Shown here in pieces: positions 1 to 40,186 of a DNA stretch of 40,186 nucleotides. The stretch comes from Campylobacteraceae bacterium. Lineage in GTDB: Bacteria; Campylobacterota; Campylobacteria; Campylobacterales; Sulfurospirillaceae. The position numbers and the translations under genes were made by a program. How positions within the stretch are numbered: the first letter of the stretch is position 1; each line of letters begins with the position of its first letter. The stretch is taken from positions 1-40,186 of the forward strand of contig JALUBH010000005.1 in assembly GCA_027050775.1 (NCBI GenBank). Direction: 5' to 3'. Below the pieces are notes generated by a model. The model made no database searches. It was not told the DNA's origin and worked only from the letters and a program-made list of their open reading frames with translations.

Positions 1-132
1 AGCAAGTGATAGACTCCTTGGAGATTTAATAAAACTTTATTAAAAGTTCTATCATCGATCTAAAAAAAATGTGATCATCTTGCTTATCTCTTTATGTGTA
101 ATTATACAAAATTTATTAGTAGGAGTTAGAAA

Positions 133-243
133 ATGCATATATTAAATTTCGTATCAGATATTGTCAGAGTAGGCGTTCCGGTTACATTATTAGTCGCAAC
201 ATTTGTATTTTATTTAAGATTTACCATTTCGGAGATGTTTTGA
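133..243 (+). CDS. Small single-span membrane protein (36 aa)
   Basis: The ATG at 133 follows a good ribosome site (TAGGAG at 120-125). The 36-residue product is mostly one hydrophobic stretch (residues about 13-30: VGVPVTLLVATFVFYL) with short polar ends, so one transmembrane helix is expected. The stop TGA at 241-243 overlaps the next ATG at 243, which implies translational coupling. It is the first of three overlapping genes for small membrane proteins. Tiny hydrophobic proteins next to transfer genes are often pilin-like or channel subunits, but I see no motif that identifies this one. Confidence 0.6.
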   Translation: MHILNFVSDIVRVGVPVTLLVATFVFYLRFTISEMF

Positions 244-455
244 TGCGATTTATCGCTATCTTTTTGCTTACTCTTTCTTTGCTTTTCGCAAGTCCAAAGA
301 GTAAGCAAACTAATTTACTTACAGTAGCTTTATACCCGATTATGTTTATCGGAGGAGCTGCTACTTTTGTAATAGCCGAGACAGGAAGCACAATCACCCA
401 CCTTGTTAAAAGCATAATTTTACCAACAAAGAAAACGAAAAAATGCAAACATTAG
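243..455 (+). CDS. Small secreted or membrane protein with signal-like N-terminus (70 aa)
   Basis: The start is the ATG at 243, which overlaps the stop of the preceding gene; a TTG codon one position upstream is in frame but has no better ribosome site. Residues 1-17 form a typical signal sequence (MRFIAIFLLTLSLLFAS). A second hydrophobic stretch lies at about residues 27-46 (LTVALYPIMFIGGAATFVI), and the tail is Lys-rich (PTKKTKKCKH). A signal peptide plus one hydrophobic core in about 70 residues resembles VirB2/TrbC-type pilins in architecture only; no sequence signature supports that name. The gene overlaps the next one by 13 bases, so the three genes form one operon. Confidence 0.6.
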   Translation: MRFIAIFLLTLSLLFASPKSKQTNLLTVALYPIMFIGGAATFVIAETGSTITHLVKSIILPTKKTKKCKH

Positions 456-766
456 AAACTATCGCACTTGTATCTGTAATACTTGCTTCATATATTTACA
501 TCGCTAAATCTATAGCAGGTAAATTTTCGCAATCCAAGGGCTTATTATCCACGCTATTTTGGGGATTTGTAACATATGCTACACTCTCTTTTTTGTTTGG
601 AGGATCAAGCAGCAGTAATCAGGGCGGATCAAATTCAAGAGGCGGAGGAGGTAGTTGTCAAGACGATAATGATTATTGCCAAGATTTGCAAGATGATAAC
701 TATGACTACTACGATGATGATATAGACGACTTTGTTTTTGATGATTTTAATGATGATGATAATTAA
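443..766 (+). CDS. Membrane protein with Gly/Ser-rich linker and Asp-rich tail (107 aa)
   Basis: The ATG at 443 lies inside the end of the upstream gene. Residues 1-52 contain two hydrophobic segments (about 5-21 and 34-51). A Gly/Ser-rich stretch (FGGSSSSNQGGSNSRGGGG) follows, and then a highly acidic tail, about residues 71-107, rich in Asp, Asn and Tyr with two Cys. The tail could bind cations or be a flexible extracellular segment. No family is recognised. The acidic low-complexity end is unlike anything else in the window. It is the third gene of a three-gene membrane-protein operon, and no clear terminator follows. Confidence 0.6.
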   Translation: MQTLETIALVSVILASYIYIAKSIAGKFSQSKGLLSTLFWGFVTYATLSFLFGGSSSSNQGGSNSRGGGGSCQDDNDYCQDLQDDNYDYYDDDIDDFVFDDFNDDDN

Positions 767-1093
767 AAAACATAAAATCAATTCCCCACTATAAGCAAAC
801 TCTCTTTTTATCATGTGTAATGCGTTAGTATTACTTATGATATCTTGCACGGAGTACAGTCGCCACATTTTTACTATACCCCTTTTTAATTTGCCTATAA
901 TTTCTTTTAAGATACAATTTGCTTCACAAGATTATATTACTGTTATATAACTGCAAATTGTGAATATAGTTAGAAAGCCTTTTATTAAGGGCTTTAGACG
1001 GGTTTTTATAGTGTCATTATATTTACTATAAAGTGTAAGTTAAGTTACACTATGATAATATTACTCTAGACTTTGTTTTAGAGGTATATCAAT
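767..1093 (+). promoter_or_regulatory. Gene-free leader region upstream of the RepL-like gene
   Basis: No gene is seen in these 327 bases. They contain one copy of the element-wide motif TTGTGAATANAGNTA at 958-972. Directly after it a weak stem-loop can form (AAAGCC at 974-979 with GGCTTT further on), followed by a T-rich stretch. A separate inverted repeat, AGTGTAA at 1032-1038 with TTACACT at 1045-1051, lies just upstream of the gene at 1094. The layout suggests a long regulated leader, as is common for plasmid replication genes, but no promoter is certain. Confidence 0.4.
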
Positions 1094-1516
1094 ATGAGCA
1101 ATCGCAGCGAACTATCCGTCATGAGTAATAAAACAGGAGAATTTGTATATAATCTTGAAATGAAAAAAATAGAGAGATTGTATATGGGACCTAGAAAATA
1201 TTGGAGAACAACCATGATGTATGACGAAGCATTATTACTGGTACCATCACAAACAGGAGTTAAACTTTTATTGCATTTGAAAAATGAGTGCAATACCTCT
1301 GATTATACTATTGTCTTAAAAATCAAAGAACTGGCTAAAACTTTTGAGTGTAACGATAGAGCATTAAGAAATAATCTAAATAAACTACTAGAAAAAAAAT
1401 ATCTCAAAAAAATCACCAATGAATATTATATGATAAATCCTAATATGTTTTGGATCAAGAATATGAGTGATAGAGAATGGCAAGAGTTAAAAATCAAATT
1501 TGAAAATATGGATTAA
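1094..1516 (+). CDS. RepL-like winged-helix replication/regulatory protein (140 aa)
   Basis: The C-terminal half looks like a winged-helix domain: a helix rich in Lys/Glu (KIKELAKTFECNDRALRNNL), a recognition-type helix (NLNKLLEKKYLKKI), then a strand ending in YYMINPNMFWIK. The phrase 'YMINPN' at the end of the wing matches the closing signature of the RepL replication-protein family of small plasmids as I know it. A RepL-type initiator would bind an origin and start replication of the element or its circular form. It ends by overlapping the convergent restriction gene by four bases. A winged-helix transcription regulator is the main alternative. The start ATG at 1094 has GAGG at 1081-1084 upstream; a second ATG eight codons later is possible. 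Confidence 0.55.
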   Translation: MSNRSELSVMSNKTGEFVYNLEMKKIERLYMGPRKYWRTTMMYDEALLLVPSQTGVKLLLHLKNECNTSDYTIVLKIKELAKTFECNDRALRNNLNKLLEKKYLKKITNEYYMINPNMFWIKNMSDREWQELKIKFENMD

Positions 1517-2733
1517 TCTATTTCAAGTGTTCTTTTAAAATATTTTATCCATGATCTGACAGTAGATAATCTCCTATTTATAGTGCTCTCACTAAAAACA
1601 TTATATGTTTGGAAGTATATGTCGCTAATAGGCCTTTTATGTAGCGCAGCATTTAAAATAGGATCTGAAAAAACAATTTTAGCTAAAGCTTCAATTCTTT
1701 GTCGAAAAGATAAATTTATAATATTTTGACCTTTTGATGTTAAAACCAAACATCCATTTTCTTCCGAACAAACCTTTAACCATTTTAAAACATTAAAATA
1801 GTAATCAATTTGTCTATCAACAATGTCAAAACTAGAGCTAAGTTCTTCTTTGCTAAGACATGTACTTCTAGAAATTAAAATTAACATTGTGTTAATTGTT
1901 TCAAATCTATCTGCCTGTGGAAACGGAACAGAAGTATTAATATTATCAGGATTAACTTTTATGGAATATATCGAAAAATTAGTTGTTGGCTCAGCAAACC
2001 TAAAAGCTTTTTCTTCTGAATGTTTAGTGTACCCAATAGCTCCGTCATAATAATATGGGATAAACCTAAATATATCACCATGAAGATAGAATACATAACT
2101 CTTGATAAGTTTTCTTCCTGCTAATTTATGCTCCCAAAATAATTGAGGATATAAAAGTTGTCTAATATTTATATTGTTTGTATATCCTATTTTTGCCTCT
2201 ATTAAGTGAATAGCATGATTAGCTTCATAGCCCCCGTCCACTTCTATTTGTACGCCCTTAACATTATATGATATTTTGCCAATGCAAAAGTCTAAATCAC
2301 CTCTTAATCGACCTCTTATTGTCAACTCACTTTTCTCACCAAATACAATCCTATGCATGCCGGATATAGCCGCTATATCTAAAGCTGCACTTTCTGATTT
2401 TATATTAAATGGATCTATACTTATAATATTTTGTGGTATTTTTAGTTCAATAATTTTTGTATCTATCTCTTCTTGTACATCAATAAAAGGATCATTGGGT
2501 GCAATTCTATATAAGCCATTTTTTATAGCAAGAATTGACAATCCTTCTTCCTTCATAATATTTGGTAATTTTTCTCTAAAATCAATTTTTGTTAAATTTC
2601 TCGGTTCTTTGCCCTCAACAGCTTTAAGATCTTCAGCTGTAATATCTACAAATCCATTTTTTCTTATATCACTAAGTAAGTTATATTTATCAAAAATATT
2701 TTTCCATGATTTGTGAAAATTTAATTTAGCCAA
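1513..2733 (-). CDS. Probable type II restriction endonuclease (406 aa)
   Basis: This gene starts 14 bases after the stop of a Dam-class methylase on the same strand, the usual order in a type II restriction-modification pair. I place the start at a TTG codon (2731-2733) because AGGAG lies 7 bases upstream; a longer frame running back into the methylase has no ribosome site. Around residues 160-182 the sequence reads VQIEVDGGYE...HLIEAKIG, which fits a PD-(D/E)XK nuclease core (Asp166, Glu179, Lys181). The C-terminal 130 residues look helical and may be a DNA-binding domain. If the methylase modifies GATC, this enzyme should cut that site; this is inferred from context, because I do not recognise the subfamily. 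Confidence 0.75.
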   Translation of the reverse strand: MAKLNFHKSWKNIFDKYNLLSDIRKNGFVDITAEDLKAVEGKEPRNLTKIDFREKLPNIMKEEGLSILAIKNGLYRIAPNDPFIDVQEEIDTKIIELKIPQNIISIDPFNIKSESAALDIAAISGMHRIVFGEKSELTIRGRLRGDLDFCIGKISYNVKGVQIEVDGGYEANHAIHLIEAKIGYTNNINIRQLLYPQLFWEHKLAGRKLIKSYVFYLHGDIFRFIPYYYDGAIGYTKHSEEKAFRFAEPTTNFSIYSIKVNPDNINTSVPFPQADRFETINTMLILISRSTCLSKEELSSSFDIVDRQIDYYFNVLKWLKVCSEENGCLVLTSKGQNIINLSFRQRIEALAKIVFSDPILNAALHKRPISDIYFQTYNVFSESTINRRLSTVRSWIKYFKRTLEID

Positions 2734-2747
2734 TATTATTCTCCTAG

Positions 2748-3560
2748 CTAATAATTTTTTACTAAAACTTCTTTTATTTTTCCTCTGCCAGTTGATTTGC
2801 AATTTAAAGCTCTATTTGCTTCAACGATTACTATTCCATAATCTTTATATAAATCCAATATAAAATCCGTATAAGAATTTGATAATAAAAAATATGCTCC
2901 TATACTATCAATATAATCACATAATTCTTTTAGTCTAAATTGCATATCATCATCAAAGCCTTTATCTGTATATGCCGTAAAGTTTGAAGTTGCGTTCAAT
3001 GGAACATAAGGAGGATCAAAGTAAATAAAATCACCTTCTTTAATATATTCTCTGATTTGTTCAAAATCTCCAGTAGTAATGGTTGTTGATTGTAATAATT
3101 TACTACATTTTAAGATATTCTCTTCCTCAAAAATTGTAGGATTTATGTATCTTCCGTAAGGAACATTGTTTTGTCCTTTTCTGTTTACTCTATAAAGCCC
3201 ATTGTAGCCAGTCTTATTTAGGAATATAAATCTACTTGCTTTTTTAACCTTTGATTTTCTCTTATATTTTGTAGGTTCTCTATCTAATGCTCTTAATTTA
3301 TAATAATATTCTTCATTATTTATATGTTTTTTTAAATCTCTAATTAATTCTTTAGGCCTTGTTTTTATAATTTCATATAAATTTGTCAACTCCGGATTAT
3401 AATCATTAATAAAACTATTTTCTTGTTTTAGTTCAAAAAATACAGCACCACCACCAATAAAAGGCTCAAAATACCTATTGAATTTTTTTGGCATATTATT
3501 TTTTATATCATTTATCAGTTGTCTTTTGCCACCAACCCACTTTACAACTGGTTTACACAT
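2748..3560 (-). CDS. Dam/DpnII-class adenine-N6 DNA methyltransferase (270 aa)
   Basis: It transfers a methyl group from S-adenosylmethionine to adenine in DNA. Class signatures are clear: KWVGGK at residues 7-12, the SAM-binding PFIGGGA at 33-39, the conserved NKTGYNGLYRVNRKG block around 115-129 and the catalytic DPPY at 182-185. Length and order match the alpha class (Dam, M.DpnII), whose usual target is GATC. A ribosome site (AAAGGAGAT) precedes the ATG. With the gene at 1513-2733 it forms a restriction-modification module, transcribed leftwards from the region containing the repeat at 3575-3619. Such modules stabilise mobile elements and exclude foreign DNA. The GATC specificity is inferred from the family. 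Confidence 0.9.
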   Translation of the reverse strand: MCKPVVKWVGGKRQLINDIKNNMPKKFNRYFEPFIGGGAVFFELKQENSFINDYNPELTNLYEIIKTRPKELIRDLKKHINNEEYYYKLRALDREPTKYKRKSKVKKASRFIFLNKTGYNGLYRVNRKGQNNVPYGRYINPTIFEEENILKCSKLLQSTTITTGDFEQIREYIKEGDFIYFDPPYVPLNATSNFTAYTDKGFDDDMQFRLKELCDYIDSIGAYFLLSNSYTDFILDLYKDYGIVIVEANRALNCKSTGRGKIKEVLVKNY

Positions 3561-3574
3561 GGATCTTTATCTCC

Positions 3575-3619
3575 TTTAACAGCAAAATCTCTTTTTGAAG
3601 ATTTTGAAACACTTTTTTT
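3575..3619. repeat. 45-bp direct repeat, copy A
   Basis: This sequence recurs at 4332-4376 with one mismatch (TTTTGAAAC here, TTTTAAAAC there). It sits just upstream of the methylase start and includes the front of its ribosome site region. The two copies bracket the toxin-antitoxin genes. Confidence 0.85.
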
Positions 3620-3720
3620 AAGAGACAACTTAGTATGACTTTTTGTATTTTTCTAACTACCATTATTAATTCCTGATCTTATTGCGTGTAAGTATTATAC
3701 AATAAATTTAATTTACTATC

Positions 3721-4005
3721 CTAAGCCGATATCTGTAATTTTATCCCAAGAGAATTTATAACTTTTACAATAGTATCAAATTTAGGTTTTGTGCCTTTAC
3801 GAAAAGTCTTATATAGGCTCTCTCTTCCAAGACCCGTATCTTTTGCAATTTGGCTCATGCCTTTTGCTTTTGCTATATGTCCAAGTGCCTCAAGTAGTTC
3901 ATCTGTATCTCCATCGGCTAAAACTTGAGAAAGATACTCAACCATTATCTCTTTATTATCAAGATATTCAGCTATATCAAAATTACTTAATTCTACTTTA
4001 CTCAT
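3721..4005 (-). CDS. HigA-like antitoxin with HTH domain (94 aa)
   Basis: The protein matches the addiction-module antidote family (small HTH antitoxins paired with RelE/HigB toxins). The N-terminus reads FDIAEYLDNKEIMVEYLSQVLADGD, and an HTH follows at about residues 48-80 (KGMSQIAKDTGLGRESLYKTF). It should bind and neutralise the toxin encoded upstream and repress their shared promoter. The gene overlaps the toxin stop by eight bases, so the order is toxin then antitoxin, as usual for HigBA. The likely operator is the inverted repeat at 4303-4324. Confidence 0.85.
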   Translation of the reverse strand: MSKVELSNFDIAEYLDNKEIMVEYLSQVLADGDTDELLEALGHIAKAKGMSQIAKDTGLGRESLYKTFRKGTKPKFDTIVKVINSLGIKLQISA

Positions 4006-4297
4006 TTTCTAACTCCTCTAGTATCTTTTTGGCTTTTCTAATATCACTATTTTGTGAGGACTTATCACCACCTACCAACAATATAATAACTTGACTCTCC
4101 TGTTTGGTGTAATATATCCTGTATCCAGGACCAAAGGCAATTCTTAATTCACTTACACCATCACCAACATATTTATAGTCTCCAAAATTACCATATTTCA
4201 TTCTATCAACTCTTCTCAATATGGAAACTTTACCCTTTATATCTTTTAGCTTATTTAACCATTGCGAAAAGATATTTGTTTGCTTTATAAAGTACAT
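3998..4297 (-). CDS. HigB/RelE-like toxin of a toxin-antitoxin pair (99 aa)
   Basis: The sequence follows the putative addiction-module killer family: FSQWLNKLKDIKGKVSILRR, then GNFGDYKYVGDGVSELRI, FGPGYRIYY, and ILLVGGDKSSQNSDIRKAK at the end. These proteins share the RelE/ParE fold; RelE- and HigB-type members cleave ribosome-bound mRNA. I see no reason to doubt activity: length and all family blocks are intact. The ATG at 4295-4297 lies only six bases after the -10 box, so the mRNA is probably leaderless. The pair is flanked by 45-bp repeats, which suggests it moved in as a cassette. Confidence 0.85.
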   Translation of the reverse strand: MYFIKQTNIFSQWLNKLKDIKGKVSILRRVDRMKYGNFGDYKYVGDGVSELRIAFGPGYRIYYTKQESQVIILLVGGDKSSQNSDIRKAKKILEELENE

Positions 4298-4302
4298 ATA
4301 GT

Positions 4303-4331
4303 ATTGTATCCTAAAAGATACAATATGTCAA
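4303..4331 (-). promoter_or_regulatory. Consensus promoter with embedded operator for the toxin-antitoxin operon
   Basis: Read on the minus strand, TTGACA (4331-4326) and TACAAT (4308-4303) are separated by exactly 17 bases. An inverted repeat ATTGTATC / GATACAAT (arms 4303-4310 and 4317-4324, six-base spacer) overlaps the -10 box and fills the spacer. A dimeric HTH antitoxin bound here would block RNA polymerase. Confidence 0.8.
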
Positions 4332-4376
4332 TTTAACAGCAAAATCTCTTTTTGAAGATTTTAAAACACTTTTTTT
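4332..4376. repeat. 45-bp direct repeat, copy B
   Basis: This is the second copy of the repeat at 3575-3619. It lies directly upstream of the -35 box of the toxin-antitoxin promoter. Together the copies enclose 712 bases containing only that module. Confidence 0.85.
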
Positions 4377-4419
4377 CAAAAAAGATTATAATACAAATAT
4401 ATTTACAAAAAAGCACTTT

Positions 4420-4460
4420 TTGTGAATAAAGATATAAGGAGTTAAAACTTCTAAAAAACA
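4420..4460 (+). repeat. 41-bp leader repeat (copy 1) with TTGTGAATANAGNTA motif
   Basis: The 41 bases are identical to 5939-5979. They begin with the element motif TTGTGAATANAGNTA (4420-4434), followed by an AAGGAG-like stretch and AACTTCTAAAAAAC. The GTG in the motif is 54 bases before the next start codon; in copy 2 it is 55 bases. A short GTG reading frame of seven codons is present in both copies, but no evidence shows it is translated. Confidence 0.8.
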
Positions 4461-4475
4461 AAAAAGGAGTCAGAA

Positions 4476-4844
4476 ATGACAAAAGAACAAAAAATAGAAA
4501 AATGGGTGCAAAACAGCAGATTTGTCAACAAAAGATGGGCTGCTGTTGCAGATAGAGTAAAAGATTCAATCGAGTTTTTGGAAAAAAATAGCAATTTAAG
4601 TTTAAAAAATTTACTTGAGAGAATTCAAGTAGAAGAGTATCCCCGGGGCAAAGAAAAAGAAGAAAATACACACAATACTCTCTATATTTTTGTAAAGACG
4701 GATGATATAGGCAGTAGTAGATTTCCAAAACTTGTAGATGTCTATCTGACCCTTAAAAAAGATTTTTTGAAAGCTAGAAAACAAAAAGAGTTGTTTCCAC
4801 ATTATCTAGTTAGCTTAGATTCAAGAGATATGGATAGCTACTAG
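4476..4844 (+). CDS. Hypothetical protein (122 aa)
   Basis: The ATG at 4476 has a strong ribosome site (AAAAAAGGAG). The protein is charged and mostly helical in the first half (EQKIEKWVQNSRFVNKRWAA..., SIEFLEKNSNLSLKNLLERI), with a strand-like segment in the middle (LYIFVKTDDIG) and no membrane segment or signal peptide. I recognise no family. It lies alone between the TA module and a convergent membrane-protein gene, downstream of a copy of the repeated 41-bp leader. That places it under the same control as the gene cluster starting at 5996. A leading-region or regulatory role is possible but unproven. Confidence 0.55.
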   Translation: MTKEQKIEKWVQNSRFVNKRWAAVADRVKDSIEFLEKNSNLSLKNLLERIQVEEYPRGKEKEENTHNTLYIFVKTDDIGSSRFPKLVDVYLTLKKDFLKARKQKELFPHYLVSLDSRDMDSY

Positions 4845-4956
4845 CCAAGATATAACAAGGAGAAAGTTTTTGCTCTATCCTTGTTGTATTTTTCTTTTAA
4901 TTTTTTTATCTGAACCTCAGAGTAATAATAGTTATCTTCTGCAATTAAATAAAGCA

Positions 4957-5733
4957 TTATCGTTTTTGCTTTGGCTTAGTTGGTTTCAGGAGATAAGCGA
5001 GAAATAAAACATTGAGAATAATATAAACAAATATTCCTATGGGTTGTGCAAAATCAAGAACCACCGTAAGAAGCAAGAAATCTATAAACCAAACAATAGT
5101 TGCTCCAGCAAAAATAGCAGCCTTAACTTTTTTATCAATATCTTTCTTGCCCCATTTATCCATATATCGAAGATAGATAAACATTGCAGGGGCAATAATT
5201 GGTAATTCTACCATTAAGACAGGAGAAAAGAACACCATGGCAATCATAACAGATATTCCACTTACCGCTGCAACACTAGCAAAATTAGGTTGCATTGTAA
5301 GATCAACTTGATTGTTTTCCTTTTCTCTATTCTTTTTTTTCTCTTCCCAGCTAGGATTATATTTTAGAAAAAAGTGTGTTTCGACAAACAAATCGAGCAA
5401 AAATGTTGAAATTGGGAAATAATAATTTAGCTTAGTATTTTGCTGCCATATATAATCTGTTATTGCCTCAATTTTTTCCAACTCTTCCTCTGAATAGTTT
5501 TCAGGGTGCAGAGCAATGTCCTTAAGCTTTTCATCTGTTATTGAGGCTACCTCTGCCTCCCAAGCATCTTTCTTTTTTTGAAATATTTTATTCTTTTTTG
5601 CCTCTCTTGCCGCATAGATAGCATCATTGGCACTTAATTTTTTCTCTTTCACTTTCTCCTCTTTTTTAAGAGGAGACTCTTCATCATATAACTCTTTTCT
5701 GAACTTCTGCATTCTTAAAAATTGATCTTTCAC
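4957..5733 (-). CDS. Membrane protein with charged N-terminus and YFPIS motif (258 aa)
   Basis: Residues 1-95 are highly charged, with Lys/Glu-rich helices that could form a coiled coil. From about residue 104 the sequence reads YYFPISTFLLDLFVE, followed by three or four hydrophobic segments in the second half (about 150-175, 177-190, 207-228 and 231-250). The C-terminus is basic (KPTKPKQKR). The YFPIS.xxLxD stretch recurs in the membrane protein at 19424-19861, which also belongs to the element, so the two probably share a domain or partner. No known family is recognised. It is read divergently from the transfer cluster, with the candidate oriT between them. Confidence 0.65.
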   Translation of the reverse strand: MKDQFLRMQKFRKELYDEESPLKKEEKVKEKKLSANDAIYAAREAKKNKIFQKKKDAWEAEVASITDEKLKDIALHPENYSEEELEKIEAITDYIWQQNTKLNYYFPISTFLLDLFVETHFFLKYNPSWEEKKKNREKENNQVDLTMQPNFASVAAVSGISVMIAMVFFSPVLMVELPIIAPAMFIYLRYMDKWGKKDIDKKVKAAIFAGATIVWFIDFLLLTVVLDFAQPIGIFVYIILNVLFLAYLLKPTKPKQKR

Positions 5734-5877
5734 CTCTTGTCTCCTTTTAATTTTTTAAAATATTATACCAAAAACCAATTTTTAAAACACTTTTAAAAAA
5801 AAATATTAAAACATAAATTGTGAATACTCATAAATAAATACAATAAAAAAATCTATTCCTCGCCTTAGCAGTTTGGC

Positions 5878-5930
5878 TGACAACTATGGTGATAACCATA
5901 GTTGTCACAGGAGTATTTATTGTCTAAAAA
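5878..5930 (+). other. Candidate origin of transfer: 13-bp hairpin plus nic-like sequence
   Basis: A perfect inverted repeat with 13-bp arms (5878-5890 and 5895-5907) and a four-base loop (GATA) lies between divergent genes. No T-run follows, so it does not look like a terminator. Eighteen bases further on is TATTGTCT|A (5918-5926). From memory, the nic site of plasmid R388, cut by the MobF relaxase TrwC, reads TATTGTCT/ATAG and also lies just 3' of a hairpin. The relaxase gene at 8591 is TrwC-like. Two points against: the spacing is longer than in R388, and the strand polarity would send the transfer genes first. Confidence 0.4.
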
Positions 5931-5938
5931 AGAGGAAA

Positions 5939-5979
5939 TTGTGAATAAAGATATAAGGAGTTAAAACTTCTAAAAAACA
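5939..5979 (+). repeat. 41-bp leader repeat (copy 2) with TTGTGAATANAGNTA motif
   Basis: This is identical to 4420-4460. It precedes the short leader frame at 5996 and the gene at 6031. A further partial match, TTGTGAATA, lies at 5818-5826 without the downstream AG-N-TA. Confidence 0.8.
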
Positions 5980-5995
5980 GGAAAGGAGACAAGAG

Positions 5996-6034
5996 ATGAA
6001 AGATAAAAATACAAAAGGAGGTGAAGATAAATGA
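5996..6034 (+). CDS. Possible 12-aa leader peptide coupled to the next gene
   Basis: A good ribosome site (AAAGGAG) precedes an ATG at 5996 that opens a 12-codon frame (MKDKNTKGGEDK). Its stop overlaps the ATG of the next gene at 6031 (ATGA overlap), and the peptide's own codons contain that gene's ribosome site (AAAGGAGG). This resembles translational coupling. Whether the peptide is made is unknown. Confidence 0.4.
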   Translation: MKDKNTKGGEDK

Positions 6035-6426
6035 GTGATATAGAGAAAATGAAGGAGATCATTACGGACTTGCAATTTAGCGTTGAAAAGCTTGCGCATG
6101 AAAATGAAAACTTAAAAAATGTAGTGGGACCTTTGATTGAACCTCTTGGAAAAATTTATGATGTTGAAAAAACTATTCAGCACATAAGTAAAGAATTCTA
6201 TAAAAGCTTAAAGAATAATTTGAATTATATGAAAGATGAATATGATGAAGTCAGGGAAAGTATAGAAAATCTAAAAAAAGCTGAGAAGAAAAAGATTCCA
6301 TTTTTTGCAACTTTATTGGTAGTTGCTACTACATCCGCAGTGATAACTACCACATTTTTTCTAGCACTTGATTGGGCAGGCGTTGACTGTGTAAATTTTT
6401 TTATAAATTTATACCATCATTTTTAA
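6031..6426 (+). CDS. Coiled-coil protein with C-terminal membrane anchor (131 aa)
   Basis: Residues 1-90 are strongly helical with heptad-like spacing (IEKMKEIITDLQFSVEKL, YMKDEYDEVRESIENLKKA). A basic patch (KKAEKKKIP) follows, and then one hydrophobic segment at about 94-116 (FFATLLVVATTSAVITTTFFLAL). A cytosolic coiled coil held to the inner membrane is expected. Such proteins accompany mobilization genes on several plasmids and may help dock the relaxosome at the membrane. That role is inferred from position, next to the candidate oriT and upstream of the ParA-like gene. No family name can be given. Confidence 0.65.
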   Translation: MSDIEKMKEIITDLQFSVEKLAHENENLKNVVGPLIEPLGKIYDVEKTIQHISKEFYKSLKNNLNYMKDEYDEVRESIENLKKAEKKKIPFFATLLVVATTSAVITTTFFLALDWAGVDCVNFFINLYHHF

Positions 6427-6448
6427 AAATAAAAATAGGAGTATAGAC

Positions 6449-7195
6449 ATGACAAAGATAATAGAGATAGATGACAATAACAATAGTAATGTTTTTAAGA
6501 ACAGTAGTTTAATTAATGCAGTTAGCGTTAGTTTAAAAGAGGGAGAAGAGGCTTTTGCAGATGCAGTTTTTGAACAAATGGAAAATAACACAAAAATTAT
6601 CCTTGACTTTGGAGGCGGAAATGACTCAAAAAAAGGATTAAAAATAATAGAAAATTTTGATGTAGATTTTACATATGTTATTCCGGTTGGAAATTCTTTG
6701 GCACAGTCTCAAAATGCTATAGACACATATAATCTCATCAAAAATAAAAACAAAGTTATATTTGCTCTAAATCAAATATCAGATCCATCGAACATAAAAA
6801 ATGAATGGTGTTTTTGGTTTGGAAGCAAAGAATTAGGACTCGAAAGTATAGAAGCAAAGCTAAATAATCCAAAGATAATTTATATACCTCGTTCTCCTCT
6901 TTTTGAAATATCCGCATTAGCAGGATTAACAATATGTGAACTTGCTGATTTTGCAAGAAAAATTGAAAATCCTACCCAACTATTTTTCAAACAATCAAAA
7001 GGCGACAAAACCATTTTTAAAAGATTAATGGCAAAACATTCACAAGCAAAAGCAGCAGTAAGATATGTAGATAGCATTTTACCTATTTTAAATGATTCTT
7101 TAGGTCAGCAGAGCAATATAGCCGTTATAAGCACAAAAGGCGGAGTTGGTAAAAGCACAATCGCATGGCATCTATTATCTGCCCTGGAGAGTTAA
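6449..7195 (+). CDS. ParA/MinD-family ATPase in circularly permuted order (248 aa)
   Basis: ParA-type ATPases position plasmids or protein complexes by ATP-dependent binding to the nucleoid. Here the motif order is rotated. The protein begins with what is normally the second strand (KIIEIDDNNNS, residues 3-13, the D-x-D/switch region). The Walker B strand follows (IILDFGGGND, about 50-59), then the rest of the fold. The deviant Walker A motif (NIAVISTKGGVGKST, 223-237) and its helix (IAWHLLSALES) form the last 26 residues. The new ends fall exactly in the loop between the Walker A helix and the next strand, where a normal ParA continues. The start has a clear AGGAG, and the stop leads directly into the next gene. 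All parts look intact, so this reads as a real permuted protein rather than decay. Confidence 0.75.
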   Translation: MTKIIEIDDNNNSNVFKNSSLINAVSVSLKEGEEAFADAVFEQMENNTKIILDFGGGNDSKKGLKIIENFDVDFTYVIPVGNSLAQSQNAIDTYNLIKNKNKVIFALNQISDPSNIKNEWCFWFGSKELGLESIEAKLNNPKIIYIPRSPLFEISALAGLTICELADFARKIENPTQLFFKQSKGDKTIFKRLMAKHSQAKAAVRYVDSILPILNDSLGQQSNIAVISTKGGVGKSTIAWHLLSALES

Positions 7196-7196
7196 A

Positions 7197-7502
7197 ATGA
7201 ATAATAAAAAACTTGAAAAGTGGTTAGCAAAAAATAAGCCAGCAAAAAAGATAAGTAGATTTGATACATATAGAGAGGATATAAATACATTAATCCTTAA
7301 AAACTTCACCCAGGTGCAGATTTGCGAATACCTAAAAGAAGCATACAATATTGAAGTTACAAGATCTAATCTGAGTAAATATTTGAAAAATCACAAAGAA
7401 TATTTACAACCAAAACAAGATAAGCAAGACGACAAAACATCACAAAAAGATAAAAATGAGGAGTATTTGCAGGTACTCAATAATTTTGGAAATGTGAACT
7501 GA
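7197..7502 (+). CDS. Small HTH DNA-binding protein, candidate partner of the ParA-like ATPase (101 aa)
   Basis: The ATG follows the ATPase stop by one base, with GGAG inside the end of the ATPase gene, so the two are co-translated. Residues about 22-62 form a homeodomain-like HTH (INTLILKNFTQVQICEYL, then NIEVTRSNLSKYLKNHK). The tail is Lys/Asp/Gln-rich and probably flexible. In plasmid partition operons the gene after parA encodes the DNA-binding adaptor, and this one ends within the first repeat of the phased GTGA array (7494-7622). I therefore infer that it binds TGTGAA-type sites there and in the dispersed leader motifs. The HTH recalls that of the protein at 19898-20158. Confidence 0.65.
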   Translation: MNNKKLEKWLAKNKPAKKISRFDTYREDINTLILKNFTQVQICEYLKEAYNIEVTRSNLSKYLKNHKEYLQPKQDKQDDKTSQKDKNEEYLQVLNNFGNVN

Positions 7503-7622
7503 TGTGAATGAAAAGTGAACATTTGTGAACAGATGTGAGTGTGTGTGAACAGGTGTGAACGCAAAATAATCAAATGTGAACACTCGTGAATGAAAAGTGA
7601 ATTAGGTGTGAAGAAGATGTGA
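7494..7622 (+). repeat. Helically phased array of twelve GTGA motifs (candidate centromere or origin)
   Basis: GTGA begins at 7494, 7504, 7515, 7525, 7535, 7545, 7555, 7576, 7586, 7597, 7608 and 7619, all on the same strand. Steps are 10 or 11 bp, with one step of 21 bp (two turns). Most units read TGTGAAC, TGTGAAT or AGTGAA. This puts every motif on the same face of the helix, as expected for a cooperatively bound nucleoprotein site such as a plasmid centromere, iteron origin or oriT accessory site. Confidence 0.85.
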
Positions 7623-7757
7623 CTCGCACCTATCCACACCTGACGCCACTGCGATGGCAGCTCTAGAAAAATTGAACAATTTTTAGTGAAAATGAGTCAA
7701 TTTTGTGAATAGAGGTAAGAAAGTTAATTTTCTAAATAATAAAAAAGGAGGATCAAT
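7604..7757 (+). promoter_or_regulatory. Palindromic non-coding region between the GTGA array and the next gene
   Basis: AGGTGTG (7604-7610) has an inverted match CACACCT at 7635-7641. An AT-rich perfect hairpin follows (AAAAATTG 7667-7674 with CAATTTTT 7677-7684). A motif copy TTGTGAATAGAGGTA lies at 7703-7717, 53 bases (from its GTG) before the start codon at 7758. No gene is visible. The inverted repeats make this a second candidate for origin function. Confidence 0.55.
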
Positions 7758-8108
7758 TTGTTAAATCTAATAGAAAAAATAAAACTAAAAAAAATAATAG
7801 AGGAGGCAATAGAGGCAGATATTAATAAAAATTTTAAAACAAGATGCAAACACAAAAAGCACTTTTTTATTCAATATGGAATACGTAAGAGCTGTGGCGA
7901 GTTTTATATAAAAGTAGTTAAATCTCGAAATAAAAAATGGATACATGTAGATTTGATAGAAGTTAATTTATCGACAGGAGATTTTATATTTATCCATTCT
8001 GAGCATTTCCGAAAACTAAAAAAGAAGCATCAGATAAGATTAAACAAGTTAGCGATAGCGTTTATAAATCGCATAAAAAATCAAAACAAAATTAAGGAGA
8101 AAAAATGA
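7758..8108 (+). CDS. Small basic protein, possible DNA-binding accessory (116 aa)
   Basis: The start is TTG at 7758, six bases after an AAGGAGG ribosome site; no ATG fits. The protein is very rich in Lys and Ile (NKNFKTRCKHKKHFFIQYG, KVVKSRNKKWIHVDLIEV, FRKLKKKHQIRLNKL), with no membrane segment. A calculated charge is not given, but Lys/Arg clearly outnumber Asp/Glu. The stop overlaps the next ATG at 8105. A small basic protein just upstream of a relaxase gene may be a relaxosome accessory factor; there is no motif to confirm this. Confidence 0.6.
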   Translation: MLNLIEKIKLKKIIEEAIEADINKNFKTRCKHKKHFFIQYGIRKSCGEFYIKVVKSRNKKWIHVDLIEVNLSTGDFIFIHSEHFRKLKKKHQIRLNKLAIAFINRIKNQNKIKEKK

Positions 8109-8551
8109 AAATGAGTAGTATAGATCAGATGGATTGGAGCAAGGTAGAAGAACAACCCAAAGACACACAAGAAAAGAAAACAATAAATAGTTTTCAAATT
8201 CCAAGTCTTAATAATTTTTCAAACTGGTATAAAACAAAGATTTTATCCAAAGCAAAATATGCTGATTTTAATGACTATCCCCTGGGTAAGTTTCCAATAT
8301 ATTTTGCGTTCGCTTATATATTTGTAGTTTTTGGATGTTTGTCAATTTTAAAATTTACTTTTATAGAGTTGCCTTTTACTATACCTTATAAGGTTTTCGG
8401 ATCTGTTTTTACTCTTTCAAGAGAAGATAAAAAACTTAGATGGTATGAAATATTTATCACAACATTTTTGGTAACAGCATTTGATTTGCTTGTATTACTA
8501 TTTACAATAGGTTTTTTTGCAGGTCTGCAAGCAGGCTTACATAACGGATAG
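8105..8551 (+). CDS. Membrane protein with two hydrophobic segments (148 aa)
   Basis: The ATG at 8105 overlaps the upstream stop (ATGA) and follows AAGGAG; a second ATG two codons later is less well spaced. The first 60 residues are hydrophilic (MDWSKVEEQPKDTQEKKT). Two hydrophobic segments lie at about 66-88 (YFAFAYIFVVFGCLSILKF) and 120-145 (FITTFLVTAFDLLVLLFTIGFFAGL). Both ends of the intervening region carry charged residues, so cytosolic termini and a small periplasmic loop are likely. The family is not recognised. The position between a putative accessory protein and the relaxase suggests a transfer-linked membrane role. Confidence 0.6.
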   Translation: MKMSSIDQMDWSKVEEQPKDTQEKKTINSFQIPSLNNFSNWYKTKILSKAKYADFNDYPLGKFPIYFAFAYIFVVFGCLSILKFTFIELPFTIPYKVFGSVFTLSREDKKLRWYEIFITTFLVTAFDLLVLLFTIGFFAGLQAGLHNG

Positions 8552-8557
8552 ATAGAT

Positions 8558-8572
8558 TTGTGAATAGAGATA
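8558..8572 (+). repeat. TTGTGAATANAGNTA motif upstream of the relaxase gene
   Basis: It reads TTGTGAATAGAGATA and lies between the stop at 8551 and the relaxase ATG at 8591, with 31 bases from the GTG to the ATG. Confidence 0.75.
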
Positions 8573-8590
8573 AAGATGAAAGGATCATAA

Positions 8591-11500
8591 ATGTTAAGCA
8601 TGACAAACATGAGCAGCGAACAAGCAGCTCACTATTATCAAAAAGACCAAAATTACTACACTTCTGAACAAAACAACAATATAGGAGTATGGCAAGGCAA
8701 GGGCGCAAAAGCCCTTGGCCTTACTGGAAGCATAAATGAAAAAGAGTTCTCACGCCTATGCAGAGGTATCCATCCAAAGCAAGATATAAATTTGGTAGAT
8801 ACCACAAAACGAGCAGGAACAGATTTAACCTTCTCAGCTCCAAAAAGCTTGTCTATCTTGGTGGAGATTGGAGACAAACAAGAAGACATAAGTCTAAGAG
8901 AAGCGCATGACAAAGCAGTAAAAGAGACATTAGATTACATAGAAAACTATGCCCAAACAAGAGAACAGATAAATAAAAAAAGAGTTATATTAAACACAAA
9001 TAATCTAGTTATTGGAAAATTTCAACACGATGTAAGCAGAGAACTCGACCCAGACTTGCACACCCACTGCTTTTTGCTAAATGCAACGCAAAAACAAGAC
9101 GGTAAATGGAGGGCTTTACACAATACTCAAATGTATAAAAACAAAATGCTTTTTGGCCAAATTTACAGAAATCATTTAGCAAAAAATGTAAAAGAGCTAG
9201 GCTACGAAATAGAAGTAACAAATGCAAAGCAAGGGCTTTGGGAGGTCAAAGGAGTTGATGAGAAACTCATAAAAGAGTTTAGCAAAAGAAGCAAGCAAAT
9301 AGAACTACACTTGCAAGCTTTAAGACTAAAATATCCAAACGCAAACGAAGCAAAATTAAAAGAGATGGCAGCCCTGGAAAGCAGAAAAGCAAAAAATACA
9401 AATATTGACAGAAAAAAAATAAGAGAAAAAAACAGACAAAGAGCAAAAGAGATTCTTTTAAAAAACGAAGAAACTCTAAACAATATAAAACAATCAAACA
9501 CAATAGAAAACACTTATCTAAGCAGAGCTGAAATAGTAAAGATAGCAAGAGAAATAATAACCGAAAGAGAGTCTCTCTTTTCAAAAGAGCAGCTAATCCA
9601 GGAGAGCCTAAAACTAAGTGTAGGCTACTATGATTTAAAAGAGATCGAAAAGACTATATTAGAAGACGAAGAGCTTGTAAATCTTGAATCCAACATATAC
9701 ACTACCAAAGAGATGATAAAAACAGAAAAAGAGATAGTTGAATATGTAAGAGCCACGAAAAACACTATGAGTCCACTATCAAAAAAAGAAAAAGCCGGGG
9801 AGCTTATAGACGAAAAATTCAGTTATCTAACACCAGGACAAAAAGAAGCATTTAATCATATTTGCACCACAACAGATAAACTTATAGCAATCCAGGGTGA
9901 TGCTGGAAGCGGAAAAACCACAATGCTAAAAGCCCTAAAAGAGTTTACCAAAGAAGACAATCTTATAGGACTGGCCTTCACCGGCAAAGCCGCGGAACAG
10001 CTAGAGGAGGAAAGTGGCATCAAAAGCAACACCCTTCACTCTTTTTTACATCAAAAGAAACATAAAAACAATCAAACCTACATAATTGACGAAGCAACGA
10101 TGGTCGGCTCAAAACAGCTCCACCAGCTCCAAAAGATAGCCAATAAAACAAACTCCAAGATAGTTTTACTAGGAGACACCAAACAGTTCCAAACCATCCA
10201 GGCAGGAAATATCTTTCTAGAGCTGCAAAAAAGGAATCTAATCTCAACCACATATATGAGCGAAAATTTAAGGGCAAAGAGTGAAGTATTAAAAGAGTTA
10301 TATGAAGATATAAAAAATAAAAACATCGAAAAAGCCTTCAATACTCTAAAAAGTGAAAAAATGATTAAAGAGGAGTTGAATCTAGAGAAAATAAAAGAGC
10401 AATACCTCAAGGATCAAGAACACACTTTGATAATAGCAAGCAAAAACAAAGATAGAAAAGCTTTAAACGAAGCTATTAGAACCAGCAGAAAAGATGAGAT
10501 AAAAAACGAGAGAGCATTTACTATACGGGAAAATACCGCCATGGACGAGACGGAGAGACACTATGCACACAATTATGATGTCAATCAGATAGTTTTTATT
10601 AACTCTGCAATCGAGGGGTTTCAAGCAGGCAAAGAGGCGGTAATAAAAAGTGTTAATGTCAAAAATAATACGATTACAGTCTCTAACGGCAGAAAAGATG
10701 TGGAGATAAATATAGCAAAAGACGGCGGAAAGATAGCCAGCTTTAATGTCACCAAAAAAACATTTGGCATCAATGACAAAATAGTCTTTACAAAGAATGA
10801 TAGAAAATTAAACATAAAAAACGGTCAAACAACTACTATAAAAGAGATAAGAGACGGAAAAATTTACTTTGAAAAGAATGGAAAAATAGAGAATATAAGC
10901 GCAAATGAGTATAGTTATATAGACCATGGATACGCTATTACTGATTATAAAGCCCAAGGCCAGACTTCAAACAAAGTGATAGTCCTAGCCGATTCAAAAA
11001 TGGCAAATATGAACTCCTTTTATGTCCAAATCACAAGAGCAAAAAATGATGTTAAAGTTTATACCGACTCTATAGAAGATTTATTGGAAAATGCAAGGAC
11101 TACACAGGTAAAAACTTCTACTCTTGATTACTACTTCAAAGAGACAGAAGATCAAAGTCAGGAAGATGAAACTCAAACAAAAGAGCAATCACAAGAATCT
11201 CAAAATATGCAACAACCAATCAACCAAACCAATAATCAAACTGAAAATATAAAACAGCCTATGAATAATAAACAAGAAGACACAAAAGAGTCTATTGTAA
11301 AAAAACCTACACAAACAAAACCTAAAAAGATTAAAAGAGAGAGAATAAGTGAATCCGAATACACCCAGCTTAAAAACAGAACAAATGAAGAACTAAAACT
11401 TGCGGATCCGTCTCCTGTTTTAGCAGCGCTTAGTGTGGAGTACAAACAGCAGGGAAATAAATACATCTTTAAAGCAAGAGCAGAGGAGAGGACAGCAAGT

Positions 11501-12745
11501 GCAAATCTATACCTGGATAAAAACGGAGAGTGGAAATACAAAGATTTTGGGAGTGGACAGGGGGGAAGTATTGTAAATGTTGTTATAGATATAACTGCTA
11601 TGAACTACAAAGACTCTTTGCAGTTTTGTTTAAGTAATACAAATTCAAGAGATTATCTGCAAGAAAGAATCGATGAGATAACAGACAGTGCAAACAGGCA
11701 AAAAGTTGATAATCAAGAACTGATAGAAAAGGTAAAAGAGCAAAGAGCAAAGAATCAGGCAAAAGCAAAAGAGAGCACCATAAATTCAAAAGTTATAAGC
11801 GTAACACACCTGTCTCAAAGAGCTATTAACTTTTTAAAAGACAGAGGCATAGAAAAAGTACCGCCTCATTTTTACGAAATCACTGGAAGCTATATAAAAG
11901 ATGGAGAGGAAAAACAAAGACACGGGATTGGAATCCTAACAGGAGATCAAAGCAAAATCGATTTGAATAATCTTGAGAACTTAGGAGCTGATATCCACTT
12001 TTTTAAAAAGTTAGGCAACTTCAAGACACAAAGCTTTGGAGCAAAAGACATCACATTTATATCTGCAAATACAGATAAAGTAGCAATATTTGAAAGCAAG
12101 ATGGATTATGCTGCTGCTTATTCTACACTTGATCTTGAAAATATAAATATATTAATCGCAAATGGTACCGGCAACTTTCACAAAATTGTGAATAGCATAA
12201 AGGAGAGAGATTTTAAAGATATCTACTTCTTTAACCAAAACGACAACCCAGGCAAAGAGTTTGTATTAAACATTGCAAAAGAGGTAGGCATAGATAAGTT
12301 TGCGGTGATTAAGTACAAAGTGGATGAAGAGAAAATGGATATAAACGACCTGGTAAAAAACAGAGTTGCTTTAAAAAGCAGGGTGGCAAAAATCAAACTA
12401 GATGAGTTTGAAAAAACAATTAAAAAAGGAGAAACACATGACAACAATAGAGGAAAAAAATCTGTTCGATTATTGGGATGCGATATCAAAGAATACGAAG
12501 CTGAGTGTAGAGGCATTGAGGGAGATATTGGATCTTTTAAAACCGCAAGAAACTCAGGAGGTAAGCGATGGAGAGAAGAGTTTAAAAGAGATATTATCAA
12601 GCATAGAAAGGAGATTAGCGAACTTGGAAGAGAAGTTAATCAAGTAAAAGAGTTTGAAAATACACTTTTGAGGGATTTAAGAGCTGCAAATCAAAGTAAC
12701 TCAAAATCTCAAAATAAAGAGCAAAGAATAAGAAGGAGAAGATAG
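8591..12745 (+). CDS. MobF (TrwC/TraI-type) conjugative relaxase-helicase with C-terminal primase/Toprim region (1384 aa)
   Basis: It nicks oriT, stays bound to the 5' end and unwinds the strand for transfer. The N-terminus is TrwC-like: MLS start, tyrosine pairs at 15-16 and 22-23 (HYYQKDQNYYTSE), VWQGKGAKALGL, DLTFSAPKSLSI, and the metal-binding histidines H146 and H157/H159 (DLHTH). A RecD-like helicase follows, with Walker A GDAGSGKT at about 436-443. After a Gln/Asn-rich linker (about 855-930) there is a region resembling DnaG-type primase domains: YKDFGSGQGGSIVNVV near 985, and a Toprim-like segment (IFESKMDYAAAY, FFNQNDNPGKE) near 1160-1230. The last 35 residues (EFENTLLRDLRAAN plus a basic end) recur in the ArdC-like protein. 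A third, primase-like domain is uncommon for this class. Confidence 0.9.
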   Translation: MLSMTNMSSEQAAHYYQKDQNYYTSEQNNNIGVWQGKGAKALGLTGSINEKEFSRLCRGIHPKQDINLVDTTKRAGTDLTFSAPKSLSILVEIGDKQEDISLREAHDKAVKETLDYIENYAQTREQINKKRVILNTNNLVIGKFQHDVSRELDPDLHTHCFLLNATQKQDGKWRALHNTQMYKNKMLFGQIYRNHLAKNVKELGYEIEVTNAKQGLWEVKGVDEKLIKEFSKRSKQIELHLQALRLKYPNANEAKLKEMAALESRKAKNTNIDRKKIREKNRQRAKEILLKNEETLNNIKQSNTIENTYLSRAEIVKIAREIITERESLFSKEQLIQESLKLSVGYYDLKEIEKTILEDEELVNLESNIYTTKEMIKTEKEIVEYVRATKNTMSPLSKKEKAGELIDEKFSYLTPGQKEAFNHICTTTDKLIAIQGDAGSGKTTMLKALKEFTKEDNLIGLAFTGKAAEQLEEESGIKSNTLHSFLHQKKHKNNQTYIIDEATMVGSKQLHQLQKIANKTNSKIVLLGDTKQFQTIQAGNIFLELQKRNLISTTYMSENLRAKSEVLKELYEDIKNKNIEKAFNTLKSEKMIKEELNLEKIKEQYLKDQEHTLIIASKNKDRKALNEAIRTSRKDEIKNERAFTIRENTAMDETERHYAHNYDVNQIVFINSAIEGFQAGKEAVIKSVNVKNNTITVSNGRKDVEINIAKDGGKIASFNVTKKTFGINDKIVFTKNDRKLNIKNGQTTTIKEIRDGKIYFEKNGKIENISANEYSYIDHGYAITDYKAQGQTSNKVIVLADSKMANMNSFYVQITRAKNDVKVYTDSIEDLLENARTTQVKTSTLDYYFKETEDQSQEDETQTKEQSQESQNMQQPINQTNNQTENIKQPMNNKQEDTKESIVKKPTQTKPKKIKRERISESEYTQLKNRTNEELKLADPSPVLAALSVEYKQQGNKYIFKARAEERTASANLYLDKNGEWKYKDFGSGQGGSIVNVVIDITAMNYKDSLQFCLSNTNSRDYLQERIDEITDSANRQKVDNQELIEKVKEQRAKNQAKAKESTINSKVISVTHLSQRAINFLKDRGIEKVPPHFYEITGSYIKDGEEKQRHGIGILTGDQSKIDLNNLENLGADIHFFKKLGNFKTQSFGAKDITFISANTDKVAIFESKMDYAAAYSTLDLENINILIANGTGNFHKIVNSIKERDFKDIYFFNQNDNPGKEFVLNIAKEVGIDKFAVIKYKVDEEKMDINDLVKNRVALKSRVAKIKLDEFEKTIKKGETHDNNRGKKSVRLLGCDIKEYEAECRGIEGDIGSFKTARNSGGKRWREEFKRDIIKHRKEISELGREVNQVKEFENTLLRDLRAANQSNSKSQNKEQRIRRRR
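12438..12647 (+). CDS. Possible small protein overlapping the relaxase gene in another frame (69 aa)
   Basis: An ATG at 12438 with an excellent ribosome site (AAAAAAGGAG) opens a 69-codon frame inside the relaxase gene. The product (MTTIEEKNLFDYWDAISK..., VEALREILDLLKP, SSIERRLANLEEKLIK) looks like a normal acidic, helical, coiled-coil protein. The relaxase frame over the same bases is unusual, rich in Gly, Arg and Cys, and resumes a conserved tail directly where this frame stops. Both frames therefore seem constrained, and this may be a real overlapping gene. Alternatively the relaxase frame here is simply a recent read-through linker. Confidence 0.45.
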   Translation: MTTIEEKNLFDYWDAISKNTKLSVEALREILDLLKPQETQEVSDGEKSLKEILSSIERRLANLEEKLIK

Positions 12746-12789
12746 TGATAATTTTATCTAAATTTTTTAAAAAAAAGAGGAGTAATGAA

Positions 12790-12963
12790 ATGTCAAGAAC
12801 AGATGCAATTATAAAGATGAAAGGAGCGGATAAAGATACTGCTCCCATAAAGATTGGAGAAGAGCTTATATTCTCCTGGGATATAGATTTGAATCTAAAA
12901 GAGTTTAGTGATGAACAAATCGAAGAGTTCTATGATAAAGAGGCTGATGATGAGAAACACTAA
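12790..12963 (+). CDS. Small acidic protein (57 aa)
   Basis: I start this at the ATG at 12790 (MSRTDAIIKMKGADKD), which has GAGGAG about seven bases upstream; a longer frame from a GTG at 12745 touches the relaxase stop but has no better site. The protein is acidic, especially its end (EFSDEQIEEFYDKEADDE). No family is recognised. It overlaps the start of the ArdC-like gene, so the two are translationally linked. Small acidic proteins sometimes mimic DNA as antirestriction factors, but nothing specific supports that here. Confidence 0.5.
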   Translation: MSRTDAIIKMKGADKDTAPIKIGEELIFSWDIDLNLKEFSDEQIEEFYDKEADDEKH

Positions 12964-14023
12964 GCAAAACAAGGCAGATGAGCTGATAGAAAAGGTAAAT
13001 GAGAGGTTTGAAACACTTGTAAAAAATTTAGATTCCAAACAGAGCGAAGAGGAGATAAAAAACTATTTTAAATTTATGGGCAAGTTTCACAATTACTCTC
13101 TGAGAAACCAAATGCTGATAGCACTTGAGGCACAAAGCAGAGGAGCAACTGTAGAGCATGTGGCATCTTTTAAAACCTGGAGCATGTTAAAAAACAGTGA
13201 AGGCAAAAAAGCAAGTGTAAAAAAAGGAGAAAAAGGATTCTCTATTCTAGTACCGGTAACTTACATCAAATATGAGTTAGACAAAGATCGAAAATACATA
13301 CTTGATGAAAGCGGTAAAAAGATTCCAAAACGAGATGAACACGGCAACATAGAAAAAGGCTTAAAATTTAAGGCTGGAACCGTGTTTGATGTGAACCAGA
13401 CAACTGCAAAAGAGATAGAAGCATATAAAACACTTGATTACAGAACCAAAATACAAGTAAATGAATCATTGTTTGAAAAGCTGCAAAAAGGTGTAAGCGA
13501 AAAGTTTAATCTAAATGTATCGGTAGAACCGACAGGCAGTAGGGCAAAAGGATATTACAATTTTAAGGAAAATAAAATAGTAATCGATCCTGCATATTCT
13601 ACAAGTGAAAAGATATCAACACTTTTTCATGAGCTTGGGCATCATCAAATACATGGCAAACAGCTTAAAGAAGGTGCTCTCAATTATGATAACCTTCATA
13701 AAGATAGGGGCGCAAGGGAGGGAGAAGCAGAATCATTCAGTTATATTCTCTCAGGCATGGCAGGTATTGAAAACAAGAGTGAGCTATATATCAAGACCTG
13801 GGGCAACAGTGCAAAAGATTTACAAGAGAGGTTTCAACTCATCACAGGTGCTGCACAAGAGGCAATAAAAACACTTGATTTGGAAAATATAATCTCTAAC
13901 GAACAGCAAAACAGTATTGAAAAAGAGAATACACGAGAATTTGAAAGCACACTCTTAAAAGATTTAAGAGCTGCAAATAATGCGCAAAAGCAAGATAAAC
14001 AAATAGAGATATCGAGGAGTTAG
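12947..14023 (+). CDS. ArdC-like antirestriction protein: ssDNA-binding domain plus zinc metallopeptidase (358 aa)
   Basis: ArdC-type proteins are sent with, or made on, incoming conjugative DNA and protect it. The N-terminal part (about 20-150) shows the ArdC ssDNA-binding pattern (FHNYSLRNQMLIALEAQSRG, ASFKTWSMLKN, VKKGEKGFSILVPV, and FKAGTVFDVNQT). The second domain carries HELGHH (about residues 227-232), a HExxH zinc site, and GEAESFSYIL downstream, with the likely third-ligand/acidic residue. The tail EFESTLLKDLRAANNA resembles the relaxase tail. The ATG at 12947 is chosen because AAAGAGG precedes it; it lies inside the end of the preceding gene. The operon position between relaxase and coupling protein fits a transferred protein. 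Confidence 0.85.
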   Translation: MMRNTKQNKADELIEKVNERFETLVKNLDSKQSEEEIKNYFKFMGKFHNYSLRNQMLIALEAQSRGATVEHVASFKTWSMLKNSEGKKASVKKGEKGFSILVPVTYIKYELDKDRKYILDESGKKIPKRDEHGNIEKGLKFKAGTVFDVNQTTAKEIEAYKTLDYRTKIQVNESLFEKLQKGVSEKFNLNVSVEPTGSRAKGYYNFKENKIVIDPAYSTSEKISTLFHELGHHQIHGKQLKEGALNYDNLHKDRGAREGEAESFSYILSGMAGIENKSELYIKTWGNSAKDLQERFQLITGAAQEAIKTLDLENIISNEQQNSIEKENTREFESTLLKDLRAANNAQKQDKQIEISRS

Positions 14024-14025
14024 AA

Positions 14026-14211
14026 GTGGGACTTTTAATAAAACTACTTAAAACTCTTTTTGGTAAAAAAGCAGACTTTAAAGAGAAAGAAAATAGCGAA
14101 ATTGTGAATATAGGTATAGATGGAGAAAACGAAGATGAAGAGCTGGAGTTTAAGGGCTTGGAAGTTGGACTTGAAAATTCTCATCTAAATACACTTACAA
14201 GGAGAAGATAA
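14026..14211 (+). CDS. Small acidic hypothetical protein (61 aa)
   Basis: It starts at a GTG two bases after the ArdC-like stop, with GAGGAG upstream. The first 17 residues are hydrophobic and basic (GLLIKLLKTLFGKKADF), like an amphipathic membrane-binding helix. The rest is acidic (GENEDEELEFKGLEVG). A copy of the TTGTGAATANAGNTA motif (14102-14116) lies inside the gene and encodes IVNIGI. Its stop overlaps the start of the coupling-protein gene (TAATG). Function unknown. Confidence 0.5.
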   Translation: MGLLIKLLKTLFGKKADFKEKENSEIVNIGIDGENEDEELEFKGLEVGLENSHLNTLTRRR

Positions 14212-15743
14212 TGAAACTAGATTTTAATGTTTTATTTGTCTTAGGACTGGCAAATTATGGGGCAGGCTATGGACTGCATGAAAGTTACAATATAAATATA
14301 GCAGCGGTTGTGCTGGTGCTGTTTGTTGTTGAATACTACATTTACAGGTACTTTTTTAGGCAATACAGAAATGTGAACGATCGAATGTACTACTTTGGAG
14401 CGTGGGAGATGGGTAGTTATCCTAACTTTTATTCCCAAACCGAGGGAAACAGGTGGACAAAGGCAAGTGTCGTAAAAAGAGGGATGAAAAACGGTGATCT
14501 GTTTTTGGATAAATTTAGATTTGATTGGAGCGTAAAGAAGTATTTTAAACTATTCTCTTTTAAGAAAAGATTGGAAAACTTTAGATGCAATACAAACTCA
14601 AAAGATATGATAAAAAGTGCGGTGGTGATTGGAGCTATGGGAAGTGGTAAAACAGAATTTTATAACTCAATTTTAGCTCAAAACAAATTTAAAAGATACC
14701 TTATAAACGATACAAAAGGAGATTTTACACAAAAATTCTACAATGAGAGAAGAGATATTATACTCAATCCCTATGACGAGAGAGGCAGTGCCTGGAATCC
14801 ATTCGAGGAGGATAGCGATTTTATCGTAGAAATATTCATTGAAAATCTTTTTAATGCGATCGCCGGAGACAAGAAGGACTTTTTTAGTGGTAGCATGAAA
14901 GATAGATATATGGCTCTTTTTAACGAGATACACTATAAAAAAAGCTCTTTAAGTGCTGCGCAAAAACTTGATCTATTTGTAACTGAATTAAAAAAATACT
15001 TTAAAGAGGCAAGAGCAAGTGGAAGGACAAGCGAAGCTGATGTGGCCAGCACCATGAAACTTACTTTTGAATTTTTTGAATATTTGAATTTTTGTATCCA
15101 AAATGGTGTTAAAACTTTTACTATCAAAAAGTTCCTGGAAAGTGAGAATACAAAGCTTTTTATGCTTGTGAGAGAAGATCAGAAAAGTAAACTTATGCCT
15201 TTTTTTACAGGCTTTTTAGCTACATTTGTAGCAGTGCTTCTATCTCGACAAGATGATAAGGAGAATCTAACAGGTATAATCTTAGACGAGTACTTAAGCT
15301 TTGCGAAGAACCTTGATGTAAATACTCTTAATAATTTGCACACGCAAATAAGGAGTAAAGGGGGATGCCTGATATCGGGAACTCAATTTTTGCCCGAAAA
15401 AGATAATAAAGAGATAGCTCAAAATATCTTAAATAGTGCAAGATATTGGTTTATATTTGAAACGATTGATAATTTTACTCTTAAAAAAATAAATGAAACT
15501 ATAGGAAGAGTAAGATACCAAAAGGAGAGTAAAGACAGAAAATCAAAAACATACAGAGTGGAGGAAAACGATTTAATTAACACATCCATAATGCAAAGTC
15601 TTGGTAAAAAGTTTGAGCATATAACTTTTGTAGCTACTAAAAAGATACTTTATAAAGGTTACACTCCTGTAGTAAATTTGGAAAAAAGGAATGAAAACTT
15701 TGTGAAGAGTGAAAATATCAAGAAATTTTACCAAAGTAAATAA
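14211..15743 (+). CDS. VirD4/TraD-type coupling protein (510 aa)
   Basis: T4SS coupling proteins are membrane-bound hexameric ATPases that dock the relaxosome to the secretion channel. The N-terminus has two hydrophobic stretches (about 8-22 and 30-48). Walker A is GAMGSGKT at 141-148, followed by RYLINDTKGDFTQKFY and LNPYDERGSAWNPFEE, a combination characteristic of the TraD/TrwB branch. Walker B is IILDEYLSFA at about 355-364, with the QIRSKGGCLISGTQ motif after it. It is smaller than F TraD and lacks a long C-terminal extension. Partners are the relaxase and ArdC-like protein encoded upstream, whose tails may be its substrates. Confidence 0.9.
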   Translation: MKLDFNVLFVLGLANYGAGYGLHESYNINIAAVVLVLFVVEYYIYRYFFRQYRNVNDRMYYFGAWEMGSYPNFYSQTEGNRWTKASVVKRGMKNGDLFLDKFRFDWSVKKYFKLFSFKKRLENFRCNTNSKDMIKSAVVIGAMGSGKTEFYNSILAQNKFKRYLINDTKGDFTQKFYNERRDIILNPYDERGSAWNPFEEDSDFIVEIFIENLFNAIAGDKKDFFSGSMKDRYMALFNEIHYKKSSLSAAQKLDLFVTELKKYFKEARASGRTSEADVASTMKLTFEFFEYLNFCIQNGVKTFTIKKFLESENTKLFMLVREDQKSKLMPFFTGFLATFVAVLLSRQDDKENLTGIILDEYLSFAKNLDVNTLNNLHTQIRSKGGCLISGTQFLPEKDNKEIAQNILNSARYWFIFETIDNFTLKKINETIGRVRYQKESKDRKSKTYRVEENDLINTSIMQSLGKKFEHITFVATKKILYKGYTPVVNLEKRNENFVKSENIKKFYQSK

Positions 15744-15751
15744 ATAGCAAA

Positions 15752-15766
15752 TTGTGAATAGAGGTA
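15752..15766 (+). repeat. TTGTGAATANAGNTA motif upstream of the large membrane-protein gene
   Basis: It reads TTGTGAATAGAGGTA, nine bases after the coupling-protein stop and 36 bases (from its GTG) before the ATG at 15790. The GTG is in frame with the gene, but the signal peptide and ribosome site favour 15790. Confidence 0.75.
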
Positions 15767-15789
15767 AGAACATAAAAAAGGAGAAAAAA

Positions 15790-18621
15790 ATGAAAAAATT
15801 AATGTTGATGCTTTTAGCATTCATGCCTCTATTCGCAGCTTATACAGGTGTTGTGCCTTGCAATATTGTTTATACGCAAAATGGTGTTACACTTATGAAC
15901 GAGATAGGCAACACCAGGGCAGAGTGTACTCGTTTGCAAGACAAAAAAGCATATCTTATAAGCGCTAATAATGCGGCAGTAAACGGCGGCTGCGGGCTTG
16001 AAAGTAACGATTTAAGTCAGCTAAATTACAAAAATAATGTTTTAAAAGACGGATTACAAACCTTAAATCTAGATGCTTTTAGATTTGACAACTTTAACGA
16101 TATAAGTGGCTTTAAGTGCCCTAAATATAGCACTTTACCTGCTGCAAAAAAAGGCATAAAAACTGAGGCAACTATCACAAATATTGACTTTTACACCGGT
16201 GATTATACTTGTGTCTATAACTTTTTAAATTCAAAAAGTTTTTATAAATTAAGATTAAATAATAAAAGTTGTAAATCTGCATTGAAAGCTAGCACAAACC
16301 AAATTCAAAATATTAATTCTATGGCAAATATAAATTTTACAGATTATGGTATTTATAATAATGATGATTTATCCGCATACAAAAGCAACGAAAAATATTC
16401 TATTTTTAATTTTAGCCAAAACATAAAAGATGTATATGATGAATTACAAAGCGGTATCGACTCTCTAAAAAGTGAAAGAAACAAGAAAAAAACCTTTATA
16501 GACATTAAAAATGATTTAGATTCTCACAAACATTTTCAATATACTCTGCCGAGTTTAATAACCGGTATCATCACAACCGATCCTGATTTCTTTCAAAATA
16601 GGGTTATCGGCGAAAATGGAGATTTGCAAATTAGACCTACACCTGCGATTTTTAGTAAGGATACCGGTGTGGCTTCTTTTGTGGATACAATTGACAGAAA
16701 ACTATGGGGCTTTTACTATTACCTCATGAAAAACATGGGTACAGCGTTTGGAAACATAATCACATTAATTTTTGGATTAGGAACTATTGGTGTTTTTGGT
16801 TTTGCGTATATCAAAAAAACTGCTTTGATGCATAAACAAAACTCAGGCATGGAAGATTTTAATTTTTTGACAAAATTTTTAGGAGTTTTTGCAACTTTTA
16901 CTTTTTTTGCAGCGCCTATTATACCTACTCATAGTACAATTCCCGACCAGTTTATCTATCACAATAATGGCGATGTGGCGGTGAGCAAAGATGTTTCTCA
17001 CAATAGCACTCTGATAAAAACTTTTTTAAGATTTGTATTTCAAAAGGGCACATTTTGGGCAAACGAGGTGAACGATTATGGATATTACAGCTATTTAAAA
17101 TATATCGAAAATAATTACGGAAATTTCAAAACCGACAATTTAACAAAAAATTACAAGGATAATGTCAGTGTACTTTTACAAAAGCAAGTACTCTTAAAAG
17201 AAAAAGTAAACTTTTTTGAGCAAACCTGCGGTTTTAACTATTACAGTGTGCTTGAAAATAATCAAGATTTGCCAAATTATTACGGAGGACAAACTAATGG
17301 AATTAATTTCTTAAAAGACAACCCATTAGGCTTTACAAAAGTAGATTATAACTTTTGCTCTACTCTTTATAGCCAAATTCAACAGCAAACAAAAGACAAT
17401 TTACTAGACTATAGATTTACCCTGGATAGATACGACCAAATCGCCAATAAAATCGATGATATTAATCATTATGACCTAGAAAACATGAATAATTTCTTGA
17501 CGGAAGCAGTTGGCTACAACAATAAACTAGGTTGGATGAGCGTCGCCCTTGTACCAAGCTTAACACAAATATTTGAAATCAAAGATATCTTGAAATATGC
17601 AGACAGTTACAATTCAAAAGCAAATGATAAGCTGGTCGGAACTATAGGCACGATGGATCAAAAGCAAAAAAATCTTATTAGAGACAAACAAAACGAGCTT
17701 TTTAAAGGCAATAGTAAAAAATCGTGGTGGACAAGTATTTGGGAGACTACAAAAGAAAAAGCAAAAGATGCCGGTCAATTTACACAAAATATGTTTAGCA
17801 GAGGCATGAATTATCTAAGTATAGGCAATGGCAATGTACTGGGCTGGACAGCAGCAAAAGCAATGTATTCCATTTTTCCTGGTTTTAGCGAAGTAAAAGA
17901 TAGTGTAAAAAATAGTGGTATTGCTGCTATTTTTGCAAACGGGGTAAGTACAATAACAAGTAAAATTCCTGGTATAGGCGTAGTCACAAAATTAGCATCA
18001 TTTGTAGGTAGTAGCAAGGATGCCGGTGGTATTTTAGTCTACTTAATCAATTATACATTATCAATTCTGCTTTATGGATTCTTGATTTCTACGCTTGCGC
18101 TAATGCTTATTACTGCTTTAATTATAATCAAAATTATTTACTATTTTGTGGAAATGATCGTTGCAGTTTTTGTATCTTTGGCGGTTATGCTTTGGAGTTT
18201 GGTTTTTGATAAAAACCAAGCATATAGCAGTGTTGGAGAGTTTTTTTATAAAGTTGTTTTACTTGCTTTTACTCCAATTACTATTGTCCTTAGTGTGTAT
18301 GTTTATATTTTTTCTAAGGCGACACTGTATTGGCTTTATAGCATGCTTATGGAGGCGGTTTACCATATTTCGACTACAAGTGGGACTGATGTAAAGGGAC
18401 ATAGTCTGACCGGTGCTTTCACCCAGGTGCAAATTTACGCTATTTATAACTTGGGTGACATCATCTTAAGTTTTCTATCTATCTTTTTAGCGTACTCGAT
18501 AATTTTTAGCTTCAATAGCTGGATGATGGATTATTTCGGGCACAAAGGACAAAATGGCCTTAAAAAAGGATTCGATCATGTGGCGGACGAGTTTAAGCAA
18601 AAAGCTTTGAGTAAAGCATAA
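15790..18621 (+). CDS. Large polytopic transfer protein, VirB6/TraG-like in architecture (943 aa)
   Basis: The start is the ATG at 15790 with AAAAAGGAG upstream; it gives a classic signal peptide (MKKLMLMLLAFMPLFAAY). A large Cys-containing extracytoplasmic domain follows (about 20-300). Hydrophobic segments then lie around residue 320 (NIITLIFGLGTIGVFGFAY), 360 (FLGVFATFTFFAAPII), 755-800 (TLSILLYGFLIST... and IIIKIIYYFVEMIVAV), 825-845 and 890-915, separated by a second large domain. Polytopic proteins with big periplasmic domains next to a coupling gene serve in the inner-membrane channel or mating-pair stabilisation of T4SS. The assignment rests on architecture and position; no specific motif is recognised. 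Confidence 0.65.
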   Translation: MKKLMLMLLAFMPLFAAYTGVVPCNIVYTQNGVTLMNEIGNTRAECTRLQDKKAYLISANNAAVNGGCGLESNDLSQLNYKNNVLKDGLQTLNLDAFRFDNFNDISGFKCPKYSTLPAAKKGIKTEATITNIDFYTGDYTCVYNFLNSKSFYKLRLNNKSCKSALKASTNQIQNINSMANINFTDYGIYNNDDLSAYKSNEKYSIFNFSQNIKDVYDELQSGIDSLKSERNKKKTFIDIKNDLDSHKHFQYTLPSLITGIITTDPDFFQNRVIGENGDLQIRPTPAIFSKDTGVASFVDTIDRKLWGFYYYLMKNMGTAFGNIITLIFGLGTIGVFGFAYIKKTALMHKQNSGMEDFNFLTKFLGVFATFTFFAAPIIPTHSTIPDQFIYHNNGDVAVSKDVSHNSTLIKTFLRFVFQKGTFWANEVNDYGYYSYLKYIENNYGNFKTDNLTKNYKDNVSVLLQKQVLLKEKVNFFEQTCGFNYYSVLENNQDLPNYYGGQTNGINFLKDNPLGFTKVDYNFCSTLYSQIQQQTKDNLLDYRFTLDRYDQIANKIDDINHYDLENMNNFLTEAVGYNNKLGWMSVALVPSLTQIFEIKDILKYADSYNSKANDKLVGTIGTMDQKQKNLIRDKQNELFKGNSKKSWWTSIWETTKEKAKDAGQFTQNMFSRGMNYLSIGNGNVLGWTAAKAMYSIFPGFSEVKDSVKNSGIAAIFANGVSTITSKIPGIGVVTKLASFVGSSKDAGGILVYLINYTLSILLYGFLISTLALMLITALIIIKIIYYFVEMIVAVFVSLAVMLWSLVFDKNQAYSSVGEFFYKVVLLAFTPITIVLSVYVYIFSKATLYWLYSMLMEAVYHISTTSGTDVKGHSLTGAFTQVQIYAIYNLGDIILSFLSIFLAYSIIFSFNSWMMDYFGHKGQNGLKKGFDHVADEFKQKALSKA

Positions 18622-18636
18622 TTGTGAATATAGATA
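18622..18636 (+). repeat. TTGTGAATANAGNTA motif
   Basis: It reads TTGTGAATATAGATA immediately after the stop at 18621, with 37 bases from its GTG to the ATG at 18661. Confidence 0.75.
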
Positions 18637-18660
18637 AGAAAACAAAAATAAGGACTTAAA

Positions 18661-19401
18661 ATGAGAGAAGAAAGATTTGAAATATTCTTAAAAGATTACT
18701 ACAGAGTTGGATACAATCCAACTCTTAATCCAATGAAACCGTTTTTATTTAATTCAAATGGGATTTTATTTGGTGGTTGGTACTATGGAGACAGTAATAC
18801 AAATAATTATTACATCACATTGAAAAATGAGTATTATAAGGAACATATTGAGGCAATTGTTAAACAGGAGAATATTAAGGATCAAGATTTACTTAATACT
18901 ACTTTTTCTTTAGTGATGTATGAGGGTGCTTGCAAAAAGAGTCTATACACTAAGGGGGAAGTATATTCTCAATATAGGCTAATTATTATTCATCCTACAA
19001 AGGTAAAGAGCGGTAAAATTTTAGAGTTTGAATATGTTCAAGACAAAAACTTAGAGAATAATATATTGTTACTCAAAAGCAAATATCTATACAGAGACAT
19101 GGAAGAGTGTGCCAAAGATTTTGAAATGGTTAAGCTTTTTATAAATACTTTGGTTAAAAAATATAAGAACAAAAATTCTATTGATAATTTGAAGAAAATT
19201 TGTGCAGATCTTGAATTAAGCGAGCAAACACTTTTTTCATGGAAGAAGAAAAATCCAAAAGTATATGAAGCTATGATTAATGGACATTTTTATAAAAAAA
19301 TTAGTGAAACAATTGATTGTCTTTCTTCAATACCTTCTATTCAAAAAGGCACTTGGAATTGTAGTCAATTGATGAGATATCCGGATGGAACAGAGTTGTA
19401 A
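18661..19401 (+). CDS. Hypothetical protein with HTH-like C-terminal segment (246 aa)
   Basis: The start has TAAGGA upstream. The first two thirds contain a soluble mixed alpha/beta region (FGGWYYGDSNTNNYYITLKN, LIIIHPTKVKSGKILEFEYV). Around residues 175-205 a helical stretch, NLKKICADLELSEQTLFSW, resembles an HTH of the kind that ends in a Trp-Lys-Lys recognition helix (SWKKKNPKVYEAM). A DNA-binding role is possible. No known family is recognised. It is followed by a membrane-protein gene with strong ribosome site, in the same operon. Confidence 0.55.
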   Translation: MREERFEIFLKDYYRVGYNPTLNPMKPFLFNSNGILFGGWYYGDSNTNNYYITLKNEYYKEHIEAIVKQENIKDQDLLNTTFSLVMYEGACKKSLYTKGEVYSQYRLIIIHPTKVKSGKILEFEYVQDKNLENNILLLKSKYLYRDMEECAKDFEMVKLFINTLVKKYKNKNSIDNLKKICADLELSEQTLFSWKKKNPKVYEAMINGHFYKKISETIDCLSSIPSIQKGTWNCSQLMRYPDGTEL

Positions 19402-19423
19402 AATGAAAAATGAGGAGGAAGAA

Positions 19424-19861
19424 ATGGAAGAGACAACTAAAATAAAAAGAAAAACAACGAGGTGGGGAAGATATTTTCCGATCTCGTCCACTTTGGTGGA
19501 TATGGTTTTTTTGACTAAGTTAACAAGCTGGACATCAGATTCGTTTAAATTTACGAAGGACTGGGGAAAAGTAGACAAAGAGTACGCAAATATGGCTCAT
19601 GTAAATGCTTTGGGTGAGACTATGTGGTGGCTTCTGAAGATTGCTATTTGGGTATATTCTGCTTCTTTTGTGATTTTTGCTATGTTTTGGGAGCTACCTA
19701 CAATAGCGACTTATGGAATGCTGAGAGATGCAAGCTTAAAAATATTTGGGAAATGGAATTGGTTTTTGAGAATCATAGCTATTTTTCTAACTCTTGGGAT
19801 ACTTGGGCTTTATATATTTTTTATTGGCAGCAATATGCCTAACCCTGATAGATTGGTTTAA
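19424..19861 (+). CDS. Membrane protein with YFPIS motif (145 aa)
   Basis: I choose the ATG at 19424 because AGGAGG sits five bases upstream; in-frame ATGs at 19385 and 19403 lack such a site. After a charged start (EETTKIKRKTTRWGR) the sequence reads RYFPISSTLVDMVFL, similar to YYFPISTFLLDLFVE in the protein at 4957-5733. Two hydrophobic segments follow (about 70-93, WWLLKIAIWVYSASFVIFAM, and 115-137, FLRIIAIFLTLGILGLYIFFI). It is probably an inner-membrane component of the element. Function unknown. Confidence 0.6.
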   Translation: MEETTKIKRKTTRWGRYFPISSTLVDMVFLTKLTSWTSDSFKFTKDWGKVDKEYANMAHVNALGETMWWLLKIAIWVYSASFVIFAMFWELPTIATYGMLRDASLKIFGKWNWFLRIIAIFLTLGILGLYIFFIGSNMPNPDRLV

Positions 19862-19863
19862 AA

Positions 19864-19878
19864 TTGTGAATAAAGATA
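19864..19878 (+). repeat. TTGTGAATANAGNTA motif
   Basis: It reads TTGTGAATAAAGATA right after the stop at 19861, with 32 bases from its GTG to the ATG at 19898. Confidence 0.75.
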
Positions 19879-19897
19879 TAGATGAAAGGAGAAAAAC

Positions 19898-20158
19898 ATG
19901 TTAATGGGAAGAGATACAAATGGATATGAGCAGAGAGGAGTAAATATGAATGTTGAATGCGAAAAGGAGGAGAGAAAAGGTGTGAGACCTTCTATTCTTG
20001 ATATGTTTGAAAAAGACATCATCCACTACTTGGAAATTGGCTTACCTACTAAATCTATTATGAAATTGGTAAATGATAGGTTTAATGAGCTAGGGATAAG
20101 AGAAGTGAGTGAAAGGGCTATGAGATATTACATAAATAACAGGATAAAAGCAAAATAA
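19898..20158 (+). CDS. Small HTH protein (86 aa)
   Basis: The ATG at 19898 follows AAAGGAG with six-base spacing; later ATGs exist but are less well placed. Residues about 30-84 form a homeodomain-like HTH: RPSILDMFEKDIIHYLEIG, PTKSIMKLVNDRF, then REVSERAMRYYINNR. The plan resembles the 101-aa protein after the ParA-like gene. The similarity suggests a shared small DNA-binding fold used twice in the element, perhaps binding related sites. It is followed 14 bases later by the ankyrin-repeat gene. Confidence 0.55.
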   Translation: MLMGRDTNGYEQRGVNMNVECEKEERKGVRPSILDMFEKDIIHYLEIGLPTKSIMKLVNDRFNELGIREVSERAMRYYINNRIKAK

Positions 20159-20172
20159 TATAAGGACATAAA

Positions 20173-21165
20173 ATGTTTAATGAAACCATTTTGCACAAAC
20201 TAGCGAATCAAAAAGATGTAAAAAAGGAGATGTTTTTTGAGCACTTAGACCTAGGGGCAGATGTAAACCAGGTTGATTTAATGAAAGACTCTCCTATTGG
20301 CTTGCTTTTATACAATAAAAGAGAAGACATCGTGGAGGCTATTTTAGAAAAATATCCCAAAAGTGTAAATCCTTCTCTTTTCTTGAGAGATATTTTAAAT
20401 ATCTTGAATGAAAAAGAGAAGAAAAAACATCTAAAAATATTTCAAAATTTTATGAAAAAAAATGATCTTTACAATAATCCTACTAAAAAGTTTTCCGAGC
20501 AAGTTGTAAAAATAGGTAAACGAGCCGCAGAAGATGGGGAAAGCGGTTTAGTTATGGAACTGTTAAAAATACAAGTTACAAACAGGAGTAAGCTGTTTAA
20601 GGGTGTGTTTTCTGCTGCTTTTAAAACAGGAGATATAAAACTCGTAGAAAAGCTTTTTAATGAGCATAAAAATCAACTTCGGGTTGCTATTGAAAACGAT
20701 GATGGCTTATTGCATCATGCGTGTAAAAACGGAGACTATTTTTTGACGATCTTTGCGTTAAAGCATTTTTCTTCAGATACCGAATATTTTATCTCAGGAG
20801 AAGAGCTGAAGGGGAGAAATGAGGTCTTAACCTATCCTCCTTTAAGTTGGGCTGTTTTTTCAAAAAATAAAAAAGTAATCTTTGAAATGGTTGATACGAT
20901 ATATGCTCAAGGCGTCCAAAAAATCAATTTTTTAGCTAACAATACAAAAGAAAAGCAATATGATCCTCTCGCTATAGCTCTACATAGTAGAGATTACGAT
21001 ATTTCTGAGTTTTTGCTGAACAATGGTTATTTTACTAATCAATATGTTTTTAAAAATTTACGAGAAGAGCGTGCAGAAGATGGTGCCAAATTGGAAATGC
21101 TGGCAACTATGAATACAGAGAGCACTTTTAAGGATATAACTCTTAAGAAAAACATGCCATTTTAG
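20173..21165 (+). CDS. Ankyrin-repeat protein (330 aa)
   Basis: Ankyrin-like units are visible: LGADVNQVDLMKDSPIGLLL near the start, then DDGLLHHACKNGDYFLTIFAL, YPPLSWAVFSKNKKVIFEMV, and YDPLAIALHSRDYDISEFLLNNGY. The units are divergent, and the middle (about 75-150) is helical and without clear repeats. Ankyrin domains bind other proteins. There is no signal peptide or enzymatic motif. It is the last gene of the rightward transfer operon and overlaps the convergent repressor gene by four bases. It could be a host-interaction, entry-exclusion or defence-interfering factor; none of these is supported directly. Confidence 0.7.
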   Translation: MFNETILHKLANQKDVKKEMFFEHLDLGADVNQVDLMKDSPIGLLLYNKREDIVEAILEKYPKSVNPSLFLRDILNILNEKEKKKHLKIFQNFMKKNDLYNNPTKKFSEQVVKIGKRAAEDGESGLVMELLKIQVTNRSKLFKGVFSAAFKTGDIKLVEKLFNEHKNQLRVAIENDDGLLHHACKNGDYFLTIFALKHFSSDTEYFISGEELKGRNEVLTYPPLSWAVFSKNKKVIFEMVDTIYAQGVQKINFLANNTKEKQYDPLAIALHSRDYDISEFLLNNGYFTNQYVFKNLREERAEDGAKLEMLATMNTESTFKDITLKKNMPF

Positions 21166-21530
21166 TTGTTTTTATTTTCTTTATAAAATTTATCTAGCAA
21201 ATTTTCAAACTCATCTTCTTTGCTCTTCATTCTGCTTACAATCAAGGCTCTTTGAAAGGAATGGTAAATAGGGTCCTGCTCTTCTCTTAGTTCCATTACT
21301 TTTTTTTCATGCAAGCAAAAGATATCTTCTTCATTTTTAGCAAAAAAATCTGTTGGGATATTGTATTTTTGGGCAAACAAGGATAGGTACTTGTCTGGAA
21401 TTTTGTCTCTTCTTTTCCATGCTTCGACGGCACTATGCGTTGTTTGGAGCAAGTCAGCAATTTCTTTGCTACCTTCAACATTTCCAATTATTTCAAAAAT
21501 TTTTAAAATTTTTTTTGCACTTAATTGCAT
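21162..21530 (-). CDS. XRE-family/phage-CI-like repressor (122 aa)
   Basis: Residues about 4-55 form the HTH of CI-like repressors: KILKIFEIIGNVEGSKEIADL, then THSAVEAWKRRDKIPDKYL, and YNIPTDFF. The C-terminal half is helical (ALIVSRMKSKEDEFENLLDKF) and short, with no S24 protease domain, so RecA-triggered self-cleavage is not expected. The gene reads away from the replication-like operon, and a symmetric operator lies between them at 21599-21621. It should hold that operon in check, much as an ICE or prophage switch does. Confidence 0.75.
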   Translation of the reverse strand: MQLSAKKILKIFEIIGNVEGSKEIADLLQTTHSAVEAWKRRDKIPDKYLSLFAQKYNIPTDFFAKNEEDIFCLHEKKVMELREEQDPIYHSFQRALIVSRMKSKEDEFENLLDKFYKENKNN

Positions 21531-21558
21531 TTTTTTTAATTCCTTTTTGTATAATTAA

Positions 21559-21621
21559 TTGACTTTTATGTAATATTATGGTACAATTACATATAATAAA
21601 TAAACAAAATGTTTGTTTATT
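21559..21621 (+). promoter_or_regulatory. Rightward promoter and symmetric repressor operator
   Basis: TTGACT (21559-21564) and TACAAT (21582-21587) are 17 bases apart, a near-consensus promoter reading right. A 23-bp inverted repeat follows (arms AATAAACAAA 21599-21608 and TTTGTTTATT 21612-21621), just after the expected start. On the other strand a TATAAT box (21627-21632) with a weak -35 could drive the repressor. One bound site could then block both directions. Confidence 0.7.
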
Positions 21622-21764
21622 GTGTTATTATAGCTAAAAATCTTTAAATGAAGAAATCTTCAAAAAAATTTTTTTATAATATTTTTTTGTTTTAACCTCT
21701 AAAAATATTATAATACATACATAAAAAGTTAAAAACTAAACAAAAAAGGAGAAAAAATAAGTTT

Positions 21765-21850
21765 GCAGACCCAAGATTTGGCGATCCCACGGGTCTGCTT
21801 AGTCCGTCAGGGACTCTTAATTCTAGCATATTTTTGCTTTAAGAGTCCTT
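21765..21850 (+). promoter_or_regulatory. Structured leader with two hairpins and an alternative pairing
   Basis: Stem I pairs GCAGACCC (21765-21772) with GGGTCTGC (21791-21798). Stem II pairs GGACTCTTA (21811-21819) with TAAGAGTCC (21840-21848). AGTCC at 21801-21805 can pair instead with GGACT at 21811-21815, excluding stem II. The block is far more GC-rich than its surroundings and lies between an unused ribosome site (about 21747) and the ATG at 21874. Such leaders control plasmid and phage replication genes by attenuation or antisense RNA; that function is inferred. Confidence 0.55.
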
Positions 21851-21873
21851 TAAGTTTATTTAAAGGATTAAAA

Positions 21874-22524
21874 ATGTATACAACTTCGGAATTGATTATC
21901 AATTCAAAAAAGTTTACAAAAGTTGAAGATTTATATCTTAACTTCGACTTAATTTCAGATTTACTTAAGGAAGATGTGCAAAGAATTTGCTTGGCAAAAA
22001 ATATTTTCTTTTCGGATTTTGACGCATCTTTTGCGACTTCGGTTGCTCAAACTCGGGCAACCCTCACTAAAAAGCACTTAAGAGCAATCAAGAAAAGATT
22101 TTTTGCATGCAAAAATTTAAAAAGTGCAATCAATTTTTTAATATCTCGAATATTAAATAATATGCTAAATGCGAATGATACAAAGCGTAAATTTGCATTT
22201 AAAGCCCCAAAATTCGCAAGTTTGGAAGATTATAACATAAGTAAAAGTTATAACATTGATACAGAAATCGAGTTAGAAAATTTGGAAAATACAGATAAAG
22301 AAATCATCAAACAAGGCTTAAAAAAGGTTTGGGAAGATGGCAAATTTGATGCAGATTTTGACCTTCAGGACTTGAAAGATTTATGTTCTAAATATAATAT
22401 TAACTTATATAATGTGATTGATGAAAAAGAGCTAGAATTGCCGAATTTAGGCACTTATCAGCTTGAAAGCGGGTTGAAACAAGGGTTTTTTGTATTCTAT
22501 TTTGATGAGGAGGCGGCAGCGTGA
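21874..22524 (+). CDS. Hypothetical protein of the replication-like operon (216 aa)
   Basis: I start at the ATG at 21874, preceded by AAAGGA. An in-frame TTG at 21763 would add translated hairpin sequence and is less likely. The protein is helical and charged, with a basic middle (LTKKHLRAIKKRFFACKNLKSAINFLIS) and an acidic end (FYFDEEAAA). No motif for polymerase, helicase or primase is seen. Its stop overlaps the GTG start of the next gene (GTGA). As first gene after a regulated leader, it may be a replication or excision control protein. Confidence 0.55.
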   Translation: MYTTSELIINSKKFTKVEDLYLNFDLISDLLKEDVQRICLAKNIFFSDFDASFATSVAQTRATLTKKHLRAIKKRFFACKNLKSAINFLISRILNNMLNANDTKRKFAFKAPKFASLEDYNISKSYNIDTEIELENLENTDKEIIKQGLKKVWEDGKFDADFDLQDLKDLCSKYNINLYNVIDEKELELPNLGTYQLESGLKQGFFVFYFDEEAAA

Positions 22525-23333
22525 TAAAAAATTATATAACCATTAATCAGGGCAATTTCATCAAAATCGGCGAATTGAGAAATATAAAAGTTGACGCAGT
22601 AGATGGAGTGCTGTTTGATTGGATACATACTTTTACAAATTCAGAAAAAGCACTCAAGAAACTTATAAATAATAAACTATATATCTGGGTAAGTTATAAA
22701 GCTATAAGGGAAGATAATCCGCTTGCGCACATTAACACAAACGATGTCGTGGGGCGAAGATTAAACAAATTGATAAAATTAGGATTGTTAGAAAAGTATT
22801 TTTCTAAAGAAGATGGCAGCAAAACTTTTTTTCATATCACAGAATTTGCATATAAATATTTATTAGAGGGGGTACGACTTGAAAGTAGTACCCTACCTAC
22901 TCAAAAGTCGGAGGGGATACGACTTGAAAGTAGTACCCTACCTACTCAAAAGTCGGACAATAGTAAGTTAATAGATAGTTATAATAGTAAAAAAAATAAA
23001 GAATTTTCTTTTACTTTGCCAAAAAAAATGGAAATAGTGAATTTACCTGAAAAATATATAAATAGGCTAAAAGAATATATAAATAGTGAGAAAAAAACTA
23101 TAACCTTCAAAGATTTTTATGATGCGTGTGCATCAAATGGGTATAAGTATATTAATTTTAAGATTGCCTATGATCGATGGGTTTTAAACCTTAAAAGAAA
23201 AAAATCCAGCCCTAAAAATACTAGAACTTCATGTTTTAAATCGGTACAAGAAAAAAATGAGGAATTTATAAATTCAATTTCAGATAAATATTTTGCTAAA
23301 CAAGAATTTATCGATGCGGAGGTGGTAAGATGA
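22521..23333 (+). CDS. Winged-helix protein, candidate replication initiator with internal repeats (270 aa)
   Basis: It starts at GTG 22521, overlapping the upstream stop, with GAGGAGG nearby. The N-terminal 115 residues resemble a winged helix as found in phage replisome organisers (LYIWVSYKAIREDNPLAH, VVGRRLNKLIKLGLLEKYF, TFFHITEFAYKYL). A 15-residue unit then occurs twice in tandem (GVRLESSTLPTQKSE and GIRLESSTLPTQKSD). A Lys-rich C-terminal region (about 165-270) may be a second domain. Lambda-type initiators carry their origin iterons inside the gene, and the tandem DNA repeat here sits at the comparable place. Specific family not recognised. Confidence 0.6.
   Translation: MIKNYITINQGNFIKIGELRNIKVDAVDGVLFDWIHTFTNSEKALKKLINNKLYIWVSYKAIREDNPLAHINTNDVVGRRLNKLIKLGLLEKYFSKEDGSKTFFHITEFAYKYLLEGVRLESSTLPTQKSEGIRLESSTLPTQKSDNSKLIDSYNSKKNKEFSFTLPKKMEIVNLPEKYINRLKEYINSEKKTITFKDFYDACASNGYKYINFKIAYDRWVLNLKRKKSSPKNTRTSCFKSVQEKNEEFINSISDKYFAKQEFIDAEVVR
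22866..22957 (+). repeat. 45-bp tandem repeat inside the initiator-like gene
   Basis: Two units, 22866-22910 and 22911-22955, differ at one base. Each holds two nested inverted repeats: GTAC...GTAC and CGACTT...AAGTCG. The repeat adds exactly 15 codons per unit. It could be an origin-like binding site, or a recent in-frame duplication. Confidence 0.85.
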
Positions 23334-23866
23334 AAAATGAGCAGCTAATTAAATATATTGCAAATTTTCTTGGTTTACAATTGGATAAGATAACCTTTTA
23401 CAAAATCGTTCAAAAAACTTCAAATTTTGATTTGTTTGATTTTGTTGATTTTGTGGAGAACAACTTAAACAATGTCGCCTTAAATTTCAAAAAACCGCTT
23501 GAAAAGTTGGCAATGCATTGCAAGCTTTACGAGCAAGAGCTTAGAATGCAAAAAGAGCAAGAAATACAAACTGATGTTCAAAAACTAAATGATAAATTTA
23601 AAAAAATTAAAGTTCTTCTGGAAAATGAATTAAAGCAAGGCAGAAAACCAATGCTCGATGAAATAAAAAACAGCCATACTAAGCAGAATTATTTTACCAA
23701 TTTTGAAATTTCAATTTTAGATCGTATTGGAGATGTAAAATATCTAATTACCCTAGCCAATTCGCATCAGCTCGAGGATAAAATAAGTAATTCGTTGCTT
23801 ATTTCGCTTATGCCTGCTCAAAATACTGCCTTGCCGTTTGCGGCAAACGCTATCAAAAGGTTTTAA
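23330..23866 (+). CDS. Hypothetical coiled-coil protein (178 aa)
   Basis: The ATG overlaps the stop of the initiator-like gene (ATGA). The first 60 residues look globular and helical (LIKYIANFLGLQLDKITFYKI); residues about 65-105 are Gln/Glu/Lys-rich and coiled-coil-like (YEQELRMQKEQEIQTDVQKL). No nucleotide-binding motif is seen. In phage-like replication operons the gene after the initiator is often a helicase loader, but no evidence beyond position supports that. It ends one base before the next ATG. Confidence 0.5.
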   Translation: MKNEQLIKYIANFLGLQLDKITFYKIVQKTSNFDLFDFVDFVENNLNNVALNFKKPLEKLAMHCKLYEQELRMQKEQEIQTDVQKLNDKFKKIKVLLENELKQGRKPMLDEIKNSHTKQNYFTNFEISILDRIGDVKYLITLANSHQLEDKISNSLLISLMPAQNTALPFAANAIKRF

Positions 23867-23867
23867 G

Positions 23868-24170
23868 ATGTATGAAAACAACCCATTAAACCTAATTTTA
23901 GAAGAGATATTTGAATTAAAAAAACAGCTTCAAGTCTTTCTACCAGATCTGACGCAAGAGAAAGAAGTCATTCATTTTCTTGCTATAGATCGTCGCACCT
24001 TTAAAAAGTATCTCGACGAAGGTCGCCTAATCGAAGGAACTCATTATTATAACTCAAAAGATAAAAAAGTTTATATCCCAGACGCTATCATTGCGTTTAA
24101 AAAAGGAGGATGTCGCCCACCTGTCAGTAATCCTAAAGTTCAACAAGTCTTAAAAAGATTTGGGTTATGA
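23868..24170 (+). CDS. Excisionase-like HTH protein (100 aa)
   Basis: The start ATG at 23868 directly follows the upstream stop with AAAAGG upstream. After a helical N-terminus the sequence reads EVIHFLAIDRRTFKKYLDEG, then RLIEGTHYY and KKVYIPDAIIAF. This is the MerR/excisionase-type winged HTH used by Xis and plasmid DNA-binding proteins. Being last in the repressor-controlled operon and close to the right end of the element, an excision or recombination-directionality role is plausible. A regulator of the same operon is the alternative. Confidence 0.6.
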   Translation: MYENNPLNLILEEIFELKKQLQVFLPDLTQEKEVIHFLAIDRRTFKKYLDEGRLIEGTHYYNSKDKKVYIPDAIIAFKKGGCRPPVSNPKVQQVLKRFGL

Positions 24171-24232
24171 TTTTGGTTTAGTTTTTTATGTTATAATTAG
24201 ATAATATGAATCAGAAATAAGGATTATCAAAA

Positions 24233-24988
24233 GTGAAAGAACTTCCGAGCAGACTCACGCCATCACCAATAGTATCAGCAGTTGTAGAGATGAGATTTTC
24301 TATTGATTTGCCAATTGACGCAGTTTTTGGTGCTTTTTATCCTCTGCTATCAAGAGATTTTTCTGAGTTAAAAAAATTACCAATTTTGCAAATACCTAGT
24401 GATATTAGAGAAAAAGACTCTGTACTTATTAATTCTCCTTATTATGAACTTACCAATTCAAAAGATGGCATATTAAAAATTTTGATTGGTCCAAAAGTTT
24501 TAATTGTAGCATTTAATAAAACAGAAGAAAATAATTATCCAGGGTGGATTGATTATATTGAAGAAAAAATACTAGATATTTATAAAAGAGTTTTTGATAG
24601 CCATATGATAAAATCCGTTCTAAGATTTGGCATAAGATATGTTAACTTTTTTGAAGATAATATATTTTATAACACAAATTTAGAAATTTTACAAGATAAA
24701 CAAAATATTGCTTTAAGCGAAAAAATGCAAATATCACGAAGTTTTATAGAAGATGGTATCAATCATAATCTCATAGTTTCAAATAATGCAAATATTGTAA
24801 TCAATAATAAAGTGAAATTCGGTTCGATTATAGATGTTGACTCATATATTGAAAAAGAATTTGAAAGTTTTGATTACAGAAAATATTTAGATAGTTATCA
24901 TAAGGCTAATAAAAAGCAATTTTTTTCTTTACTAAAAAAGAAATATATTGATGATAAATTCAATGCTGTTTACAAAGGAGAACAATAA
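24233..24988 (+). CDS. TIGR04255-like protein, first gene of a cargo cassette (251 aa)
   Basis: The start is GTG 24233 with AAGGA upstream; a possible -10 box (TATAAT, 24192-24197) suggests its own promoter. The opening (LPSRLTPSPIVSAVVEMRFSI) and the layout (WIDYIEEKILDIYKRVF, SVLRFGIRYVNFF) follow the sporadically distributed TIGR04255 family as I remember it. The function of that family is not established to my knowledge. The next gene begins two bases after the stop. The cassette sits at the edge of a mobile element, a usual position for defence or fitness cargo. Confidence 0.6.
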   Translation: MKELPSRLTPSPIVSAVVEMRFSIDLPIDAVFGAFYPLLSRDFSELKKLPILQIPSDIREKDSVLINSPYYELTNSKDGILKILIGPKVLIVAFNKTEENNYPGWIDYIEEKILDIYKRVFDSHMIKSVLRFGIRYVNFFEDNIFYNTNLEILQDKQNIALSEKMQISRSFIEDGINHNLIVSNNANIVINNKVKFGSIIDVDSYIEKEFESFDYRKYLDSYHKANKKQFFSLLKKKYIDDKFNAVYKGEQ

Positions 24989-24989
24989 A

Positions 24990-25298
24990 ATGGAATACAA
25001 ATCATTTGTAGTTAATGCCACACTCTCTTTAGCAACAATATTAGTAGCAAACAACGGTATAAAAACTAGTGAACCATTAAAGCATTTATCTAGTGAGATT
25101 CTTAATTCCAGAATATATACAAATTCTCAAGATCTTAGTAGCACATATTCAGAAATTACCAATAGCGGTGAATATTCAATTATTGATGATGCCATGGCAG
25201 TTTTAAATTTTGCTAATGCTTTGATTGAGTCTAGCCAGCCCTTAGATAGCGACATATCTACGCTAATAGATGATAATATTATGGATTTATTAAGCTAA
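24990..25298 (+). CDS. Hypothetical protein, middle gene of the cargo cassette (102 aa)
   Basis: The ATG at 24990 has AAAGGAG upstream. The protein starts with a hydrophobic stretch (SFVVNATLSLATILVANNG) that is probably a buried helix rather than a membrane span, then turns Ser/Asp-rich (SSTYSEITNSGEYSIIDDAM). It is acidic overall. I recognise no family. It lies between the TIGR04255-like gene and the 201-aa gene with no intergenic gap, so the three are likely to act together. Confidence 0.55.
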   Translation: MEYKSFVVNATLSLATILVANNGIKTSEPLKHLSSEILNSRIYTNSQDLSSTYSEITNSGEYSIIDDAMAVLNFANALIESSQPLDSDISTLIDDNIMDLLS

Positions 25299-25904
25299 AT
25301 GAATATTGATGAAATTGAAAAGTTTTTACCTCAATATTTATCCGACAAAGATCAAAAACAACTTTTTTCACAACTAAAAGATTTCCCAAAAAACATAGAT
25401 GAACTTTATTCAGACAAAATAGATTTTAGTAATGGCATATTGCAAGCAGATATTGTTGATAATATACCATTTATAAGTTTACCAAATATTAATATCGTCT
25501 ATACAAGAGTTCTTGTTTTATCAAATAGCTGTGATATTGATCCTGATAATAAGAGAGATATTTCACCATCTATTTCATATGTTCCAGTTATCACTTTAAT
25601 AAATTTAAAAAAATTATTAATAAAAAGCAAGATATCAAAGAAAAGAGCTGATGAAGTTATTCAAAATATAAAGAGTCAAAAAATAACTACGATGTTTTAT
25701 TTACCAAAAGGAGCCAACCTAGAGGAAGAAAGTATTGCTTTGTTTGAAAAAACATTGCATTGCAATAGAGATTATTTTTTAAAATTAGCAAAAAAAGACA
25801 ATAGCATAAAAATAGCTTCATTGGGAAATTATGGTTTTTATATGTTTTTATTAAAACTATCCATTCACTACAACAGAATACACGAGGGCGTTAATCGTCA
25901 TTAA
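25299..25904 (+). CDS. Hypothetical protein with 'LSNSCDI' motif, last gene of the cargo cassette (201 aa)
   Basis: The ATG follows the previous stop directly. In the middle (about 68-100) it reads VLVLSNSCDIDPDNKRDISP, followed by YVPVITLINL. A similar VLS-x-x-CDI phrase occurs in a group of uncharacterised phage and defence-associated proteins I have seen, but I cannot name the family. No membrane segment, signal peptide or nuclease motif is evident. The Cys-Asp pair could be catalytic or metal-binding; this is a guess. Confidence 0.5.
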   Translation: MNIDEIEKFLPQYLSDKDQKQLFSQLKDFPKNIDELYSDKIDFSNGILQADIVDNIPFISLPNINIVYTRVLVLSNSCDIDPDNKRDISPSISYVPVITLINLKKLLIKSKISKKRADEVIQNIKSQKITTMFYLPKGANLEEESIALFEKTLHCNRDYFLKLAKKDNSIKIASLGNYGFYMFLLKLSIHYNRIHEGVNRH

Positions 25905-26253
25905 ATATTAGCTACTATCAGGAAATATATTCCATCTATATTTTTAGTTGCACTCAACAACCATAACGAAATAGATATCTAACGAGTTGGAGATTATAAA
26001 TTCATGATATCCGCCTTCACAAGTCCTTTTTTACTTCATTTTGATGTTTATTTTTATTGTATCTAACCATTCTTTGAATGCTGATATATCTAAGTCAATA
26101 AATAGTGTGCCAAATATGTGCCAAAAAATGCTCAAAAATGATACATTTTAGCACTTTTTTAAACTTTTAAAAGTGTATTTAGCCCCTATATAGGGGCTAA
26201 ATACACTAAAGTAAGGGTACTCATAATATATTCTCATTTTCACTTTTATTGCT
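25905..26253. other. Right boundary of the element: possible integrase remnant, phased repeats and palindrome
   Basis: No intact gene lies here. A plus-strand frame ends NSVPNMCQKMLKNDTF at about 26153, reminiscent of C-terminal tails of tyrosine integrases, but upstream of it no recombinase core is seen. TGTGCCAAA occurs twice, 11 bp apart (26106-26114, 26117-26125), like arm-type sites. These hints suggest an attachment region. The matching left end is not in the window. Confidence 0.3.
26172..26207. terminator. 36-bp perfect palindrome between the element and ribBA
   Basis: The 18-bp arms 26172-26189 and 26190-26207 are perfectly complementary with no spacer (AGTGTATTTAGCCCCTAT and its complement). 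It sits between the last cargo gene and the 3' end of ribBA and could terminate transcription from both sides, although no clear T-run follows. An overlapping smaller hairpin (CACTTTT 26152-26158 with AAAAGTG 26169-26175) competes with it. Confidence 0.55.
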
Positions 26254-27276
26254 CTAAAGCTCTATATTTTCAATTATCTTTAAACCAAAACCACTAAGAC
26301 CAATAAATTCGCATCCTTTTATAGATGAGATTAATTTTATATTTTTTATGCCTAATTTGTTTAAAATTTGTGCTCCAACTCCATACTCTCTTATCTCTTT
26401 GCTAAAAACATTTTCATTTCCTATAAATACCAAAACACCACCATTTTCTTTTAGATAATCTAGAGCTTTAAGCATTCCATTGTATTTCTCACTATTTGCG
26501 AATAGTTCATCATCCCACATAATATTATGAAACTTGACAGCTGTTGTATCTTTTAACTCACCAAATTCATACACCGTATGATGGTTTCCTTCATGATCCA
26601 CCATGTCTATTCTTCTTGTATCTGTACCCATAAAAGAGACTTTTGATGAAGATATCTCTCTAACTAACGACTCATGACCCATTCTGTATTCGACTATATC
26701 AGATATATAGACCATATTTATATCATTCTCTTCGCAAAATTGATCCAAATCAGCCCTTCTAGCCATAGTCCCATCATCTTTCATCACTTCGCAAATAACT
26801 GCTACATTGTTTAATCCGGCCAACTTACAAAGATCAACTGAGCCCTCTGTATGGCCTGTTCTGACGAGTGTACCACCTTTTTTTGCTATCAATGGAAATA
26901 TATGACCAGGTCTAACCAAATCGCTAGGTTTACTAGTGCTATCTGCAAGTACTTTTATGGTCATATCGCGCTCATAAGCAGAAATGCCTGTTGTGCAAGT
27001 TGCGGCATCTACAGTCACAGTAAAAGCTGTTTCGTGCTGAGAGTTATTGTTTGCAACCATAGGAACCAAATCTAGCATATCTGAAATCTTCTTTGTCAAA
27101 GAGACACAAATGAGCCCTTTTGCCTTTGATGCCATAAAGTTAACTTTTTGGGGAGTAGAAAAAGTAGCAGCATAAACCAAATCTCCCTCGTTTTCTCTAT
27201 CTTCATCATCTACCATCAAAACCATTTTTCCCTGTTTTATATCCTCAATCGCCCTTTCCACCCTGTTTTTAGACAT
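26254..27276 (-). CDS. ribBA: RibBA: 3,4-dihydroxy-2-butanone-4-phosphate synthase with degenerate GTP cyclohydrolase II-like domain (340 aa)
   Basis: The RibB half turns ribulose 5-phosphate into dihydroxybutanone phosphate for riboflavin synthesis. Motifs are clear: VDDEDRENEGDLV near residue 22, and LVRTGHTEGSVDLCKLAGL near 140. The C-terminal half follows GTP cyclohydrolase II in places (REYGVGAQILNKLGIKNIKL), but the zinc-binding Cys cluster of true RibA is missing, so cyclohydrolase activity is unlikely. The start ATG at 27274-27276 has GGAGG upstream; a longer frame lacks a ribosome site. This single-chain arrangement is typical of Campylobacterota. It is read towards the element and away from the tRNA pair. 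Confidence 0.9.
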   Translation of the reverse strand: MSKNRVERAIEDIKQGKMVLMVDDEDRENEGDLVYAATFSTPQKVNFMASKAKGLICVSLTKKISDMLDLVPMVANNNSQHETAFTVTVDAATCTTGISAYERDMTIKVLADSTSKPSDLVRPGHIFPLIAKKGGTLVRTGHTEGSVDLCKLAGLNNVAVICEVMKDDGTMARRADLDQFCEENDINMVYISDIVEYRMGHESLVREISSSKVSFMGTDTRRIDMVDHEGNHHTVYEFGELKDTTAVKFHNIMWDDELFANSEKYNGMLKALDYLKENGGVLVFIGNENVFSKEIREYGVGAQILNKLGIKNIKLISSIKGCEFIGLSGFGLKIIENIEL

Positions 27277-27323
27277 AAAGTCCTCCAAATAAATTTTATT
27301 TCGTGAAATTGTACCATAATCCC

Positions 27324-27352
27324 TTGACAATTAAGATAAAAATGACTATAAT
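27324..27352 (+). promoter_or_regulatory. Perfect consensus promoter of the tRNA pair
   Basis: TTGACA (27324-27329) and TATAAT (27347-27352) are separated by 17 bases. Transcription should begin near 27359, about 25 bases before tRNA-Gln. Confidence 0.9.
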
Positions 27353-27383
27353 TTCACCTCACAAATAGAGTGAAGTTTATCGC

Positions 27384-27457
27384 TGGGGTGTAGCCAAGCG
27401 GTAAGGCAACTGGTTTTGGTCCAGTCATCAGGGGTTCGAGTCCCTTCACCCCATCCA
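27384..27457 (+). tRNA. tRNA-Gln (anticodon TTG), CCA encoded
   Basis: The acceptor stem pairs TGGGGTG with CACCCCA, followed by T and an encoded CCA. The anticodon loop TTTTGGT lies between ACTGG and CCAGT, giving TTG in the middle. The T-arm reads GGGGTTCGAGTCCC. The gene is complete. Confidence 0.95.
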
Positions 27458-27470
27458 CTCTTTTACATGT

Positions 27471-27547
<77 letters not shown>

Positions 27548-27592
27548 ATACTTTTTAGACAATATCGATATTTTTTATGATAACTTTTTCTT

Positions 27593-27802
27593 TTATCTAT
27601 CTATTTCTTGAAAAGCAAAGTATATCGCTATGCCAATACCCATTACATCAAAATACATGTATTTTTCTCCTGCATACGCCATGACTACAAGTATTAATCC
27701 TCCTGCTAATGTCAAGGTCAATATTTTATTGTTCGAGACAATTCCCATCAAGTAAACAGGAATAAACAATAAAACGGCTAACACTAAAATACTTATATCC
27801 AT
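27593..27802 (-). CDS. Small membrane protein (69 aa)
   Basis: The ATG at 27800-27802 has TAGGAG nine bases upstream. Nearly all of the sequence is hydrophobic, with two or three membrane segments (ILVLAVLLFIPVYLMGIV, ILTLTLAGGLILVVMAYAG, VMGIGIAIYFAFQEI). No family is recognised. It lies alone between the tRNA pair and the divergent MFS gene. Confidence 0.6.
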   Translation of the reverse strand: MDISILVLAVLLFIPVYLMGIVSNNKILTLTLAGGLILVVMAYAGEKYMYFDVMGIGIAIYFAFQEIDR

Positions 27803-27904
27803 GCTTCAACTCCTATATTTCCATTGTAATCTTTTAAAACTTATTTTTCTATTTACTTAAAAAAATAAACAGAGTATAATCCACAAAATAAAATTAGGAA
27901 TTTT

Positions 27905-29086
27905 ATGCTTAAAAATCTCTTTAAATCGCGTGTAGCTCTTTTGTATGTCTTGTCTATATCAATGATATTTTCGTTTTCTGCTTGGATGTCACTTCTAAAT
28001 AACTTTGCAGTTGAAATTGGAAATTTCAATGGTAGTCAGATTGGTTTTTTGCAAAGTATAAGAGAGATACCGGGATTTTTATCTTTTGGTGTAATTTTTG
28101 TTTTGATTTTTGTTTCTCAGCAAAGACTAGCATACATCTCCATGCTTCTTCTTGGGGCAGGTGTTGCTTTTACAGGAGTGTTTCCTAGTACAACGGGGCT
28201 ATATATCACAACTTTTATAATGTCTATAGGATTTCACTATCTAGCCACCATAAACCAATCCCTCTCTTTGCAATGGCTAGACAAAAAAACTGCTCCGGTA
28301 ACTCTTGGCAAGATTACTGCCGCAAACTCTTTTACCAAAATGTTGGTTTTTATACTTATATTTTTCATGATGAAAAACTACAGTATCGAGTATAAAAGTG
28401 TGTATTTTATCTTTGGTGGTATTACTTTTGTTTTGGGAATTTTATCTTGGATTCTTTTTGAACATTTCAAAGATGATGTTCCGCAAGAAAATAAACTCGT
28501 GTTTAAAAAAGAGTATTGGTTATTTTATGTGCTTACTTTTTTCGCAGGTGCAAGACGACAGATATTTATAGTTTTTGCCACTTTTTTACTTGTTGAAAAA
28601 TTCGGTGTTCACATAGAAAGCATGGTTACTCTACTTTTTGTAAACTCAATTTTAAATATATATTTAGCACCAAAAATAGGCAGATATATAGTAAGATTTG
28701 GTGAAAGATTGGCTTTGAGAATCGAATATATCGGCTTGATATTTATTTTCACATCGTACGCTTTTGTAAGTAATGTTCATATCGCTTATCTACTTTATAT
28801 ATTTGATCATCTACTTTTTTCCATGGCAATAGCACTAAAAACATATTTTCAAAAGATAGCAAATCCAAAAGATTTGGCAAGTGTGAGTGCTGTGAGTTTT
28901 ACTATAAATCATATCGCAGCTGTATTTTTGCCTGTAGTTTTAGGTATACTTTGGCTAAAATCAAGTTCAATAGTTTTTATCATCGGCACTTTAATAGCAG
29001 TCTGCTCATTTGGATTATCATTTTTGATACCAAAAAACCCCGGCATAGGAAACGAAACAACACTAAAAAAGCATTATCAAAATTAA
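27905..29086 (+). CDS. Major facilitator superfamily transporter (393 aa)
   Basis: The protein has about twelve hydrophobic segments and the length of a typical MFS permease. In the first half: ISMIFSFSAWMSLLNNFAV, IGFLQSIREIPGFLSFG, YISMLLLGAGVAFTGVF; the central loop is charged (FEHFKDDVPQENKLVFKKEY). The first cytoplasmic loop lacks a strong basic GxxxDRxGRR motif, so the substrate cannot be guessed. The ribosome site is AGGAA before ATG 27905. It overlaps the convergent glutaminase gene by four bases. Drug, sugar or metabolite export are all possible. Confidence 0.75.
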   Translation: MLKNLFKSRVALLYVLSISMIFSFSAWMSLLNNFAVEIGNFNGSQIGFLQSIREIPGFLSFGVIFVLIFVSQQRLAYISMLLLGAGVAFTGVFPSTTGLYITTFIMSIGFHYLATINQSLSLQWLDKKTAPVTLGKITAANSFTKMLVFILIFFMMKNYSIEYKSVYFIFGGITFVLGILSWILFEHFKDDVPQENKLVFKKEYWLFYVLTFFAGARRQIFIVFATFLLVEKFGVHIESMVTLLFVNSILNIYLAPKIGRYIVRFGERLALRIEYIGLIFIFTSYAFVSNVHIAYLLYIFDHLLFSMAIALKTYFQKIANPKDLASVSAVSFTINHIAAVFLPVVLGILWLKSSSIVFIIGTLIAVCSFGLSFLIPKNPGIGNETTLKKHYQN

Positions 29087-30000
29087 AATATAGAAAGGCC
29101 GGTCTTTGTAGTAAACAACTCTAACGCCTTTGTGCCCACAAGAGAATTACCTTTACTGTTTAACTCCGGTGACCAAACACAAACAGACATAAGCTCTGGA
29201 ACCAGGGCAACTATACCACCTCCCACGCCACTTTTCCCAGGGAGCCCCACCCTAAATGCAAAATCACCTGATGCATCATAATGTCCACATGTAAGCATCA
29301 GTGAGTTGAGTCTTTTTGCCTGAGATTCACTCAAAAATCTTTTTTTTGTGATCGGGTCAACACCATGGTTTGCAAGAAACAAAACCGCTCTGCTAAGCTC
29401 TTTTGTACTCATAGAGATAGAGCACTGTTTAAAATATATACCCATCACATCTTTTGTATCATTTGATATATTTTTATAGCTTTTCATCATGTTTATTAAA
29501 GCTATATTTCTAAAACCTGATCTTGATTCTGAAATCGCAACCTCTTTGTCGTAATCTATCTTGCTATTATCGCTCACCTCCTTGATAAATTCAAGTATTT
29601 TTGAAAATGCTTCACCTGTATATATAGACTCCAATATATCGGTGACAACTATAGCTCCTGCATTTATAAAAGGATTTCTAGGTATGCCGTTTTCATACTC
29701 TAGTTGCACTAGTGAGTTAAATGGATTACCTGATGGCTCGTGATTCATTCGCTTAAAAAGCTCTTTTCCATATGCGGACAAAACCATAGCATAAGTAAAA
29801 ATCTTTGAAATACTTTGAACAGAAAACCTACAATCTACCTCACCAACCCCATATACCCTACCATCAAAAAGTTGTAAACTCATAGCAAAATGATTAGAAC
29901 CAACTCTTGCGAGAGCCGGAATGTAATCTGCTACCTTGCCCTTGCCAAAAAGAGGCTTAACCTCCTCTTTTATCTCTTCTAAAATCTTTTGATAATTCAC
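29083..30000 (-). CDS. glsA: Glutaminase (305 aa)
   Basis: It hydrolyses glutamine to glutamate and ammonia. It belongs to the serine-dependent beta-lactamase-like family: catalytic SISK at residues 63-66 (VQSISKIFTY), EPSGNPFNSLVQLE, PFINAGAIVV, and the late block FRVGLPGKSGVGGGIVAL. The length matches E. coli GlsA/YneH (about 308-310). The ATG overlaps the rmuC stop by four bases, so the two genes are translated as one operon from the WYL regulator leftwards. Confidence 0.93.
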   Translation of the reverse strand: MNYQKILEEIKEEVKPLFGKGKVADYIPALARVGSNHFAMSLQLFDGRVYGVGEVDCRFSVQSISKIFTYAMVLSAYGKELFKRMNHEPSGNPFNSLVQLEYENGIPRNPFINAGAIVVTDILESIYTGEAFSKILEFIKEVSDNSKIDYDKEVAISESRSGFRNIALINMMKSYKNISNDTKDVMGIYFKQCSISMSTKELSRAVLFLANHGVDPITKKRFLSESQAKRLNSLMLTCGHYDASGDFAFRVGLPGKSGVGGGIVALVPELMSVCVWSPELNSKGNSLVGTKALELFTTKTGLSIF

Positions 30001-31613
30001 TCTTTTTCCTCAATAAATTCCACTCTTAGCTCCTCATCATCAAAATCACTATATTTGATCTTGCTGTTTTTCAATGATTTTGTAGTTTTTGCACCAAGTG
30101 TTTTCAAATCCTCTACTTTTTTCATAAGATTTCCCCTTCCTGATGCAAATTGATTTTTTGCACTATCATAAGTATTGCTTACAGTTTGAATTTGATCGCC
30201 TATTTTTTTGAAACTATCTGCGAAAATCATCATCTTGTCATATAATTTTCCAGCTGCATCAAACATCTCGAGAGCATTTGATGTTGATTGTTCGCTTTGC
30301 CAATACAGATAGATAGTCCTTAAAGATACGGTCAAAGTGGATGGATTTACTATAGCTATATGTTTATTTAATGCATACTCATACAATCCTTGATCTTCCT
30401 GCAAAGCCAAAGCAAATGCCCCTTCTATGGGCACAAACATAAAAATATATTGGAGTGTTCCACTTTTGTATTGAGAATAGTCTTTGGAATCAAGTGTATC
30501 TATATGGTTTTTAAAAGCACTTACCACCGCTTTTGCCGCGATGTGCCTCTGTTCGTCATTGTCAGCTTTTATATATCTGTCATAATCATTTAGTGAAACT
30601 TTAGAATCAACTATGATATTTCTGTCCTGTGGGAGCTTGACGATAACATCAGGTCTTTTTATCTTGCCGTCTTCATCTCTATAACTTTCTTGTGTCTCAT
30701 AATGCTTCCCTTTTATCAAACCTGAAAACTCCAAAACACTCTCCAAAATCATCTCTCCCCATCTTCCCTGAGTCTGCTTCTTTCCCTTAAGAGCTTCTGT
30801 CAAGCTTCTTGCCTCTTTTCCGATATCTACACTCATTTTTGTGATTTGTTCTATCTCTTTAGAAAGCTCGGCAAATTTTTTGGTACTATGCTCCTGCGAA
30901 TACTCTACTTTTTGCTTAAATTCATCAAGGTTATTTTTAAATGGTTTCAAGAGATTTTCCAAAGATTTCATAGATGTATCATCAAATTTTTTCATCTTTT
31001 TATCAAGTAATTGCTGCATGATTTCATTTATCTTTAATTCTAGTTTTTTACTCTGTTCTTGAAGATCGTCTTTTAACTTTATGTTTCCTTCTTGCTGAGC
31101 TTCAAGTTGAGCCTTATGCCTTGAATTTTCTTCTTTTAAAGAGTATATTTCATCATGCATATCCTCTATCTTTTCGTTTGCATCTTTGAGTCTTAGTCTT
31201 TTTTCTTCAAGCCTTTCTTCATACTCTTGTTTTGTTTTTTTGATATCCTGCTCTAAGGTTTTAAGATTTATGATTAGTGAATGGTTTTCTATGCGAAGGT
31301 TATTGTTATCCTCTTTTTGTTTCTCATACTGCTGTGAAATATCTATGTATTTCTCTTCTATATCAGCTTTTACAGATAAAATATTGTCCAAATCTTTCTG
31401 TTTTTGAGCTATAAGTATATCTCTTTGTGAAACCATTTTTTTTTGAATTTCCAAAGCATCTTGTAGTTCATTTTTCTCTTTTTGAAACTCTTTTATACCC
31501 TGAGACAGTTCATCTTTAGTCCTATTTCTTATCGCAAAACCAAACCAAATAAGTGTAAAAATCACCAAAACCGGCAGTGATAACATCACTAGATTTACAA
31601 TGTTTATCTCCAT
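29997..31613 (-). CDS. rmuC: RmuC-family DNA recombination protein (538 aa)
   Basis: RmuC proteins limit recombination at inverted repeats and contain a predicted restriction-like nuclease fold. A membrane helix at the start (VNLVMLSLPVLVIFTLIWFGFAI) anchors it; a long coiled coil covers about 35-240; the RmuC domain follows, with LTEALKGKKQTQGRWGEMIL, KRPDVIVKLP, IIVDSKVSLNDY, FMFVPIEGAF and IVNPSTLTVSLRTI. All blocks of the family are present. It starts one base after the WYL-regulator stop, so the operon order is regulator, rmuC, glsA. Confidence 0.92.
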   Translation of the reverse strand: MEINIVNLVMLSLPVLVIFTLIWFGFAIRNRTKDELSQGIKEFQKEKNELQDALEIQKKMVSQRDILIAQKQKDLDNILSVKADIEEKYIDISQQYEKQKEDNNNLRIENHSLIINLKTLEQDIKKTKQEYEERLEEKRLRLKDANEKIEDMHDEIYSLKEENSRHKAQLEAQQEGNIKLKDDLQEQSKKLELKINEIMQQLLDKKMKKFDDTSMKSLENLLKPFKNNLDEFKQKVEYSQEHSTKKFAELSKEIEQITKMSVDIGKEARSLTEALKGKKQTQGRWGEMILESVLEFSGLIKGKHYETQESYRDEDGKIKRPDVIVKLPQDRNIIVDSKVSLNDYDRYIKADNDEQRHIAAKAVVSAFKNHIDTLDSKDYSQYKSGTLQYIFMFVPIEGAFALALQEDQGLYEYALNKHIAIVNPSTLTVSLRTIYLYWQSEQSTSNALEMFDAAGKLYDKMMIFADSFKKIGDQIQTVSNTYDSAKNQFASGRGNLMKKVEDLKTLGAKTTKSLKNSKIKYSDFDDEELRVEFIEEKE

Positions 31614-31614
31614 G

Positions 31615-32583
31615 CTATATCCCTATATATTTATTTTTATATTCATCAAGCTTTCTTATAATTGCCTTCTTGAGTTCATCAGGCTTCAAAACTAAAATAT
31701 TTGGTAAATATTTCAATATGCTAGGAATGATATCCCTAAAATACTCATCACTAGTGCTCACATCATATCGAATGTATCTTTGAGAATCAACTAAAAGGTG
31801 CTCATCAGTCTTATGCCAAGAAGAAAAAAACCTAGCCCTATCTATATAGTCCTCTATATTTTCATGCACAAGCAGTTGAACTACTGTTGTGGGCTTTTCA
31901 AATGAAAAATACGCATTTATCATCTGCCCAATCCTTTTGTCTAGCTTTGAGAAATCATATCTGAATTCATCTTCCGATATATCAATATTTACAATTTTTG
32001 CAAGGGCAAAAGATTTTATTCTGTGAGAATCTTCTTGTTTTTCATCTTTATTTTCCTCAAAACCAACAAGGTACCAATAATACTCAATATTTAGAATTTT
32101 ATGAGGATAAAAAACTCTCTTTGAATCGGTAAGTTGTATATTTAATTTTCTTTTTTCATCTATAGCCGCATGTATGAGAGCAAATTTTTCTTCCATTTTA
32201 TTATCTATTTTTTCACTATTTTGTTGCCTCAAGATATAAGAGATAGTTCTTTTTCTATAATTTTTGACAATATTTACTGTACATTCGCAAAGCCCATTTC
32301 CCAACTTATTTTTGTTTCTAAGTATCGAGTTTAAAACAACTATCTCCTCAGGTTTTAGCAAAATTTTATCTAAAAAACCAATCTCAACAGCTATCCATCT
32401 CTTGGTGCTTGCATCATATCTTATGTCATTTTTGAAAAAATTCTCTCTTAAGGTTCTAAGATGCTCCCTAAAAGAGCTGGCACTAAAATTGTGTTTACCT
32501 TGCATCTGCGCAGTAGATACAGACTCACCTCTCGAGAGCATCTTCAAGATACCAGGCATCAACTCTTCAATCTTTTTAACCAT
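31615..32583 (-). CDS. WYL-domain transcriptional regulator (322 aa)
   Basis: The N-terminal region (MVKKIEELMPGILKMLSRGE, then FREHLRTLRENFF) fits an HTH; residues about 140-220 form a WYL domain (IHAAIDEKRKLNIQ, YPHKILNIEYYWYLVGFEEN, HRIKSFALAKI), followed by a C-terminal extension (FLEYL-type end: IPSILKYLPNILVLKPDELK). WYL domains bind small ligands or nucleic acids and often control DNA-damage or defence genes. I choose the ATG at 32583; another five codons upstream is possible. It heads the operon with rmuC and glsA, which it may regulate. Confidence 0.8.
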   Translation of the reverse strand: MVKKIEELMPGILKMLSRGESVSTAQMQGKHNFSASSFREHLRTLRENFFKNDIRYDASTKRWIAVEIGFLDKILLKPEEIVVLNSILRNKNKLGNGLCECTVNIVKNYRKRTISYILRQQNSEKIDNKMEEKFALIHAAIDEKRKLNIQLTDSKRVFYPHKILNIEYYWYLVGFEENKDEKQEDSHRIKSFALAKIVNIDISEDEFRYDFSKLDKRIGQMINAYFSFEKPTTVVQLLVHENIEDYIDRARFFSSWHKTDEHLLVDSQRYIRYDVSTSDEYFRDIIPSILKYLPNILVLKPDELKKAIIRKLDEYKNKYIGI

Positions 32584-32721
32584 AAAACTACCCCACATAA
32601 AACATTAGAGATATTATACAACAATTAACGACAAAAATTTCTATCACTATACTGCATATCTTAAATACCTTGTTTACTCTCTTCTCTCCGACATCATACA
32701 TCAAAAAAGCGTAATTATAAT

Positions 32722-33320
32722 TCAACGCTTATCCTTTAGAGAAAACGGCACAAAAACCTCCCCTGTATTTAGCATCTTTATCAGCTTATAGCCATCTAAT
32801 TTTATAGCATTTTTATAGGTTGTCATACGGTTTAATTTTGAGTGTTTAAAAGTCTCATTTAGTCTCTGCTCAAATGCCTCTATGAAGAGTTTTTACCACT
32901 CTCATTTAGTAAAGCATAATTCAAACTTTTATCAAAATGCTTTGCCACTCGCAACTTTTTTCTGCCGACAAGTTCAAATATAGTTCTAAACACCAAAACA
33001 GGCTTAAAAACCTCGCTCAAATCCAAACTCAGACTAAATCTTGACTCGCCTGGTTCGTGCAAAAAGCTTATGGATTGATTTAGATGTGTCGCATATATCG
33101 CTGAGATTGTTTTGGTGTACAAAAGAGTATTTCCAAAGCTTATGAGTGCATTTATGGGGTTATCGGGAGGTCGCTTTACTCTTTTATTTATCACAAAATC
33201 TTCGGGCAAAAAAAATTTAAAACTGTCATAAAATCTCAACCAGATTCTGCCTTCTATGGACAAGATTTGCTTTATATACCTGCACAGAAAAAGTGGAGCA
33301 TGCCTGTTTGGAATTGGAGT
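32722..33320 (-). pseudogene. cas1 relic: 5'-truncated and frameshifted
   Basis: Cas1 is the integrase that inserts CRISPR spacers. The catalytic-Glu block is visible (LSIEGRIWLRFYDSFKFFL), then NPINALISFGNTLLYT, and the His/Asp block (FLHEPGESRFSLSLDLSEVF). After NESGK the frame shifts by one base within a run of five A (near 32893), and the normal Cas1 end continues in another frame: EAFEQRLNETFKHSKLN..., LDGYKLIKMLNTGEVFVPF. The N-terminal beta domain (roughly the first 120 residues) is absent; the frame upstream begins after a TAG at 33323. No cas2, other cas gene or repeat array is seen, so this is a decayed leftover. Confidence 0.85.
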
Positions 33321-33686
33321 CTAACCCTCTCTCAATTGGCTATATTTTTTGAGGGAAGGCTAGATAGTGAGCTTAAAATTTAAGCTTAGGTGTGATAGGA
33401 TTTCTCCTATCAGAATTTATGTGACACGGAATTTTGAACGCTCCCTGTTAATAGTGTTATTATAATTTTTAAAAGATGATATCTCATCACAGTTTACTCT
33501 ATATATCATTTTACACACTCTATTAAAATAGTATCTTAAATATACTTACTACTGTCTTATAGTTTTTTTGATAAATATCGCATTTGAAATAATTTCTATC
33601 ACAACTATCTTTAGGGCTGTCCTTAAGAGTTTTTTGTGTAAAATAACAACCATTTTAATGATTGATTTTACAAAAAAAGGAAAAAA
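33321..33686. other. Gene-free region between the cas1 relic and thiB
   Basis: No gene is seen. Two small inverted repeats lie near the left end: AGCTTAAA/TTTAAGCT around 33370 and GATAGGA/TCCTATC around 33400. No repeats typical of a CRISPR array occur. The region before thiB is AT-rich with a possible -10 box (GTAAAAT near 33640). No TPP riboswitch core could be found. Confidence 0.5.
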
Positions 33687-34673
33687 ATGTTAAAAATTTT
33701 ACTCTCTCTTGGTTTGCTTATGGGTTCACTCTTTGCCAAAGAGACCCTTACTATATACACTTATGATTCATTTGCTGCCTCTTGGGGACCGGCTCCACTT
33801 ATAAAGAAGGCTTTTGAGAAGAAGTATGATTGCAAACTCAAGTTTGTTGCGACCGATAGTGCTATCGGGGCTTTTAGAAAGGTGCAACTTGAGGGCAAAA
33901 ATACCAAGGCGGACATAGTTTTGGGACTTGATACAAACACTGCTGAGTTAGCTCGCAAAAGCGGTCTTTTTGCAAAGCACCATACTGACACTTCTAAGCT
34001 TAGTTTGCCTATAAAATGGAATGACGATACATTTGTACCGTTTGATTATAGTTATTTTGCTTTTGTTTACGACTCAAATAAGCTTAAAAACGCTCCTACT
34101 TCCTTTGATGAGTTGGCAAATATGCCAAAAAATTTCAAAATCATCATAGAAGATCCCCGCAGTTCCACTCCCGGACTTGGGCTTCTTTTGTGGGTAAAAG
34201 CTACTTATGGAAACAAGGCTGGTGCATACTGGAAAAAGCTGGCACCTCATATACTCACCATCACAAAAGGCTGGTCTGAGGCTTACAATCTTTTTCTAAA
34301 AGGTGAAGCTGATATGGTGCTTTCATATACCACTTCTCCCGCTTATCATATCATCGAAGAGAAAAAATACAACTATAAAACCGCAAATTTCAAAGCTGGA
34401 CACTATGCACAAATAGAGATAGCCGGGATGCTAAAGTCATCAAAACACAAAGATTTGGCAAATAAATTTCTAAACTTCATGCTAAGTGATGAATTTGCCA
34501 ATATAATTCCCACTACAAACTGGTCATATCCTGTTGTCAAAACCAAAAAAGGTCTACCTAAAGCTTTTAGCCTACTTTATGTGCCTTCAAAAATGATTTT
34601 AATGAACGGCAAAACGGTAGAAAAAAATCGAAAAGCATATATCAACGAGTGGCTAAAAGCATTAGCTAGATAG
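33687..34673 (+). CDS. thiB: Thiamine ABC transporter, periplasmic binding protein (328 aa)
   Basis: It captures thiamine or its phosphates in the periplasm. A signal peptide (MLKILLSLGLLMGSLFAKE) precedes the hallmark ThiB opening LTIYTYDSFAASWGPAPLIK, followed by GKNTKADIVLGLDTNTAELA, PFDYSYFAFVYD, IEDPRSSTPGLGLLLW and VLSYTTSPAYH. Length and order match E. coli ThiB (327 aa). The ATG at 33687 has AAAAAAGG upstream. The permease gene starts directly after its stop. Confidence 0.93.
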   Translation: MLKILLSLGLLMGSLFAKETLTIYTYDSFAASWGPAPLIKKAFEKKYDCKLKFVATDSAIGAFRKVQLEGKNTKADIVLGLDTNTAELARKSGLFAKHHTDTSKLSLPIKWNDDTFVPFDYSYFAFVYDSNKLKNAPTSFDELANMPKNFKIIIEDPRSSTPGLGLLLWVKATYGNKAGAYWKKLAPHILTITKGWSEAYNLFLKGEADMVLSYTTSPAYHIIEEKKYNYKTANFKAGHYAQIEIAGMLKSSKHKDLANKFLNFMLSDEFANIIPTTNWSYPVVKTKKGLPKAFSLLYVPSKMILMNGKTVEKNRKAYINEWLKALAR

Positions 34674-36311
34674 ATGTTAAAAGAGTATTGGAGATTTAAA
34701 GGCTCGCTGATACCAGGGCTTTTTGTCTCTTTTGCTCTGCTCACACTTGCGGTCTTGCTCTTTCTCACCCTTTTTGGTGCAACAGACGCAAATACAACAA
34801 TCTTTGGAGCACTCAACCAAAGAGTTATAGGGCTTTTGAAATTTACACTTTTTCAAGCCACGCTTTCGACTCTCTTTTCAGCACTCTTAGGTACGCTTCT
34901 GGCTTGGAGTTTGGCTCATCAGCCTAGATTTTTCTCTCGTTCGCTTCTTATCGCCCTTTTCTCCTCTTCTTTGGTATTGCCGACTATCATCGTAGTGTTT
35001 GGGCTTATCACAATTTTAGGAAGAAACGGCTGGTTAAATCATCTCTCCAACTACCTTTTTCATCACTCATTTGAGGGCTTTTTGTATGGACTTAGCGGTA
35101 TATTGATAGCTCACACTTACTTAAATGCTTCATTTGCGGCAAGGGGACTTTTGCATAGTTTTGAATCCATACCAAAAGAGAGGTACAAACTCGCAAAAAG
35201 CTTGGGTTTTTCTACTTTTAAGAGATTCGTAATTATAGAGTTTCCTGCTATAAAATCTACACTTTTTAGCATCTCTTCTACTATATTTTTACTCTGTTTT
35301 ACCTCTTTTGCCATAGTTTTGATTTTAGGAGGAAATCCGAGCTACAATACACTAGAAGTCGCCATCTACGAGGCAGTAAAGCTTGATTTTAACATATCTT
35401 TTGCTCTGGAGTTGGCATTTGTGCAACTTAGTATATCGGTGATATTAGTCATCTTTTCTTCTAGCCTGAAAACAAGTGTTTCAAATATAAAAATGCAAGA
35501 GTCCGTTATACCTTGGAGGGATGCTTTTGGGGTAAGAGTATTGCAAAAAATCACCATCTTTATATCCGGTCTCTTTTTTATATTGCCATTGGTTGCTATA
35601 TTTCATGATGGCATAACTGCTGATTTTACCCATATCATCAAATCAGTTGTCTTTATAAAATCTTTTTCTACTAGCATTATCATCGCTTCCATATCTTCTG
35701 TTATCACAGTTTTTTTCACACTCTTTCTTGCAAATTCTAAGAGAAATTTTGCTCTATATTATCGCATACCAAAAAGTGGAATCGGAAAATTACTAGCATT
35801 TCTTATCTCATTTTCAGGAACTCTGTATCTTGCTATTCCATCGCTTGTCTTAGGACTTGGTTTTTTTCTTCTTTCACAAAGATTTTTTGCTCCTGCGAAT
35901 TTTTGGGCAACATTTGCACTTTTGAGTGCAAATATACTGATGTCTCTGCCTTTTTCACTCTCAGTTTTATACCCCTCTATGTTAAAGACAGCAAAAAGAT
36001 ATGATAAACTCTGTTTTAGTTTAGGTATAAGCGGATATGAGAGATGGAAGTATTGTGAATGGCCATATTTAAAAGAGTCCATAGGTTATGTTCTGGCTCT
36101 GTCTTTTTGCCTTTCACTCGGAGATTTAGGAGTCATATCGCTCTTTGGAAATCAAGACTTTTCTACACTTCCTTGGTATCTGTATGGACTCATGGGCTCA
36201 TATAGAAACAGTGATGCTTCGGGGGTAGCACTTATACTGCTTGTGCTTGTTTTGAGCATCTTTATATTTGTACCAAAACTCTTCAAAGGAGACGGTTTTG
36301 CTAAAAATTGA
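34674..36311 (+). CDS. thiP: Thiamine ABC transporter, permease (545 aa)
   Basis: This is a fused double permease of the ThiP type, about 12 membrane segments, at nearly the same length as E. coli ThiP (536). Each half carries an ABC-permease loop: SIPKERYKLAKSLGFSTFKRF in the first, and AKRYDKLCFSLGISGYERWKY in the second (EAA-like motifs that contact the ATPase). It starts right after the thiB stop and overlaps the thiQ start. Together the three genes form a complete import system. Confidence 0.92.
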   Translation: MLKEYWRFKGSLIPGLFVSFALLTLAVLLFLTLFGATDANTTIFGALNQRVIGLLKFTLFQATLSTLFSALLGTLLAWSLAHQPRFFSRSLLIALFSSSLVLPTIIVVFGLITILGRNGWLNHLSNYLFHHSFEGFLYGLSGILIAHTYLNASFAARGLLHSFESIPKERYKLAKSLGFSTFKRFVIIEFPAIKSTLFSISSTIFLLCFTSFAIVLILGGNPSYNTLEVAIYEAVKLDFNISFALELAFVQLSISVILVIFSSSLKTSVSNIKMQESVIPWRDAFGVRVLQKITIFISGLFFILPLVAIFHDGITADFTHIIKSVVFIKSFSTSIIIASISSVITVFFTLFLANSKRNFALYYRIPKSGIGKLLAFLISFSGTLYLAIPSLVLGLGFFLLSQRFFAPANFWATFALLSANILMSLPFSLSVLYPSMLKTAKRYDKLCFSLGISGYERWKYCEWPYLKESIGYVLALSFCLSLGDLGVISLFGNQDFSTLPWYLYGLMGSYRNSDASGVALILLVLVLSIFIFVPKLFKGDGFAKN

Positions 36312-36930
36312 TAAACTGATTTATAACTATAAAAATGAAAACGAGTATAACTTTTCACTAGATGCCAAAAGAGGTGAGATAGTAGGCATAATCGGAGCAA
36401 GCGGCAATGGAAAATCCACCTTACTTGATCTTATAGCCGGTTTTCTAAAACCAACTAGTGGTACGATAACATTTGATGGAAAAAATCTAAGCAATCTTCC
36501 GCCTGAAAAGAGACCGATCACGATACTTTTTCAAAATTACAATCTTTTTGAACATTTAAGCGTAAAAAGAAATATACTTTTAGGCATAAATGACTCTTCC
36601 AAAAAAAGTGACTTACAAAAAGTAAGGCAAATTTTAGAAGAAGTCGGATTAAATGGCTTTGAAGATAAAAAAGCTTTAACTCTCTCAGGAGGTCAACAAC
36701 AAAGAGTATCACTTGCTAGATCACTCTTAAGAGACAAGCCGATACTTTTGCTTGATGAACCCTTTAGCGGCCTTGATTTTGATACTAGAGTTCATATGTT
36801 AGAGCTCGTACAAAACATAACAAAAACAAAAGATATATGCACTCTGATGGTAACTCACGAGATTGATGATTGTAAAAAAATCGCAGATAAATCATACGAA
36901 GTAAAAAATGGAAAATTAACACTACTTTAG
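36298..36930 (+). CDS. thiQ: Thiamine ABC transporter, ATP-binding subunit (210 aa)
   Basis: It powers thiamine import. Motifs: Walker A GASGNGKST (about residues 32-40), Q-loop (ILFQNYNLFEHL), ABC signature LSGGQQQR, Walker B ILLLDEPFSGLD, and switch His in VTHEIDD. I place the start at TTG 36298, six bases after AAAGGAG, giving MLKIDKLIYNY as in other ThiQ proteins; an ATG at 36268 has no ribosome site. The gene overlaps the end of thiP by 14 bases. Confidence 0.92.
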   Translation: MLKIDKLIYNYKNENEYNFSLDAKRGEIVGIIGASGNGKSTLLDLIAGFLKPTSGTITFDGKNLSNLPPEKRPITILFQNYNLFEHLSVKRNILLGINDSSKKSDLQKVRQILEEVGLNGFEDKKALTLSGGQQQRVSLARSLLRDKPILLLDEPFSGLDFDTRVHMLELVQNITKTKDICTLMVTHEIDDCKKIADKSYEVKNGKLTLL

Positions 36931-36971
36931 ATATAATCCTACTTCAAAAAACTACAAAAAAGGAAAAAACA

Positions 36972-37463
36972 ATGAGTTTAAAAACATACGACTACACGCC
37001 TGAAGAATTAAACAAGTTTCAGTGGGCTGTTATAAAAACAAAAGATGGCGAGATGAAAGTGAAACTTTATCCGCAAGAGACTCCAAATACGGTGGCAAAC
37101 TTTGCTAGTTTGGTGAATGATGGTTTCTACAATGGATTGAATTTTCACAGAGTCATCCCTGGATTTGTTGCACAAGGCGGTTGCCCGCTTGGAACTGGTA
37201 CAGGAGGTCCTGGCTGGAGCATAGCTTGTGAATGCGATAACCAAGCAAGCAAACACTCAAAAGGCAAACTATCCATGGCCCACGCAGGAAGAGACACAGG
37301 CGGAAGCCAGTTTTTCATCTGCTATGATAATTTACCTCACCTAGATGGCGTTCACACAGTATTTGGCGGCATAGAAGATGGCGACGAAGAGAGCATGAAA
37401 GTGCTTGACGCCATACAACAAGGCGATAAGATAGAGAGCATAGAGATAAAAGAGAGCTTATAA
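36972..37463 (+). CDS. Cyclophilin-type peptidyl-prolyl cis-trans isomerase (163 aa)
   Basis: It catalyses proline isomerisation in folding proteins. Family blocks are intact: VANFASLVNDGFYNGLNFHR, VIPGFVAQGGCPLGTGTGGP, LSMAHAGRDTGGSQFFICYD, LDGVHTVFGGI. There is no signal peptide, so it acts in the cytoplasm, like PpiB. The ATG at 36972 follows AAAAAAGG, 41 bases after thiQ. A hairpin at 37472-37488 may end the transcript. Confidence 0.92.
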   Translation: MSLKTYDYTPEELNKFQWAVIKTKDGEMKVKLYPQETPNTVANFASLVNDGFYNGLNFHRVIPGFVAQGGCPLGTGTGGPGWSIACECDNQASKHSKGKLSMAHAGRDTGGSQFFICYDNLPHLDGVHTVFGGIEDGDEESMKVLDAIQQGDKIESIEIKESL

Positions 37464-37471
37464 CTAATCTT

Positions 37472-37555
37472 GAGTATTTATGATACTCGCTTTATATATA
37501 AATTTAATCTTAAATTATACCATTCTATCTAAATTTTACTAGAATATGGTATAAT
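37472..37555 (+). terminator. Hairpin and imperfect palindrome after the cyclophilin gene
   Basis: GAGTAT (37472-37477) pairs with ATACTC (37483-37488) with a five-base loop, a weak terminator candidate. Further on, TTATACCATTCTA and TAGAATATGGTATAA form an imperfect inverted repeat around 37516-37555. Both lie between the convergent cyclophilin and WYL genes and may terminate both. Confidence 0.4.
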
Positions 37556-37604
37556 TTAAGTTAAAGTTAAGAATATAAAGAGGTGTATTTATCTCACTTA
37601 ACCA

Positions 37605-38567
37605 CTAACTCATTTTTTCCATATAAAAATTTAGTTTTTTTGCTATTGCCTCTTGTAGTGATGCAGGCTCTATAACTTTTATAAAAGGAATCCACTTCAT
37701 GATAAGCTCTTCTAGTTCTCTTTCTTGTGTAACTTTAAATGAGAGTATTAAATTACCATTTTTTAGTTTTTCTACTATTTTTTGAGATTTGAGATGTTTC
37801 TTCATTTTAAAGAATGCTGCTTTGGAGCTATCCACTTCTAAAACGACATCTATGAGATGTTTTCTAAAATCTTGTGAATATCTAGAAAATGGGGTTTGCA
37901 TAGATTTTATAAAGTCGTCAATATCGTAGTTCTTGTGAAATGTTTTTTTGGTGCTTGATACGCTTTTTATTTTTGAAACTCTAAATAATGAAAATTCATA
38001 CTCTTTATTTTTTATCTCACAAGCAAGGTAGAAGTTTTCATTCATAAATATTATCTTATATGGCTGAACCTCTTGATTTAGTATTCCTTTGTCTGTCTCG
38101 TACTCTATTACTATGCATTTTTTTATTTTTATTACATTTTCTAAGCTCTTGAAGAGACTGAAGTTACTAAAAGCATTTTCAAATGGTTTGTTTTTAAATT
38201 CATAGATATTTTTTTGTTCGGCTATTTTGCTATTGATGATTTTCTTGTCACTTGGCTCTATATCTAATCTATCATATAAATTACTCTGTTGTGCTATATT
38301 AAATACTTGTACCATCAAGGAAAGATTTTTAGGATTTAGAAAGTTTTCAAAAGCTTTTTTGGTAACAGCCTTATAGCATCCTTTTTTTCCATTTATTCGG
38401 CTGAAAGCATCTGGAAATACTTCTTTTATAGCATCTAAATCTCTTCTTATAGTTTTTTCACTTTTGCCATACCATAGGTCTTGGGCTGCTAAAGCATCTA
38501 TACATACAGTTTGACCGTCATTGAATCTTTTTAGTAGTTCTAGAACTCTTATTGTTTGATTTGTCAT
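37605..38567 (-). CDS. WYL-domain transcriptional regulator (320 aa)
   Basis: The N-terminal HTH reads TIRVLELLKRFNDGQTVCID, then YGKSEKTIRRDLDAIKEVF (DeoR-type recognition helix). A WYL domain lies at about 145-235 (IKIKKCIVIEYETDKGILN, VQPYKIIFMNENFYLACEI, FSLFRVSKIKSV), followed by the usual C-terminal extension (FKVTQERELEELIMKWIPFI, VIEPASLQEAIAKKL). The ATG overlaps the stop of the 42-aa gene at 38564-38692 (ATGA). Regulators of this type often control phage-defence and CRISPR loci; the AAA+ pseudogene upstream on the same strand and the divergent gene at 40125 may be its targets. Confidence 0.85.
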   Translation of the reverse strand: MTNQTIRVLELLKRFNDGQTVCIDALAAQDLWYGKSEKTIRRDLDAIKEVFPDAFSRINGKKGCYKAVTKKAFENFLNPKNLSLMVQVFNIAQQSNLYDRLDIEPSDKKIINSKIAEQKNIYEFKNKPFENAFSNFSLFKSLENVIKIKKCIVIEYETDKGILNQEVQPYKIIFMNENFYLACEIKNKEYEFSLFRVSKIKSVSSTKKTFHKNYDIDDFIKSMQTPFSRYSQDFRKHLIDVVLEVDSSKAAFFKMKKHLKSQKIVEKLKNGNLILSFKVTQERELEELIMKWIPFIKVIEPASLQEAIAKKLNFYMEKMS

Positions 38568-38692
38568 GGTAAATCTACCTTATAGTTTTTTCTTGAGTAT
38601 GCTTTTTTGTTTTTTACTACTCTTGTCACTGGGTTAAATCCCCATGTTACTCTTTGCTTTTGTTTTGGGATTTTTAGTTTTATCTTTTTCAT
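38564..38692 (-). CDS. Conserved-looking small basic protein (42 aa)
   Basis: The frame runs from ATG at 38692 to the TGA overlapping the WYL start. The product, strongly basic, reads MKKIKLKIPKQKQRVTWGFN, then PVTRVVKNKKAYSRKNYK. The core W-x-FNPVTRVV..KK.YSRK looks like a conserved motif, and I believe similar small proteins occur beside other genes in Proteobacteria. I cannot name the family. Translational coupling with the WYL gene suggests joint function. Confidence 0.6.
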   Translation of the reverse strand: MKKIKLKIPKQKQRVTWGFNPVTRVVKNKKAYSRKNYKVDLP

Positions 38693-38850
38693 ATATTTAC
38701 TTTTTATTTAAATTTGGTAAAAGTATATATCTTCTTATGGACTTATTTTGTCTATTTTATTTTATATTCTACTCTTTTTGAGTTATATTTACAATGTATT
38801 TGACATTATAACTTAAACAAAAAAAATAGAGGTTCAAAAAGCAACTCTTT

Positions 38851-40023
38851 TCACACCAACCCTATGCGACTATTTTGGGATCGTATAGCATGAACTTTAC
38901 TTATACCTTCTTCTTTTAGATAGCTTTTTCTTGTTTTTGAAGTATCTGATATATTGTCATTTTTGATACTTTCTATCTCTTTTGAGAGTTTAGCAGCAGT
39001 TATTTCACTCATCTCTTCAAAAATAGAATCAAACATATCTTTATCTAGCTTATAAGTATTTACCCATATATTTTTTGCTTCATTTATTTTCAAAGCTCTT
39101 AATTCAATAGAATCAAAAAGTCTGAGATCTCTAACAAGTGCTTTATCTATCTTGTGATATTCAAGGTTTGTTGAGATAAGTATTTTTGTTTTTTATGAAG
39201 TGAGTCCATCTGTAAAAGTTAGAATTTTTCTGATTATATCATTGTGAATTTTTTCTTCAGAAGAGGCTATGCTTTCATTTCTTTTTTGTAAGATATGATC
39301 CACATCATCTAAAATAAGTGCATGAAAATTATTTTGTCTAAGCTTTACCCAAAAACTCTCATCTGCTAGAACTTCGCTTGAAGCAGGTCTTGCTATCTTT
39401 ATGACATTGCCATTTTTTATATATTTTTGATTTTCAATAAGATGTCTAATAAAGAGGGAGATAAGTTTTGATTTACCCAATCCAGGTTTTCCTGTGAGTT
39501 GAAGAATGGGTGCTTTGCTTTTTAGATATTGTTCAAACAGCAATTGAGTATCAAGATATGGAGAGTAAAAATCATTGATTGTATGCTCAAAAATATCTTT
39601 TTCAAAATACTCAATATTAGCGCTAACTTGACTAAACTGTGTTAATGCAAACGAATGGTACTCTATAACAAGTGTATCAAGTTTTGAAGCTTTATCTAAA
39701 TTTATAACATACTTGTAATATTCATAGTAAGTATCTATATCTTTAGCAAAAATCTCAAAAAATACCTCGGATCTCTCTTGCTCGCTTTCTACTTTGTTTT
39801 GAGAAATAATAATCATAGCATCATCGTTAAAAGCAATATAATTCGTAAAACCACCTTCGAGTGTAAGGGTTTTATGAAATATAGAATCATCTATAATTTT
39901 TTTGATGGTAGGTTCTTGGATAGATATAAATTTATCTAAAGAAAAACTATATCTTGAAGTAATCCATTCGGCGAAAAGCCTTGTGCTTATGGCGTTATCT
40001 GCATTGACGATGGATGATGACAT
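38851..40023 (-). pseudogene. AAA+ ATPase gene interrupted by one in-frame stop codon
   Basis: One 390-codon frame runs from ATG 40023 to the stop at 38851-38853, broken only by TAA at 39193-39195 (codon 277). The first part has Walker A GKPGLGKS (178-185) and Walker B LILDDVD (236-242). The part after the stop starts KTKILISTNLEYHKIDKALV, with the sensor-1 Asn in STN, then RDLRLFDSIELRALKINEAK, typical of the AAA+ lid. Without it the ATPase would lack sensor 1 and the arginine residues and should be inactive. It may be a recent point mutation, a sequencing error or stop read-through. The N-terminal 150 residues are unrecognised. Confidence 0.85.
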
Positions 40024-40078
40024 TGAAACTCCCTTTTTAGGAGACTGTAAATCTAACTATGTAAACCTTAAAAACTAG

Positions 40079-40105
40079 ATTCATTTGATAAACTATCAAA
40101 TGAAT
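40079..40105. promoter_or_regulatory. Perfect inverted repeat between divergent genes, likely operator
   Basis: ATTCATTTGATA (40079-40090) and TATCAAATGAAT (40094-40105) are perfect 12-bp arms around AAC. It lies 55 bases upstream of the AAA+ gene on one side and 20 bases upstream of the gene at 40125 on the other. A dimeric repressor, perhaps the WYL protein, could bind here. Confidence 0.6.
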
Positions 40106-40124
40106 TATTTATAAGGATTTACAC

Positions 40125-40186
40125 ATGAGCTTAATCAACCACAAAGAGTTAAAAAAACAATTAGCATCAGGAGAGATAACATCTCT
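40125..40186 (+). CDS. Start of a gene cut by the window edge
   Basis: The ATG at 40125 has TAAGG upstream, and 20 codons are visible (MSLINHKELKKQLASGEITS). It is read away from the AAA+ gene and shares the intergenic palindrome with it. The visible part is hydrophilic and helical; no family can be given. Confidence 0.5.
   Translation, partial: MSLINHKELKKQLASGEITS

Follow-up and report, generated by a model that had tools for sequence, protein, structure and literature searches.

The window, by which we mean the whole 40,186-bp stretch of DNA analysed here, carries at 6449-7195 a gene for a circularly permuted ATPase. The 248-residue product is a permuted variant descended from the ParA/MinD family rather than an ordinary member of it, and is classed as such because its Walker A motif is C-terminal. 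Most bacteria rely on ParA/MinD ATPases to place their plasmids, chromosomes, division sites and flagella, and to our knowledge all known ones begin with the Walker A loop. We consider it quite probable that the protein is a working StbB-like ATPase of the ParA/MinD superfamily that underwent a single circular permutation in an ancestor of Campylobacterota conjugative elements, with the caveat that its function is inferred and there is no biochemistry behind it.

Chain order and predicted fold

The open reading frame follows an AGGAG at 6437-6441, with the ATG 7 bases on, and ends in TAA at 7193-7195, the ATG of the next gene (7197) coming one base further. The gene is made up as follows.

6449..7195, + strand: circularly permuted ParA/StbB-like ATPase of 248 aa, identified by motif order, profile matches and predicted fold
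6449..7105, + strand: core block from beta2 (E-I-D-D-N-N) to the old C-terminal helix, matching normal relatives from residue ~35 to their end
6599..6625, + strand: Walker B region ILDFGGGND, residues 51-59
7115..7192, + strand: beta1, deviant Walker A KGGVGKST and alpha1, residues 223-248, corresponding to the N-terminal block of normal relatives

The usual ParA/MinD chain order is not met. The protein runs from KIIEIDDNNNS (residues 3-13) through ILDFGGGND and a long C-terminal helix (187-218) to NIAVISTKGGVGKST (223-237) and a helix at 235-247. The KGGxGK[ST] motif with its signature lysine is present as KGGVGKS at residues 230-236 of 248, and its lysines and glycines are invariant in the alignment of permuted proteins. 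The Walker B aspartate D53 and the acidic strand-2 residues E6-D8 (EIDDNN) are also invariant and are shared with normal relatives. In an alignment with five normally ordered relatives, which are 26-37% identical to the window protein, the permuted protein begins at their residue ~30-36, and their first ~28 residues sit at its own C-terminal end.

The rearrangement is visible with an HMM built from 24 normally ordered relatives. This profile matched the window protein in two pieces, profile positions 35-253 on residues 3-216 (197 bits) and profile positions 2-26 on residues 222-246 (27 bits), and rotation of the protein in silico turned them into a single match (profile 3-252, 237 bits). All six permuted proteins described below likewise gave two out-of-order matches that became one piece after rotation, with a gain of 11-21 bits. 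Pfam, NCBIfam and PHROG models mostly recognised the Walker A end as ParA-like, PHROGs matching a ParA-like family there and nothing else, and the NCBIfam StbB model (NF041292) matched the core (28 bits, E 1.3e-6). Because that score is so low against a curated cut-off of 200 bits, the StbB role rests on context; the normal relatives L028, L030 and L045 likewise fall far under the cut-off (22-33 bits). No GTPase family was among the Pfam matches listed for the protein. A sequence search of the PDB returned only weak matches, to TAL effector repeats, which were dismissed as chance similarity.

AlphaFold2 predicted one compact domain (pLDDT 94.2, pTM 0.89) in which the first strand is beta2 and the last helix alpha1, the cut falls between alpha1 and beta2, and a four-residue loop joins the old ends. 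The input alignment contained the window protein together with a single permuted relative, and normal relatives entered it as two blocks in separate rows; these fragments could have helped the model to fold as a ParA. VIA-align, run on Foldseek candidates, gave ParF, MinD and a NifH-type Fe protein as the best structural relatives of the model, with Z 11.3 for ParF/ParA of TP228 (5u1g; 165 aligned, 2.7 A; model 1-221 on chain 32-205), 9.8 for MinD (1hyq) and 8.7 for MipZ (2xit). In the first five rows the match starts at chain residue 32-41 and stops at model residue 219-221, leaving the Walker A end of those chains unaligned, whereas the normally ordered control L028 aligned with ParF (4dzz, Z 17.3) from the first residue, model 1-253 on chain 1-201. 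In these modelled comparisons, the late chain start against a control that begins at residue 1 is the signature of circular permutation. The fold shared by ParA and MinD is thus met by a predicted, not a solved, structure. Foldseek alone did not place ParA in the top rows for the permuted model, which is expected with a changed order and offers no independent support; the arginases and desulfhydrases that it ranked highest had poor TM-scores and were dropped in favour of VIA-align.

Most of this had been claimed by the original prediction, which described a ParA/MinD-type ATPase with a C-terminal Walker A, a Walker B ahead of it, a cut in the loop between the Walker A helix and the next strand, joined old termini, and clean start and stop signals. 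The profile pieces that merge on rotation, the alignment, and the alignment of ParF and MinD from chain residue ~32 onward only bear out the permutation, and the motif positions, the model and the 248 uninterrupted codons agree with the rest. The proposal that the protein starts at the D-x-D strand holds in part, since strand 2 does come first, but the textbook ParA D-x-D is absent and E-I-D-D-N-N, a family-specific motif, is found there.

Permuted homologues and their conservation

A profile of the permuted sequences was searched through samples of the order, the class, the phylum, two more families and one genus, a sampling that was not exhaustive. The same permuted order was found in G150, G345, G243, G642 and G663, and six distinct permuted proteins are now known (the window protein, L034, L057, L058, L059 and L095), spread over three families of the order (f1, f9, f17) and 40-57% identical to one another over aligned positions. 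Protein L094, from G663, is identical to L034, from the Sulfurimonas sp. NORP9 MAG, and contig C2 of G033, a genome of the same family as the window (f1), encodes the same proteins as the window. Normally ordered relatives, with the KGGVGK[ST] loop N-terminal, occur in the same genus (L002) and beyond, sited at other loci. No match was found in phage records and three weak ones were found in plasmid records; the three loci on viral contigs were all normally ordered.

Permuted proteins form one clade in a tree of 56 proteins with rotated sequences (support 96/99). In a core-only tree, which left out five long-branch or divergent rows, the clade has 92/97, slightly below the mark for firm support. 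The residues invariant in 24 normal relatives (K10 G11 G12 G14 K15 D36 N39 D83 G85-G87 D89 P113 N141) are also invariant across a five-sequence alignment of permuted proteins; L095 lies outside this alignment and by eye carries KGGVGKS, EIDNNN and GGGDD. Among the permuted genes dS is 2.5 to 5.4 times dN where it could be computed, and elsewhere dS is saturated.

These observations bear on whether the gene is a broken remnant, in which two truncated tandem parA copies were fused in frame by chance and have no function. The likely route of origin, discussed below, is itself a tandem duplication with lost outer parts, and a tandem pair of normal genes is known. Even so, we find this reading scarcely credible, given that order, reading frame and family-invariant residues are kept in six loci at the divergence given above, that dN is well under dS wherever dS is computable, and that the predicted fold is complete. 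Six elements that are only distantly related retain the same rearranged gene, so the protein is natural and stable rather than broken. An assembly or sequencing artefact that joined parts of a normal gene out of order might be suspected, since the 48-contig assembly (2.19 Mb) contains the window as one entire contig, but it is already refuted by the other loci: five of them, in other genomes, have the same order with intact neighbours, and one lies in the single-contig 2.2 Mb genome G345, with a tyrosine integrase at its element. The original prediction would have failed had all homologues at the locus been normal and this copy a broken tandem duplicate, or had a second parA been hidden; the five loci have the same motif order, no second parA adjoins the gene, and the normal relatives are elsewhere.

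Gene neighbourhood, origin and inferred role

The ATPase gene lies in a set of genes associated with conjugation.

6031..6426, + strand: coiled-coil protein of 131 aa with a hydrophobic C-terminal stretch (the TM stretch read from sequence); a coiled-coil gene is at this position in 6/6 permuted loci
7197..7502, + strand: small HTH protein of 101 aa in an StbA-like position; a homologue is directly downstream of the ATPase gene in 6/6 permuted loci
7493..7622, + strand: phased repeats GTGAAC/GTGAAT with a spacing of ~10-11 bp, a candidate StbA-like binding array with a presumed oriT adjoining
8591..12745, + strand: TrwC-type relaxase-helicase (TrwC PF08751, E 1.9e-87)
12908-14023: ArdC-like anti-restriction protein, encoded between the relaxase and the coupling protein
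14211..15743, + strand: TrwB/VirD4-type coupling protein (PF10412, E 7.3e-36)

The order coiled-coil, ATPase, HTH (S-B-A) is found in all six permuted loci, where the coiled-coil product always has a hydrophobic stretch, with one additional small ORF between the coiled-coil and ATPase genes in L059. A TrwC-type relaxase is encoded downstream in five, recognised by Pfam in the window, L034, L057 (L115) and L058 (L114) and by sequence in L059; in L095 a partial ORF near the contig edge resembles a relaxase, without confirmation by a family search. L058 has an AntA-type gene between its HTH and relaxase genes, and a similar gene is present in L057. Compared with dinucleotide shuffles, the window repeats had a best lag of 10 (0.6% of 500 shuffles as high) and those of L057, L058 and L095 a lag of 11 (none of 500 as high); L059 did not differ from shuffles (37% as high), and L034 was outside this test, with almost no space between its HTH and relaxase genes. 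The regions were picked by eye once the repeats were already known, and the figures are descriptive. The features expected of an stb-type operon are thus met for the adjacent HTH gene (6/6), the downstream relaxase (5/6) and the phased repeats (4/5 loci tested).

Neighbour order in normal relatives varies (A-B-S, S-A-B, S-B-A). Some of them (L099, L106, L004-L008) have S-B-A, the same as the permuted group, and therefore only gene B need have been rearranged. The permuted gene would result if a normal stbB had been duplicated in tandem and the 5' part had then been lost from the first copy and the 3' part from the second, a course that would leave the flanking gene order unchanged. This origin is plausible but has not been shown; it is reasonable because normal relatives share the gene order and because a tandem pair exists in L113, where two normally ordered stbB-like genes (1489-2292 and 2304-3017, - strand) lie 11 bp apart with 99 of 231 aligned residues identical. 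The pair is a living example of the kind of duplication that could lead up to permutation. None of the relatives collected carries Walker A at both ends, as an intermediate would, which leaves room for a transposition-like move of the 5' segment to the 3' end. We think such a transfer improbable, since the S-B-A flanks shared with normal relatives are simply explained by duplication and loss and tandem pairs do exist; it concerns origin only and is compatible with an StbB-like function.

A different function is conceivable, in which the protein is a true partition ATPase (ParA), the HTH protein its ParB-like partner and the repeats a centromere, so that the task of the system is segregation of the element, excised or replicating, and not control of conjugation. 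ParA profiles match the Walker A end, an HTH partner and iterated repeats adjoin the gene, and the nearest solved folds are ParF and MinD. The gene nevertheless shares its place beside a presumed oriT with a relaxase gene, as in stb operons, the StbB model matches the core, and Pfam recognised no ParB-type partner, giving only weak HTH-type matches for the HTH protein. We regard the partition reading as unlikely, though it retains some weight, and the gene is probably stbB-like, in a conjugation module, with a classical parA unlikely. Its position and its partners suggest, by analogy, that the permuted gene most likely takes the part of StbB. The ParA-type identity given in the original prediction stands, and the stbB-like conjugation context was missed by it.

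As an StbB-like protein, the ATPase may bind ATP as a sandwich dimer, as its relatives do; there are no dimerisation or hydrolysis data, and the inference is drawn because the cut falls in the alpha1-beta2 loop, a loop that lies away from both nucleotide and dimer face in the known structures of ParA. Its presumed partner would be the small HTH protein, sitting by inference on the repeats next to the presumed oriT, and the two might position the element for conjugation and/or segregation, like StbB and StbA of R388. A more speculative possibility, which we doubt, is that permutation altered how the ATPase works: beta1, the P-loop and alpha1 being at the free C-terminus, it would have a nucleotide site that forms only at the end of translation, beside the HTH start codon, and a C-terminal segment that could swap between protomers. 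If true, it would mean coupled synthesis of the ATPase and HTH protein, or a new ParA-type switch.

The element that carries the gene is apparently mobile and linked to conjugation. A circular contig was considered and rejected, as there is no terminal overlap and the right half carries chromosomal-type genes and tRNAs. Other features were noted along the way. In L114 and L115 the gap between the HTH and relaxase genes contains a common stretch, ACACACCCCACGCCCATT(C/T)GG, which follows the phased repeats and is a candidate for the nic/oriT region. At 5878-5907 the window has a perfect inverted repeat, with 13-nt arms (TGACAACTATGGT/ACCATAGTTGTCA) around a 4-nt loop, between a minus-strand gene (4957-5733) and the stb-like operon. 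At 1513-3560 (- strand) a D12-class adenine methyltransferase gene adjoins that for a DUF6996/DUF6997/DUF7226 protein, possibly a restriction-modification pair, and at 22866-22955, within ORF 22521-23333, a 45-nt unit is present in two head-to-tail copies that are 98% identical.

Comparison with known systems

As the original prediction had supposed, no natural permuted ParA, MinD or SIMIBI ATPase was found in the open literature, most subscription journals being outside the scope of this search. A conserved natural member of this kind indicates that the fold tolerates a P-loop moved to the C-terminus, as the ATP-sandwich mechanism probably does too. The permuted ATPase is a ready tool for asking which steps of the cycle need free termini. 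It also singles out a clade of Campylobacterota conjugative elements that have received little study.

In plasmid R388, stability depends on StbA acting at its repeats, StbA in this way also restrains conjugation, and StbB, a ParA-like ATPase, is required for conjugation if StbA is present; the repeats (stbDRs) are 9-bp units with two-base spacing bound by StbA (PMC3098194). As with R388 StbB and RP4 TraL, the permuted loci place a ParA-type ATPase gene beside a gene for a small DNA-binding protein, repeats and a relaxase gene (PMC3098194), and the NCBIfam StbB profile matches the permuted core. They differ in that Walker A is C-terminal, in a score far under the StbB cut-off, in an order of S-B-A rather than the A-B-C of the R388 stb operon, and in that homology of the HTH protein to StbA has not been shown. 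ParF of TP228, MinD and MipZ share the predicted fold and the catalytic motifs, including the signature lysine in KGGVGK, but not the chain order, since in the permuted protein the long C-terminal helix runs directly into beta1 and there is no free old C-terminus.

The permuted GTPases YlqF/YjeQ (YRG) and cpRAS are likewise natural, stable and conserved permuted P-loop NTPases (PMC2430557, PMC1262696), though they have G1-G5 motifs, are cut elsewhere and belong to another branch of the P-loop NTPases, and the likeness is one of analogy only. The normal stbB-like genes on elements from Sulfurimonas, Sulfurospirillaceae and Arcobacteraceae (L002, L028 and L099 among them) belong to the same sequence family and have similar neighbours, but their Walker A is N-terminal and their neighbour order is variable.
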